A DNA stretch of 51,602 bases from Sphingobacteriaceae bacterium (GCA_023251775.1 JAHEYC010000016.1:1-51602), one strand, 5' to 3'. Counted from the first letter of the stretch, positions 1-51,602 are shown. Notes: a model not told the origin generated them from the letters alone. Program-made: numbers and translations.

Positions 1-1
1 T

Positions 2-280
2 AAAGAAGGATGGGAAAAAGCGCGAAAGTTATCTCCTGAGAAAAAGGCAATGGTGTTATTAAAGACAGGTAGATGGACCTTATTAGAAGATGATGCTCGC
101 AGATATGTGATACGTGAATTAAAGACATGGCCGGCTGTTGCCATAGTAGTTGATAATTTAGGTCAACGCATAATGGGGCAAGTGGTAATAAATTTGACCG
201 GCAAGCGCAACCAAATAAAATTATTTGAGTGTGAAACAAAAGCAGCCGAATGGTTAAAAGGGAAAAGCTCTAAAAATTAA
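2..280 (+). CDS. SpoIIAA/STAS-like small protein, 3' end only
   Basis: The reading frame is open from base 2, so the gene starts outside the window and only the last 92 codons are seen. The visible part has a short charged helix, then an alternating hydrophobic strand pattern (around AVAIVVDNLGQRIMGQVVIN) and ends in a helix with the pattern LFECETKAAEWL. This is the layout of the small SpoIIAA-like (STAS/SEC14-type) proteins common in Bacteroidota, in which a strand about past or present value is followed by 'F....A..WL'. I recognise the fold pattern only; the partner and role are unknown. An internal ATG at 50 is unlikely to be the true start because coding continues upstream. It ends before a hairpin terminator shared with pckA. 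Confidence 0.6.
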   Translation, partial: KEGWEKARKLSPEKKAMVLLKTGRWTLLEDDARRYVIRELKTWPAVAIVVDNLGQRIMGQVVINLTGKRNQIKLFECETKAAEWLKGKSSKN

Positions 281-313
281 CTCAAATTAAAAGAAGGACA
301 GATACTTAGCAAC

Positions 314-347
314 AAAAAAAAGCCCCTCAAATTTGAAGGGCTTTTTT
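314..347. terminator. Bidirectional terminator between STAS-like gene and pckA
   Basis: AAGCCC (320-325) pairs with GGGCTT (338-343), with further pairing inside. An A-tract lies on the left and a T-tract on the right, so it can end transcription from both converging genes. Confidence 0.85.
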
Positions 348-366
348 ATTTTAATACTAATTGCGT

Positions 367-1980
367 TTAAACTATTGCCTCTATCCTTGGCGCGGCCGAT
401 AAAATTGCATCGCTTGCTGCCGAAGCATATTGATCAAAATTCTTGATGAATAATCCCGCTAAATTTTGTGCAGTGGTTTTAAATAATTCCTTATCCTTCC
501 AAGTATTTTGTGGTTCTAATATTTCGGTTGGAACATTAGGACAAGATTTTGGGAAATACAATCCAAAATAAGGAGTTCTTCCGTATTCTACCTTATCAAG
601 ATCACCTTGTAAAGCGGCTGTGATTAGTGCGCGCGTGTACGATAATTTAATTCGACTTCCGATCCCGTATTTTCCACCAACCCATCCGGTGTTCAATAAC
701 CAAACGTTTACTTTGTGTTTCTTTAATTTCTCACCCAATAACTCTGCATATTGCGTTGGATGTAATGGTAAAAATGCTTTTCCAAAACAAGCAGAGAAAG
801 TTGTGGTTGGTTCGGTAATTCCCATTTCTGTTCCCGCAACTTTTGCAGTGTATCCACTAATGAAATGATACATGGCTTGCTCCGTGGTTAATTTACTTAT
901 GGGCGGTAAAATTCCATAAGCATCACACGTTAAAAAGAAAATATTCTTTGGGATATCACCCACAGCCGGTGTTACAGCATTATCAATAAAATTTGCAGGG
1001 TAACTTACGCGCGTGTTCTCCGTTTTAGAGATATTGGCGTAATCTACCGTTGTTGTCCCTTCATAAAAATTAATATTCTCTAATAAGGATCCAAATTTAA
1101 TAGCGCTAAATATTTGCGGTTCTTTTTCTTGAGTAAGATCTACACACTTAGCATAACATCCACCTTCAAAATTAAATACACCTTTATCGCTCCAACCATG
1201 CTCATCATCGCCAATTAATTTACGATTAGGATCAGCAGATAGGGTTGTTTTCCCTGTTCCCGAAAGTCCAAAGAAAATAGCGGTATCGTTATTCTTACCA
1301 ATATTCGCCGAGCAATGCATGCTCAATACTTTTTTCTCGTGGGGTAAAATATAATTCAATACAGCAAATATCGATTTCTTTATTTCGCCCGTATATGCTG
1401 TACCACCAATTAGGATGATTTTTTTAGTGAAATTTAGAATCGCAAAATTATGTTGGCGTGTACCATCAACTTTAGGATCGGCTTTAAAACCAGGCGCGTT
1501 AATAATAACCCAATCGTGTTTAAAGTTCTTTATTTCCTCTTTGGTTGGACGTAAAAATAAATTGTACGCAAATAAATTACTCCAAGGATATTCATTCACC
1601 ACGCGAATATTAATTCGGTAGGTTGGATCGGCGCATGCATACGAATCTCTTACCCAAACTTCTTTTCTTCCTAAATAAGCAAGCACACGTTTATGTAGCG
1701 CATCAAATTTATCAGATTCAAAACGGTTATTTACATCTCCCCACCAAACGCTGTCTTTTGTATTGTCATCGTAAACTACAAATTTATCTTTTGGCGATCG
1801 GCCGGTAAATTCGCCTGTATCAACAGCAAGAGCGCCAACATCCGTTAACACGCCCTCTTCTCGCACAATACATTCTTCAACTAATTCGCTTGGAGGTAAG
1901 TTCCAATATGCCATCTCAACGTTCGAAAGACCAAGATCAGCAATTGAGAATTTTTCTGCCTTAAAACCTATTTCATTCAT
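367..1980 (-). CDS. pckA: Phosphoenolpyruvate carboxykinase (ATP)
   Basis: It converts oxaloacetate and ATP to phosphoenolpyruvate, CO2 and ADP, the entry step of gluconeogenesis, in the cytoplasm. The 537-residue length is usual for the ATP-type enzyme. The kinase-1a P-loop GLSGTGKTT is at about residues 238-246 and the family signature LIGDDEHGW at about 255-263, which carries the metal-binding Asp. The N-terminal RSPKDKF element that binds substrate is also present. It stands alone, convergent with the upstream gene and separated from the next reverse-strand gene by about 160 bases. A TAATTTTG -7 box lies 27 bases before the ATG. Together with enolase, aldolase and citrate synthase elsewhere in the window it forms a set of central carbon genes. 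Confidence 0.97.
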   Translation of the reverse strand: MNEIGFKAEKFSIADLGLSNVEMAYWNLPPSELVEECIVREEGVLTDVGALAVDTGEFTGRSPKDKFVVYDDNTKDSVWWGDVNNRFESDKFDALHKRVLAYLGRKEVWVRDSYACADPTYRINIRVVNEYPWSNLFAYNLFLRPTKEEIKNFKHDWVIINAPGFKADPKVDGTRQHNFAILNFTKKIILIGGTAYTGEIKKSIFAVLNYILPHEKKVLSMHCSANIGKNNDTAIFFGLSGTGKTTLSADPNRKLIGDDEHGWSDKGVFNFEGGCYAKCVDLTQEKEPQIFSAIKFGSLLENINFYEGTTTVDYANISKTENTRVSYPANFIDNAVTPAVGDIPKNIFFLTCDAYGILPPISKLTTEQAMYHFISGYTAKVAGTEMGITEPTTTFSACFGKAFLPLHPTQYAELLGEKLKKHKVNVWLLNTGWVGGKYGIGSRIKLSYTRALITAALQGDLDKVEYGRTPYFGLYFPKSCPNVPTEILEPQNTWKDKELFKTTAQNLAGLFIKNFDQYASAASDAILSAAPRIEAIV

Positions 1981-2007
1981 GTAATACGTGTTTTAATTTA
2001 TTGTGAG

Positions 2008-2015
2008 CAAAATTA
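2008..2015 (-). promoter_or_regulatory. -7 box of pckA promoter
   Basis: Read on the minus strand this is TAATTTTG, a perfect match to the Bacteroidota TAnnTTTG element. No clear TTG is seen at the usual -33 spacing. Confidence 0.5.
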
Positions 2016-2130
2016 GCAAAAAAAAAGGCTTTTGTATGGGTGGTTTTTCCACAATCTAAGGCTTTAAATAGTAATCTTAATTAATTGATAATGAATAAAG
2101 TATAAGACTCTGTAAGAATGTTTTCAACCG

Positions 2131-2146
2131 ACTGATAATTATCAGT
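2131..2146. repeat. 16-bp perfect palindrome over DUF423 stop codon
   Basis: ACTGATAATTATCAGT is its own reverse complement with no loop. It covers the last codon of the DUF423 gene. It has no T-tract of usual length and could be a weak terminator or a protein-binding site. Confidence 0.5.
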
Positions 2147-2555
2147 TCTTTTTAGTGTTTACTATTACAGCAGCAACTAGCATAAGCCAACCTGCAACAA
2201 ATAAAAGACCTCCTATAGGAGTTATGGGTCCCAAAATTTTTAGTTGATCTACACCCATCAAATTTCGACTACATAAAAAATACAATGATCCTGAGAACAA
2301 AATAATTCCCCAAAAAAATAAACGGTAAGCCAGCTTCAAAAACTTATTATCTAATTCTTTATTGAACAGTACGATCAAAAACATGGCAAGCGTATGATAC
2401 ATTTGATATTTTACTGCGGTATCAAATCCGTTGAGTTGATCTACAGTGATCAAACCACTTGGTAATTGATTTTTTAGCGCATGAGCACCCAAGGCACCCA
2501 AAGCAACCGATATTGCTCCAAGCAAACCTATAGTAATTAATTGTTTCGGGATCAT
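2142..2555 (-). CDS. DUF423 family membrane protein
   Basis: A 137-residue inner-membrane protein with about four hydrophobic segments. The N-terminal stretch with GALGAHALK, followed by a region with YHTLAMFL, is the family hallmark (YgdD/YwdK type). The function of DUF423 is not established. It begins one base after the stop of the DUF4476 gene upstream, so the two are very likely one transcript. Its TGA stop lies inside a 16-base perfect palindrome, described separately. Confidence 0.88.
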   Translation of the reverse strand: MIPKQLITIGLLGAISVALGALGAHALKNQLPSGLITVDQLNGFDTAVKYQMYHTLAMFLIVLFNKELDNKFLKLAYRLFFWGIILFSGSLYFLCSRNLMGVDQLKILGPITPIGGLLFVAGWLMLVAAVIVNTKKN

Positions 2556-2556
2556 A

Positions 2557-3654
2557 TCAATTCGTTTTTAAAAAGGTCTCTAAATTAATAACGCTTTCGG
2601 GATAGGAGAAAACTTCGTTAAGCACAGAAAGATTTTCTTTATCTGTGATATTATTATAGAACAGTTTAGTAAGATCCAATTTTTCGCGATCATGCAAAAA
2701 AATGGTCAAAATATTTTTAAATTGAACGGACGTGAAACAAAGTCCGGCCGCTTTTTCTTTCATGAATTTAAATCGCTCATAATCGGTAGAGAATAATCGT
2801 GTATTGGATACGAGTTCCTGAACAAGACTGTCTTTTATAGCTTTTGTGCAGGTGATCTTGTTGGTGGCCGGAATCATTTTACTTGGATCGGACAACATAT
2901 CGGCAAATTCTTTTTTACTCGATTCGAATCTAAAGGATGCATCGAGTGTTTTTAATTCTTTTTTATCAACCAAAGTAATATAAGCATCTTTTACAAGCTT
3001 TAATTTATCTAATTCATAACTCACACTTTTTAAAATGGTCTCGAGTTGCTTACACGTGATGCAATTACTTTTTACTATCTCCTGAGCGTATTGATATTTT
3101 TCCATATCCACAACGGTTCGTTTTAAAAACGAAATACCAAGGTCAAGATCGGTTTGCTTCATCCCTTCGGTGCAAATTCCACTTTTTGGTAAATTGAAAT
3201 AAAAAATCGGCTTACCTTCTTTTAATTCAAACAAAGTTCCAAAAACATTGTTGCGCCATTTATAAGTAGTGTCTTCAGCGGGTTTTGCGGGAAGTAAAGG
3301 ATCGGGAAGTGGTTTAATATCAATTGCCGTAACAAAAACTAATTTTAATTTTTTTGTTTCTTGATTTAATTCAAGGGAGTATACAAATTCTTTATTCTTT
3401 ACCGGCTTGGCTTTTTCGAGTAAGAATATTTTTCTTTTAAGCGATAAATTTCCATTTTGCAAAGTTATAGCAACGTCGAATGTATCTTTTGTAATAGTGT
3501 TGATCTTTATTTCTTGTTTAAAACCTTCATCACTGCTAAAACCTTCGATCTTGGCATTGAATAAACCTGCATTGGAACTGAATATAATAAGGTTGTTTTG
3601 CGCAAAAGCAGTGGTAGCCGCAAAAAGTATTACTAAAACAAGCCTCATAATCAT
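2557..3654 (-). CDS. Secreted protein with two DUF4476 repeats
   Basis: A 365-residue protein with a signal peptide (MRLVLVILFAATTAFAQ), so it is exported to the periplasm or surface. The N-terminal half looks like beta strands. The C-terminal half holds what appear to be two DUF4476 units, about residues 173-256 and 275-363. Each has the helical pattern of a 'Y..A..IV....C.T..Q...IL' segment followed by 'KL...K..Y....D' and an F-rich end. DUF4476 is common in Bacteroidota and its function is unknown. The start could be the first ATG (3654) or the second, two codons later; the second gives a tighter signal peptide. It is divergent from the saccharopine dehydrogenase-like gene. Confidence 0.8.
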   Translation of the reverse strand: MIMRLVLVILFAATTAFAQNNLIIFSSNAGLFNAKIEGFSSDEGFKQEIKINTITKDTFDVAITLQNGNLSLKRKIFLLEKAKPVKNKEFVYSLELNQETKKLKLVFVTAIDIKPLPDPLLPAKPAEDTTYKWRNNVFGTLFELKEGKPIFYFNLPKSGICTEGMKQTDLDLGISFLKRTVVDMEKYQYAQEIVKSNCITCKQLETILKSVSYELDKLKLVKDAYITLVDKKELKTLDASFRFESSKKEFADMLSDPSKMIPATNKITCTKAIKDSLVQELVSNTRLFSTDYERFKFMKEKAAGLCFTSVQFKNILTIFLHDREKLDLTKLFYNNITDKENLSVLNEVFSYPESVINLETFLKTN

Positions 3655-3719
3655 GCTTAAAGTTATTGATTAAATACCAAATATCTTGATTTTTTTTGGC
3701 ATCTTTATACCTGAATTTT

Positions 3720-5045
3720 ATGAAGAAGATACTTGTTATAGGCGCGGGAAGATCCTCAGGGAGTTTAATTACGTATTTGTTAACCAAAGCTTCGGGTAAT
3801 AATTGGTTTGTTACCGTTACTGATATGAATTTGGCACTTGCCAGCGAAAAGGTGAAAGGTTTTTCTAATTGTGAAGCAAAAATATTTGATGTAACTAATG
3901 ATGCTCAACGAAAAGCTATTATTGGTGAACATGATGTTGTTGTATCTATGCTTCCTGCTTCCATGCATGGAAATGTGGCTAAAGATTGTGTTGCTTTAGG
4001 AAAACATTTATTTACGGCAAGTTATGTGAGTGCCGAAATGAAAGAGCTCGACAAAGAAGCAAAACAAAAAGGTGTTCTTTTAATGAACGAAATTGGTTTG
4101 GATCCGGGCATCGATCATGCTTCGGCTATGAAGATCATACACGAATTACAAACAAAGGGGGCAAACATTACTTCTTTTCGTTCGTATTGTGGCGGACTAG
4201 TTGCGCCCGAAAGCAATACAAATCCTTGGGGGTATAAATTTAGTTGGAATCCGCGAAATGTTGTTGTGGCCGGACAAAGTGCTGCACAATATATTTCCGA
4301 AGGAAAATTAAAATTCATTCCACCTTCACGCATCTTTACACAAATTGATACAATTAAAGTTGAGAAGTATGGTTCTTTTGATGCTTATGCGAATCGTGAC
4401 AGTATAAGTTATCAAGAGCCTTATGGATTAAAGAATATAAAAACACTTTTGCGGGGAACTTTACGCATGCCCGGTTATTGTGAAGCATGGAATGTTTTTG
4501 TGCGTTTGGGATTGACTGATGATACTTATAAAATTCACAACGCAGATAAATTAACCTATACGCAATTATTAGATTCTGTTTTGCCACCTTCTAAAGGAAC
4601 TATTAAAGATCGCTTGAAGGAATTCATTGGTAAAGACTATAATTCATCTATTGAAGAGAAATTAAATTATCTTGAATTATTCAGCGACAAAAAAATTAAA
4701 TTAAAAGAAGCTAGTCCTGCCCAATTACTTCAAGATCTTTTAGAAGAAAAATGGAAATTGGAACATGGCGATAAAGATATGATAGTGATGCAACATTTAT
4801 TTGACTACGAATTAAATGGAAAAACGCATCACCTCACATCATCCTTAGTGGTTTTGGGCGATGATGAAAATCACACGGCCATGGCAAAAACAGTTGGTTT
4901 GCCTTTAGCTATAACGTTAACGAACTTTCTTGAAGGTAAATTTAAGCTCAGCGGGGTTCAAATCCCTATTGTAAAAGACATCTACAGCCCGTTATTGGAG
5001 GAGTTGGAGAGCCTTGGAATAAAGTTTGATGAAAAGGAAAATTAA
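3720..5045 (+). CDS. Saccharopine dehydrogenase-like oxidoreductase
   Basis: The 441-residue protein opens with a Rossmann nucleotide-binding motif (ILVIGAGRSSGSL), typical of saccharopine dehydrogenases (LYS9 / C-terminal half of plant and animal LKR-SDH). Later motifs include VSMLPASMH and NEIGLDPGIDH, which are characteristic of the family. The known reaction is oxidation of saccharopine to glutamate and aminoadipate semialdehyde, in lysine degradation. No lysine-ketoglutarate reductase is nearby, so the pathway is inferred. I chose the ATG at 3720 because the Rossmann strand starts directly there; an in-frame ATG at 3696 would add eight residues with no family counterpart and would overlap the likely promoter. 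Confidence 0.88.
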   Translation: MKKILVIGAGRSSGSLITYLLTKASGNNWFVTVTDMNLALASEKVKGFSNCEAKIFDVTNDAQRKAIIGEHDVVVSMLPASMHGNVAKDCVALGKHLFTASYVSAEMKELDKEAKQKGVLLMNEIGLDPGIDHASAMKIIHELQTKGANITSFRSYCGGLVAPESNTNPWGYKFSWNPRNVVVAGQSAAQYISEGKLKFIPPSRIFTQIDTIKVEKYGSFDAYANRDSISYQEPYGLKNIKTLLRGTLRMPGYCEAWNVFVRLGLTDDTYKIHNADKLTYTQLLDSVLPPSKGTIKDRLKEFIGKDYNSSIEEKLNYLELFSDKKIKLKEASPAQLLQDLLEEKWKLEHGDKDMIVMQHLFDYELNGKTHHLTSSLVVLGDDENHTAMAKTVGLPLAITLTNFLEGKFKLSGVQIPIVKDIYSPLLEELESLGIKFDEKEN

Positions 5046-5068
5046 TTCTATATTCATACATTAAATTA

Positions 5069-5875
5069 ATGAAACACTTTTTGTGTTATAGCTTATTACT
5101 AGTGTGTTTAAACACTTTTTCGCAAAGCGATACTACAGCCGCTTCTAATACAAGTACAACTAACACAAAACCGGTTATCATGCCCGGCGATTCCATTTTG
5201 ATTAATTTGAATGATACATCAAAACCAAAAAAACTATTCTATGAATTCATGAGCGTTGAATTCAGTCCGGGTTTTATATTACCAACAGGTAATTTTGCTT
5301 CCGGAGACTTTACAAGTCCTCTTTCGGGTTATGCCAAAGAAGGATTTTCGATCGGTGGTAATGTATATATAAAAGTTGTTGATCTGGTTAATGTGATGGT
5401 AAGCTATTCGCGACAAATGAATACGTTCGATGAAAAGTCGTTTGAATCAAATTCGTTGAAAGGAACAAAAAATTATACCTTGATCCCACATTCTAATTGG
5501 GTTCATAATTTTATACTTATAGGCGGAAGCGGGAATATTGCATTGGATGAAGAAAATTTTTTAACGCCTCGTATATTATTTGGCTTGGCACTTTCTAAAT
5601 CGCCTTCTTACGAAACCGCTCCAACCGGAACAACAAATATTATCGGCACTCCTATATCCGTAGATAGTCACCGCGAAGTAAAATTTGCTTTTAGAGTTGG
5701 AGTCGGATTAAAAAAGAACATTAATAACATGTTATACATGACCATTAATCCCGATTATTATTATACAAGTTTAAAAACAAATATCAATTCACGATATTTC
5801 CCATCAAATCCTCCGAGTTACCAGATCATATCCAATATTAGTTTAAGTGTTGGAGTCGGGTACAGGATACATTAA
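5069..5875 (+). CDS. Outer-membrane beta-barrel protein, hypothetical
   Basis: A 268-residue protein with a signal peptide (LCYSLLLVCLNTFSQ) followed by a Ser/Thr-rich linker of about 30 residues, then alternating strands with Gly and aromatic residues ending in SLSVGVGYRIH. This is the look of a porin-fold outer-membrane protein of the Bacteroidota 'outer membrane beta-barrel' type. It follows the saccharopine dehydrogenase-like gene by 23 bases and may be co-transcribed. Its stop codon interlocks with that of purK on the other strand (shared TTAA). Function unknown. Confidence 0.75.
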   Translation: MKHFLCYSLLLVCLNTFSQSDTTAASNTSTTNTKPVIMPGDSILINLNDTSKPKKLFYEFMSVEFSPGFILPTGNFASGDFTSPLSGYAKEGFSIGGNVYIKVVDLVNVMVSYSRQMNTFDEKSFESNSLKGTKNYTLIPHSNWVHNFILIGGSGNIALDEENFLTPRILFGLALSKSPSYETAPTGTTNIIGTPISVDSHREVKFAFRVGVGLKKNINNMLYMTINPDYYYTSLKTNINSRYFPSNPPSYQIISNISLSVGVGYRIH

Positions 5876-7014
5876 GTAATTACCCGAATTAGATTTTTCA
5901 CCAGTTTGGCTTTTTGTTTCGCCTTGGTAATATCATCATCCACAATGGTAATATGTCCCATTTTACGAAATGGTTTTGTTTGAAGTTTACCATACAAATG
6001 AACATAAACGCCGCTAAATTTCATGATGTCTTCTAATCCTTCGTAAACGGCAGGACCTTCATGCCCAAAATCCCCAAGTAAATTGATCATCACGCCCGGT
6101 TTTACAATGGCACTATCTCCCAATGGTAAATTCAAAATAGCGCGCCAATGTTGTTCAAATTGCGACGTTATATTTGCTTCAATGGTATGATGTCCGCTAT
6201 TATGAACACGAGGCGCAATTTCGTTCACTAATATTTTTCCATCTTTTGTTAGAAATAATTCTACGGCTAAAATACCAACGAGTTCAAGTTTTTCAACTAT
6301 TTGCGCGGCAATAGCAATGGCATCTTTTTCAATATTCTTTTTAATGTTGGCAGGGGAAAATAAAAATTCAACCAAATTTGCTTGGGGATTGAATTCGCAT
6401 TCCACTACAGGAAAACATTTTACTTCACCATTCTTATTTCGTGCAACCACCACCGAAAGTTCTTTTTCAAAATCAACCAGACGTTCTAATACACTTGGTT
6501 CTTCAAATGCTTTTTCTAAATGATGCGGCGAAACTAATTTCACAACACCTCTTCCGTCATATCCACCTTTACGAAGCTTTTGAAAGAAGGGAAAAAAAGT
6601 AGCGTATTTAGCGATCTGTTCTTTACTTTCGGTTAAAAAGAAATCGGGACTAGGAATATCATTACGTTGATAGAACATTTTTTGCAAACCTTTATCCTGT
6701 ATCATTTCAATGATATGCGGTTGCGGATATACTTGTTTACCTTCTTGTTCTAATTTTTTGAGCGCTTCAATATTTACATTCTCAATTTCGATGGTGATAA
6801 GATCCTTATCTTTTCCGAATTTATAAACGGTATTGTAATCGGTTAAACTGCCATTTACAAAGGTTTTAACAAGGTCTTTACAAGGGGCATTCTTATCAGG
6901 GTCTAAAATAGAGATGTTAAGATTATAGTTTACAGCATTCTGTATCAGCATCCTGCCCAATTGCCCTCCGCCTAAAATGCCTATGTGAAGTTCCTGTATA
7001 GTTTTTGGAAACAT
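5872..7014 (-). CDS. purK: 5-(carboxyamino)imidazole ribonucleotide synthase
   Basis: An ATP-grasp enzyme of purine synthesis that makes N5-carboxy-AIR from AIR, ATP and bicarbonate. The N-terminus has the typical GILGGGQLGRML, the middle has the ATP-grasp glycine loop (RKGGYDGRGV), and the C-terminal part has the catalytic EIAPRVHNSGHHT element. Length is about 380 residues, normal for PurK. I chose ATG 7014; an in-frame TTG at 7026 lies inside a perfect TAGCTTTG -7 promoter box and so cannot be translated from that promoter. The partner PurE is not in the window. Divergent from the M43 protease gene. Confidence 0.95.
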   Translation of the reverse strand: MFPKTIQELHIGILGGGQLGRMLIQNAVNYNLNISILDPDKNAPCKDLVKTFVNGSLTDYNTVYKFGKDKDLITIEIENVNIEALKKLEQEGKQVYPQPHIIEMIQDKGLQKMFYQRNDIPSPDFFLTESKEQIAKYATFFPFFQKLRKGGYDGRGVVKLVSPHHLEKAFEEPSVLERLVDFEKELSVVVARNKNGEVKCFPVVECEFNPQANLVEFLFSPANIKKNIEKDAIAIAAQIVEKLELVGILAVELFLTKDGKILVNEIAPRVHNSGHHTIEANITSQFEQHWRAILNLPLGDSAIVKPGVMINLLGDFGHEGPAVYEGLEDIMKFSGVYVHLYGKLQTKPFRKMGHITIVDDDITKAKQKAKLVKNLIRVIT

Positions 7015-7023
7015 ATTAGGCCA

Positions 7024-7031
7024 CAAAGCTA
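7024..7031 (-). promoter_or_regulatory. -7 box of purK promoter
   Basis: TAGCTTTG on the minus strand, nine bases before the ATG at 7014. This box decides the purK start. The opposing box of the M43 gene is only 20 bases away. Confidence 0.55.
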
Positions 7032-7051
7032 TTAAAAATAAAACAATTTAA

Positions 7052-7059
7052 TATCTTTA
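7052..7059 (+). promoter_or_regulatory. -7 box of M43 protease promoter
   Basis: TATCTTTA matches TAnnTTTG except for the last base. Only four bases separate it from the ATG at 7064, which predicts a leaderless mRNA. Confidence 0.5.
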
Positions 7060-7063
7060 AAGC

Positions 7064-9082
7064 ATGGGAAATTGGTATTTCAGATGCATAATTGCACTTT
7101 TTTTGACCTCTTCGTTGAGTTATGCTCAAAATGAGAAGGGTTGTGGTTTTATATATGCCCAAGATAAAGTTCGTAAGGTTGTTCCGGATTATGATGCTAA
7201 ATTAAAACTACTCGAAACTCTTGCATCAAATGGCGCAAATAAAGCAGCAACTGTTACACCAACTATTCCTGTTGTTTTTCACGTCCTGCATTTGAATGGA
7301 GCTGAGAATATAAGCGATGCACAAATTCAAAGTGCTATTGATGTTTTGAATATAGATTACAGAAAACTTAATCCCGACACAACATCTATTGTTGTACAAT
7401 TTAAAAATATTGCAGCTGATATAAATGTTGAATTTAAATTAGCGAGTTTAGATCCCGATGGAAAATGTACAAATGGTATCACACGCCATTACGATGCCCA
7501 AACAGATTGGGATTCTGATCCGGATTTTTATGATTATACATGGCCGCGAGATAAATATTTGAATGTTTACGTGGTTAAAACTATTGCAGGTGGGCAGGCA
7601 GCGGCCTATACATTTCTTCCGGGCTCAGTTCCTGCAGCAATGGATGCTATTGTTGCGCTTCATGATTATGTTGGTAAAATTGGAACCAGTTCGGCAGGTC
7701 GCTCACGTACATTAACGCATGAGGTTGGTCATTGGCTTGGATTATCGCACATTTGGGGAAATACAAATAACCCGGGAGTTAGTTGTGGCGATGATGGAGT
7801 TTCTGATACACCAATAACAAAAGGACATAGTTGGTGTAATTTAGCAGGATCTACTTGCAGTCCGCCCATTGTTGAAAATATTCAGAATTATATGGATTAT
7901 TCTGGTTGTCCTCGCATGTTCACCCTTGGTCAATCAAGTAGAATGAACACAGTACTTACAACTTATCCTGAAAGGATCAATTTGGTGAGTGCTTCAAACA
8001 TGACGGTCACAGGTATTGTAAATCCTAATTATAATTGCGCACCAAAAGCCGAATTTGCTGCAAATCCAAGTACGTGCGAAGGAAATCAAGCAACCTTCAC
8101 GGATTATAGTTACAATGGCCCTGTTACAACTTGGGTGTGGAGTTCTATTGGCGCATCAAATACATCTACAATTCAAAACGGCGTACTTACATTTACAAGC
8201 ACAGGATTGCTTCCCGTGAAATTAAAAGTTGGAAATAGTTTTGGAGAGGATTCTACCACCAAAATAAATTTTATTACGGTGATGGCAAATAATGGCTCAA
8301 CATTAAATATTGCTCAGGATTTTGAAGCCGGTTCGTATCCAAACAACGAGTGGATAGCAACGCCTCCACAATTTGGAAGTGGTTTTGCGCAAACTAGTAC
8401 AGTTGGAGCAAGCGGACAAAAATGTATGTACATCAATAATTACGGAGATAATCCAAATCAAAAAGTAGAATTATTCTCGCCAAAATTTGATCTTACAAAT
8501 GTTACGGGTGCACAATTGAGTTATAAATATGCTTTTGCACAAAAAGGAAATAGCGTTGATGAATTAAATGTTTTCATCACAACAAATTGCGGACAAACGT
8601 GGACAAATATTTATACGCAAGCAGGTTCAGGTTTGGCTTCAACCGCAGCGCCGGTTAATACGGTTGCATATTTTCCTCAATCAAGCGAATTTAAAACGCA
8701 ATTGGTTAATTTGGGTCCTTACCAAGGAAATTCAAATGTGCATGTAAAATTTGCGTTCACTTCCGATCCCGGTGGTGCAGGAAATAATTTCTTTATTGAT
8801 GATATTAATTTAACGGGAACTGTTGGTTTAAAAGAGGTCGGTTTAAATGCAAGCGATCTTAAATTATATCCTAATCCTGCAAAGACGCAAGTAACGTTGT
8901 TTTGTTCGACTATTATCAAACAAGTTGATGTGTTTGATCTATTAGGGAAACATACGGGATCAATTCAAGGATCAAATTCTTATGAGCAGATCCTTACCGT
9001 TTCTCAATTAGCAAAAGGAGTTTATTTTATTAAGGTCACATCAAACTCAGGTACGGCCTTCAAAAAACTTATCATCGAATAA
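7064..9082 (+). CDS. Secreted M43-type zinc metalloprotease with PKD and T9SS sorting domains
   Basis: A 672-residue exported protease. Order: signal peptide (about 1-22), propeptide and catalytic domain with the zinc motif HEVGHWLGLSH (His219, Glu220, His223, His229), a Met-turn in NYMDYSGC near residue 276 as in pappalysin-like M43 enzymes, a PKD-like domain from about 325 to 405, a choice-of-anchor/MAM-like jelly-roll region (about 412-590), and a C-terminal type A T9SS sorting domain beginning LKLYPNPAKTQV and ending in KLIIE. It is therefore secreted by the type IX machinery and probably anchored on the cell surface or released. The T9SS machinery itself is not in the window. Substrate unknown. 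Confidence 0.93.
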   Translation: MGNWYFRCIIALFLTSSLSYAQNEKGCGFIYAQDKVRKVVPDYDAKLKLLETLASNGANKAATVTPTIPVVFHVLHLNGAENISDAQIQSAIDVLNIDYRKLNPDTTSIVVQFKNIAADINVEFKLASLDPDGKCTNGITRHYDAQTDWDSDPDFYDYTWPRDKYLNVYVVKTIAGGQAAAYTFLPGSVPAAMDAIVALHDYVGKIGTSSAGRSRTLTHEVGHWLGLSHIWGNTNNPGVSCGDDGVSDTPITKGHSWCNLAGSTCSPPIVENIQNYMDYSGCPRMFTLGQSSRMNTVLTTYPERINLVSASNMTVTGIVNPNYNCAPKAEFAANPSTCEGNQATFTDYSYNGPVTTWVWSSIGASNTSTIQNGVLTFTSTGLLPVKLKVGNSFGEDSTTKINFITVMANNGSTLNIAQDFEAGSYPNNEWIATPPQFGSGFAQTSTVGASGQKCMYINNYGDNPNQKVELFSPKFDLTNVTGAQLSYKYAFAQKGNSVDELNVFITTNCGQTWTNIYTQAGSGLASTAAPVNTVAYFPQSSEFKTQLVNLGPYQGNSNVHVKFAFTSDPGGAGNNFFIDDINLTGTVGLKEVGLNASDLKLYPNPAKTQVTLFCSTIIKQVDVFDLLGKHTGSIQGSNSYEQILTVSQLAKGVYFIKVTSNSGTAFKKLIIE

Positions 9083-9111
9083 TTCTAACATTACCCTTGT
9101 AAAAGCATATT

Positions 9112-11535
9112 ATGAAGATCTCGTACAACTGGCTTAAAACACTTATTCATATTGACCTTCCTGCAGAGGAAGTTTCGGTTCTTTTAACGGATGCAGGACT
9201 TGAAGTAGAAGCTATAGAACATTTTGAAAGCATTAAGGGTGGATTGAAGGGCGTTGTTGTTGGTCATATTTTAGAATGCACAAAACATCCAGATGCCGAT
9301 AAATTAAGTTTAACTAAAGTTGATATTGGAACCGGCGAACCATTAAGTATTGTTTGTGGCGCACCAAATGTTACAGCCGGACAAAAAGTTTTAGTTGCTA
9401 CAGTTGGAACAACCTTGTATCCGTCAAACGGTGATCCTTTAGAAATAAAAAAAGCAAAGATACGTGGAGCAGAAAGTGCAGGAATGATATGTGCCGAAGA
9501 TGAAATTGGCGTTGGAGCAAGTCACGCCGGAATTATGATCTTACCTGCCGATACAAAGATTGGTTTGGAAGCAGCAAATTATTTTAAAATTGAAAGCGAT
9601 GTTGTATTTGAAATTGGTTTAACGCCAAACAGAAGTGATGCAGCTTCGCATTTTGGTGTAGCGCGCGATCTTGCAGCTATTTTAAATACAAAAGATAATG
9701 TTGCCACATTTGAAGCACGATTAATAGGATTAAATGAATTACCCGATGCAACTAATATAAATAAAGTTGATATTGAAATAAAGAATAAAGATGCTTGTAA
9801 ACGTTATACCGGTCTTGTTGTAAGTGGAGTGGAGGTAAAAGAAAGCCCCGATTGGTTAAAGAACAGATTACAAGCAATTGGTCTGCGTCCTATAAATAAT
9901 ATTGTCGACATCACCAATTTTGTGCTACACGAAACTGGTCAGCCCCTACATGCGTTTGATCTTGAACAAATAAAAGGGAATAAAGTAGTTATTGACACAA
10001 CAAAAGAAGGAACAAAATTTGTAACGTTGGATGGTGTTGAAAGAACACTAAAGGGAAATGACCTAATGATCTGCAATGCATCGGAGCCCATGTGTATTGC
10101 CGGTGTATTTGGTGGAGCAAAAAGTGGTGTAAGCGAAAAAACAACTTCTGTTTTTATTGAGAGCGCGTATTTTGATGCAAGTTATGTAAGAAGAACGTCA
10201 AAACATCAAGGATTAAAGACCGACGCATCTTTTAGATTTGAAAGAGGAACAGATCCCGAAATGACCGTAAATGCAGCCATTAGGGCCGCAAATTTAATTA
10301 TGGAAATTGCCGGTGGAAGAATAAGTATGGGAGTTAATGATGTGTATCCTGAGAAATTGGAACCGGTAAAAATTGCTTTCTCTTATAATTATTGTAATGA
10401 TCTAATTGGAAGATCAATTGATAAAGGAATTGTAAAGAACATCATCACTTCACTTGGAATTATTATTGAGAACGAAGGAAATGATGGTTTGCTTTTGGAA
10501 GTTCCGAAATATAAAACAGATGTAACGCGTGCAGCGGATGTAGTTGAAGAGGTAATGCGCATTTATGGTTATAATAATGTGGATGCGTCCAAACAAATTT
10601 CGTATACGGCTTTTAATGAAGAAAAGAATTTTGATAGAGTAGTGGAGGAGCGTGTTGGAGGATTCTTAACTAGTAATGGTTTTAATGAGATCATGAATTT
10701 GTCGTTCACAAAAGAATTAAATCATGCACTAACAGATGATCTTGTAAAAGTAGTGAATCCTTTGAGTAGTGATCTAAATGTATTGCGTGGGGATCTGTTG
10801 TTTGGAGGATTAGAATCTTTGGCTTATAATATTAATCGCAAGCAAGCGAATTTGAAATTTTATGAAATAGGAAAAGTTTACCATGTCGATAATACAAAGG
10901 AATTTAAATACGTTGAAGAAAAACATCTTTCATTATTATCAACCGGAACAACTTTTAACGAGAATCATTATGGTTTGAATCAAAATGTGGATCTTAATTA
11001 TTTAAAGTCAATTGTTGAAAATCTTTTAAAGGCATTAGGAATACTTAATTTCACTAGTTCAGAATCTTCTTATCACGCTTTTGATTATGGTTTGAGTTAT
11101 CAATTCAATAAAAACACCATTGTTGAAATTGGAAGCATTAATAAAGCGCATTTGAGTAAGTTTGATATTAAACAAAGTGTATTCTATGCTCAATTTAATT
11201 GGAGCACATTAGTAAAAGCCTATAAAAAATTAAAAGTAACTTTTGTTGAATTGCCTTTATATCCAAGTGTTCGTCGAGATTTAGCGATGTTGTTAGATAA
11301 AACCGTTAAATACGAACAATTAAAAGCGTTAGCATTAAACACCGAACGTAAATTATTAAAGGAAGTGAATTTGTTTGACGTTTACGAAGGCGAAAAATTA
11401 GGGAATAAAAAATCGTATGCTTTAAGCTTTATTTTACAAAGCGAAGATGCTACACTTACCGATAAGCAAATTGAAAAGGTGATGGAAAAGCTTATTGAGT
11501 CTTATAAGAGCACGTTTGGTGCCGAGCTTCGTTAA
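9112..11535 (+). CDS. pheT: Phenylalanyl-tRNA synthetase beta subunit
   Basis: The 807-residue beta chain of the (alpha-beta)2 enzyme that charges tRNA-Phe. It has the N-terminal EMAP/tRNA-binding OB domain (about residues 40-150, with HPDADKL), the B3/B4 editing domain with RDLAAIL and HAFDLEQIKG, the B5 domain, the inactive synthetase-like core, and the C-terminal anticodon-binding FDX-ACB domain around YPSVRRDLAML. Length is normal for the family. The alpha subunit pheS is not beside it, which is usual in Bacteroidota. It starts 29 bases after the M43 protease gene. A weak TACCCTTG -7-like box lies 12 bases before the ATG. Its stop interlocks with that of the small lipoprotein gene on the other strand. 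Confidence 0.96.
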   Translation: MKISYNWLKTLIHIDLPAEEVSVLLTDAGLEVEAIEHFESIKGGLKGVVVGHILECTKHPDADKLSLTKVDIGTGEPLSIVCGAPNVTAGQKVLVATVGTTLYPSNGDPLEIKKAKIRGAESAGMICAEDEIGVGASHAGIMILPADTKIGLEAANYFKIESDVVFEIGLTPNRSDAASHFGVARDLAAILNTKDNVATFEARLIGLNELPDATNINKVDIEIKNKDACKRYTGLVVSGVEVKESPDWLKNRLQAIGLRPINNIVDITNFVLHETGQPLHAFDLEQIKGNKVVIDTTKEGTKFVTLDGVERTLKGNDLMICNASEPMCIAGVFGGAKSGVSEKTTSVFIESAYFDASYVRRTSKHQGLKTDASFRFERGTDPEMTVNAAIRAANLIMEIAGGRISMGVNDVYPEKLEPVKIAFSYNYCNDLIGRSIDKGIVKNIITSLGIIIENEGNDGLLLEVPKYKTDVTRAADVVEEVMRIYGYNNVDASKQISYTAFNEEKNFDRVVEERVGGFLTSNGFNEIMNLSFTKELNHALTDDLVKVVNPLSSDLNVLRGDLLFGGLESLAYNINRKQANLKFYEIGKVYHVDNTKEFKYVEEKHLSLLSTGTTFNENHYGLNQNVDLNYLKSIVENLLKALGILNFTSSESSYHAFDYGLSYQFNKNTIVEIGSINKAHLSKFDIKQSVFYAQFNWSTLVKAYKKLKVTFVELPLYPSVRRDLAMLLDKTVKYEQLKALALNTERKLLKEVNLFDVYEGEKLGNKKSYALSFILQSEDATLTDKQIEKVMEKLIESYKSTFGAELR

Positions 11536-11786
11536 TCAATTATCCTGCAGGGTACAACGGTTGTAGTAGTAACTGCAGTGGGTCCGCTTCCGCTGGTATT
11601 ACTCGAAGTTATACTTTTTTTGTTACACTCGTCTACAAATGCTTGTGAGTCTTTTTTGGATCTGGTTTGGCTTGTCGATTTGGATACTGTTTGTCCCCAA
11701 GCGTCCTTGCATTCACAGGTTTTGGTAATATTTTTCCCACAAGAAAACAGCGCAATGATCGATAATAATGCAAGTGGTTTTCTCAT
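11532..11786 (-). CDS. Small lipoprotein, hypothetical
   Basis: An 84-residue protein with a lipoprotein signal peptide; the lipobox is LFSC, so Cys16 would be lipidated. The mature part is short, Ser/Thr-rich and holds three more Cys (two in TCEC, one in ECNK) plus one near the end, which suggests disulfides. A similar TCEC start is seen in other small Bacteroidota lipoproteins, but I know no function. It is convergent with pheT, sharing TTAA as interlocked stops. Composition and a proper signal peptide argue that it is a real gene despite its size. Confidence 0.65.
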   Translation of the reverse strand: MRKPLALLSIIALFSCGKNITKTCECKDAWGQTVSKSTSQTRSKKDSQAFVDECNKKSITSSNTSGSGPTAVTTTTVVPCRIID

Positions 11787-11813
11787 ACCATAAATATATT
11801 AAAAAAATAGAAA

Positions 11814-11870
11814 GCAGACAACGCAGACCTACATCACTAGTTAGTTGTGATATAAACCCACGCTGTCTGC
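11814..11870. repeat. Nested inverted repeats between two small reverse-strand genes
   Basis: GCAGACA (11814-11820) pairs with TGTCTGC (11864-11870), enclosing ATCAC (11833-11837) and GTGAT (11847-11851). It lies just after the stop of the 66-residue gene and before the lipoprotein gene, so it may be a terminator or regulatory RNA structure. There is no T-tract. Confidence 0.4.
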
Positions 11871-11878
11871 AGCTAGAT

Positions 11879-12079
11879 CTAGCTTCTTAAAAAATCTATG
11901 GTACCAAGCGTAGCGCTTTTTTGTACTTCCAGATTTTTGCTATAGTTGAGGATATTGTTGATACAAAAGTTAGATGGCTCATCTTGCTTTTGGTTGTCAT
12001 TAAATAAAATCGCTTTTAGTTCTTTTTCTTCTTTCGCAATATTTAATGTATCAAATTCGAGAGTAAAGGTTTTTTGCAT
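11879..12079 (-). CDS. Small conserved-looking protein, 66 residues
   Basis: A short soluble protein with no signal peptide or membrane segment. It begins MQKTFTLEFDTLNIAKEEKE, has an acidic and Asn-rich middle, and ends with INNILNYSKNLEVQKSATLG and a short hydrophobic tail. The pattern 'strand, disordered linker, amphipathic helix' looks like a genuine small protein and the codon use resembles its neighbours, but I do not recognise a family with certainty. No promoter element of good quality is visible upstream. It stands alone between the lipoprotein gene and a 320-base non-coding stretch. Confidence 0.5.
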   Translation of the reverse strand: MQKTFTLEFDTLNIAKEEKELKAILFNDNQKQDEPSNFCINNILNYSKNLEVQKSATLGTIDFLRS

Positions 12080-12401
12080 AGGCAGTTTTATTGGTTTTTT
12101 TTGAGTTTTTTGTGTGTGTTTAAAGCGTTAGTTATAGGAATAACGATGAGAGTTTGGTTTTATTGCAAGGGCCATGGTTTTTAACCAATTTTAGCCTGTT
12201 CATAAGCCTAAGGCCCGCATTTAAACCGCTTGATAACCATTATTTTGAGGGAATTCAATTATAGGTTGATATCTTAAATATAGGTATTGTATAATACCGT
12301 TCATTTTAGCCATTTGTGAAGAGGTTAGAATTTAGTACCTTTAAATAAGTGGAACCATCTAGTTCTTAATGTAGTATTTACAAGTTTAAAAAATAATTCC
12401 T
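12080..12401. other. Non-coding stretch, 322 bases
   Basis: No gene is seen. It holds a small stem-loop with GGTATT (12283-12288) and AATACC (12293-12298) around a four-base loop, a T-rich tract near 12092-12113, and at its right end the promoter of the next gene. Confidence 0.5.
12313..12343 (+). promoter_or_regulatory. Promoter of T9SS-tailed protein gene
   Basis: TTTG (12313-12316), a 19-base spacer and TACCTTTA (12336-12343), a seven of eight match to TAnnTTTG. Predicted leader about 55 bases. Confidence 0.5.
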
Positions 12402-13217
12402 ATGAGATCAGCAAAATTTATTTTGGTATTCCTATTGTTTTCAACGGTAAATGCGCAACAACTACAGTTGGAATTGCAAAACGCTACCGTTATCCATGCG
12501 CCGGTAAAACTAAGTAATTCTGGGATGAAGTATTATTATTTGGATCATCAAGATAATTGGTCTGTGATACTACAAACTATGCAATTGAAGCTTTACAATT
12601 TGAACGGTACGCTTTTCAAGACAATGAATTTACCGCCGAAACCTGATCCTAACACCAGTATTTATGCTATATTTTACGTTTCAGAAACGCTTTTTGATAC
12701 AGATTCTACAAATATTGAATATATGGTATGTTGGATTTGGGGCGCAAATAATACAACCAAAATTCAGGTAGTAAGGGAAGATGGAACAATTCTTTTGGAC
12801 GAGATGGATGCAAACACAGTTGAGTTTTACACCACGGGAAAATATATTTCCGTATTCACCACTGATCAAGGTACAAAGATGCAGTTGGCCTATTCTTCAA
12901 ATGGTGTCCCAATGGGATCTAAGATATTTACTTTACCAGGTCATTATCCTATAGGGATATCTCCTTCTGAAATGACTATAGGTAATGGATTTCAAGTATA
13001 TCCTAATCCAAGTAGTGATGGTTTTAAAATTCGTAATGCCGCTAATGATCCAATGGACATAGAAGTTTATTCTATGGATGGAAAAAAAGTTGGGCTTGCA
13101 ACCGTCAAGTCTGGTGAAAAAATTGAGGATCTGAAATTGTCGAGCGGGGAGTATATTATCAAAGCAACTGATAAAACTTCGAACAAGTCAGTAAGTAAAA
13201 AGATCATTATCGAATGA
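12402..13217 (+). CDS. Secreted protein with T9SS type A sorting domain
   Basis: A 271-residue exported protein. It has a signal peptide (FILVFLLFSTVNAQ), a beta-rich middle of about 170 residues with no family that I recognise, and a C-terminal T9SS sorting domain (about 195-271) that starts FQVYPNPSSDGFKI and ends in KKIIIE. It will therefore cross the outer membrane through the type IX system. It has its own promoter and is followed by two hairpins that end transcription against rpsA. The function of the passenger is unknown. Confidence 0.82.
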   Translation: MRSAKFILVFLLFSTVNAQQLQLELQNATVIHAPVKLSNSGMKYYYLDHQDNWSVILQTMQLKLYNLNGTLFKTMNLPPKPDPNTSIYAIFYVSETLFDTDSTNIEYMVCWIWGANNTTKIQVVREDGTILLDEMDANTVEFYTTGKYISVFTTDQGTKMQLAYSSNGVPMGSKIFTLPGHYPIGISPSEMTIGNGFQVYPNPSSDGFKIRNAANDPMDIEVYSMDGKKVGLATVKSGEKIEDLKLSSGEYIIKATDKTSNKSVSKKIIIE

Positions 13218-13237
13218 TTTTGGATAAAAACCAAAAA

Positions 13238-13254
13238 CCCCGCTATTAACGGGG
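13238..13254 (+). terminator. GC hairpin after T9SS-tailed gene
   Basis: CCCCG (13238-13242) and CGGGG (13250-13254) around a seven-base loop. The T-tract is poor, so termination may depend on the next hairpin. Confidence 0.55.
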
Positions 13255-13273
13255 CTCTGGCTCTCAAAAAACC

Positions 13274-13293
13274 AAAAACCTGGCGAGGTTTTT
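13274..13293. terminator. Bidirectional terminator before rpsA
   Basis: AAAAACCT, loop GGCG, AGGTTTTT: a perfect eight-base stem with A- and T-tracts. It serves the converging T9SS-tailed gene and rpsA. Confidence 0.75.
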
Positions 13294-13338
13294 AGTTGCC
13301 CTTATACTAACTCGTAGTTTAGGGAGTATGGTTTAGAC

Positions 13339-15126
13339 CTATTGATTGTCTAATTTATTTTTTAGATCGCTTAATGCTGAAATATCACCTAAGGTTGTTT
13401 TCTCAGTATTATCTTTCATCTTCTTTACAGCTTTTGATGTTGCATCAGAATCTGCTTTTTTAGTTGACTTATCAGTTTTTCTTACTTCGTCTTTTATCTC
13501 TTCATGTAAACGAGCGTGAGAAACAACAATGCGTTTTGCATCTTTACTGAATTCGATCACTTTAAATTCTGCTTTCTCTTCTGCTTTTAAACTTCCGCCT
13601 TCAGCTTTAGCTAAGTGACGGGCAGGACAGAAACCTTCAACACCATAAGGTAAACCAATGATAGCGCCTTTATCGTTAACGTTCATCACAGTTCCTTGGT
13701 GAATAGAATCTATTGTAAATACAGTTTCAAATACATCCCATGGATTTTCTTCCAATTGTTTGTGACCTAAACTTAAACGACGATTCTCGCCATCAATTTC
13801 AAGCACTACAACTTCCATCTTCTCTCCAACTTTACAGAATTCGCTTGGATGTTTTATTTTTTTGCTCCACGAAAGATCAGAGATGTGAACTAAACCGTCA
13901 ACACCTTCTTCCAATTCAACAAACACACCAAAGTTGGTGAAGTTGCGAACTGTTCCTGCATGTTTGCTGCCTTTAGCATATTTCTCCATGATCATATTCC
14001 AAGGATCAGGAGTTAATTGTTTCATGCCTAAGCTCATTTTGCGCTCTTCGCGATCAAGGGTTAAAACAACTGCTTCAACTTCTTGTCCAATTTTTACGAA
14101 CTCTTGTGCGCTGCGTAAATGTTGACTCCAGCTCATTTCACTTACGTGAATTAAACCTTCAACACCGGTAGTGATCTCAATGAAAGCACCGTAATCGTTT
14201 ATCACAACTACTTTACCTTTTACTTTATCACCGATTTTAAGTTCGGTATTCAACGCTTCCCAAGGGTGCGGCGTTAATTGTTTTAAACCTAAAGCAATAC
14301 GTTTTTTATCATCATCAAACTCAAGAATAACAACCTGAATTTGTTGATCTAATTTCACGATCTCTTCAGGATGATTGATACGGCCCCATGATAGATCAGT
14401 GATGTGGATCAATCCATCAACACCGCCTAGGTCAACAAACACACCGTATGATGTGATGTTCTTCACAGTTCCTTCCAACACTTGTCCTTTCTCTAATTTA
14501 GAGATGATATCGCGTTTTTGATTTTCAATTTCTGCTTCGATCAATGCTTTGTGCGATACAACTACGTTCTTGTATTCATTGTTGATCTTCACAACTTTGA
14601 ATTCCATTGTTTTTCCAACAAACACATCGTAATCACGAATTGGTTTCACATCAATTTGTGAACCCGGTAAAAATGCTTCTATACCGAAAACATCTACGAT
14701 CAAACCACCTTTTGTTCTGCATTTCACAAAACCTTTAATGATCTCATCTTTATTAAGAGCTTCGTTAACACGATCCCAACTTTTATTGGCACGTGCTTTT
14801 TTATGTGATAATACTAATTGTCCGTTCGCATCTTCTGCTGTTTCAACGAACACTTCGATCTTATCACCAATTTTAAGATCAGGATTATAACGGAATTCCG
14901 ATAAAGGAACTACACCATCTGATTTGTAATTAATGTTCACAACAACTTCGCGGTTGTTCTTTGCTACAACAACACCTTCAATAATTTGAAGATCTGCAAT
15001 TGTGCTTAATGAATTACTGTAAAGCGCATCTAGCTTTTCACGTTCTGCTGTGTCGTAATTGTTTTGCTTTTTTCCGATCGCATTCCAATCGAAATCCGGA
15101 TTTCCTACTAAGGCTTTTTCTGCCAT
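13339..15126 (-). CDS. rpsA: 30S ribosomal protein S1
   Basis: A 595-residue translation protein that binds mRNA on the small ribosomal subunit. I count six S1 OB-fold domains, at about residues 46-109, 127-193, 213-282, 298-369, 387-456 and 472-540. Domains 3 to 5 are the best conserved, with repeated 'GVDGLIHITDLSW' type cores and HPWE/DPW boundaries. A Lys/Asp-rich tail of about 50 residues follows. In Bacteroidota, which rarely use Shine-Dalgarno pairing, S1 is thought to be important for initiation. A TATATTTG -7 box about 96 bases upstream implies a leader of roughly 90 bases, which may allow autoregulation. Divergent from apaG. Confidence 0.96.
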   Translation of the reverse strand: MAEKALVGNPDFDWNAIGKKQNNYDTAEREKLDALYSNSLSTIADLQIIEGVVVAKNNREVVVNINYKSDGVVPLSEFRYNPDLKIGDKIEVFVETAEDANGQLVLSHKKARANKSWDRVNEALNKDEIIKGFVKCRTKGGLIVDVFGIEAFLPGSQIDVKPIRDYDVFVGKTMEFKVVKINNEYKNVVVSHKALIEAEIENQKRDIISKLEKGQVLEGTVKNITSYGVFVDLGGVDGLIHITDLSWGRINHPEEIVKLDQQIQVVILEFDDDKKRIALGLKQLTPHPWEALNTELKIGDKVKGKVVVINDYGAFIEITTGVEGLIHVSEMSWSQHLRSAQEFVKIGQEVEAVVLTLDREERKMSLGMKQLTPDPWNMIMEKYAKGSKHAGTVRNFTNFGVFVELEEGVDGLVHISDLSWSKKIKHPSEFCKVGEKMEVVVLEIDGENRRLSLGHKQLEENPWDVFETVFTIDSIHQGTVMNVNDKGAIIGLPYGVEGFCPARHLAKAEGGSLKAEEKAEFKVIEFSKDAKRIVVSHARLHEEIKDEVRKTDKSTKKADSDATSKAVKKMKDNTEKTTLGDISALSDLKNKLDNQ

Positions 15127-15221
15127 TTTTTTATTCTACTTGTATCAAATTTTATAAGGGAAAATTTGAGGGGTTTTACAATTTTGTTTATTCCGCTTTA
15201 ACCCTTATTTAAAACGGGCTA

Positions 15222-15229
15222 CAAATATA
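15222..15229 (-). promoter_or_regulatory. -7 box of rpsA promoter
   Basis: TATATTTG on the minus strand, a perfect -7 element. The predicted rpsA leader is about 90 bases, long for this window. No TTG is seen at -33. Confidence 0.5.
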
Positions 15230-15308
15230 GGGGTTTATTGGTAACTCAGGTGTTGAAAACTAAGGATTTGTGATATTTTAAGATGTTGATAATCATTTAG
15301 TTAAATAT

Positions 15309-15340
15309 TTTGTCAAATCAGCATTTCTAGTATAAATTTG
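15309..15340 (+). promoter_or_regulatory. apaG promoter, leaderless arrangement
   Basis: TTTG (15309-15312), 20-base spacer, TAAATTTG (15333-15340). Both elements are perfect. The GTG start at 15345 is four bases beyond, which puts the start codon at the expected transcription start. Confidence 0.7.
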
Positions 15341-15344
15341 TGGT

Positions 15345-15734
15345 GTGACCATAAAGATATCTACCGAAAATATTGAGATCTCTGTACGCGCATCGTACTT
15401 ATCGGAGCATAGTATTCCTCGTGAGAATCATTATTTCTTTGTGTATTTTATTACCATCGAAAATAAAGGAAATTATGCGGTTCAATTACTAAGCAGACAT
15501 TGGGATATTTTTGACAGCAATGGAGAAAAGCGCGAAGTAGATGGCGAAGGTGTTATTGGCGAAACTCCAATTATAGAACCCGGCGAAACTTACGAATACA
15601 ATAGCGGTTGCAATTTACTTACCGATATAGGTTACATGAAAGGCTATTACAATATGAAACGTGTGATGGACTATAGTTTATTCAAAGCGGTTATTCCTCA
15701 ATTCGATCTTGTAGTTCCTGCTAAACTCAACTAA
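15345..15734 (+). CDS. apaG: ApaG domain protein
   Basis: The 129-residue single-domain protein has the fibronectin-III-like ApaG fold. It shows the typical YFFVYFITIENKG strand, a QLLSRHWDIFDSNG segment, a GVIGETPIIEPGE turn and a final PGETYEYNSG-type loop. ApaG is linked to cobalt and magnesium tolerance in enterobacteria, but its molecular role is not settled. The start is a GTG placed directly at the predicted transcription start, so the mRNA should be leaderless. A very long hairpin follows the stop. Confidence 0.92.
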   Translation: MTIKISTENIEISVRASYLSEHSIPRENHYFFVYFITIENKGNYAVQLLSRHWDIFDSNGEKREVDGEGVIGETPIIEPGETYEYNSGCNLLTDIGYMKGYYNMKRVMDYSLFKAVIPQFDLVVPAKLN

Positions 15735-15743
15735 TCATTATTT

Positions 15744-15806
15744 AAACACCAAGACACCAAGGCACGGTTTTTTTTGATGCAACCGTGTCTCCGTGTCTTG
15801 GTGTTT
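15744..15806 (+). terminator. Long hairpin with CACCAAGACAC arms after apaG
   Basis: A 14-base perfect outer stem (15744-15757 with 15793-15806) continues after a two-base mismatch into a 10-base inner stem, with an 11-base loop. It ends in TTTT. It works as a terminator but is far longer than needed; the arms resemble a repeat family found in many bacteria. Confidence 0.6.
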
Positions 15807-15816
15807 TAAAAAAGGG

Positions 15817-15849
15817 CAAAAAAAGATCCGGTCTTTTAGAACCGGATCT
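15817..15849 (-). terminator. Terminator of the cold-shock gene
   Basis: AGATCCGGT (15824-15832) pairs with ACCGGATCT (15841-15849). On the minus strand the hairpin is followed by a run of T from the A-tract at 15817-15824. Confidence 0.8.
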
Positions 15850-15883
15850 GGAATTTCTGCTTAGAAAATTAATAATATATATA

Positions 15884-16072
15884 TTATGCTAATTTTACGT
15901 TAATGGCGTTAATTCCTTTTTTACCTTCCTGGGTTTCGAAAACAACTTCGTCGTTCTCTTTAATTTTGTCAATTAAACCAGTTGCGTGAACGAAAATTTC
16001 TTGTCCACCGTCTTCTTTAATAAATCCGAAGCCTTTTGTAACATTAAAGAACTTCACTGTACCTTTTTTCAT
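15884..16072 (-). CDS. Cold-shock domain protein
   Basis: A 62-residue single-stranded nucleic-acid-binding OB-fold protein of the CspA family. It has KGTVKFFNVTKGFGFI (RNP-1: GFGFI) and EIFVHATGL (RNP-2 type), slightly shorter than the 65-70 residue average. It is likely an RNA chaperone. It has a perfect promoter upstream and its own terminator downstream, so it is a single-gene unit. The paralogue name (cspA, cspB and so on) cannot be decided from sequence. Confidence 0.94.
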   Translation of the reverse strand: MKKGTVKFFNVTKGFGFIKEDGGQEIFVHATGLIDKIKENDEVVFETQEGKKGINAINVKLA

Positions 16073-16097
16073 TGTTATTTAAATTAAAAGTGAGCCA

Positions 16098-16129
16098 CAA
16101 ATATATTATTTATTTAGTGTCAAAACAAA
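16098..16129 (-). promoter_or_regulatory. Promoter of the cold-shock gene
   Basis: On the minus strand TTTG (16129-16126), a 20-base spacer and TATATTTG (16105-16098), all perfect. The leader is only about 20 bases, unlike the long leader of E. coli cspA. Confidence 0.75.
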
Positions 16130-16158
16130 TAAAACGCCTGTGTTTTAGGGGGTTTGAG

Positions 16159-16189
16159 CTCCCGATATTTATCGGGAGGTATATATACC
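16159..16189. repeat. Tandem palindromes after pdhB
   Basis: CTCCCGATA / TATCGGGAG (16159-16167 and 16170-16178, two-base loop) abuts the perfect palindrome GGTATATATACC (16178-16189). It sits 17 bases after the pdhB stop, so it may end or stabilise that transcript. Confidence 0.5.
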
Positions 16190-16205
16190 ACATAAACGGC
16201 TGAGT

Positions 16206-17189
16206 TTAAGCGTTTTTATACATTACCTCTTTTACCGCTTTTATGGTTCGAGCCACATTGGGTAAACTTGCCTCAATAAGCGTAGGGGCGTAAGGTAAAG
16301 GGGTATCGGCTGTTGTAACGCGTATAACCGGGGCATCCAAATAATCAAAAGCCTCTTTTTGTACTTTAAATGCAATTTCGCCCGATATACTTGCCAATGG
16401 CCAAGCCTCTTCAACCACTACTAAACGGTTGGTTTTTTTAACCGATTCAATAACGGTATTGTAGTCGATCGGACGTACAGTTCTGAGATCAATAACCTCA
16501 GCATTAATGCCTTCTTTTTCTAATTCAAGCGCTGCGGCCATTGCCACTTTTAATATTTTTCCGAACGAAACAATGGTAACATCGCTTCCTGCTTTTTTAA
16601 TATCGGCAACACCAATTGGGATGATATATTCTTCTTCGGGAACTTCGCCTTTATCGCCATACATTTGCTCACTCTCCATAAAAATTACAGGATCGTTATC
16701 GCGAATAGCACTTTTTAATAAACCTTTTGCATCGTAAGGATTACTTGGAACAATAACTTTTAAGCCGGGACAATTAGCGAACCAATTCTCAAATGCTTGA
16801 GAGTGTTGTGAACTTAACATTCCCGCGCTTGCAGTAGGACCACGAAATACAATAGGAACATTATATTGTCCGCCGCTCATGCTATACATTTTTGCAGCGC
16901 TGTTAATGATCTGATCAATAGCAACCAAGCTAAAATTAAAGGTCATGAATTCAATGATGGGACGTAAACCGTTACTTGCAGCACCAACACCGATACCTGC
17001 AAAACCAAGTTCGGCAATAGGTGTATCTATCACACGTTTTTCGCCAAACTCTGCCAGCATGCCTTTACTCACTTTGTAAGCGCCATTATACTCGGCAACT
17101 TCTTCGCCCATTAAAAAGATAGTTTTGTCACGGCGCATTTCTTCGCTCATGGCTTCACGTAAGGCTTCCCTAAATTCAATTGTTCTCAT
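16206..17189 (-). CDS. pdhB: Pyruvate dehydrogenase E1 component, beta subunit
   Basis: A 327-residue transketolase-like beta chain of the heterotetrameric E1. It has the N-terminal REALREAMSEEM, the conserved GEEVAEYNGAYKVS with the TPP-contacting Glu, and the C-terminal transketolase_C domain with VIDLRTVRPID. Its job is decarboxylation of pyruvate with the alpha subunit to feed E2 lipoyl groups. The alpha chain and E2 are not next to it. A separate fused alpha/beta E1 lies at 38.8-40.8 kb, which suggests that this chain is for pyruvate and the fusion for branched-chain oxoacids. A TACTTTG-like box lies in the upstream gap. Confidence 0.92.
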   Translation of the reverse strand: MRTIEFREALREAMSEEMRRDKTIFLMGEEVAEYNGAYKVSKGMLAEFGEKRVIDTPIAELGFAGIGVGAASNGLRPIIEFMTFNFSLVAIDQIINSAAKMYSMSGGQYNVPIVFRGPTASAGMLSSQHSQAFENWFANCPGLKVIVPSNPYDAKGLLKSAIRDNDPVIFMESEQMYGDKGEVPEEEYIIPIGVADIKKAGSDVTIVSFGKILKVAMAAALELEKEGINAEVIDLRTVRPIDYNTVIESVKKTNRLVVVEEAWPLASISGEIAFKVQKEAFDYLDAPVIRVTTADTPLPYAPTLIEASLPNVARTIKAVKEVMYKNA

Positions 17190-17252
17190 TGTATAAGCTT
17201 AAATTGAGCATGCAAAGTACGTAAAATTTTAGAATCAAGCAATGTGAATTAA

Positions 17253-18425
17253 CTACTTTGAAAGGAGTTTTTTGTATAGGATATCCATATCGTTTACAAG
17301 ACGTTTATAGCTAAAACGCTCGTTGGCAAAGGCAATGCCGGCTTTGGCGTTTTTGTTTAGTGTTTCAAATTCTTCAACAGCTTTTAAAAGAAGCGTTTTA
17401 AATTCTTCATCTGTATGCGAAACAAAACCGCAATCTTTGTGTAAAATATCTTTTACGCCACCCACATTGGTGGTCACAATAAATTTTCCGGCAGCTTGCG
17501 CTTCTATCAAACTTACCGGAGTGCCTTCATTTTTTGAAGAAAGTGCCACAAGATCTGTTCCGGCTAAAACAAGATCAACTTCTTTTTGCCATCCAATAAA
17601 ATCAAACACGCAATTTTTATCGGCGTTAGTACAAAAAACTAAATTCTTATTCTTTAAATAGCTTTCAAGGTATTGACGAGTTTCGCCATCACCAACTATT
17701 ACAGCCTTTATTTTTTTGGAAGATCGTTTTGTGATATTCTCAATAGCATCAAAAAATAATTCGTGATTTTTTATTGGCGCTAATCTTCCAATGATGCTTA
17801 TCACTAATTCGTTATCCTTTATCTTATACTTAGTTCTGAATTCTTTTCTTTTTTGTTCTTGGTTGGTTTGAAATTTCTCAAGATCAAAGCCTAAAGGCAC
17901 CACATGAATTTTATCGGCGTCGGCAATTTTAAATGTTTCCGAAAGTTCTTTTTTAAGAAGTTCGCTATTGGTGACAATTGCTGTGCTTCTTTTAGCGAGA
18001 TACCTTTCTACCTTTAAATAAAAAGCAGTTTTTAATTTCCCGAAATAATTATGAAATACATGTCCGTGAAATGTATGCACAATTACAGGAACTTTACACG
18101 AGATCGCGGCTAAGCGCCCAATTGCCCCGGCCTTGCTGGCGTGTGTGTGAACGATATCGGGTTTGTACTCTTTAATTAATCTTTTTATTTCCTTATAACT
18201 TTTATGATCTTTAATAAAGCTTAGTTCACGATTAAGATCTTTAATGATCACCGGTTTTAAACCCATCGAATCGGTAATGTGTAACGATGATGATTCGCCT
18301 TCTTCTTCGGGTCCGCCAATTAGTAATGTTTCGTATTCCGCAGGCAAATATTTACTTAAATAACTCACATTGTAAGTTATGCCTCCCAAATTAAAACGGT
18401 TAATGATGCGAAGTATCTTTGGCAT
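17253..18425 (-). CDS. Glycosyltransferase family 4
   Basis: A 390-residue GT-B enzyme. The N-terminus MPKILRIINRFNLGGI contains the first Rossmann strand and Gly loop. HTHASKAGAIGRLAA and FHGHVFHNYF are typical acceptor-side motifs, and the C-terminal domain has GRLAPIKNHELFFDA and the E-x7-E pair in EGTPVSLIEA. It is likely to add a sugar to a lipid-linked glycan or capsule. It overlaps the asparagine synthetase gene by one base (TAATG), so the two are translationally coupled. Sugar specificity cannot be read from the sequence. Confidence 0.88.
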   Translation of the reverse strand: MPKILRIINRFNLGGITYNVSYLSKYLPAEYETLLIGGPEEEGESSSLHITDSMGLKPVIIKDLNRELSFIKDHKSYKEIKRLIKEYKPDIVHTHASKAGAIGRLAAISCKVPVIVHTFHGHVFHNYFGKLKTAFYLKVERYLAKRSTAIVTNSELLKKELSETFKIADADKIHVVPLGFDLEKFQTNQEQKRKEFRTKYKIKDNELVISIIGRLAPIKNHELFFDAIENITKRSSKKIKAVIVGDGETRQYLESYLKNKNLVFCTNADKNCVFDFIGWQKEVDLVLAGTDLVALSSKNEGTPVSLIEAQAAGKFIVTTNVGGVKDILHKDCGFVSHTDEEFKTLLLKAVEEFETLNKNAKAGIAFANERFSYKRLVNDMDILYKKLLSK

Positions 18426-20260
18426 TAGGCGATGTACTTTTTATTTTGAATATACCAGTTCTGAAAAACTATGAGCGCCCAAACTCTTGCGGCACTGTCG
18501 CCGGGATCATTTGAAAAAAGTTTTACTTTCAAACGTTCTACTTCAGTGTAATTAAATAATCCTTGCGAATTAACAAACGCTTTACTTAACCATTTGTTCT
18601 CAATTTCCGATCGCAATTCGGTATTTAACCATTTCCATAAGGGTAATTCAAACCCTTTTTTCTTTCGCGTAAACACTTCTTTCGGCAATAAATGCTCAAA
18701 CTTCTTTCTTAAGATTATTTTTTGCTCGTTGCGGTTTATCTTTTCTTTTTTATCTAAGTTCAATGCGTAATTTACAATGCGGTGATCTAAAAACGGACAA
18801 CGGATCTCTAAACCATTGAGCATACTAAACCGATCGCCTTTCACCAACATATCATCTTTAAGAACAACTTCAAGATCAAATGTATCTTCCAATGGAAATG
18901 AATGGAATGTTTTGCTGTGTTTAAATAATGAATTAAAATACGCTGAGCTTTGACGTTTTTTTAATAAAGCATTTGCCTCTTGTCCATCACACAATTGTGC
19001 TAAGAATTGTTGTTTCACTTTATCGCTGTGTCCAATCAATTTTTTGAACTTATCTATCTTTCGCGATTGGTTTTGTAATTTACCTTGTCGCGATTTTGGC
19101 ATTAAATTAGTTAGCGGATGCATTGCCGAAGTAAGCATTTTACTTGTCCTGCTTTTTGAAAGTAAAATAGCTTTGTGTTTATTATAACCTTTAAATAATT
19201 CGTCGGCACCATCACCGCTAAGTGCAACCTTCACGTGTTTTTTTGTAAGCTTACTAAGTAAATAAACATTAAGAGCAGATGAATCAGCAAATGGTTCATC
19301 AATGCTACTTAGGAAAGGATGAATGTTCTCCAAAAAATCGGTATTGCTTAATTTAAATTCGTGATGATGTGAGCCAATATGTTTTGCAACTGACCTAGCA
19401 TTATCTGTTTCATCAAAAAAGGGTTCATCTTTGAATCCAATGCTAAATGTGTGAATATTTTTGTGATGTTGTTTGGCTAAAGCAGAAATAATAGACGAAT
19501 CAATTCCGCCGCTCAAAAAACTTCCAACAGGAACATCTGCATTCAATCGTAATTTCACGGCGTCGTTCATTAATTCAAAAAGATCTGAAGAAGTTTTGGT
19601 TTTTTTTTCTTCGAACCAATTTTCCTTGATCATCTTTCCATTTTTGATCTTGATGTAATAACCAGGCTCTAATTGATGTATATTCTTAAAAATACTTTCA
19701 TGTCCGGCACAATAGTTCAAACGGAGGTAGGAATACAATTGTTCGTGATTTATTTCTTGTGGCCCGCATAATTCCAAAAGAGGCTTTAATTCGGAAGCAA
19801 AACAAAATTTCTCTTCGTCTTTGTAGTAGTAAAGTGGTTTAATTCCCAGTCTGTCGCGGCCAATAGTAAGTTCTTTTTGTGTTTGGTTATAAAAAGCAAA
19901 GGAAAAAAAGCCGTTTATAGAGTTGAGGAATTTTAGATCAGTGTTGGTTTGAAGCAAACGATGCATCACTTCTACATCGCCCGTGGTCTCAAGCTTTCCG
20001 AGGTTTTGCTTCAAAGTTTTATAGTTGAACAATTCCCCATTAAAACACAAGTGATCTTTGTTTTTGATAAAAGGTTGATCGCTGGCATGCGAAACATCAA
20101 GGATGCTCAACCGTGTGTGAAAAAGAGTGCCATTCTCAATAATGCTGTAGTTTTGATGATCTGGTCCGCGATGGGCAAGTGTTTTGAGCACTTCTGCAGT
20201 ATCGCTAAACTTTTTTTCAATTTTCGGGTCTAAGTACAGTATGCCGGCTATTCCACACAT
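18425..20260 (-). CDS. asnB: Asparagine synthase (glutamine-hydrolysing)
   Basis: A 611-residue enzyme with the N-terminal class II glutaminase domain (catalytic Cys2 in MCGIAGILYLD, RLSILD and DVEVMHRLL) and the C-terminal ATP-pyrophosphatase domain with SGGIDSSI and LSGDGADELF. It makes asparagine from aspartate, glutamine and ATP. Its overlap with a glycosyltransferase suggests that it could instead amidate a surface-polysaccharide precursor, as asnB homologues in polysaccharide clusters do; neither reading can be fixed. It is divergent from the SpoIIE sensor gene, 60 bases away. Confidence 0.9.
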   Translation of the reverse strand: MCGIAGILYLDPKIEKKFSDTAEVLKTLAHRGPDHQNYSIIENGTLFHTRLSILDVSHASDQPFIKNKDHLCFNGELFNYKTLKQNLGKLETTGDVEVMHRLLQTNTDLKFLNSINGFFSFAFYNQTQKELTIGRDRLGIKPLYYYKDEEKFCFASELKPLLELCGPQEINHEQLYSYLRLNYCAGHESIFKNIHQLEPGYYIKIKNGKMIKENWFEEKKTKTSSDLFELMNDAVKLRLNADVPVGSFLSGGIDSSIISALAKQHHKNIHTFSIGFKDEPFFDETDNARSVAKHIGSHHHEFKLSNTDFLENIHPFLSSIDEPFADSSALNVYLLSKLTKKHVKVALSGDGADELFKGYNKHKAILLSKSRTSKMLTSAMHPLTNLMPKSRQGKLQNQSRKIDKFKKLIGHSDKVKQQFLAQLCDGQEANALLKKRQSSAYFNSLFKHSKTFHSFPLEDTFDLEVVLKDDMLVKGDRFSMLNGLEIRCPFLDHRIVNYALNLDKKEKINRNEQKIILRKKFEHLLPKEVFTRKKKGFELPLWKWLNTELRSEIENKWLSKAFVNSQGLFNYTEVERLKVKLFSNDPGDSAARVWALIVFQNWYIQNKKYIA

Positions 20261-20266
20261 TTTGTG

Positions 20267-20274
20267 TAAAAATA
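20267..20274 (-). promoter_or_regulatory. -7-like box of asnB
   Basis: TATTTTTA on the minus strand, seven of eight to TAnnTTTG, six bases before the asnB ATG. No -33 element seen. Confidence 0.35.
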
Positions 20275-20320
20275 AACCCTTTGGGTTTAATAAAAAATAT
20301 TTATTTTAGTAGTCTGTTAA

Positions 20321-23300
20321 TTGAAACTTAGAAAACACATATTAGTCACTTTATTTTCGGCATTCGTCTTTTGTTTTTACTCACAGAACCTCGTTTTCAG
20401 GCACATTACCAGCGACAATGGTCTCTCCACTAATTTAGTTAATTGCATTTATCAGGATAGTAAGGGGTTTATGTGGTTCGGAACTCAAGAAGGACTGAAT
20501 AGGTATGATGGGTATAAAATAAAGATCTACAAGCACGAACCTAACAATAGCAACTCTCTTTCTTATTCAGAAGTGAACTGTTTAATTGAGCTTAATAATA
20601 ATACCATGTTAGTTGGTACTCCCAACGGTGTAAACTTCTTGAATTTGACCAATGACAGTATTTATCGTTTGATATTTGATACAAAAGATTACAATGCCAA
20701 GATCAATCATGTCAACATAATTAAAAAAATAAGTGAAAACGAAGTTGCAGTTGGAACTCGCAATGGGATAATAATTTGCAATGTAATAACAAAGAAATTT
20801 GATTTTTACGAATTTACCATCGACGATGAAGTAGTGGTTAAGGATATTATTGTGGAAGCTGAAAGATTATTGATCGCTACACAAAAAAAAGGACTTTGGT
20901 CGTTTGGTTTAAAAAACAAAAAGTTAGCCAGGATCACTTTTACAGATGATGATAAAGTTTCAGAGGGAATATTGGGGCTAGAGACGTTGAACAGAATGAA
21001 TGTTTATGCAGGGCAACTTTATTTGGCTACCGAAGGTGCGGGGGTGTTTAAGGTAGATCCTTCAACATTTAATATTGTTAAGCAAAGAAAATTTAAAGTA
21101 AATTACAATGATAGGAATTATGTAAAAGATTTTATTATCAAAGAAGGCATTGCGTATTGTGCAACCGGAAGCGGATTTATAACTTACAATATTCTTACTG
21201 AAGATACAACTGTTTATGTAAAGATCCCTGAGAATCCAAACTCGATCAGCGACAATAAGATCATGTCGGTTTTAGTAGATAATAATGATAATGTTTGGTT
21301 AGGGACTTATTTTGGCGGAGTAAACGTTTCATTTAAGAGCTCTCAGAAATTCGTTGGTGCTTCGAAGTACAAATTGAACTATTACAAAAACCTATTCTTA
21401 ACTTATCAGGATATTCAAGGGAATGTTTGGTTGTGCGGAGATAGGGAATTAAAAATGCTTCCTGTCCGTCAAAATGAATTTAAGTCATATAAAGACATCA
21501 TTGGAAATTTTGATGCGTTATGTTTATACCAAGAATCTCATAATATATATTGGTTTGGAACGTATGGCGACGGATTAAAAAGATATGATGCCTCTACTGG
21601 CAAGGTTACGCAATTTCTCTCTAATGCAAACGGAGGTACAGTACTTTCGATCATACAGGTCGATAATTATCTACTTATCGCTGGCTTTGGCGATGGATTA
21701 TTTAAGCTTGATCTAAAGAGTAATGAGATAAGACAATATTCAACCGCTGACGGGTTGAAGAATGCAAATATCACTAATCTCTTCCTTGACAAAAAAAACA
21801 CGATATGGGTATTGACGGATGGTGGAGGAATGTATAATATTGAGAATTTTTCAAAGACAAACGGGAAATTTGAAATAATCAAACATCACTTAACTAATTT
21901 AAAAGAGCCAAGTATTCCGTCGGATGTTGTTTATTGTATCAATCAAGATAATAACAACAACCTTTGGTTTGGAACAAATAGCGGTTTGTCAAGATACGAC
22001 GGAAAGGTATTTAGAAATTTTTACGAAGGCGATGGCTTAGCAAATACATTTATCTATTCTATTTTAAAGGATAGCACGGGAAGGTTTTGGATGAGCACCA
22101 ATAAAGGGATCACCGCATTTAATCCAACGGAATCTAATAAGCCATTCTTTAAAAATTATACTTTGAAAGATGGGTTAACTAATAACGAACATAATATTGG
22201 TGCAGCAAGTGCATCTGCAAGGGGTAATATATTATTTGGTGGAACAAATGGATATAATATTTTCCGTCCAAGTCAAATAAAGGATAATTTACACGTTCCA
22301 CCAGTGTATGTTGTTTCTTATAAACGTTCGGGTAAAGACATTCCTATTGATACAAACCTCATCTATAAAAAGCACATTAAGCTTAGTTGGCGAGAAAATT
22401 ATTTCCAATTGGAGGTAGTTGCGCTTGATTTTATTGATCCTGAAAAAAATCTTTTCAGATATAAATTGGAAGGCTATGATAAAGATTGGTCGGAACCAAG
22501 CAATGTTCGCTATATCTCTTACACCGAATTACCCGGAGGAACTTATACTTTAAAAATAAAAGCGAGTAATAGTGATGGTGTTTGGAATGAGGATCCTTAC
22601 GAACTTATTATTACTATAGTTCCGCCTTTTTGGAAAACAACTTGGTTCTATATTGTAGTTGTAATTGTTGGTACAGGTTTGGTAGTATTATTTACACAAT
22701 GGCGCACCCGTAAGATCAAGGAAGAAAATAAGATCCTTGAGAATAAAGTTGCAGAACGCACGAGAGAGTTGGCCGAAAAAAATAGGGATATTACAAGTAG
22801 TATTGAGTATGCTAAAAGGATCCAAGAAGCGATATTGCCTTCAAAAGATTTTATTTTCTCAAAACTAAAACAAGCATTCATTCTTTATAAACCTAAAGAT
22901 ATTGTGAGTGGTGATTTTTATTGGTTTGGTGAAAAAAATGGATGGAAGATCTTCGCTGTGGTAGATTGTACAGGCCATGGTGTACCGGGTGCATTCATGA
23001 GTATGATAGGTCATAACCTCATGCATCAGATCATTCAGGAAAAAGGCATTACCGATCCAGGCGAGATCTTGAATAGTTTGCACAAGGGGGTTCAAGAATC
23101 ATTGAGACAAGGAAACAACGAGATAAATACAAATGACGGGATGGATGTGTCCATTATCGCTTTAAATAACGATAATAAAACAACAGTTTGGGCAGGGGCT
23201 AATCGACCGCTGGTGATCATATCGAATGATGGAGAATTCTCTAAGATCGATGGTAATAAGTATCCAATAGGAGGTTCACAATTTGACATTAAGCGAGAGT

Positions 23301-23545
23301 TCACAACGAAAACGATCGAGGTGAATAAACCTTCCATGGCCTATTTATCCTCAGACGGTTATGCCGATCAGTTTGGCGGAAATAATGGAAAAAAATTCAT
23401 GGTGCGACGTTTCTATGATCTGTTATTGGAGATTCATTTAAAGGATATGGACTCGCAACGCGAATTGTTAAATAAGGCATTTGAGGATTGGAGAAACGAT
23501 CACGAACAGATAGATGACGTTTTGGTTGTTGGTGTTGCTTTATAA
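20321..23545 (+). CDS. Membrane sensor phosphatase: Reg_prop propeller, Y_Y_Y, SpoIIE/PP2C
   Basis: A 1074-residue protein. A signal peptide (to about residue 22) is followed by a two-component-regulator propeller (Reg_prop repeats such as LVNCIYQDSKGFMWFGTQEG), a Y_Y_Y domain (about 690-755), one membrane helix (about 770-790), a coiled-coil linker, and a cytoplasmic SpoIIE/PP2C phosphatase. Acidic metal-ligand motifs are seen at SGDFYWFG, VVDCTGHGVPGAF (Asp near 882), SSDGYADQFG and QIDDVLVVGV. This replaces the usual histidine kinase of such propellers with a Ser/Thr phosphatase. It is the natural SiaA counterpart of the SiaB and SiaC genes downstream. The start is TTG, chosen because it begins the signal peptide. 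Confidence 0.9.
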   Translation: MKLRKHILVTLFSAFVFCFYSQNLVFRHITSDNGLSTNLVNCIYQDSKGFMWFGTQEGLNRYDGYKIKIYKHEPNNSNSLSYSEVNCLIELNNNTMLVGTPNGVNFLNLTNDSIYRLIFDTKDYNAKINHVNIIKKISENEVAVGTRNGIIICNVITKKFDFYEFTIDDEVVVKDIIVEAERLLIATQKKGLWSFGLKNKKLARITFTDDDKVSEGILGLETLNRMNVYAGQLYLATEGAGVFKVDPSTFNIVKQRKFKVNYNDRNYVKDFIIKEGIAYCATGSGFITYNILTEDTTVYVKIPENPNSISDNKIMSVLVDNNDNVWLGTYFGGVNVSFKSSQKFVGASKYKLNYYKNLFLTYQDIQGNVWLCGDRELKMLPVRQNEFKSYKDIIGNFDALCLYQESHNIYWFGTYGDGLKRYDASTGKVTQFLSNANGGTVLSIIQVDNYLLIAGFGDGLFKLDLKSNEIRQYSTADGLKNANITNLFLDKKNTIWVLTDGGGMYNIENFSKTNGKFEIIKHHLTNLKEPSIPSDVVYCINQDNNNNLWFGTNSGLSRYDGKVFRNFYEGDGLANTFIYSILKDSTGRFWMSTNKGITAFNPTESNKPFFKNYTLKDGLTNNEHNIGAASASARGNILFGGTNGYNIFRPSQIKDNLHVPPVYVVSYKRSGKDIPIDTNLIYKKHIKLSWRENYFQLEVVALDFIDPEKNLFRYKLEGYDKDWSEPSNVRYISYTELPGGTYTLKIKASNSDGVWNEDPYELIITIVPPFWKTTWFYIVVVIVGTGLVVLFTQWRTRKIKEENKILENKVAERTRELAEKNRDITSSIEYAKRIQEAILPSKDFIFSKLKQAFILYKPKDIVSGDFYWFGEKNGWKIFAVVDCTGHGVPGAFMSMIGHNLMHQIIQEKGITDPGEILNSLHKGVQESLRQGNNEINTNDGMDVSIIALNNDNKTTVWAGANRPLVIISNDGEFSKIDGNKYPIGGSQFDIKREFTTKTIEVNKPSMAYLSSDGYADQFGGNNGKKFMVRRFYDLLLEIHLKDMDSQRELLNKAFEDWRNDHEQIDDVLVVGVAL

Positions 23546-23563
23546 AAAAAAAGTACTATTTTT
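23534..23563 (+). promoter_or_regulatory. Promoter inside the Sia-like locus
   Basis: TTG (23534-23536), 19-base spacer, TATTTTTG (23556-23563), overlapping the end of the phosphatase gene. Predicted leader about 55 bases before the lipoprotein ATG. It can drive the lipoprotein, kinase and phosphoprotein genes separately from the phosphatase. Confidence 0.65.
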
Positions 23564-23622
23564 GTGTATAAATCAGGTGGTTTTAAACCTTTTAGTTTTT
23601 TAACCATCAAATTAATAAAAAC

Positions 23623-24510
23623 ATGAGATCAATAAAATTAATATTCCCCGTAATGGTTGCAGCAACCATTACCTTCACTTCTTGTCACAAAAAGGAAACA
23701 GTTGAAGTTGATAACGAGACCCAATCAGTGGTTGATAATGCCATTGCAGAACAAGAATTCATGAGCATGGTTCCCGCCGCAAATAGTGTTGCTATTAAAA
23801 CAAAAGGAACCGGCGCAGATGCAAATAAGTCGAGCGTTATGCCTTCCCCTTGCGATTCGTTGCATTATATCTCTGGGGACACAACGTTCACTAACCTTCT
23901 TAATCCTCCAACTTTTTCAATGAGTTTATATAGTACAGGACCAAACAGTTGTACTCCAATTCCTGATGGCAAGATTCGTGATGGTCTTCTTTTTGTAACA
24001 TTGCATGGAAGAGTAAAAACTGTAAATAGTTTTATGGTTTTTAAATTACAGAATTACAAAGCGGCGAACATCGATCCAACTAAAAAGATCACTTATTCAT
24101 GTGATAGTATAATAGTTAAAACCCTAGTTAATAATCCTGTCACTAAGATCCGAGAATTCAATATCAAGATCATTGGCGGAAAATGCGTTGGCCCAACCAA
24201 TAATTGGACAACTCTTTATTCTACCGATAGAACCATTAGGCATAACATGTTAACTGATGATACATGGATATGGGGTACTTCAAGTGGCACGAACCGTTTG
24301 AACAGAACGTTCACTGTTGATGTTCCTGCTAGCCAACCATTAGCAAAACACAAGATTTGCCAATTCATTTCTTCAGGTATCCTTAACTTAACACCTAACG
24401 GCTTCAAGACACGGACTGTTGATTATGCCAGCGGAACAGGTGGAGATGTTTGCGACGACGACGCAACCTTCTCGGTAAATGGAAATACAGTTGCATTTAA
24501 ATTAAAATAA
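23623..24510 (+). CDS. Lipoprotein inside the Sia-like locus
   Basis: A 295-residue lipoprotein; lipobox FTSC, Cys21 followed by HKKETVEVDNET. The mature part is mostly beta strand, with Cys scattered in pairs such as PCDS, SCTPIPDG and KCVGPT, and I know no family. It lies between the phosphatase and the SiaB-like kinase, starts from its own promoter and ends 19 bases before the kinase gene. By position it might be an extracytoplasmic partner or ligand-binding subunit of the propeller sensor, or an unrelated gene that reads into the operon. No evidence decides between these. Confidence 0.78.
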   Translation: MRSIKLIFPVMVAATITFTSCHKKETVEVDNETQSVVDNAIAEQEFMSMVPAANSVAIKTKGTGADANKSSVMPSPCDSLHYISGDTTFTNLLNPPTFSMSLYSTGPNSCTPIPDGKIRDGLLFVTLHGRVKTVNSFMVFKLQNYKAANIDPTKKITYSCDSIIVKTLVNNPVTKIREFNIKIIGGKCVGPTNNWTTLYSTDRTIRHNMLTDDTWIWGTSSGTNRLNRTFTVDVPASQPLAKHKICQFISSGILNLTPNGFKTRTVDYASGTGGDVCDDDATFSVNGNTVAFKLK

Positions 24511-24529
24511 GGCGATATATCCACACTGA

Positions 24530-25078
24530 ATGGTAGAGGTTTTTGAGATATATGAAAAAATGGAACGCAATAACATATTGCTTTCATTCAAAGGAGAAGT
24601 TACCTCAGACCTTCTAACCTCTATACTCCAAATAATGGAGAATAAAATGGTTGACCTTCAAGAAGAGCCTAAGATGAAGAAGAAGGTATACAATGTTCTT
24701 GTTGAGTGTCTACAAAACCTTTATCATCATATGGATGAAGTGCCCGATGCAAGGGAACAAAAGTTAAAATCGGCCATTTTTATGATCGGAAAGCTCGAAA
24801 GCCTTTATACCATCTTTACCGGGAACTATATTTTAAATGAGAATATCGCAGGTTTAAAAGGTAGATTAGATAAGGTTAACTCTTTGAATAAGGAAGAGCT
24901 AAAACACTACTATAAGGAAGTATTGAATAATGGGGAGATGTCGCTTAAAGGCGGGGGTGGTTTAGGAATGATAGATATAGCCCGAAAAACGGGTGAAAAA
25001 ATTGATTATAATTTTTTGGAAATTAACGATAAAATATCTTTCTTTACGCTCAATATTAAAGTAACTACACAAAATTAA
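24530..25078 (+). CDS. SiaB-like protein kinase (DUF6272 type)
   Basis: A 182-residue cytoplasmic protein with the GHKL fold pattern: an N-box-like helix (VYNVLVECLQNLYHH near residues 55-75) and a glycine-rich lid/G-box near the end (GGGGLGMIDIARKTG). This is the layout of SiaB of Pseudomonas, a Ser/Thr kinase that phosphorylates SiaC. The gene order phosphatase, lipoprotein, SiaB-like, SiaC-like supports it. An internal ATG at 24560 would shorten the protein, but the first ATG preserves the amphipathic N-terminal helix. It ends 11 bases before the SiaC-like gene. Its ATPase activity is inferred, not shown. Confidence 0.8.
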   Translation: MVEVFEIYEKMERNNILLSFKGEVTSDLLTSILQIMENKMVDLQEEPKMKKKVYNVLVECLQNLYHHMDEVPDAREQKLKSAIFMIGKLESLYTIFTGNYILNENIAGLKGRLDKVNSLNKEELKHYYKEVLNNGEMSLKGGGGLGMIDIARKTGEKIDYNFLEINDKISFFTLNIKVTTQN

Positions 25079-25089
25079 TATAAATAACT

Positions 25090-25470
25090 ATGGATAATTA
25101 CAAAATAGAAGGTTCGCCAAAAACACCATCAATTACGTTTGATCTTGGAAGTGGCGTGTTGGAAATTAAAGGGCGTTCTATCCCTGAGAATTCTATTGAA
25201 TTCTACAAACCTTTGGTTGACGCTTTAGATAAGTATTCTTCTTCATCTAAGCCGGCTACAACTGTGAATGTTCAGTTAGAGTATTTTAATACTTCTTCTT
25301 CAAAATGTATACTTGATGTTTTCAAGAAATTGGAGAGCATTCACAAAGGCGGTAGCGCTGTTACAATTAACTGGCACTACGAAGAAGATGATGAGGATAT
25401 GCTAGAAGCGGGTGAAGATTACCAAGCTATCATCAACGTACCATTTAAAATGGTAATGGTTAACGAGTAA
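25090..25470 (+). CDS. SiaC-like regulatory phosphoprotein (DUF1987)
   Basis: A 126-residue protein with the DUF1987 pattern: LEIKGRSIPENSIEFYKPL, then LEYFNTSSSKCILDVFKKLE. In Pseudomonas SiaC the phosphorylated residue is Thr68; here Thr68 falls in FNTSSS, the same number and motif, which is strong support for the assignment. In the known system SiaC is freed by the phosphatase SiaA, phosphorylated by SiaB, and in its unphosphorylated form activates the cyclase SiaD. No SiaD is present here, so another partner must receive the signal. It is directly followed by a strong terminator. Confidence 0.88.
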   Translation: MDNYKIEGSPKTPSITFDLGSGVLEIKGRSIPENSIEFYKPLVDALDKYSSSSKPATTVNVQLEYFNTSSSKCILDVFKKLESIHKGGSAVTINWHYEEDDEDMLEAGEDYQAIINVPFKMVMVNE

Positions 25471-25496
25471 TTTTTAACCTAATTAAATAAAATTCC

Positions 25497-25530
25497 CCCT
25501 CTAAAAGCAAGCGTTTTTAGAGGGTTTTTT
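25497..25530 (+). terminator. Terminator of the Sia-like operon
   Basis: CCCTCTAAAA (25497-25506) pairs with TTTTAGAGGG (25515-25524), followed by TTTTTT. The fbaB -7 box begins three bases later. Confidence 0.85.
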
Positions 25531-25532
25531 GT

Positions 25533-25540
25533 TATATTTG
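25533..25540 (+). promoter_or_regulatory. -7 box of fbaB promoter
   Basis: TATATTTG, perfect, abutting the terminator of the operon upstream. No good TTG at -33. Leader about 20 bases. Confidence 0.5.
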
Positions 25541-25565
25541 TACCCTTAATTTTTTAAATCATACT

Positions 25566-26618
25566 ATGTCGAAGATCACCGAAATTTTAGGTTCAAAGGC
25601 TGATGGATTATTGAGCCATACTTGCAAGACCATCACTAAAGACCAAATTCATTTACCCGGTTCTGATTTTGTTGATCGCATCTTCTCGATCAGTGATCGT
25701 AATCCTCAGGTTTTAAGAAGTCTTAACCAGCTGTACAATACAGGCCGTTTGGCTAACTCGGGATACATGAGTATTTTACCGGTTGATCAAGGTGTAGAAC
25801 ATAGCGGAGGCGCTTCTTTTGCCCCAAATCCTATGTATTTTGACAGCGAGAACATAGTTAAACTTGCCATAGAAGGCGGTTGCAATGCCGTGGCTTCAAC
25901 TTATGGTGTTTTAGGTTCGGTTGCTCGCAAATATGCTCATAAGATCCCATTTATAGTAAAGATCAATCATAACGAATTCCTATCATATCCTAACCGCTAT
26001 GATCAAATAATGTTTGGAACCATAAAAGAAGCTTGGAACATGGGCGCAACAGCCGTTGGAGCTACTATTTATTTTGGTTCGCCCGAATCGGGACGCCAAA
26101 TAGTTGAGGTAGCAAAGGCTTTTGAAATGGCGCATGAATTAGGAATGGCAACGATTTTATGGTGCTATACTCGCAATAATTCCTTTAAAAAGGATGGAGT
26201 GGATTATCATACTGCAACAGATCTCTCTTCTCAGGCTAATCATCTGGGCGTCACTATCCAAGCAGATGTTATTAAACAAAAACTTTCCGATAAGAATGGT
26301 GGTTATACAGCCTTAAATTTTGGCAAAACTCACGCTAAAGTGTATTCAGAATTAACCACCGATCATCCAATAGATCTTTGTCGTTACCAAGTTGCAAATT
26401 GTTATATGGGACGTATGGGTTTAATTAATAGCGGAGGAGAAAGTAAAGGCGCAAGCGACTTGGCCGAAGCAATTGAAACTGCGGTAATTAATAAACGTGC
26501 AGGTGGACAAGGGTTAATAAGTGGACGTAAAGCTTTCCAAAAGCCAATGAAAGACGGGATAGCACTTTTAAATACTATCCAAGACGTTTATTTAGACAAA
26601 ACGATAACTATAGCTTAA
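25566..26618 (+). CDS. fbaB: Class I fructose-bisphosphate aldolase
   Basis: A 350-residue aldolase of the DhnA/FbaB type, which cleaves fructose-1,6-bisphosphate through a Schiff base on lysine without metal. Evidence: the exact length of E. coli Fba[11 protein letters not shown] near residue 71, KINHNE near residue 132 and ADVIKQK with the Schiff-base lysine at about residue 237. The C-terminal phosphate-binding GLISGRKAF is intact. It works with pckA, eno and gltA in central metabolism. It is followed by accD after 38 bases, so they may be co-transcribed. Confidence 0.94.
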
Positions 26619-26656
26619 CAAGAAACTAGCTAACTAGAAACCAGAAACAAAAAAAG

Positions 26657-27502
26657 ATGGGTTGGTTCAAACGATTAAAAGAAGGAATTACAACAAGCAC
26701 TACCGAGAAGAAGGAAACTCCTGAAGGATTGTGGTATAAATGCCCTTCGTGTAAAAAGATAAATACAGCTCAAGATCACTCAGCACATAAATATGTATGT
26801 CTCGAATGTGGACACCACGAACGCATATCAAGTAAAGAATATTTTGAGATCATTTTCGATGATAATATGTTCACCGAACTGCACGAAAATTTAGTGAGTG
26901 GCGATCCACTCGAATTCACCGATACAAAAAAGTATACTGATCGTTTAACTGATACCATTAGGAAAACAGGATTAAAGGATGCATTAAGAAGCGCTTATGG
27001 TAAAGTAAACGGTGAGGACCTTGTTGTTTGCTGTATGGATTTTACATTCATTGGTGGTAGCATGGGAAGTGTAGTAGGAGAGAAGATAGCACGCGCCATT
27101 GATTTTTGCATCAAAACAAAAGCACCTCTATTGATAATTTCTAAAAGTGGCGGCGCTCGAATGATGGAAGCAGCATTTTCTTTGATGCAGATGGCAAAAA
27201 CCTCAGCAAAATTAAGTCAATTAGCACAAAATCATTTACCTTATATCTCTTTATTAACCGATCCAACTACAGGTGGTGTTACCGCCAGTTATGCAATGCT
27301 TGGCGACCTTAATATAGCTGAACCAAATAGTTTAATTGGTTTTGCTGGTCCTCGGGTTGTGAAAGAAACCATTGGCAAAGACCTTCCAAAAGGGTTTCAA
27401 ACTGCCGAATTTGTTTTAGAACATGGATTCATTGATAAGATCCTTCCACGAACGGAATTAAAGGATAGATTAAGTTCTATTTTAAAAATGTTGAAGAACT
27501 AA
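26657..27502 (+). CDS. accD: Acetyl-CoA carboxylase carboxyltransferase subunit beta
   Basis: A 281-residue protein. The N-terminal four-Cys zinc ribbon (CPSC, then CLEC, about residues 33-55) and the carboxyltransferase core with [22 protein letters not shown] and [15 protein letters not shown] are diagnostic. It transfers carboxyl from biotin to acetyl-CoA, the first step of fatty-acid synthesis, together with AccA. AccA is not adjacent. The pairing with fbaB is often seen in Bacteroidota genomes. Confidence 0.97.
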
Positions 27503-27792
27503 TAATTCAATCTTTCGGTAATTCGGTTATTTTCTTGTTCTGACCTCTTTTGCAGGATCACTTATTAAAAATAGTCCTTCATTTATAAATGTACTTCAAC
27601 AGTACATTGATTACTAATGTGTTATAAATAAGTATTTTAGTTATTTATAACAAGTATAAATTAAAGGTTTTAACAGATGAGTGTGTACAATTGAAAGATG
27701 AAAGAGGTCATGTTATTTGGAGGCGACCCCTATTTTTCATACTTTTGTTTCAAATCTGCTTAAAGCAAATTTAATTAACCAAAAAAATAGAT
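27503..27792. other. Intergenic region with AT-only hairpins
   Basis: No gene is seen in 290 bases. It contains AATGTACT/AGTACATT (27588-27595 and 27601-27608), GTTATAAATAA/TTATTTATAAC (27621-27631 and 27641-27651) and the promoter of the outer-membrane gene. Confidence 0.6.
27716..27747 (+). promoter_or_regulatory. Promoter of outer-membrane protein gene
   Basis: TTTG (27716-27719), 20-base spacer, TACTTTTG (27740-27747), both perfect. Leader about 40 bases. Confidence 0.75.
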
Positions 27793-28824
27793 ATGAAGAA
27801 ATCAGTTCTCATTGTACCAGCATTGTTTATGTCAATGTTTACGTACGCCCAGGGGTCACACAGCGTTGCCTGTACAAGTGACGATCCTGTTTTAAACAGA
27901 AAAGGACATGCCATTTTACCAAAAGCAGGTGATATTGCTTTAGGGTTTAATGCTATTCCTGCTCTTGACCTTATGTTCAACTCATTACGTTATGTAAGTA
28001 TCATGGGTAACAGTGCTCCGGCTGCAGTTAACCAAGCTTCTGTAACAAATCAGTATGTTCAAGGTTCTAACAATCAAATTGTAGGTAAGTACTTCTTGAC
28101 AGACAAAACAGCGATCCGCGTAAAAGTTGGATACAATACTTTGTCAGGTTCAATGGTTAACCGTGTACAAGATGCTGAGGCAATGTACAAGGCAACTTTA
28201 GGAACTGCAGAAGATATTGCAGCTGCTTCTTTGATCCGTGTTGAGGATAAATTGAAGTATGCAAAAACTAACATCTTAGTTACTGCAGGATATGAAATGA
28301 GAAGAGGATACCGTCGCCTTCAAGGTGTTTACGGTGCTGAGGTAGGAATTGGCGGAACTTCAGCTCATCAAAGCGTAACTTATGGTAATGCTTTCTCTGA
28401 CGTTTATTCTGTTCAGTATACAACTAACTTCAACTCCTTCGCTACAGCTAACCAAACACCTGTGAGCGGTAGAACAGTTAGAAATCTTTTCACAAAAGAA
28501 AGAGGTGGTATACGTTTTGGTGTTAGAGGATTTGTTGGTATCGAATATTTTGTGTTCTCTAAAATATCGGTAGCTGCAGAATACGGATGGGGTTATTCAA
28601 TAACAACCAGAAGAGGCGCAAAGTCTACTCAAGAGGTTTTTGTTAACGGCCAAAATGGTCCTTCTGTATTCCAAGAAGAAGTTAACGCAGATAACTCTGA
28701 AAAAACAAAAGGTTTCTCAGTTGATAATAACGCAGGTAACATCTTCTCAATGAATAATACATTGGGTGGTAACACTAACTTAGGTGGTGGTGCCGGTGCA
28801 ATTATGTTGATATTCCATTTCTAA
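27793..28824 (+). CDS. Major outer-membrane beta-barrel protein
   Basis: A 343-residue protein with a signal peptide (MKKSVLIVPALFMSMFTYAQ), followed by alternating strands and a final GGAGAIMLIFHF that ends in Phe, the usual last strand of an outer-membrane barrel. Tyr, Gly and Asn are frequent. It has the strongest promoter pattern of this part of the window and a long hairpin-rich upstream region, which fits an abundant protein. A lipoprotein gene follows 48 bases later, likely in the same transcript. I do not recognise a named family. Confidence 0.8.
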   Translation: MKKSVLIVPALFMSMFTYAQGSHSVACTSDDPVLNRKGHAILPKAGDIALGFNAIPALDLMFNSLRYVSIMGNSAPAAVNQASVTNQYVQGSNNQIVGKYFLTDKTAIRVKVGYNTLSGSMVNRVQDAEAMYKATLGTAEDIAAASLIRVEDKLKYAKTNILVTAGYEMRRGYRRLQGVYGAEVGIGGTSAHQSVTYGNAFSDVYSVQYTTNFNSFATANQTPVSGRTVRNLFTKERGGIRFGVRGFVGIEYFVFSKISVAAEYGWGYSITTRRGAKSTQEVFVNGQNGPSVFQEEVNADNSEKTKGFSVDNNAGNIFSMNNTLGGNTNLGGGAGAIMLIFHF

Positions 28825-28872
28825 TCCAATAAACCAAATAAATAAAATAATAAACAATTTAATATAAAAGTC

Positions 28873-29841
28873 ATGAAAAAATCATTATTAGCTCTTACTC
28901 TTCTTACAGCGGTGTTCTTCTCGTGTAAGAAAACAACCACAACCGATTTTACTGCTACTGACGTTACGGGTACTACAACAGTTAAAGGTGTTTGTACTAG
29001 AAACGTTATTACTCCTAATGGAGCAGGCGGATGGATAAACACTAGCCAAATTCCTGCTGTTGGTGTTTCGGTTCAAATTAAAGTTAACAAAAATCAATTA
29101 TATCCTGCTTCAATTGCTCAAGGTGCAGATGTTTATTCAGCTGTTACAGGTACAAATGGTGCTTGGGCTATGTCGGTTAAATCAAATGCAACTGGCGTTC
29201 AAGGTTATGTTACAATAACTGGATTCAACGGTACTCAAGATACCATTATTAATGGCGTAACAAAAATGGGTTTATACGCGAATTATTTTGGTACAACTCC
29301 CGGAAATACAACTTTCCTTATGGGAACTACCTTTGATTTTGGTGTATTCAACTTTATCGCAACAAACTTAACTTCAAATCCTAACAACATTATGATAGGA
29401 AGTGCAATGGTTTCAGGTTCAGTTAGTGCTCGTCACATCTTAAAAGCACGTACTACAGGAACAGCAGCTGCTGTAGCGTTTGGCTTTACAAATATTGCTA
29501 TCCCTGCAGGTACTACTGTTTATATGTCGTTTGACAAAGATCCTACGATCTTAGCTCCAAAAATGTATCAAACAACTACAAATGCTAATGGAGGTTATTC
29601 ATTTGCTTCTTTCCCAACAGTTGCTTTAGGAACTGCAGGTTTCAACCAAAATGCTACTATTTGGGTTGCTGACTTAGCAGATGATCAAGACAGCGTTGAA
29701 ACCATTAATGGTGGAGCCGGAACTGTGATATTTAGTAAGCCTGGTGTTTTTGGAAATGTTGGAACTTTCCAAAATGCGTTATACAATAACGAGATCAGAA
29801 ATGCTACTAATATGGCAATGAATACATTTACTGCAAACTAA
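28873..29841 (+). CDS. Lipoprotein, hypothetical
   Basis: A 322-residue protein with a lipobox in LTAVFFSC (Cys17) and a mature part that starts KKTTTTDFTATDVTGTTTV. The rest looks like beta-sandwich repeats rich in Thr, Asn and Gly (for example ANGGYSFASFPTVALG), similar to carboxypeptidase-regulatory-like folds, but I cannot name the family. It follows the outer-membrane barrel gene in what looks like a two-gene unit ended by a strong terminator. It is probably a surface or periplasmic partner of that barrel. Confidence 0.75.
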   Translation: MKKSLLALTLLTAVFFSCKKTTTTDFTATDVTGTTTVKGVCTRNVITPNGAGGWINTSQIPAVGVSVQIKVNKNQLYPASIAQGADVYSAVTGTNGAWAMSVKSNATGVQGYVTITGFNGTQDTIINGVTKMGLYANYFGTTPGNTTFLMGTTFDFGVFNFIATNLTSNPNNIMIGSAMVSGSVSARHILKARTTGTAAAVAFGFTNIAIPAGTTVYMSFDKDPTILAPKMYQTTTNANGGYSFASFPTVALGTAGFNQNATIWVADLADDQDSVETINGGAGTVIFSKPGVFGNVGTFQNALYNNEIRNATNMAMNTFTAN

Positions 29842-29863
29842 TTTTGTTTTAAGAATATAATTT

Positions 29864-29896
29864 AAAAAAGGCTCCGTTTTAACGGGGCCTTTTTTT
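29864..29896. terminator. Bidirectional terminator between lipoprotein and patatin genes
   Basis: AAAAAAGGC, one G-T pair, CCG, a six-base loop, CGG, then GCCTTTTTT. A and T runs on both sides serve both converging genes. Confidence 0.85.
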
Positions 29897-30677
29897 ATTT
29901 AGAGGTTGTTTTGGAAAGAAATTGGGTATTTTTTAAAATATCAAGTGTAAAGTGGTATGCAAAGTCTACGATCTCGTTTATTTTAGAGGTATCAAACATT
30001 CCAAACCTACTCATATCGTTCGGTGCAATAAAGAGATCACACAATGCAGATTTTTCGGTAATACTGCTGCTTAAAGCCATATGAAAACTCCTGTCCATCA
30101 TATCTTTTAAATGAAGATGTTCCAATTTTGTGCTAAGATGGTTAACATAGCTTCCAATTAATAGATCACATTTATCTCTAATAATGCTTACAGGAAAATT
30201 ATCCGTGAGTCCTCCGTCAAGGTAAAAGGTATTGTTGATCTTCACAGGCTCATATATCATAGGGATGCACGATGAAGCCATAACAGCCTTTGAAAGAACA
30301 CCCGAAGAAAAGTAAATGGGCTTGCTTTCGATCACGTTTGTTGCACAAACATAAATGGGGATCTTCAAGGATTCAAAGTTATCTCCGGGAATATGTTCGA
30401 GAATAAGATTTTCAAGGGCCTTCATATTAAATATTCCGGCCTTACCAAACTGCATATTCTTTAGCGCGAAAAATCCGGTTTTCCTTGCAATTCGTATGAT
30501 GTTATCAACGCTATAGCCTGCTGCATAAAATGTCGCTACCATCGCGCCTGAACTTGTTCCAGATATGATATTAGGCTTAATACCGTTTTCCTCTAGAGCC
30601 CTTATCACACCAAGATGTCCAAACCCTCGTGCGCCGCCGCCCGAAAGCGTTAAACCTATTTTCTTTTTATCCACCAT
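29895..30677 (-). CDS. Patatin-like phospholipase (RssA/YchK type)
   Basis: A 260-residue serine esterase. The oxyanion loop SGGGARG is at residues 12-18, the nucleophile elbow GTSSG gives Ser42, and the catalytic Asp is in YLDGGLTDNFPV near residue 153. It lacks any signal peptide, so it acts in the cytoplasm on lipid or lysophospholipid substrates. The size fits the RssA/NTE-like single-domain group. It follows gltA after a terminator and is likely to have its own promoter. Confidence 0.9.
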   Translation of the reverse strand: MVDKKKIGLTLSGGGARGFGHLGVIRALEENGIKPNIISGTSSGAMVATFYAAGYSVDNIIRIARKTGFFALKNMQFGKAGIFNMKALENLILEHIPGDNFESLKIPIYVCATNVIESKPIYFSSGVLSKAVMASSCIPMIYEPVKINNTFYLDGGLTDNFPVSIIRDKCDLLIGSYVNHLSTKLEHLHLKDMMDRSFHMALSSSITEKSALCDLFIAPNDMSRFGMFDTSKINEIVDFAYHFTLDILKNTQFLSKTTSK

Positions 30678-30680
30678 CTC

Positions 30681-30713
30681 AAAAAAAAACCTGCCTCAAA
30701 TTGAAACAGGTTT
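30681..30713 (-). terminator. Terminator of gltA
   Basis: On the minus strand AAACCTG pairs with CAGGTTT (30707-30713 and 30687-30693), with a run of T from the A-tract at 30681-30689. Confidence 0.75.
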
Positions 30714-30732
30714 AACTAATTTATTGATAACA

Positions 30733-32055
30733 CTATTTAGCAGCTTCCTTAGCGGCTTTAATTTTAGCTTTAATATTGTCTGTAGTTAATGAACCCGGAC
30801 GTTCTATTGGCGATGCTGTTGCTCTATCCCAAATTAAACTTGCTAATACTCCTAAGGCACGACTCACTCCAAACAATACTGTATAAAAATCATACTCATG
30901 CATTCCGTAGTGAACTAATAAGGCACCCGAATGGGCATCCACATTTGGCCAAGGATTTTTGATCTTACCTGTGCCTTCTAAAATTGGAGGTGCAACTTCG
31001 TATATCATTTGTACGATCTCGCAAATATCATCGTGCTTAATGTAGGTTCTGTAAAAATCTTGTTGAGCAGCAAAACGCGGATCGGTTTTACGCAATACCG
31101 CATGACCATAACCAGGAACAACTTTTCCTTCTGCCAACGTTTTTTTAATGTACTCTGCAATTTGTTCTTTAGTCGGTAATCCACCACCTAAAGTTTCTTT
31201 CAGTTCCATGATCCAACTTAATACTTCTTGATTTGCAAGTCCGTGTAAAGGCCCTGCTAAACCATTCATACCTGCAGCAAATGCCAAATAAGGATCTGCT
31301 AAAGCAGAACCAACTAAATGCGTAGTGTGCGCCGAAACATTTCCTCCTTCATGATCAACGTGAATGGTAAGATACAAACGCATTAAACGTTTCATATCAA
31401 ATGCTTCAAAGCCTAACATGTGTGCAAAATTCGCTGCCCAATCTAATTTATGATCTGGTTCAATATGAACTCCGCCTTTGTATTTGCGACGATAGATATA
31501 TGCCGCGATCCTTGGTAAACGCGCGATGAGGTTCATCGAATCTTCATACACATAATCCCAATATTCTTTTTTATTTATTCCTTTTGAATACGCTTTTGCA
31601 AACACACTTTCGGTTTGCATGGCCATAACACCGATAACAAATTGTGTCATTGGGTGTGTATCCGGCGGTAATTTTTCAATAACGTCAAACACATGTTTAG
31701 GTACGTTATTACGTTTTGTCCATTCGGTAGTGATAAATGTTACGTCATCTTGCGTAGGTAATTCACCAACTAACATCAAATAAAATATGCCTTCAGGTAA
31801 TGGTTCAGTTCCGCCGGGTGCTTTTGGTAATTGTTTACGTAATTCAGGAATAGAATATCCTCTGAAACGAATTCCTTCTTCTGGATCCAAACGCGAAGTT
31901 TCGGTAACCATGCCCACCATACCACGCATACCTTGGTATACCTGGGCTACAGTGATCTCACCTAATTTAAGATCGCCATGATTCTTTACAATATCTTTGA
32001 TCTCGGCCGACAGAACTTCTGCCTTAGCTTTGAACTTCTCTTTTAACTTGTCCAT
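30733..32055 (-). CDS. gltA: Citrate (Si)-synthase, mitochondrial-type
   Basis: A 440-residue enzyme that condenses oxaloacetate and acetyl-CoA into citrate. It is far closer in look to animal mitochondrial citrate synthase than to the E. coli hexameric enzyme. The stretches MRGMVGMVTETSRLDP, GIRFRGYSIPE, HEGGNVSAHT and NGLAGPLHGLANQEV all match it almost word for word. The catalytic residues are in GPLHGLANQ (first His), GYGHAVLRKTD (second His) and NVDAHSG (Asp). There are no NADH-regulatory N-terminal features of the gammaproteobacterial enzyme. It is preceded by a 126-base inverted-repeat element and by eno. Confidence 0.96.
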   Translation of the reverse strand: MDKLKEKFKAKAEVLSAEIKDIVKNHGDLKLGEITVAQVYQGMRGMVGMVTETSRLDPEEGIRFRGYSIPELRKQLPKAPGGTEPLPEGIFYLMLVGELPTQDDVTFITTEWTKRNNVPKHVFDVIEKLPPDTHPMTQFVIGVMAMQTESVFAKAYSKGINKKEYWDYVYEDSMNLIARLPRIAAYIYRRKYKGGVHIEPDHKLDWAANFAHMLGFEAFDMKRLMRLYLTIHVDHEGGNVSAHTTHLVGSALADPYLAFAAGMNGLAGPLHGLANQEVLSWIMELKETLGGGLPTKEQIAEYIKKTLAEGKVVPGYGHAVLRKTDPRFAAQQDFYRTYIKHDDICEIVQMIYEVAPPILEGTGKIKNPWPNVDAHSGALLVHYGMHEYDFYTVLFGVSRALGVLASLIWDRATASPIERPGSLTTDNIKAKIKAAKEAAK

Positions 32056-32125
32056 AGAAATAGGAATTAACTCCTGCTAATTTAATGAGTGTGTTTAAAA
32101 TAAACTAATATTAAAGCCTATTTTA

Positions 32126-32251
32126 TTAAGGGGATTCTAAAAATTGCTTTTTTGTCGTTGAACTTCGTTTTAAAAATGCTCATTTACGTCAGTAAACTGC
32201 GCTTTTTAAAACTCGTTCGCCTAAAAAAATCTAATTTTTAGAACCCCTTAA
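32126..32251. repeat. 126-nt imperfect inverted repeat between eno and gltA
   Basis: Outer arms TTAAGGGG and TTCTAAAAATT (32126-32145, with one bulged A) pair with AATTTTTAGAA and CCCCTTAA (32233-32251). Inside, GTTTTAAAAA (32167-32176) pairs with TTTTTAAAAC (32203-32212), and TTTAC/GTAAA closes a four-base loop. The whole element can form one long hairpin. Confidence 0.75.
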
Positions 32252-32255
32252 GAGA

Positions 32256-33557
<1,302 letters not shown>

Positions 33558-33565
33558 TTATGAGG

Positions 33566-33573
33566 CAAAATTA
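33566..33573 (-). promoter_or_regulatory. -7 box of eno promoter
   Basis: TAATTTTG on the minus strand, perfect, with a leader of about 16 bases. No clear -33 TTG. Confidence 0.5.
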
Positions 33574-33703
33574 AGGTTTTTGAGAAATAAGGGAAATAAA
33601 TGTTATGAGTATTTTATCGTATTTATCAAAGCTTAACAAGGGTGTTTGCATTTTTTAAGAAGGCGCTTTTATCAAAATTTGCTTGTTTAAAACATAGAGT
33701 CCA

Positions 33704-33738
33704 TGCTAATTTAGCATTAGTTCTATCCTTTATCTTCG
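33704..33738 (+). promoter_or_regulatory. Promoter region of the O-acylation operon with small palindrome
   Basis: TATCTTCG (33731-33738) matches the -7 element in seven of eight bases and lies four bases before the ATG. An inverted repeat TGCTAA-T-TTAGCA (33704-33716) sits 14 bases upstream and could be an operator. Confidence 0.35.
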
Positions 33739-33742
33739 CTAG

Positions 33743-35179
33743 ATGCAGCATCCTCTCAAAACTCTGGCCGCACTAGCCTCGCTTTTTCTTATTTTGGGCT
33801 TAATGGCTTTTGTTTATCCTAAGGAAGGGATAAGTATGGGTGAAGGAATAGTTCTTAAATTTCCGCAACTCGCCGAATTGCTTCAGCAAAAACACAGCAA
33901 AAAAGATATTTCAAAAATTTTGGAATTGGCGGATAAGATCAACGCCAACGATTCTATTGCTGCATTAGATTCTCTTCAAACAAAAGATACGGTTGCCATT
34001 AAACTCATCAATACCATTCAGTTTCGTAATAAAGCTTCTTTAGATGCATTTTTTGAAGCACTATCAACCATGAAAAGCGATCCAAAAAGTATTCGTGTAT
34101 TGCATTATGGCGATTCGCAAATTGAGTGCGATCGCATAACCGATTACTTGCGCATGAAATTACAATCGCAGTTCGGAGGAAATGGTCCTGGTTTTGTTTC
34201 ACTCATGCCTATTTCGCAAAGTGTAACCAATAAGGTTGTGAATGGTTATGGTTGGGAGAGATATCAAACATTTACGGCAAAAGATAAACGCGTGAAACAT
34301 AATAATTACGGATTTACAGGAGGTTTTACACGTTTTATAGCTTACAAAACGTTAAGCGATACTAGCGTTGCTGTTTCAACAAATGTTTCCATCAGCACAA
34401 CAAAATTAGCAGGGACAAATAATTTGGGCTATAAGAAAATAAAATTATTCTATGGTGGTGCCCAAGCAAAAACATGGTGCGAGTTTTATGATGGTCCGGC
34501 ATTAAGCAGCGCCGATAGTTTGAATCAAGGAGGAAATTTTAATATCAAAGAATTTAGTGTGGCAAATGGTTCATCATCGCACGAATTTAAATTCAAAGGA
34601 AAAGATAGTCCCGATTTTTATGGTTTGTCGTTAGAATCTGAAACAGGAGTTTATGTAGACAATATTCCGCAACGTGGAAGTTCAGGAACTTTTTTTCAAC
34701 ACATTAATTTTACCCAACTAAAAAACTTTTACGATCATTTAAATGTGAAGTTGATCATTTTGCAATATGGTGGTAATGCTTTACCGTCATTAAAAACTAA
34801 AGAAAATGTGGCCAACTTCGCCAGTTTCTTTAACGGACAAATTGCCATTATAAAAAAAGCAGCGCCCGGTGTAAGCATTTTATTTATTGGTCCTGCCGAT
34901 ATGGGTGTAAAAGACGGAACTGATTATGTTACACATCCAATGCTCGAAGAAACACGAAATGCATTAAGAGATGTTGCTTTTAATAACGGCTGCGCATTTT
35001 TTGATATGTACGATTGCATGGGCGGAGCAAATAGCATGAGTAGTTGGGTGGATGAAAAATTAGCGGCAACAGATTATATTCATTTTAGTCCGCAAGGCGC
35101 ACGAAAGATCGCAACACTTTTGTATTCATCATTAATGGCGAATTATAATAATTATTTAAAAACAAAACCTAAGAAGTGA
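33743..35179 (+). CDS. SGNH hydrolase-like protein, first copy
   Basis: A 478-residue protein with an N-terminal membrane anchor (LAALASLFLILGLMAFVY). The SGNH block I is VLHYGDSQIECD with the nucleophile Ser125; a block III-like GGN follows in LQYGGNALPS; block V is D444-x-x-H447 in TDYIHFSPQG. It therefore has the full catalytic triad and faces the periplasm. With the MBOAT protein two genes down, it forms the AlgI/AlgJ-like arrangement used to O-acylate surface polysaccharide. It is first in the operon and overlaps the next gene by four bases. Confidence 0.86.
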   Translation: MQHPLKTLAALASLFLILGLMAFVYPKEGISMGEGIVLKFPQLAELLQQKHSKKDISKILELADKINANDSIAALDSLQTKDTVAIKLINTIQFRNKASLDAFFEALSTMKSDPKSIRVLHYGDSQIECDRITDYLRMKLQSQFGGNGPGFVSLMPISQSVTNKVVNGYGWERYQTFTAKDKRVKHNNYGFTGGFTRFIAYKTLSDTSVAVSTNVSISTTKLAGTNNLGYKKIKLFYGGAQAKTWCEFYDGPALSSADSLNQGGNFNIKEFSVANGSSSHEFKFKGKDSPDFYGLSLESETGVYVDNIPQRGSSGTFFQHINFTQLKNFYDHLNVKLIILQYGGNALPSLKTKENVANFASFFNGQIAIIKKAAPGVSILFIGPADMGVKDGTDYVTHPMLEETRNALRDVAFNNGCAFFDMYDCMGGANSMSSWVDEKLAATDYIHFSPQGARKIATLLYSSLMANYNNYLKTKPKK

Positions 35180-36387
35180 AAAAATTACTTGGAATACTAT
35201 TAGGGATTTGTTTTGTGCAATTCGTTACCGGACAATCGGCGGTTGGAACTTATTCGTTCATTAAATACGAAGAGAATAGATTAATGTTTGATAAGGATAG
35301 TTCGTCGTTCATGGAGCTATTCAAAAAAATGAATGAGGTGAATGGGGGAGATATCAAAAAACTTACGATCGCTCATATTGGCGGATCGCATGTACAGGGC
35401 GGAACATGGAGTAATACATTTTTAGAAGGCTTTCAGCAATCGTTCAATGTGCAGGGTGGAGGATATTTTGTTTTTCCTTATAAACTTGCCAAAACAAATT
35501 CACAACCATATGCCAGAAGTTTTGCTTCGGGCCATTGGAAAAAATGCCGATGCGTTCAAAAAGATTTTTGTTTGCCTTTAGGGATGAATGGCATGAGCGT
35601 TAGTACGAATGATAGCGCATGCGTGTTTGGTGTTGCTTTAACCAATAAAGCGGTTTGTCGAAAATTCAATTCGGTAAAAGTGTATCACAATTTCAATTGC
35701 AGTTTTGAATTGAATTGTAATATGCATGTGAATAAAGAGGATTGCAAAGACGAAGGCTATACCGTTTTTGAATTTGACGAATTATTAGATTCAGTTGTTT
35801 TTTATATGCATAAGGCAGATACCGTGGCAAAGGATTTTACTTTGTATGGATTTTCATTGGAAGATAAAACATCTTCGGGTTTTTATTTAGCAGGATTAGG
35901 TGCAAATGGCGCTTCAAGTAATTCATTTTTGCGTTGCAATTTTTTCGTATCACAACTAAAGACAATCAAACCCGATCTTGTAGTAATTTCTTTAGGCGTG
36001 AATGATGTTCAAGGAAAAGGATTTACCAAAGAGGAATTCATTCAGCATTACGATTCGCTGATCAACATGGTAAAAGAAGCTTCGCCTAATTGTGCTATTT
36101 TACTTACAACAACAACGGATAATTATATTAGACGAAGAACTCCCAACAAACGAACGGAATCGGCAAGAGAAGCTTTAATAGAAGTAATGAAACATCATCA
36201 ATGCGCAGTTTGGGATATGTATGAAATTATGGGTGGATTTAAATCTATTTACAAATGGTATAAAACCGGTTTGGCCGCAAGAGATAAGATCCATTTTAGT
36301 CCTAAAGGTTACAAGATCTCGGGCACACTGATGTTTGAAGCTGTGTATAAAAGTTATTTAGGAAATCATAAGCTCGTAAACAAATAG
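35176..36387 (+). CDS. SGNH hydrolase-like protein, second copy with GGS variant
   Basis: A 403-residue protein with a signal peptide (LLGILLGICFVQFVTG). It carries the same C-terminal end as its neighbour (RDKIHFSPKG, Asp370 and His373), block III in SLGVNDVQGKG, and a block I IAHIGGSHVQGG in which the usual GDS is GGS (Ser71). The Asp to Gly change may alter the oxyanion site. The start is GTG at 35176, in a GTGA overlap with the stop of the first copy. The two copies look like an old duplication but differ over most of their length. Likely periplasmic and part of the same acylation pathway. Confidence 0.82.
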   Translation: MKKLLGILLGICFVQFVTGQSAVGTYSFIKYEENRLMFDKDSSSFMELFKKMNEVNGGDIKKLTIAHIGGSHVQGGTWSNTFLEGFQQSFNVQGGGYFVFPYKLAKTNSQPYARSFASGHWKKCRCVQKDFCLPLGMNGMSVSTNDSACVFGVALTNKAVCRKFNSVKVYHNFNCSFELNCNMHVNKEDCKDEGYTVFEFDELLDSVVFYMHKADTVAKDFTLYGFSLEDKTSSGFYLAGLGANGASSNSFLRCNFFVSQLKTIKPDLVVISLGVNDVQGKGFTKEEFIQHYDSLINMVKEASPNCAILLTTTTDNYIRRRTPNKRTESAREALIEVMKHHQCAVWDMYEIMGGFKSIYKWYKTGLAARDKIHFSPKGYKISGTLMFEAVYKSYLGNHKLVNK

Positions 36388-38036
36388 AATGGTTAAAACA
36401 TATTCTACAGTTTAACCCCGAACAGCCTTTACTGTTCACTCACTTATTTTTCTGGGGATTTTTTGCGGTATGTTTATTAGGTTATTCGTTCATTTATAAA
36501 GTAAATAAATCACGTTCTATTTATTTACTTTTGTTCAGCTTCTTTTTTTATTACAAAACAAACGGCGTATTCATTATGCTGTTGATGTTCACTATTGCGA
36601 GCGATTTTTGTTGGGGACGAATGATCCATAATTCAACCGATGCTTTTAAACGTAAGCTATTCTTGGTTTGTAGCGTTATACTCAATTTAACTTTACTTTG
36701 TTATTTTAAGTATTCATACTTTTTTGCGAGTAGTTGTAATGAGTTATTTGGCACAAGTGATCCTTATTTTAATGGCTTTGCCAGTTTTTCGAATACATTT
36801 TTTGGAACCGAATTTAGAGTAGACAAACTTTTAACGCCTATTGGCGTTTCGTTCTTTACATTCCAATCATTATCGTATACCATTGATGTGTATCGCAATA
36901 AAGTTGAACCGGTAAAAAATATTTTTGATTATGGTTTCTTTGTGTGTTTTTTTCCGCATTTGGTGGCCGGACCCATTGTAAAAGCGCATCAATTCCTTTA
37001 TCAGATCTATCAGCCTTATAATTTGACCAAACTCGAATTTGGGATGGCAGGTTTTTGGATCATGAACGGTTTTGCCAAAAAAATAGTGGCCGATTATATT
37101 GCCGTAAATTTTATTGATCGCGTTTTTACAAGTCCGCATTTATATACCGGTTTAGAATCGGTGATGGCTATTTTTTCTTATTCGCTGCAAGTGTATATGG
37201 ACTTTAGCGGTTATACCGATATTGCTATTGGAATTGCATTGCTTTTAGGTTATCGTTTAAAAACTAATTTCAAATCACCTTACAAAGCCCTTAGTACAAG
37301 TGAATTTTGGAAGCGCTGGCACATTTCTTTGTCGAGTTGGTTGCAAGAATATCTGTACATTCCATTGGGTGGAAATAGATCTGGGAGTATAGGATCCTAT
37401 ATCTGCATTGTGATCATTTCGCTTTTTATGGTTCTGTTAAGCGGAAAATTATGGTTATTATTTTTTCTCGCCGGATTTTTTCTGCTTCTTATTTTTCTTG
37501 CCTTTGCTTTTCCAACGGTGAAACAAAATATCAATACGAATATTAATGTGATGGTTACGATGTTGCTTGGCGGTTTATGGCACGGAAGCAGTTGGTTATT
37601 TTTAATTTGGGGAGGATTGAATGGTTTAGGACTTATCATTCATAAATTCTGGCAAAAGATCTCGCCGTTTAAAAACAATGAAAGTATCCCTATAAAAATA
37701 ATATTGATGTTGGTCACACTCACATTCATTAGTTTCACGCGTATTTATTTTCGGAGTCCAAGCATGGACATTGTGAACCAGATCTACGATCGGATAGGGA
37801 ATCATTTTTCGTTCTATTTGTTAGGGGATATACTTATTGGATATTGGTCGGTATTATTGGTTGTTTTATTGGGTTATTTGATCCATTGGATCCCCGAAAC
37901 CATCAAAGAAAAGTATCGAAATGCTTTTGCAAACCTTCCAATTCCCGCTATGGTAGCGGTTTGCTGCCTGGTTGTATTCTTGCTTTACCAGATCATGAGT
38001 AGCGAAATGCAACCCTTTATTTATTTTCAGTTCTAA
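36384..38036 (+). CDS. MBOAT family O-acyltransferase (AlgI-like)
   Basis: A multi-pass inner-membrane acyltransferase, 550 residues from the ATA at 36384. It has the family core DFSGYTDIAIGIALLLGY, NFKSPYKALSTSEFWKRWH and the catalytic His in LLGGLWHGSSW. The first canonical in-frame start (TTG 36531) would cut off the 49 residues EWLKHILQFNPEQPLLFTHL and what follows, which are the usual N-terminus of this family. No ATG, GTG or TTG precedes it in frame after the stop at 36369, so the true start is probably ATA at 36384, in an ATAG overlap with the TAG stop of the second SGNH gene. It would transfer an acyl group across the membrane. Confidence 0.85.
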   Translation: MEWLKHILQFNPEQPLLFTHLFFWGFFAVCLLGYSFIYKVNKSRSIYLLLFSFFFYYKTNGVFIMLLMFTIASDFCWGRMIHNSTDAFKRKLFLVCSVILNLTLLCYFKYSYFFASSCNELFGTSDPYFNGFASFSNTFFGTEFRVDKLLTPIGVSFFTFQSLSYTIDVYRNKVEPVKNIFDYGFFVCFFPHLVAGPIVKAHQFLYQIYQPYNLTKLEFGMAGFWIMNGFAKKIVADYIAVNFIDRVFTSPHLYTGLESVMAIFSYSLQVYMDFSGYTDIAIGIALLLGYRLKTNFKSPYKALSTSEFWKRWHISLSSWLQEYLYIPLGGNRSGSIGSYICIVIISLFMVLLSGKLWLLFFLAGFFLLLIFLAFAFPTVKQNINTNINVMVTMLLGGLWHGSSWLFLIWGGLNGLGLIIHKFWQKISPFKNNESIPIKIILMLVTLTFISFTRIYFRSPSMDIVNQIYDRIGNHFSFYLLGDILIGYWSVLLVVLLGYLIHWIPETIKEKYRNAFANLPIPAMVAVCCLVVFLLYQIMSSEMQPFIYFQF

Positions 38037-38058
38037 TGACGGTTTCTAAGCTTTTTAG

Positions 38059-38066
38059 TATCTTTA
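38059..38066 (+). promoter_or_regulatory. -7 box before outer-membrane gene at 38082
   Basis: TATCTTTA, seven of eight to TAnnTTTG, with a leader of about 10 bases. No clear TTG at -33. Confidence 0.4.
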
Positions 38067-38081
38067 AACACTTAATTTCAC

Positions 38082-38804
38082 TTGAAGTTCTGTTTTAAAA
38101 TAGCGTTTCTTTTATTTGTGATTCCAACCGTTCTTTTGGGACAAGATGAAACGCCTATTGGTCCTTCCGGTCCTGTCGCCCAACGACCAAATGCGCGCTT
38201 TGTGATCAAAGTTAATGCCGGCATCCCAAAACCTATTACAAGTAATATGTTCCGTAAATGTTTCAACGGTTTTTATGATGCGGGAATTTCGTTTAATTTA
38301 AGAACGATCGGTAATGTTTATTTTGGAATTGGCTATCAAAATATTTTTTTCAAGAACAATGCATACCTAAAGGCTAAATACTTCAATGCCTCTATCCCTT
38401 ATGATACACGCATGTTAGCTGATTGTCCCTTTGTTACCTTTAGTTACGATCGATTCATAAAGGAAAGAGCATATGTTAGTTATTCTATTAATTATGGTTA
38501 CATTATTTCAAGATATACAAGTGTGAATAATGATACTTCTGCCGCCAATTTACCTATAGTAAGTAAAGAATTTACAGCGCAATATATTAAACCGGAAGTA
38601 AGTTTTAATTTTATTGATAAAGAAAATCCATGGGTTTCATTTTCAGTAAGTTTGGCTTACACAACCCTTATTTACAAATTCGATCCAAAGGCTCCGCGCT
38701 TCAATCATTTCGAGGACATACAAAAACGATCAAATAGATATTACATGAGTTGGTTAACCGTGGGGTTTGGGGTAAATGTTTTATTAGGACGAAGCAAAGA
38801 GTAG
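38082..38804 (+). CDS. Outer-membrane beta-barrel protein, hypothetical
   Basis: A 240-residue protein whose start is TTG, chosen because it begins the signal peptide MKFCFKIAFLLFVIPTVLLG. The mature part has a short low-complexity segment (GPSGPVAQRP) and then alternating barrel strands, ending in WLTVGFGVNVLLGRSKE. No known family recognised. It is followed three bases later by the fused E1 gene, so the two share a transcript although their roles seem unrelated. Confidence 0.72.
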   Translation: MKFCFKIAFLLFVIPTVLLGQDETPIGPSGPVAQRPNARFVIKVNAGIPKPITSNMFRKCFNGFYDAGISFNLRTIGNVYFGIGYQNIFFKNNAYLKAKYFNASIPYDTRMLADCPFVTFSYDRFIKERAYVSYSINYGYIISRYTSVNNDTSAANLPIVSKEFTAQYIKPEVSFNFIDKENPWVSFSVSLAYTTLIYKFDPKAPRFNHFEDIQKRSNRYYMSWLTVGFGVNVLLGRSKE

Positions 38805-38807
38805 AAA

Positions 38808-40805
38808 ATGATAACGGCAGAGACACCAGTAAAATTTGATAGAAAAAAATTAAAGGACAGCACTTTGCTTGAGCTTTATAAGAACATTTTAAAGCCGCGC
38901 ATGATTGAAGAGAAAATGCTGTTGTTATTACGTCAAGGTAAAATTGCAAAATGGTTCAGCGGTATTGGTCAGGAAGCAATAAGTGTTGGTGTGGCTTCTG
39001 CTTTGAATGCGGATGAATTTATTTTACCAATGCATCGTAATTTGGGAGTTTTTACAACGCGACAAATTCCTTTCAATCGTTTATTCTCACAATTTCAGGG
39101 CAAGCCGGGTGGATTTACACAAGGACGAGATCGTTCGTTTCATTTTGGGACACAAGACTATAAAATTGTTGGCATGATATCGCATTTGGGTCCGCAAATG
39201 GGAGTAGCCGATGGAATTGCTTTAGCGGATATTTTAAAGAAAGATAAAAAAGTTACTGTTGTATTCAGCGGGGATGGTGGTGCAAGCGAAGGCGATTTTC
39301 ATGAAAGTGTAAATACTGCGGCTGTTTGGAATTTGCCTGTGATATTTATTATTGAGAATAATGGTTACGGTTTAAGTACACCAAGCAACGAGCAATTCAA
39401 ATGCAAGTCGTTTGCCGATAAAGGTATTGGTTACGGAATTGAAGGTATTAGTGTTGATGGAAATAATCTATTGAAGGTTTACGACACGATTAAAACCTTA
39501 GCAGAAGATCTTCGCCAACATCCTCGTCCTGTTATTTTAGAATGTGTTACTTTTCGTATGCGCGGACATGAAGAAGCCAGCGGAACAAAATATGTGCCTA
39601 AAGAATTGTTTGATACATGGGGAAGAAAAGATCCTGTACACAATTTTGAAAAATATTTATTGGGAGAAGGCGTTTTATCCGAAGATATCATTGAGCAATA
39701 TCGTTCGGAAATAAAAAAACAAATTGACGAGGGACTTGAAATTGCATTTGCCGAACAAGTTCCGAAACCGGATACTGAAAAAGAATTACGCGAATTATTC
39801 AAACCATTTATTGTTGGCGAAACAACTACTTCGGGATCTTCAACTAATATGCGTTTTATTGATGCTATTAGTAATGCCATGAAATTAGCTATGCGCAAAC
39901 ATTCTAATTTGGTGTTGATGGGACAAGATATAGCAGATTACGGTGGTGTATTTAAAATTACGGAAGGATTTGTGGAAGAATTTGGAAAAGGAAGAGTTCG
40001 CAATACACCTTTGTGTGAAAGCGCAATTTTGGGAAGTGGTTTTGGTTTATCCATTAATGGATATAAAGCTATGGTAGAAATGCAGTTCGCCGATTTTGTA
40101 AGCGAAGGCATGACACAAATTGTAAATAATTTAGCAAAGAGTCATTACCGTTGGGGACAAAATGCAGATGTGGTTGTGCGCATGCCAACCGGTGCGGCAG
40201 TTGCAGCAGGACCGTTTCATTCGCAAAGTAATGAGGCATGGTTCTTTAAAACACCGGGATTAAAAATTGCGTATCCTGCTTTTCCGTCGGATGCAAAGGG
40301 ATTATTAATTACTGCCTTTGATGATCCAAATCCTGTGATGTTCTTTGAACACAAAGCACTTTACAGAAGCATTAGCGAAGATGTGCCTGACGATTATTAT
40401 AACATTCCTTTTGGAAAAGCGCGTTTGGTGAAACAAGGAAATGATGTAACAATTGTTACATATGGCTTAGGAGTTCACTGGGCTTTAGAATTATTAAATG
40501 AAAATAAAGATATCAATGCAGATCTTATTGATCTAAGAACTTTAGCACCATTAGATACAGAAGCAATTTATGATTCAGTAAAACGAACAGGAAGAGTTTT
40601 GGTATTGCATGAAGATACATTAACAGGTGGAATAGGCGGAGAGCTGGCAGGATTGATCACCGAAAATTGTTTTGAATATTTGGATGCGCCTGTTATGCGT
40701 GAAGGAAGTTTGGATACACCTGTGCCTATGAATGCAGATCTGGAACAAAATTTTTTACCGAAAGAAAGATTTAAGGAGAAGCTCATGAAATTATTGAAAT
40801 ATTGA
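38808..40805 (+). CDS. 2-oxoacid dehydrogenase E1, alpha and beta fused
   Basis: A 665-residue single-chain E1. The N-terminal half is the alpha part, with the thiamine-diphosphate motif GDGGASEGDFHES and closing IENNGYG. The C-terminal half (from about residue 347) is the beta part, with GQDIADYGGVFKIT and the C-terminal VIDLRTLAPLD-type segment. Such fusions are typical of Bacteroidota and are usually assigned to the branched-chain (2-oxoisovalerate) complex. The E2 and E3 partners are not here. The separate pdhB at 16.2-17.2 kb argues that this chain is not the pyruvate E1. A MaoC hydratase follows it. Confidence 0.92.
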   Translation: MITAETPVKFDRKKLKDSTLLELYKNILKPRMIEEKMLLLLRQGKIAKWFSGIGQEAISVGVASALNADEFILPMHRNLGVFTTRQIPFNRLFSQFQGKPGGFTQGRDRSFHFGTQDYKIVGMISHLGPQMGVADGIALADILKKDKKVTVVFSGDGGASEGDFHESVNTAAVWNLPVIFIIENNGYGLSTPSNEQFKCKSFADKGIGYGIEGISVDGNNLLKVYDTIKTLAEDLRQHPRPVILECVTFRMRGHEEASGTKYVPKELFDTWGRKDPVHNFEKYLLGEGVLSEDIIEQYRSEIKKQIDEGLEIAFAEQVPKPDTEKELRELFKPFIVGETTTSGSSTNMRFIDAISNAMKLAMRKHSNLVLMGQDIADYGGVFKITEGFVEEFGKGRVRNTPLCESAILGSGFGLSINGYKAMVEMQFADFVSEGMTQIVNNLAKSHYRWGQNADVVVRMPTGAAVAAGPFHSQSNEAWFFKTPGLKIAYPAFPSDAKGLLITAFDDPNPVMFFEHKALYRSISEDVPDDYYNIPFGKARLVKQGNDVTIVTYGLGVHWALELLNENKDINADLIDLRTLAPLDTEAIYDSVKRTGRVLVLHEDTLTGGIGGELAGLITENCFEYLDAPVMREGSLDTPVPMNADLEQNFLPKERFKEKLMKLLKY

Positions 40806-40845
40806 TCAGTTAACACAGAGCAAGAAACTAAAAACATCAAACATT

Positions 40846-41253
40846 ATGATAAAAATTGGAGACACCTACACCCACGAATTTCAATTCTCGCAAGCAGAAG
40901 TGCAGGCATTTGCAAATGCAACGGGTGATAAAAATCCTGTTCACTTAGACGCGGCTTATGCAGCAACTACCATGTTCAAAAAACCTATTATGCATGGAAT
41001 GTTGAGCGCATCGTTGTTCAGTAAAGTATTCGGAACATTATTTCCCGGCGAAGGAACAATTTATTTAAAGCAATCTTTGTCGTTTTTGCGACCAATGTAT
41101 GTTGATACGGCTTACGAAGCACTTTTTACAGTTAAAGAAGTAATAGCTGAGAAGAATAGGGCAGTGGTTGAGACCATTATTAAGGACAAAGCCACCGGAG
41201 CCCTTTGTACGAGCGGAGAAGCAACGGTTATGAACGTTAACCAAATAAAATAA
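40846..41253 (+). CDS. MaoC-type (R)-hydratase
   Basis: A 135-residue hot-dog-fold enzyme. The hydratase motif is seen as FANATGDKNPVHLDAAYA, with the catalytic Asp and His in the D-x4-H pattern, followed by IMHGMLSASLFSKVFG. It hydrates (R)-enoyl-CoA thioesters. It has no signal peptide and lies 40 bases after the fused E1, so it may serve branched-chain or fatty-acid breakdown in the same transcript. Specificity cannot be read. Confidence 0.9.
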   Translation: MIKIGDTYTHEFQFSQAEVQAFANATGDKNPVHLDAAYAATTMFKKPIMHGMLSASLFSKVFGTLFPGEGTIYLKQSLSFLRPMYVDTAYEALFTVKEVIAEKNRAVVETIIKDKATGALCTSGEATVMNVNQIK

Positions 41254-41290
41254 AACTTCCACCGATGGCGAATAAACAAGGCCAAATACA

Positions 41291-41321
41291 TTTGAATTAA
41301 TGAATTAAAAGGTTATTTTTA
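41291..41321 (+). promoter_or_regulatory. Promoter of POT transporter operon
   Basis: TTTG (41291-41294), 19-base spacer, TATTTTTA (41314-41321). Predicted leader about 13 bases. Confidence 0.6.
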
Positions 41322-41339
41322 CGAATCTAATAAACAACT

Positions 41340-43013
41340 ATGACACAAACAGCAAAACAAACTCATCCTAAAGGTTTATGGGTACTTTTTGGTACCGAAA
41401 TGTGGGAACGATTCAATTTTTATGGAATGCGTACCCTCCTTACACTTTTTATTGTTAACGCTTTATTGATCTCAAAGGAGCAATCCTCAATTATTTATGG
41501 CGGTTTTCTTGGTCTATGTTATTTAACCCCCATGTTAGGCGGTTTTATTTCAGATAGATTTTTGGGAAACAGGAATTGTATCATGTTAGGCGGTTTATTA
41601 ATGGCATGTGGACAAATGTTATTGTTTTGGAGCGCGAGTATTTTTAGCAGCAACTTAGAACTTGCAAAAACAGTTCTCTATATTGCTTTAGGTGTAATCA
41701 TTTTTGGTAATGGTTTCTTTAAACCAAACATCTCAAGCATGGTGAGCAGTCTTTATCCAAAAGAAGAAAAAAGTAAATTGGATTCGGCTTTTACAATTTT
41801 TTATATGGGTATTAACGTGGGCGCTTTCTTGGGTCAATTTATTTGTCCTATGATCGGCGACGTAAAAGATGCGGCTGGTGTAAGAGATGTATTTGCTTTT
41901 AAATGGGGATTTTTAGCGGCGTCGCTTGCGATGTTAATAGGAACAGCAACTTTTTATTTGCTTAAGAATAAATATGTAGTAACTCCAACCGGTCGTGCCA
42001 TTGGTGATCTTCCTTCAAAAAGCGACTCTTCCGATTTTGAAGAAGGAGAAGCGCAAAAGGCATCCTTTACAAATACAGCTTTAATGTTATCTCTTGTTTC
42101 TTTTGCAGCATTAGCAGCACTGTTTCACTTTGCGTTCGAACAAAATTATATTTATTCATGTATCTATGGTAGTGGTTTAACCTTAGCCGGATTGATCGTT
42201 TCTGATAAATCATTAACTAAAATTGAGCGCGACAGGATCTTTGTTATTTACATTGTTTCCTTCTTCGTTATCTTTTTCTGGGCCGCGTTTGAACAAGCAG
42301 GATCTTCACTCACATTCATTGCCGATAATCAATGTGATCGTCATTTTTTTGGTTGGAACATGCCACCATCAATGGTTCAAATTTTTAATGGTTTATTCGT
42401 TGTAATGCTTGCCGTACCATTTAGTATGTTGTGGGATAAAATGAGAGCTAAGGGAAAAGAGCCTATTTCGCCTGCAAAACAAGCCGTAGGCTTATTGTTG
42501 ATCGCTTTAAGTTATTTCATCATCGCGTTTAATGTAGATGGATTAGGGAACAGTGGTTTGTTAGCTGTAAAATGGTTGATCTTACTATATTTGATCCAAA
42601 CATGCGGTGAATTATGTTTATCGCCAATTGGTTTATCGTTGGTTGGAAAATTATCTCCAAAACGTTTTGCATCTTTATTATACGGTGTATTTTTTCTTTC
42701 AAACGCCTCAGGATATGCATTAGCAGGAACATTAGGTTCTATTTTACCTGCAACAGGTGAAGCCTTTACAAAAGCTACTGAGTTGGGAATTGATCTTCAA
42801 GGAATACTTGATAAAAAAGTAGTTCCAACTGCAGAGCAATTAGCTTTATTGACTCAAAATAAAATTGCAGCTGCAAATCCTTCTTTCGCTGGTTTTGAGA
42901 TCCATAATCTTTTTGAATTCTTCATGGTGTTCGTTGCATTAACCGGAGTAGCATCGGTTATTTTGTTTGCGATCACACCAAAGCTTAAGAAAATGATGCA
43001 CGGCGTGAAGTAA
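41340..43013 (+). CDS. POT/PTR2 family proton-dependent oligopeptide transporter, copy 1
   Basis: A 557-residue inner-membrane carrier with about 14 hydrophobic segments. The N-terminal EMWERFNFYGMR (E-x-x-E-R-F) and the PTR2 signature around GNGFFKPNISSMVSSLYP identify the family. It imports di- and tripeptides with protons. It is the first of two tandem copies, one base apart. The two differ clearly in the loop after helix 6, which argues for different peptide preference. Confidence 0.94.
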   Translation: MTQTAKQTHPKGLWVLFGTEMWERFNFYGMRTLLTLFIVNALLISKEQSSIIYGGFLGLCYLTPMLGGFISDRFLGNRNCIMLGGLLMACGQMLLFWSASIFSSNLELAKTVLYIALGVIIFGNGFFKPNISSMVSSLYPKEEKSKLDSAFTIFYMGINVGAFLGQFICPMIGDVKDAAGVRDVFAFKWGFLAASLAMLIGTATFYLLKNKYVVTPTGRAIGDLPSKSDSSDFEEGEAQKASFTNTALMLSLVSFAALAALFHFAFEQNYIYSCIYGSGLTLAGLIVSDKSLTKIERDRIFVIYIVSFFVIFFWAAFEQAGSSLTFIADNQCDRHFFGWNMPPSMVQIFNGLFVVMLAVPFSMLWDKMRAKGKEPISPAKQAVGLLLIALSYFIIAFNVDGLGNSGLLAVKWLILLYLIQTCGELCLSPIGLSLVGKLSPKRFASLLYGVFFLSNASGYALAGTLGSILPATGEAFTKATELGIDLQGILDKKVVPTAEQLALLTQNKIAAANPSFAGFEIHNLFEFFMVFVALTGVASVILFAITPKLKKMMHGVK

Positions 43014-43014
43014 C

Positions 43015-44529
43015 ATGTCTGAAGTTTCGTCTGACTTAGAAAAAATACAAAGCTTCAAGGGAAAATACCCTAGACAATTGTGGCACTTGTTCTTTAGTGA
43101 AATGTGGGAGCGTTTCAGCTTCTACGGAATGCGCGGTATGTTGGTGGTGTTCATGATCGGACAGCTTGGTTACGACAAAGTTGAGGCGAATTTGCAATAC
43201 GGTGCTTCACAATCCTTCGTTTACGCATTTACTTTTATTGGCGGCCTTTTGGCTGATAAGATCTTAGGCTATCGTCGTTCGCTTTATTGGGGTGGCTTAT
43301 TAATGATCATTGGAAGTATTGTGCTTGCAATGGACCCTAAACAATTCTTTTTTATTGGAATTGGATTCAATGTGGTAGGAACAGCTTTCTTTAAACCAAA
43401 TATCTCTTCTATAGTTGGGCGATTATATAAAGATGGTGATCATAGAACAGACGCAGGATTTTCTTTGTTCTATGCCGGTGTGAACCTAGGTGCGTTTATA
43501 GGAGGATACTTATGTGTTTCAATTGGTCAACGTGAACTTTGGGCAAAATATGTTCCGCAAGGTTTAGAATGGAATATAGCATTTGGTTTGGCGGCTATTG
43601 TTATGGTGATAAGCTTGCTTTGGTTTACGAGAACTCAAAAGACCTTAGGGTCAATTGGAAATTCTCCTCTAGTTCATCTTGAAAAAAGAAAGCGAAATCT
43701 TTACGAATTATTGACATATGGTGGTTCTGTAGTTTTAATTCCTATTGTTATAGTTATGGTATCGCAAACTGTTTATACCGATTGGTTCATGCGCATCATT
43801 GGCCCGGCTTCCTTACTATATCTTTTTTATGAAATGAGAAACTATAATTGGGAAGTGAATAAGAAATTAGTTGCCGCCTTATTGTTCATGATATTTTCCA
43901 TTTTCTTCTGGGCTTTCTTTGAGCAGAGTGGGGGGTCTTTAAGTATTTTTGCGGACAATAATCTTACCAATAATATTTTAGGATTGGAATTGGCCCCAAA
44001 TGGTGTAAATAACTCGGCTAACTCTTTATTTGTTATCGTTTTTGCAGCACCCCTTGGAATTTTGTGGTTGTGGATGAATAAGCGAAAAATAGAACCAAAC
44101 ACTATTGTAAAATTTGGTTTGGCATTCCTGTTTCTTGCAGCCGGATTTTATATTTTCTTTTACACACGCGCATTTGTTGATGCCAATGGCGTAACCTCTT
44201 TGGGCGTATTTACTTTTGCTTGGTTTGTAATTACTTTAGGTGAATTATGCTTGTCTCCCATTGGAATGTCGGTTATGACCAAACTTTCTCCCTATAAATT
44301 ACAAGCTGTTGTAATGGGCATGTGGTTCTTAGCTAGTGCATATGGACAGTATTTCGCAGGCTTGTTAGGGGCAAATATTGCAGCTGCATCAGGTGATGCA
44401 AGTAATTCGGAAGCGTTTTTGGTTTATACAGAAGGCTATAAACAGCTTGCTTTGTACGGCTTGATCATTGGAGTACTAATAATCCTTATTTCTCCTATTA
44501 TGAAAAAATTAATGGGTGGGGTGAAGTAA
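43015..44529 (+). CDS. POT/PTR2 family oligopeptide transporter, copy 2
   Basis: A 504-residue paralogue of the upstream carrier with the same EMWERFSFYGMR motif and VGTAFFKPNISSIVGRLY. It is shorter by about 50 residues, mainly in the last third. It begins one base after the stop of copy 1, so both are made from one mRNA. Its own stop directly abuts that of the phosphohexomutase on the other strand, with no gap and no visible terminator. Confidence 0.94.
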   Translation: MSEVSSDLEKIQSFKGKYPRQLWHLFFSEMWERFSFYGMRGMLVVFMIGQLGYDKVEANLQYGASQSFVYAFTFIGGLLADKILGYRRSLYWGGLLMIIGSIVLAMDPKQFFFIGIGFNVVGTAFFKPNISSIVGRLYKDGDHRTDAGFSLFYAGVNLGAFIGGYLCVSIGQRELWAKYVPQGLEWNIAFGLAAIVMVISLLWFTRTQKTLGSIGNSPLVHLEKRKRNLYELLTYGGSVVLIPIVIVMVSQTVYTDWFMRIIGPASLLYLFYEMRNYNWEVNKKLVAALLFMIFSIFFWAFFEQSGGSLSIFADNNLTNNILGLELAPNGVNNSANSLFVIVFAAPLGILWLWMNKRKIEPNTIVKFGLAFLFLAAGFYIFFYTRAFVDANGVTSLGVFTFAWFVITLGELCLSPIGMSVMTKLSPYKLQAVVMGMWFLASAYGQYFAGLLGANIAAASGDASNSEAFLVYTEGYKQLALYGLIIGVLIILISPIMKKLMGGVK

Positions 44530-45936
44530 TTATCCCAACAACGTCTTCTTCGTATGCTCCAAAATATCAAAGGCAATTTCCTTGGTTGCGCCTTCCGCAT
44601 ACAAACGTAATACAGGCTCTGTGCCACTCGCGCGGATCATCAACCATGTATTCTCATCAAAGAAATATTTGTAACCATCAAGATCTTCAATGCGCGAAAC
44701 ATTGTATTTTCCAAAGGCTTTATAACTTCCTTTTTTGCATGCTTCCAATACTTTTTGTTTGGTGGCTTCATCAATATAAAGATCATTACGCTCAAACCAA
44801 AACGTTCCGGTAATATCGTATACCTCTTGAATTAATTGTTTTAATGTTTTTCCTGATTTTGCCATGAATTCCCAAATGGTCAAGCCCATCCAAATCCCAT
44901 CGCGCTCAGGAATATGTCCTTTAATGGCAATTCCTCCACTTTCTTCTCCGCCAACTAACACATCTTCTTTTACCATAATTCCACAGATGTATTTGAAACC
45001 AATTTTCACAACATCCAATGGCAAATTATAATGATCGCACATGTTCTTTATTTTAACCGAAGTACTAAATGCTACGGCTACTTTCCCTTTCATATTTTTA
45101 TACTTCACCATGTAGTGGATCAATAATAAAATAATATGATGCGAGTCCACAAATTTTCCTTCGGCATCGTACAATCCAATACGATCGGCATCACCATCAG
45201 TTGCTAAACCACAAGAGATATCTTTTTTTGTTTTAATGAAATTACTTAAGGGTTGTAAATTCTTATGAATTGGTTCAGGCGCTTGTCCGTGAAAACCGGG
45301 ATTATGATCGTTATGTAAATGATAAATGTTTGGGAATAATTTACTCATTACGCGTTGCCCTGCACCAAACATACTATCATAAACCAAATTCAATTTCGAA
45401 TTCCTGATAGCATCAAGATCAAAATTCTTTTCTACATGTTTAATATAATCGCCCTCGAGGTCAACATATTTTAAAAGACCGTTTTTTTCGGCATCTTTTA
45501 AACTGATCACATCCAGATCGTAAATTGTATCGGGTGGAATGATATCTTCAATTTCTTGCACCAACTCAGGACCAAGCGGCCCGCCATAATGTGCTTTTAT
45601 TTTATAACCATTGTACGAAGCAGGATTATGACTTGCGGTGATGATAACACCCAGATCAGTTTTATATTTTACAGCACCCAACGAGATCATTGGCGTGCTA
45701 ATAAAATCTTTTGCCAAAAACACTTTTACATTGTTAGCTATAAAAACTTTCGCAGCTGTTTCTGCAAATAATTCTCCTGCAAAACGACAATCATGTCCTA
45801 ACACAACGCTTGGTGCTTTGTGTGTTTTATTTAGATATTCACTTACAGCTTCCGTAACGCGAGCTACATTATCTACAGTAAAATCTTTTGCTATAATGGC
45901 TCTCCAGCCGTCGGTTCCAAATTTTATTTTTGTCAT
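44530..45936 (-). CDS. Phosphoglucomutase/phosphomannomutase
   Basis: A 468-residue alpha-D-phosphohexomutase. The active-site serine loop is ITASHNPASYNGYK, the metal-binding loop is DGDADRIGLYD, and the sugar-binding loop is GGEESGG. It converts hexose 6- and 1-phosphates, feeding nucleotide-sugar synthesis. I chose ATG 45936; an in-frame ATG at 45963 lies inside a perfect TATATTTG -7 promoter box and its extra nine residues have no family counterpart. The substrate (glucose, mannose or both) cannot be told from sequence alone. Confidence 0.93.
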   Translation of the reverse strand: MTKIKFGTDGWRAIIAKDFTVDNVARVTEAVSEYLNKTHKAPSVVLGHDCRFAGELFAETAAKVFIANNVKVFLAKDFISTPMISLGAVKYKTDLGVIITASHNPASYNGYKIKAHYGGPLGPELVQEIEDIIPPDTIYDLDVISLKDAEKNGLLKYVDLEGDYIKHVEKNFDLDAIRNSKLNLVYDSMFGAGQRVMSKLFPNIYHLHNDHNPGFHGQAPEPIHKNLQPLSNFIKTKKDISCGLATDGDADRIGLYDAEGKFVDSHHIILLLIHYMVKYKNMKGKVAVAFSTSVKIKNMCDHYNLPLDVVKIGFKYICGIMVKEDVLVGGEESGGIAIKGHIPERDGIWMGLTIWEFMAKSGKTLKQLIQEVYDITGTFWFERNDLYIDEATKQKVLEACKKGSYKAFGKYNVSRIEDLDGYKYFFDENTWLMIRASGTEPVLRLYAEGATKEIAFDILEHTKKTLLG

Positions 45937-45960
45937 ACTACTAAACGTGCAATGTTGTAT

Positions 45961-45968
45961 CAAATATA
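45961..45968 (-). promoter_or_regulatory. -7 box of phosphohexomutase promoter
   Basis: TATATTTG on the minus strand. It overlaps the upstream ATG (45963) and so rules it out as the start. Confidence 0.55.
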
Positions 45969-46010
45969 ATTAAAAAGAGAATGTGTTTTGAGAAATTGAG
46001 TGAGCGAATG

Positions 46011-46508
46011 CTATTTTTTAGTGAACGAATCTCTAAGGGCTAGCATTTTAATAGCTGTAGCTGCAGCCTCTTCGCCTTTATTACCATGCTTTCCGCCGGC
46101 TCTGTCGATGGCTTGTTGCATATTGTTTGGGGTTAATACACCAAATATCACGGGTTTTCCAAATTTGATATTCAATTGCGTGATCCCGTTTGCCACAGCT
46201 TCGCAAATAAAATCAAAATGCTTTGTTTCTCCTTGTATCACGCAACCTAGAACAATAACGGCATCAACTTTTTGTTTCTCCAATAAATATTGCGCGCCAA
46301 GAGTTAATTCGTAAGCACCGGGAACAGTTCTAATGGTAATATTCTTTTCCCTGGCATCCTTACTTCTCAAAAAACCTAAAGCACCTTCTTTTAGTTCGTG
46401 CGTTATTTCATGATTCCATTCGGCCCAAACAATACCAAATTTATAGCGCGCTGCACTCGGTACTTCGCTGCCTTCGAATTTGGATAGATTTTTGTGTGTA
46501 CTCGACAT
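46011..46508 (-). CDS. ribH: 6,7-dimethyl-8-ribityllumazine synthase
   Basis: A 165-residue riboflavin-pathway enzyme that condenses the ribityl-amino-uracil with dihydroxybutanone phosphate. FGIVWAEWN, TVPGAYELTLGAQ, VLGCVIQGETKHFD with the catalytic His, and PNNMQQAIDRAGG are all present. The start is ATG 46508; an in-frame upstream start at 46532 would begin inside the terminator of the TPR gene. It follows the TPR gene on the same strand, behind that terminator. Confidence 0.96.
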   Translation of the reverse strand: MSSTHKNLSKFEGSEVPSAARYKFGIVWAEWNHEITHELKEGALGFLRSKDAREKNITIRTVPGAYELTLGAQYLLEKQKVDAVIVLGCVIQGETKHFDFICEAVANGITQLNIKFGKPVIFGVLTPNNMQQAIDRAGGKHGNKGEEAAATAIKMLALRDSFTKK

Positions 46509-46514
46509 GTCTTT

Positions 46515-46541
46515 AAAAAAACAACCCCGCAAAGAGCGGGG
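46515..46541 (-). terminator. Terminator of the TPR gene
   Basis: On the minus strand CCCCGC and GCGGGG around a five-base loop (46525-46541), followed by a T-run (46521-46515). It lies seven bases before ribH, so ribH may be read through partially. Confidence 0.8.
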
Positions 46542-46553
46542 CCGGTGTTTATC

Positions 46554-47318
46554 TTATAAATTCCCTAATGCTTTTAATCGGGCAATTTGCCTATCGGCCT
46601 CTTTACCAATTTCGGTATTGCCATATTCTTTTTCTAAGCGCTCGTACATATTAATTGCTTCACTAAAATTGGATTGCAATTCGTAAGCAAAACTTGCCTT
46701 CTTTAAAAAATAAGGCGTTGTGAAATTATTCACATTCATATCGGCCGCTTTTAAATAATATTTAATTGCTTCATCAATTTTGTTTTGTTCTACATATGCA
46801 TCACCAATAAGACCCGTTGCCATTGGCGCGATCATCTCATCGTTCAAATTATATTTTTCTAATTTTTCAATGGCTTGTTCGTATTTACCAAGACGCAAAT
46901 AACAAATGCCTGCATAATAATTTGCAAGCGTCCCTACTTTTGTCATACTGTATTCATCAGCAACAGCATCAAAACCCATTATTGGTTTTTGTCCATCCGC
47001 TGTATACACCATACGGTTTCCATTCAATGCAATATTAAAGCTGTCGATATCAAAGAATTTTTGAGCCCACATGATCTCGTTTCCGGCCTCAGCTTCTTTT
47101 TCGGGTAAATATTTAAAATTCCAGAAAACAAACGCAGCAATAGCAACAAGCAATCCTCCACCAACGTATTGGACCATTTTCTTGTTCTTTTCATAAAAAA
47201 GTTGAATACCCTGTAAATTAGGATCGATCACTCGCTCTTCCTGCTCCTCAACGATCTCCTCAACTTGTTCATTAGCATCTACATTCTCAACTGTAGACTC
47301 ATCTTTAGTTTCTGCCAT
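46554..47318 (-). CDS. Membrane-anchored TPR protein
   Basis: A 254-residue protein: an acidic cytoplasmic N-terminus (many Glu, about residues 1-32), one membrane helix (about 49-67, with YVGGGLLVAIAAFVFWNF), then tetratricopeptide-like helices in the rest (for example YYAGICYLRLGKYEQAIEKL and AYVEQNKIDEAIKYYLKAAD). The topology is like YfgM-type ancillary proteins of the SecYEG translocon, but that identity is an inference. The order TPR, ribH next to recF is common in Bacteroidota. A TATTTTTG -7 box lies 20 bases before the ATG. Confidence 0.8.
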   Translation of the reverse strand: MAETKDESTVENVDANEQVEEIVEEQEERVIDPNLQGIQLFYEKNKKMVQYVGGGLLVAIAAFVFWNFKYLPEKEAEAGNEIMWAQKFFDIDSFNIALNGNRMVYTADGQKPIMGFDAVADEYSMTKVGTLANYYAGICYLRLGKYEQAIEKLEKYNLNDEMIAPMATGLIGDAYVEQNKIDEAIKYYLKAADMNVNNFTTPYFLKKASFAYELQSNFSEAINMYERLEKEYGNTEIGKEADRQIARLKALGNL

Positions 47319-47337
47319 TTGTTAAAATAATAGGGTG

Positions 47338-47345
47338 CAAAAATA
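47338..47345 (-). promoter_or_regulatory. -7 box of TPR gene promoter
   Basis: TATTTTTG on the minus strand, a perfect -7 element, opposite the recF promoter. Confidence 0.5.
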
Positions 47346-47407
47346 GGCTTTTTTACTGATAAATCGAAATTTTTTTAAACATGGCCAAAAGGCTCGTAAA
47401 CTAAGCG

Positions 47408-47415
47408 TATTTTTG
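47408..47415 (+). promoter_or_regulatory. -7 box of recF promoter
   Basis: TATTTTTG, perfect. An in-frame GTG at 47415 overlaps its last base, so the start must be the ATG at 47427. Confidence 0.55.
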
Positions 47416-47426
47416 TGTTTGAGCCA

Positions 47427-48533
47427 ATGTTTTTAAAAGATCTATCCTTAGTTAACTTCAAGAATTACAGTGAGTTTTCGGCCCGTTTTTCGCCGCGAAT
47501 TAACTGTTTTGTGGGCAATAATGGCTCAGGAAAAACCAACCTTTTAGATGCTATAAATTACCTCAGTTTATGTAAGAGTTATTTTAACGCCATCGACAGT
47601 CAAAACATCAAAAATACCGAGGGTTATTTTATAATTCAAGGACATTTTGATAAGAATGGCGAAACGGATATGGTGTATTGCGGAATTAAACGCAATCAAA
47701 AAAAAGTATTTAAAAAGAACGGAAAAGAATATCATAAACTAAGCGAACATATTGGACAATATCCTTTGGTGATGATAAGTCCTAATGATAACGAATTGAT
47801 CTGGGGCGTTAGCGAGATAAGACGAAAATTTGTTGACAGCATCATCTCACAATATGATAAAGTATATTTGGATAGTTTGATCGCCTACAACGGGGCAGTA
47901 AAACAACGAAATTCTCTTTTAAAACAATTTGCAAAAGGGCAAACCATGGATTCTTCTTTGTTAGAGATCTGGGATCAGCAATTAGTTATTTATGGGAATG
48001 TTGTTATTGCGAAACGAAAAGATTTTTTGAGCTCGTTCATCCCAATGTTCAATCATTTTTATGAGATATTGAGCGATCATAAAGAAGAAGTGCTTTTAGA
48101 TTATGAAAGTTCCTTGGAAGGTCGCGATTTTAAAACTGCACTTTTAGCGTGTTTGCCAAAGGATAGAATTTTAGAATACACAACTGTTGGTCCGCACAAA
48201 GATGATATGGATTTTAAAATTAACGGACTCTCACTCAAAAAATTTGCATCGCAAGGTCAACAAAAATCATATTTATTAGCTTTAAAATTGGCGCAGTTCC
48301 AATATATAAAAGATAGAAAACACGAAAAGCCTTTGTTATTATTGGATGATGTATATGATAAATTGGATGAAACACGTTTTAATAAATTAATTGAACTTGT
48401 AAAGGGAGATGAATTTGGACAAGTATTCATTACTGATACGCATTTAGAGCGCATGCAGACTTTATTTGGAAACAGCACCACCGATCATAAATTATTTAAA
48501 GTTACCAATGCTTTGGTCGACGAATTGGTATGA
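47427..48533 (+). CDS. recF: DNA replication and repair protein RecF
   Basis: A 368-residue SMC-like ATPase that loads RecA at gaps. Walker A is GNNGSGKT (residues about 30-37), the ABC signature-like SQGQQKSYLLALKLAQ and Walker B LLLLDDVYDKLD are intact. The ATG at 47427 is chosen because the upstream GTG (47415) lies in the -7 box and the family starts directly with MFLKDLSLVNFKNY. It overlaps the DciA-like gene by four bases (ATGA), so the two are coupled. Confidence 0.95.
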   Translation: MFLKDLSLVNFKNYSEFSARFSPRINCFVGNNGSGKTNLLDAINYLSLCKSYFNAIDSQNIKNTEGYFIIQGHFDKNGETDMVYCGIKRNQKKVFKKNGKEYHKLSEHIGQYPLVMISPNDNELIWGVSEIRRKFVDSIISQYDKVYLDSLIAYNGAVKQRNSLLKQFAKGQTMDSSLLEIWDQQLVIYGNVVIAKRKDFLSSFIPMFNHFYEILSDHKEEVLLDYESSLEGRDFKTALLACLPKDRILEYTTVGPHKDDMDFKINGLSLKKFASQGQQKSYLLALKLAQFQYIKDRKHEKPLLLLDDVYDKLDETRFNKLIELVKGDEFGQVFITDTHLERMQTLFGNSTTDHKLFKVTNALVDELV

Positions 48534-48823
48534 GAAAAAGTAATTTGATAAAATTGGGCGATGCCATTCAGCAAATGTTGAAGAATGAAAAGCTGGATAT
48601 TAAAATGAGCAGATTCGCCGTTAAGAATGCCTGGGACGAAATTGCAGGAAAAGTTATTGCAAATCACACAACATCTCTTAGCTTTGATGAACAAAAGAAT
48701 ATCTTTTTATATTTGGATTCGGCTGCTGTAAAAAATGAAGTGATGTACAGCAAAGAAAATATCGTAAAAAAAATAAATCAATTCTGCGGTTACGAATTGG
48801 TAAAAAATTTGGTGATAAAATAA
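48530..48823 (+). CDS. DUF721 / DciA-like protein
   Basis: A 97-residue DUF721 protein, with a basic start MRKSNLIKLGDAIQQML and a compact domain with AVKNAWDEIAGKVIANHT and FLYLDSAAVKNEVMYSKENI. DUF721 includes DciA, the helicase loader that replaces DnaC in most bacteria. In Bacteroidota the gene next to recF is normally of this type, so a replication role is a fair inference. It abuts the DUF2157 gene (stop then ATG with no gap). Confidence 0.85.
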   Translation: MRKSNLIKLGDAIQQMLKNEKLDIKMSRFAVKNAWDEIAGKVIANHTTSLSFDEQKNIFLYLDSAAVKNEVMYSKENIVKKINQFCGYELVKNLVIK

Positions 48824-49795
48824 ATGAACGTTACCGATCAATTAGTAAATGATGGCATCCTTGATCAGGAGCAAGCCGTGTGCATAAACAATTTTGAGCG
48901 CGAAAAACCTATGAGCGTTCATTGGGAATTAAAGATCATTTTATATCTGGGTATTTTATTGTTTATGTCGGGCCTAGGAATTTTGGTCTATATAAATATT
49001 GATACCATTGGTCACACGGCAATAATTGCTGCAATTAGTATTGCTTGCGCACTTTGCTTTTATTACGGCTTCAAACATCGAAAGCCATATTCAAATCAAG
49101 AAGTAAAATACGATTCGCCCTTATTTGATTATGTGATCTTATTAGGCTGTTTATTATTTGGTGTTTTGATCGGCTATATGCAATATCAATATAATGTGTT
49201 TGGTTTGCATTATGGAATAGCCACTTTGTTTCCGGCCGCACTTTATCTTAGCATGGCATACATTTTCGATCATAAGGGAATTCTTTCTTTAGGAATAACC
49301 GGTTTTGCGGCGTGGGCAGGAATTTCGGTAACTCCTATGCATTTGTTGGAGTATAATGATTTTTCAAGTATTGATATTATTTGGACATCTATTGGAGTAG
49401 GAACCATATTAGCAGGTTTTTCAAAATACGCCGATATGAAAGAGATAAAAAAACATTTCGGCTTTACTTATAATAATTTTGCCGCAAATATCTTATTCAT
49501 TGCGCTCATAGCCGGTTTGTTTGACGAAGGTTATATGGCCATTGCTTATTTTTTAATGATCGCTGGACTCGTATTTTATTATTTTCGTTATGCTGTCGCT
49601 GAAAAATCGTTTTTATTTCTTTTACTGTCTGTGATCTACGGATACATTGCATTGACCTATGTTTTCTTTTCTCTTTTAATAAACATCGGTAATGAATTAA
49701 GTTTTATGTTAGGGTTATTTTACATTATCGCATCATGCGCAGCTATTGTTTTGTTCTTTATTTATTATAAACGCATTTTAGGAATTAAAAAATGA
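48824..49795 (+). CDS. DUF2157 domain membrane protein
   Basis: A 323-residue inner-membrane protein. The cytoplasmic N-terminus (NVTDQLVNDGILDQEQAVCI) and first helix match the DUF2157 pattern, and about nine more hydrophobic segments follow. DUF2157 has no known function. It directly follows the DciA-like gene and overlaps the next gene by four bases (ATGA), so the recF-DciA-DUF2157 set is likely one transcript. Confidence 0.8.
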   Translation: MNVTDQLVNDGILDQEQAVCINNFEREKPMSVHWELKIILYLGILLFMSGLGILVYINIDTIGHTAIIAAISIACALCFYYGFKHRKPYSNQEVKYDSPLFDYVILLGCLLFGVLIGYMQYQYNVFGLHYGIATLFPAALYLSMAYIFDHKGILSLGITGFAAWAGISVTPMHLLEYNDFSSIDIIWTSIGVGTILAGFSKYADMKEIKKHFGFTYNNFAANILFIALIAGLFDEGYMAIAYFLMIAGLVFYYFRYAVAEKSFLFLLLSVIYGYIALTYVFFSLLINIGNELSFMLGLFYIIASCAAIVLFFIYYKRILGIKK

Positions 49796-50991
49796 TAGCG
49801 TATAATAAAATATTACTAAGCAATATGCTTATCATCAAAAAAGCTAAGCAATGGTTCAGTCGTGATCTTATTGATGGTTCGCAAATGGCAACTGTACTTA
49901 CTAAATATCCAATAGAATATTTCAAACCGAATATTTTCATTAAGATCGGATTATTCATATTCACCTTATTTTTGATCAGTGCGGCTTTAGGATTATTTTC
50001 TTTGTTGTGTGTGGGCATTCTAATGCATAATGATTCCATTCAAGGGTACAGTATTGTTGTGAGTGTTCTGTTTGGCAGCGCTTGCATTTTTTTCCTCGAA
50101 AAATTCATTAAATGGCGTAATTGGTATAGTAATGGCATTGATGATGCACTTTTGTACAGCGGCCTAAGTTTTATTTTTTCGGCAATAGCATTTATTATTA
50201 GCGATGACATGGATGATGAGAATGGTTTTTTAGCCATGTGTATTGTTTATTTACCTTTTTTAATGTTCGCAGCCGCAAGGTATATCGATAGAGTAGTTAC
50301 AATTGCCATGATGATATGCATGTACTGCATTTTCTTTTTAATGGTTATGAAAATTGGCAACGCTGCAAAATTCATAATGCCTTTTGCTTTTATGGCATTA
50401 TCGACTTCATTTTATTTTATTGTCAAAAAACAAATGGCTTTATCTTCAAGAACACATTACAACGGATGCTTGAAAGTAATAAAAGCTATAGTGTTAATTG
50501 TATTTTACATTTCAGGAAATTATTATGTGATCCGCGAAAGTAGTATAGAATTCTTTAGACTAGACTTAAGCGAAGGACAAGATATTCCCTTAGCACTTAT
50601 TTTTTATGCGTTCACAGCTTTAGTTCCTTTAGCTTATTTATACGTTGGTTTAAAAACAAAAGACAAGCTGATGGTTTGGGTTGCTTTACTACTCATCGCT
50701 GTAGCAGTTCTAACCTTTAAATATTATTTTAGTTTGGGTCACCCCGAAGTTACATTAACCATTGCAGGAATTATAATGATCGCTATTGCATATGCTTCTA
50801 TAAAATATTTAGTAACAGATAAAAAGGGAATTACATTCAAAGATGATCCAAACGAAGATAATTTCTTGAAAACAAATGCCGAAGCTTTGGTTATTGCTCA
50901 AAGTTTTGGAACAACAGCGCAAACTACCGATGCCGGTGTAGAAATGGGTGGTGGCGAATTTGGCGGTGGAGGATCGGGAAACAAATTTTAA
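49792..50991 (+). CDS. Multi-pass membrane protein with Gly-rich tail
   Basis: A 399-residue protein with about ten hydrophobic segments. Its start (QWFSRDLIDGSQMATVL, then a helix) resembles the N-terminus of its DUF2157 neighbour, so the pair may be distant relatives. After a final helix it has a cytoplasmic or periplasmic tail ending in a Gly-rich GGGEFGGGGSG. Such Gly-rich ends are known in TPM and related envelope proteins, but I cannot assign a family. Overlaps the DUF2157 gene. Confidence 0.7.
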   Translation: MIAYNKILLSNMLIIKKAKQWFSRDLIDGSQMATVLTKYPIEYFKPNIFIKIGLFIFTLFLISAALGLFSLLCVGILMHNDSIQGYSIVVSVLFGSACIFFLEKFIKWRNWYSNGIDDALLYSGLSFIFSAIAFIISDDMDDENGFLAMCIVYLPFLMFAAARYIDRVVTIAMMICMYCIFFLMVMKIGNAAKFIMPFAFMALSTSFYFIVKKQMALSSRTHYNGCLKVIKAIVLIVFYISGNYYVIRESSIEFFRLDLSEGQDIPLALIFYAFTALVPLAYLYVGLKTKDKLMVWVALLLIAVAVLTFKYYFSLGHPEVTLTIAGIIMIAIAYASIKYLVTDKKGITFKDDPNEDNFLKTNAEALVIAQSFGTTAQTTDAGVEMGGGEFGGGGSGNKF

Positions 50992-51001
50992 AATAATACT
51001 T

Positions 51002-51602
51002 ATGAGAAATAGTTTTACACTTTTTATTCTTCTGTTTGCTTTTGGTCTTAATGCTCAAAACAATGATTCTATCATGTTGCGAAAGATCTACGATCATTAC
51101 TTAACGGAAGGTAAATGCTATAAGAATTTAGAATATTTAGCAACAAAAATTGGCGGACGTTTAAGCGGAAGTAAAAAAGCAGAAGAAGCAGTGTATTGGG
51201 CAAAAAAAGCGCTTTACGATTCGGGAGCAGACACAGTTTATTTACAACCGTGCATGGTGCCACATTGGGAAAGAGGAGAGAAGGAAATTTGTAAGGTAGT
51301 TTCGCCGGGTGCTAAGAATGCTGAATTAGCCGCTATTGCTTTAGGTAGCAGCACTTGTACTCCAAAAGGTGGAATAACGGCTGACGTTGTTCGTGTAAGA
51401 TCATTTGATGAATTGGAAAAATTAGGTGAAAGTAAAATTAAAGGAAAGATCGTTTTTTATGATGTGGCTTTTGACGATAAATTAATTACGCCAGGTTCTG
51501 CTTATGGAGCAACTGTAAAATACAGGGCGCTTGGCGCTTCTTATGCTGCCAAATATGGCGCCGTTGCCTCCATTGTAAGAAGCATGACCAACGCTCGTAA
51601 CA
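51002..51602 (+). CDS. M28 family peptidase, 5' part only
   Basis: The gene begins at ATG 51002 and runs off the window; 200 residues are visible. It has a signal peptide (FTLFILLFAFGLNAQ), then NLEYLATKIGGRLSGSKKAEEAVYWAKKAL, the usual start of M28 zinc aminopeptidases/carboxypeptidases of the plasma glutamate carboxypeptidase type, and the start of a PA-like insert (GKIVFYDVAFD). The metal ligands lie beyond the window. It would act in the periplasm or outside the cell. It follows the Gly-rich membrane protein by 10 bases. Confidence 0.82.
   Translation, partial: MRNSFTLFILLFAFGLNAQNNDSIMLRKIYDHYLTEGKCYKNLEYLATKIGGRLSGSKKAEEAVYWAKKALYDSGADTVYLQPCMVPHWERGEKEICKVVSPGAKNAELAAIALGSSTCTPKGGITADVVRVRSFDELEKLGESKIKGKIVFYDVAFDDKLITPGSAYGATVKYRALGASYAAKYGAVASIVRSMTNARN

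Follow-up and report, generated by a model that had tools for sequence, protein, structure and literature searches.

Organization of the locus

The window analyzed here is the whole stretch of 51,602 nucleotides from a Sphingobacteriaceae bacterium (GCA_023251775.1, JAHEYC010000016.1:1-51602), and all positions are counted from its first letter. Four genes follow one another on the plus strand, namely a sensor phosphatase gene with a TTG start (20321..23545; 1074 aa), a lipoprotein gene (23623..24510; 295 aa), a SiaB-family GHKL kinase gene (24530..25078; 182 aa), and a siaC gene of the DUF1987 family (25090..25470; 126 aa), with successive intergenic gaps of 77, 19, and 11 bases. An intrinsic terminator (25497..25524, plus strand) with a 12-bp stem followed by TTTTTT lies 3' of siaC. 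A preliminary description of this DNA had named three neighboring Sia genes; the SpoIIE/PP2C phosphatase, the SiaB-like kinase, and the SiaC-like protein are all present on the plus strand and are confirmed by Pfam and NCBIfam matches, but they are not direct neighbors, as the lipoprotein gene separates the phosphatase gene from the kinase gene. The prediction that the four genes form a single transcription unit, encoding a Sia-type partner switch with a sensor of the hybrid two-component system (HTCS) type, is well supported by the sequence.

The genes for FBA and accD were considered as further operon members and ruled out because the strong terminator lies between siaC and them. FBA class I and accD (25566-27502 in the window) stand 3' of the cassette in many close relatives, despite the terminator found here. 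The flanking genes, which include asnB, a glycosyltransferase, FBA, accD, and enolase, are mostly metabolic, and no SusC/SusD, glycoside hydrolase, or other polysaccharide-utilization gene was found among the 12 neighboring proteins scanned. No sigma-factor or STAS-family match was obtained among the operon and neighboring proteins scanned.

The sensor phosphatase

The phosphatase is built, in order, of a signal peptide, two Reg_prop propellers (20396..22300, about aa 26-660; Reg_prop E-value 2.1e-28), a Y_Y_Y domain (22430..22618, aa 704-766), one transmembrane (TM) helix (22640..22708, about aa 774-796, with the span set by eye), a helical linker, and a SpoIIE/PP2C catalytic domain (22877..23542, aa 853-1074), all on the plus strand. 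The Reg_prop match reaches 95 bits against a cut-off of 20.4, and the SpoIIE match spans aa 878-1071. In the structure model (mean pLDDT 82.6), helices occupy residues 774-806 and 822-838, and the linker is helical to about aa 848. When the model is compared with the whole periplasmic region of the Bacteroides HTCS protein BT4663 (4a2m), the TM score is 0.79 by target length, and the C-terminus compared with SiaA-PP2C (6k4e) gives 0.87 by target length. The sensor had previously been described as one complete Reg_prop propeller plus Y_Y_Y; the domain types stand, but the BT4663 match corresponds to two propellers and not one. The attachment of an HTCS-type propeller sensor to a phosphatase is upheld by both sequence and structure model, with no HisKA, REC, or HTH match in the protein and SpoIIE/PP2C at its C-terminus.

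The PP2C motifs are present as SGDFYW (863), DCTGHG (882), DGMD (939), SDGYADQ (1011), and DD (1065); the acidic residues of the domain are invariant in an alignment of 25 orthologues, and the metal ligands are intact. The score against the SiaA equivalog model is 193.8 bits, below the cut-off of 700. Phe612 of SiaA has been implicated in SiaC recognition (PMC7647112), and the aligned position in the phosphatase is Lys.

The SiaB-family kinase and SiaC

The kinase matches DUF6272 with 139 bits (cut-off 26.6) and the NCBIfam SiaB_fam_kinase model with 160 bits (cut-off 85), while its score against the SiaB equivalog, 83.8 bits, falls below the cut-off of 225. Glu59 and Asn63 of the N box are invariant in 82 of 82 sequences, Pseudomonas SiaB included, and a GGGGLG motif occurs at position 141. 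The SiaC protein scores 146.8 bits against its Pfam family (cut-off 24.5) and 96.1 bits against the SiaC equivalog, also below the cut-off (150). Its predicted phosphoacceptor, Thr68 (codon 25291..25293, plus strand), already pointed out in the preliminary description, is located within LEYFNTSSSK, aligned with the NTSS motif of P. aeruginosa SiaC (6kko), and shows almost no variation across 27 SiaC sequences.

The lipoprotein

The protein encoded between phosphatase and kinase carries a lipoprotein signal with the lipobox cysteine at position 21, followed by a helix (34-59) and a large antiparallel beta sheet, and it matched no Pfam family. Its AlphaFold model (mean pLDDT 87.7) shows the one helix and large beta sheet; a Foldseek comparison with the PDB gave no significant match, the best being an ORP lipid-transfer domain (E 0.066), and comparison with beta barrels (VIA) gave a Z of about 11 at 5 Å rmsd, a value from which no fold is assigned. 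Residues invariant in the first alignment are Cys21, Arg119, Gly121, Gly218, Gly222, Cys246, Arg264, and Cys277. The lipoprotein export signal of Bacteroidetes is K-(D/E)2 (PMC5080379), and the lysines and acidic residues directly after the lipobox cysteine resemble it, so exposure of the protein on the cell surface is possible.

The gene is kept at the same position, in the interval between phosphatase and kinase genes, in relatives, and among the 30 best matches from a search of 198 genomes of the class, 28 adjoin SiaB and the other two a propeller phosphatase. Restriction of the family to Sia loci was ruled out, as the wider family occurs in 153 of the 198 genomes, with weaker members elsewhere. 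We infer that the lipoprotein acts in the envelope as a conserved partner, in the simplest case of the periplasmic sensor.

Conservation of gene order

SiaB is encoded directly upstream of SiaC in 78 of 80 named SiaC loci. For 57 named loci, 4.5 kb or more of sequence was available upstream of SiaB; among these, a propeller phosphatase gene lies just upstream of SiaB on the same strand in 26, the lipoprotein gene does so in 27, and both are found in 23; open reading frames were called with a simple script, and many of the relatives are metagenome assemblies. The order phosphatase, lipoprotein, SiaB, SiaC is shared across the genus and by several families, usually with short gaps between the genes, and the survey of Bacteroidota that had been proposed for this gene order thus bears it out; the four-gene arrangement is not due to chance. 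Co-occurrence in relatives, on which the earlier proposal had been staked, is complete for the kinase, with SiaB in 123 of 123 SiaC-containing genomes. More distant lineages keep only the SiaB-SiaC pair, beside housekeeping genes such as those for Era/Der-like GTPases and Lgt (names assigned by eye); this suggests that the phosphatase and lipoprotein joined an older SiaB-SiaC pair as a lineage-specific addition, although they may instead have been lost elsewhere.

Two loci (L118 and L122) contain a tandem duplicate with the order SiaB-SiaC-SiaB-SiaC. In another (L160:10534-11082), the gene after SiaC resembles, by eye, those of YfiR-type periplasmic proteins. Proteins of the YfiR type control a diguanylate cyclase in Pseudomonas.

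Sia and SpoIIE proteins in the genome and the class

The source genome (3.6 Mb) contains 11 SiaC proteins, four genes that together encode six SiaB domains (two of the genes are tandem fusions), and 77 SpoIIE domain matches, many of them clustered (for example, on contigs C5, C48, and C65). Among its 66 complete SpoIIE proteins, TPR_12 is found in 39, Reg_prop in nine, and Y_Y_Y in nine; an architecture of propeller and phosphatase is not exceptional, since nine of the 66 combine Reg_prop with Y_Y_Y. The SiaA model is matched by 66 of 66, and similarity to SiaA is therefore not specific.

The two SiaB-SiaB fusion genes (C126, L011:11343-12482; C65, L017:8040-9110) retain the N-box Glu and Asn in both halves and are followed by SiaC and by a SpoIIE gene in convergent orientation; such loci represent a second kind of Sia locus. 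No SiaB adjoins seven of the SiaC paralogues (contigs C140, C83, C128, C134, C77, C42, and C108). Thr68 is retained in most SiaC paralogues of the genome, with Ser in the C65 paralogue.

Across the class, SiaC occurs in 123 of 198 genomes, each of which also has SpoIIE and SiaB. With SpoIIE counts taken among the matches listed, which at the upper end mean at least about 15, SiaC is present in all 110 genomes with four or more SpoIIE domains, and the 75 genomes that lack SiaC have three at most. In the five families that are mixed for SiaC (f3, f5, f15, f20, and f23), SiaC-positive members have the higher SpoIIE counts, although the genomes are not independent and these co-occurrence counts take shared descent into account only in part. 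The pattern is consistent with SiaC as the shared substrate of SpoIIE phosphatases but is no proof of it, and it is probable that many other SpoIIE phosphatases of the source genome act on the same small set of SiaC proteins.

A candidate output

No GGDEF domain was found in the source genome, and among the 198 genomes GGDEF occurs in six, over the cut-off in four. Because the source genome is without GGDEF, the SiaC target cannot be a GGDEF enzyme, and the output of the Sia switch here differs from that of Pseudomonas. A candidate is an exporter (about 1025 aa) that combines TerB, ABC_tran, and ABC2_membrane domains and is closest to ABCG-type proteins. It is found in 115 of the 198 genomes, 113 of them SiaC-positive; it occurs without SiaC in two genomes, and SiaC occurs without it in 10. 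In the mixed families, the exporter tracks SiaC in all but one genome (G046). It lies less than 5 kb from a listed SiaC gene in 41 placements in 39 genomes, compared with about 0.6 expected if genes were placed at random, and 29 of the placements are convergent and nine others lie on the same strand within 1.2 kb. Seen from the exporter side, SiaC lies within 1.5 kb in seven of the 30 closest relatives. The exporter recurs beside SiaC in distant lineages and with several different SiaC paralogues, and in several families it adjoins the cassette's own SiaC (e.g., L244, L261, and L263). In the source genome it is located on contig C134 (L013:3665-6739), 66 bp from a SiaC paralogue, and in the window's genus it is not beside the cassette. 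Further exporter genes beside SiaC, mostly convergent, were seen at L174, L187, L191, L193-L196, L199, and L206-L208.

The co-occurrence and the gene neighborhoods suggest a functional tie between the exporter and SiaC. That the exporter is also the direct target of SiaC is a tentative proposal, which faces a slightly stronger contender, standing just short of an even chance, in which free SiaC acts on some other target (e.g., a transcription regulator, a gliding or secretion component, or an unrecognized nucleotide enzyme) and the exporter is an old neighbor. The predominance of convergent neighborhood over co-transcription, the 10 SiaC-positive genomes without the exporter, and the varied genes that adjoin the orphan SiaC genes of the source genome speak for such another target, whereas the near-complete co-occurrence and the repeated adjacency, in both orientations and with different paralogues, speak for the exporter. 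The broadest form of the exporter proposal, in which TPR- or propeller-bearing SpoIIE phosphatases, dozens of them, would feed a few SiaB/SiaC pairs across the SiaC-bearing Bacteroidota and dephosphorylated SiaC would directly control the exporter, gating transport without c-di-GMP, is doubtful.

Proposed mechanism

The phosphatase, SiaB, and SiaC probably form a Sia-type phosphorylation circuit with a propeller sensor, as judged from their domains, conserved residues, gene order, and co-occurrence. In such a circuit, SiaB would phosphorylate SiaC at Thr68 and so hold it in an inactive state. Binding of a periplasmic cue to the double propeller would alter the dimer formed through Y_Y_Y, the TM helix, and the coiled coil, and this change would switch the PP2C domain in the cytoplasm on (or off), the active domain stripping the phosphate from SiaC. 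Free SiaC would then bind its target, for which the exporter, acted on in trans, is the best candidate.

The signal had been described as probably glycan-like, and by extension the propellers could bind an extracellular glycan and the circuit could be a glycan-utilization switch. The closest fold of the sensor is indeed that of the heparin sensor BT4663, but nothing beyond the fold lends support; the 12 neighboring proteins scanned include no SusC/SusD or carbohydrate-degrading enzyme and are mostly metabolic, and propellers of a similar kind are also found in PorZ and in eight further SpoIIE proteins of the genome, which makes a glycan-utilization switch unlikely. It is more improbable still that the phosphatase acts mainly on other proteins and is merely adjacent to an independent ancestral pair of kinase and SiaC, as the distant lineages without a local phosphatase and the unspecific likeness to SiaA might suggest, given its conserved place in the gene order and the restriction of high SpoIIE counts to genomes with SiaC.

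Significance and comparison with known systems

The Sia switch is widespread in a class in which few genomes encode GGDEF, SiaC being found in more than half of the sampled genomes, and the Bacteroidota thus possess a widespread signaling system that still lacks a known output, along with dozens of SpoIIE phosphatases without a known substrate. The links to the exporter and to the lipoprotein each suggest a specific answer that can be tested, and for finding the signal the cassette offers a defined point of departure. In literature available without subscription, nothing relevant was found on DUF1987, Reg_prop-PP2C, or TerB-ABC proteins in Bacteroidota, the combination of a Sia switch with an HTCS-type sensor was not found, and the SiaD diguanylate cyclase of Pseudomonas was the only SiaC target found described.

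The SiaABC(D) system of Pseudomonas aeruginosa likewise has a SiaB-family kinase beside SiaC, the same Thr68 in NTSS, and the same SiaA-type PP2C domain on a helical linker, and in the alignment Glu59 of the kinase corresponds to Glu61, the predicted catalytic residue of P. aeruginosa SiaB (PMC7647112; PMC8457831; PDB 6kko, 6k4e, 7e6g). The SiaA sensor is a two-TM HAMP module, whereas here a double propeller and Y_Y_Y domain are combined with one TM helix; in addition, the cassette has an extra lipoprotein gene, and SiaD/GGDEF is absent from both operon and genome. By the family membership of its SiaB and SiaC, the cassette is classified as a Sia partner switch, and it is not the Pseudomonas SiaABCD c-di-GMP module, because its scores fall short of the equivalog cut-offs and the SiaD output is absent.

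The SpoIIE/RsbU proteins of the Bacillus subtilis sigma-factor switches share the PP2C domain and the logic of a phosphatase opposed to a GHKL kinase, although their antagonist is a classical STAS protein, whereas here it is SiaC (DUF1987), and the locus carries neither a sigma nor an anti-sigma gene. PorZ (PDB 5m11), a component of the type IX secretion system, also has Reg_prop-type propellers and shows a partial likeness. Against the PorZ NCBIfam model, the phosphatase scores 65 bits, below the cut-off of 260. PorZ has, to our knowledge, no phosphatase domain. The same succession of two periplasmic propellers and Y_Y_Y, followed by a TM helix, is found in BT4663 of Bacteroides, an HTCS protein that binds heparin (PDB 4a2l, 4a2m); the output of BT4663 consists of a histidine kinase, receiver, and HTH, whereas that of the protein described here is a PP2C phosphatase.
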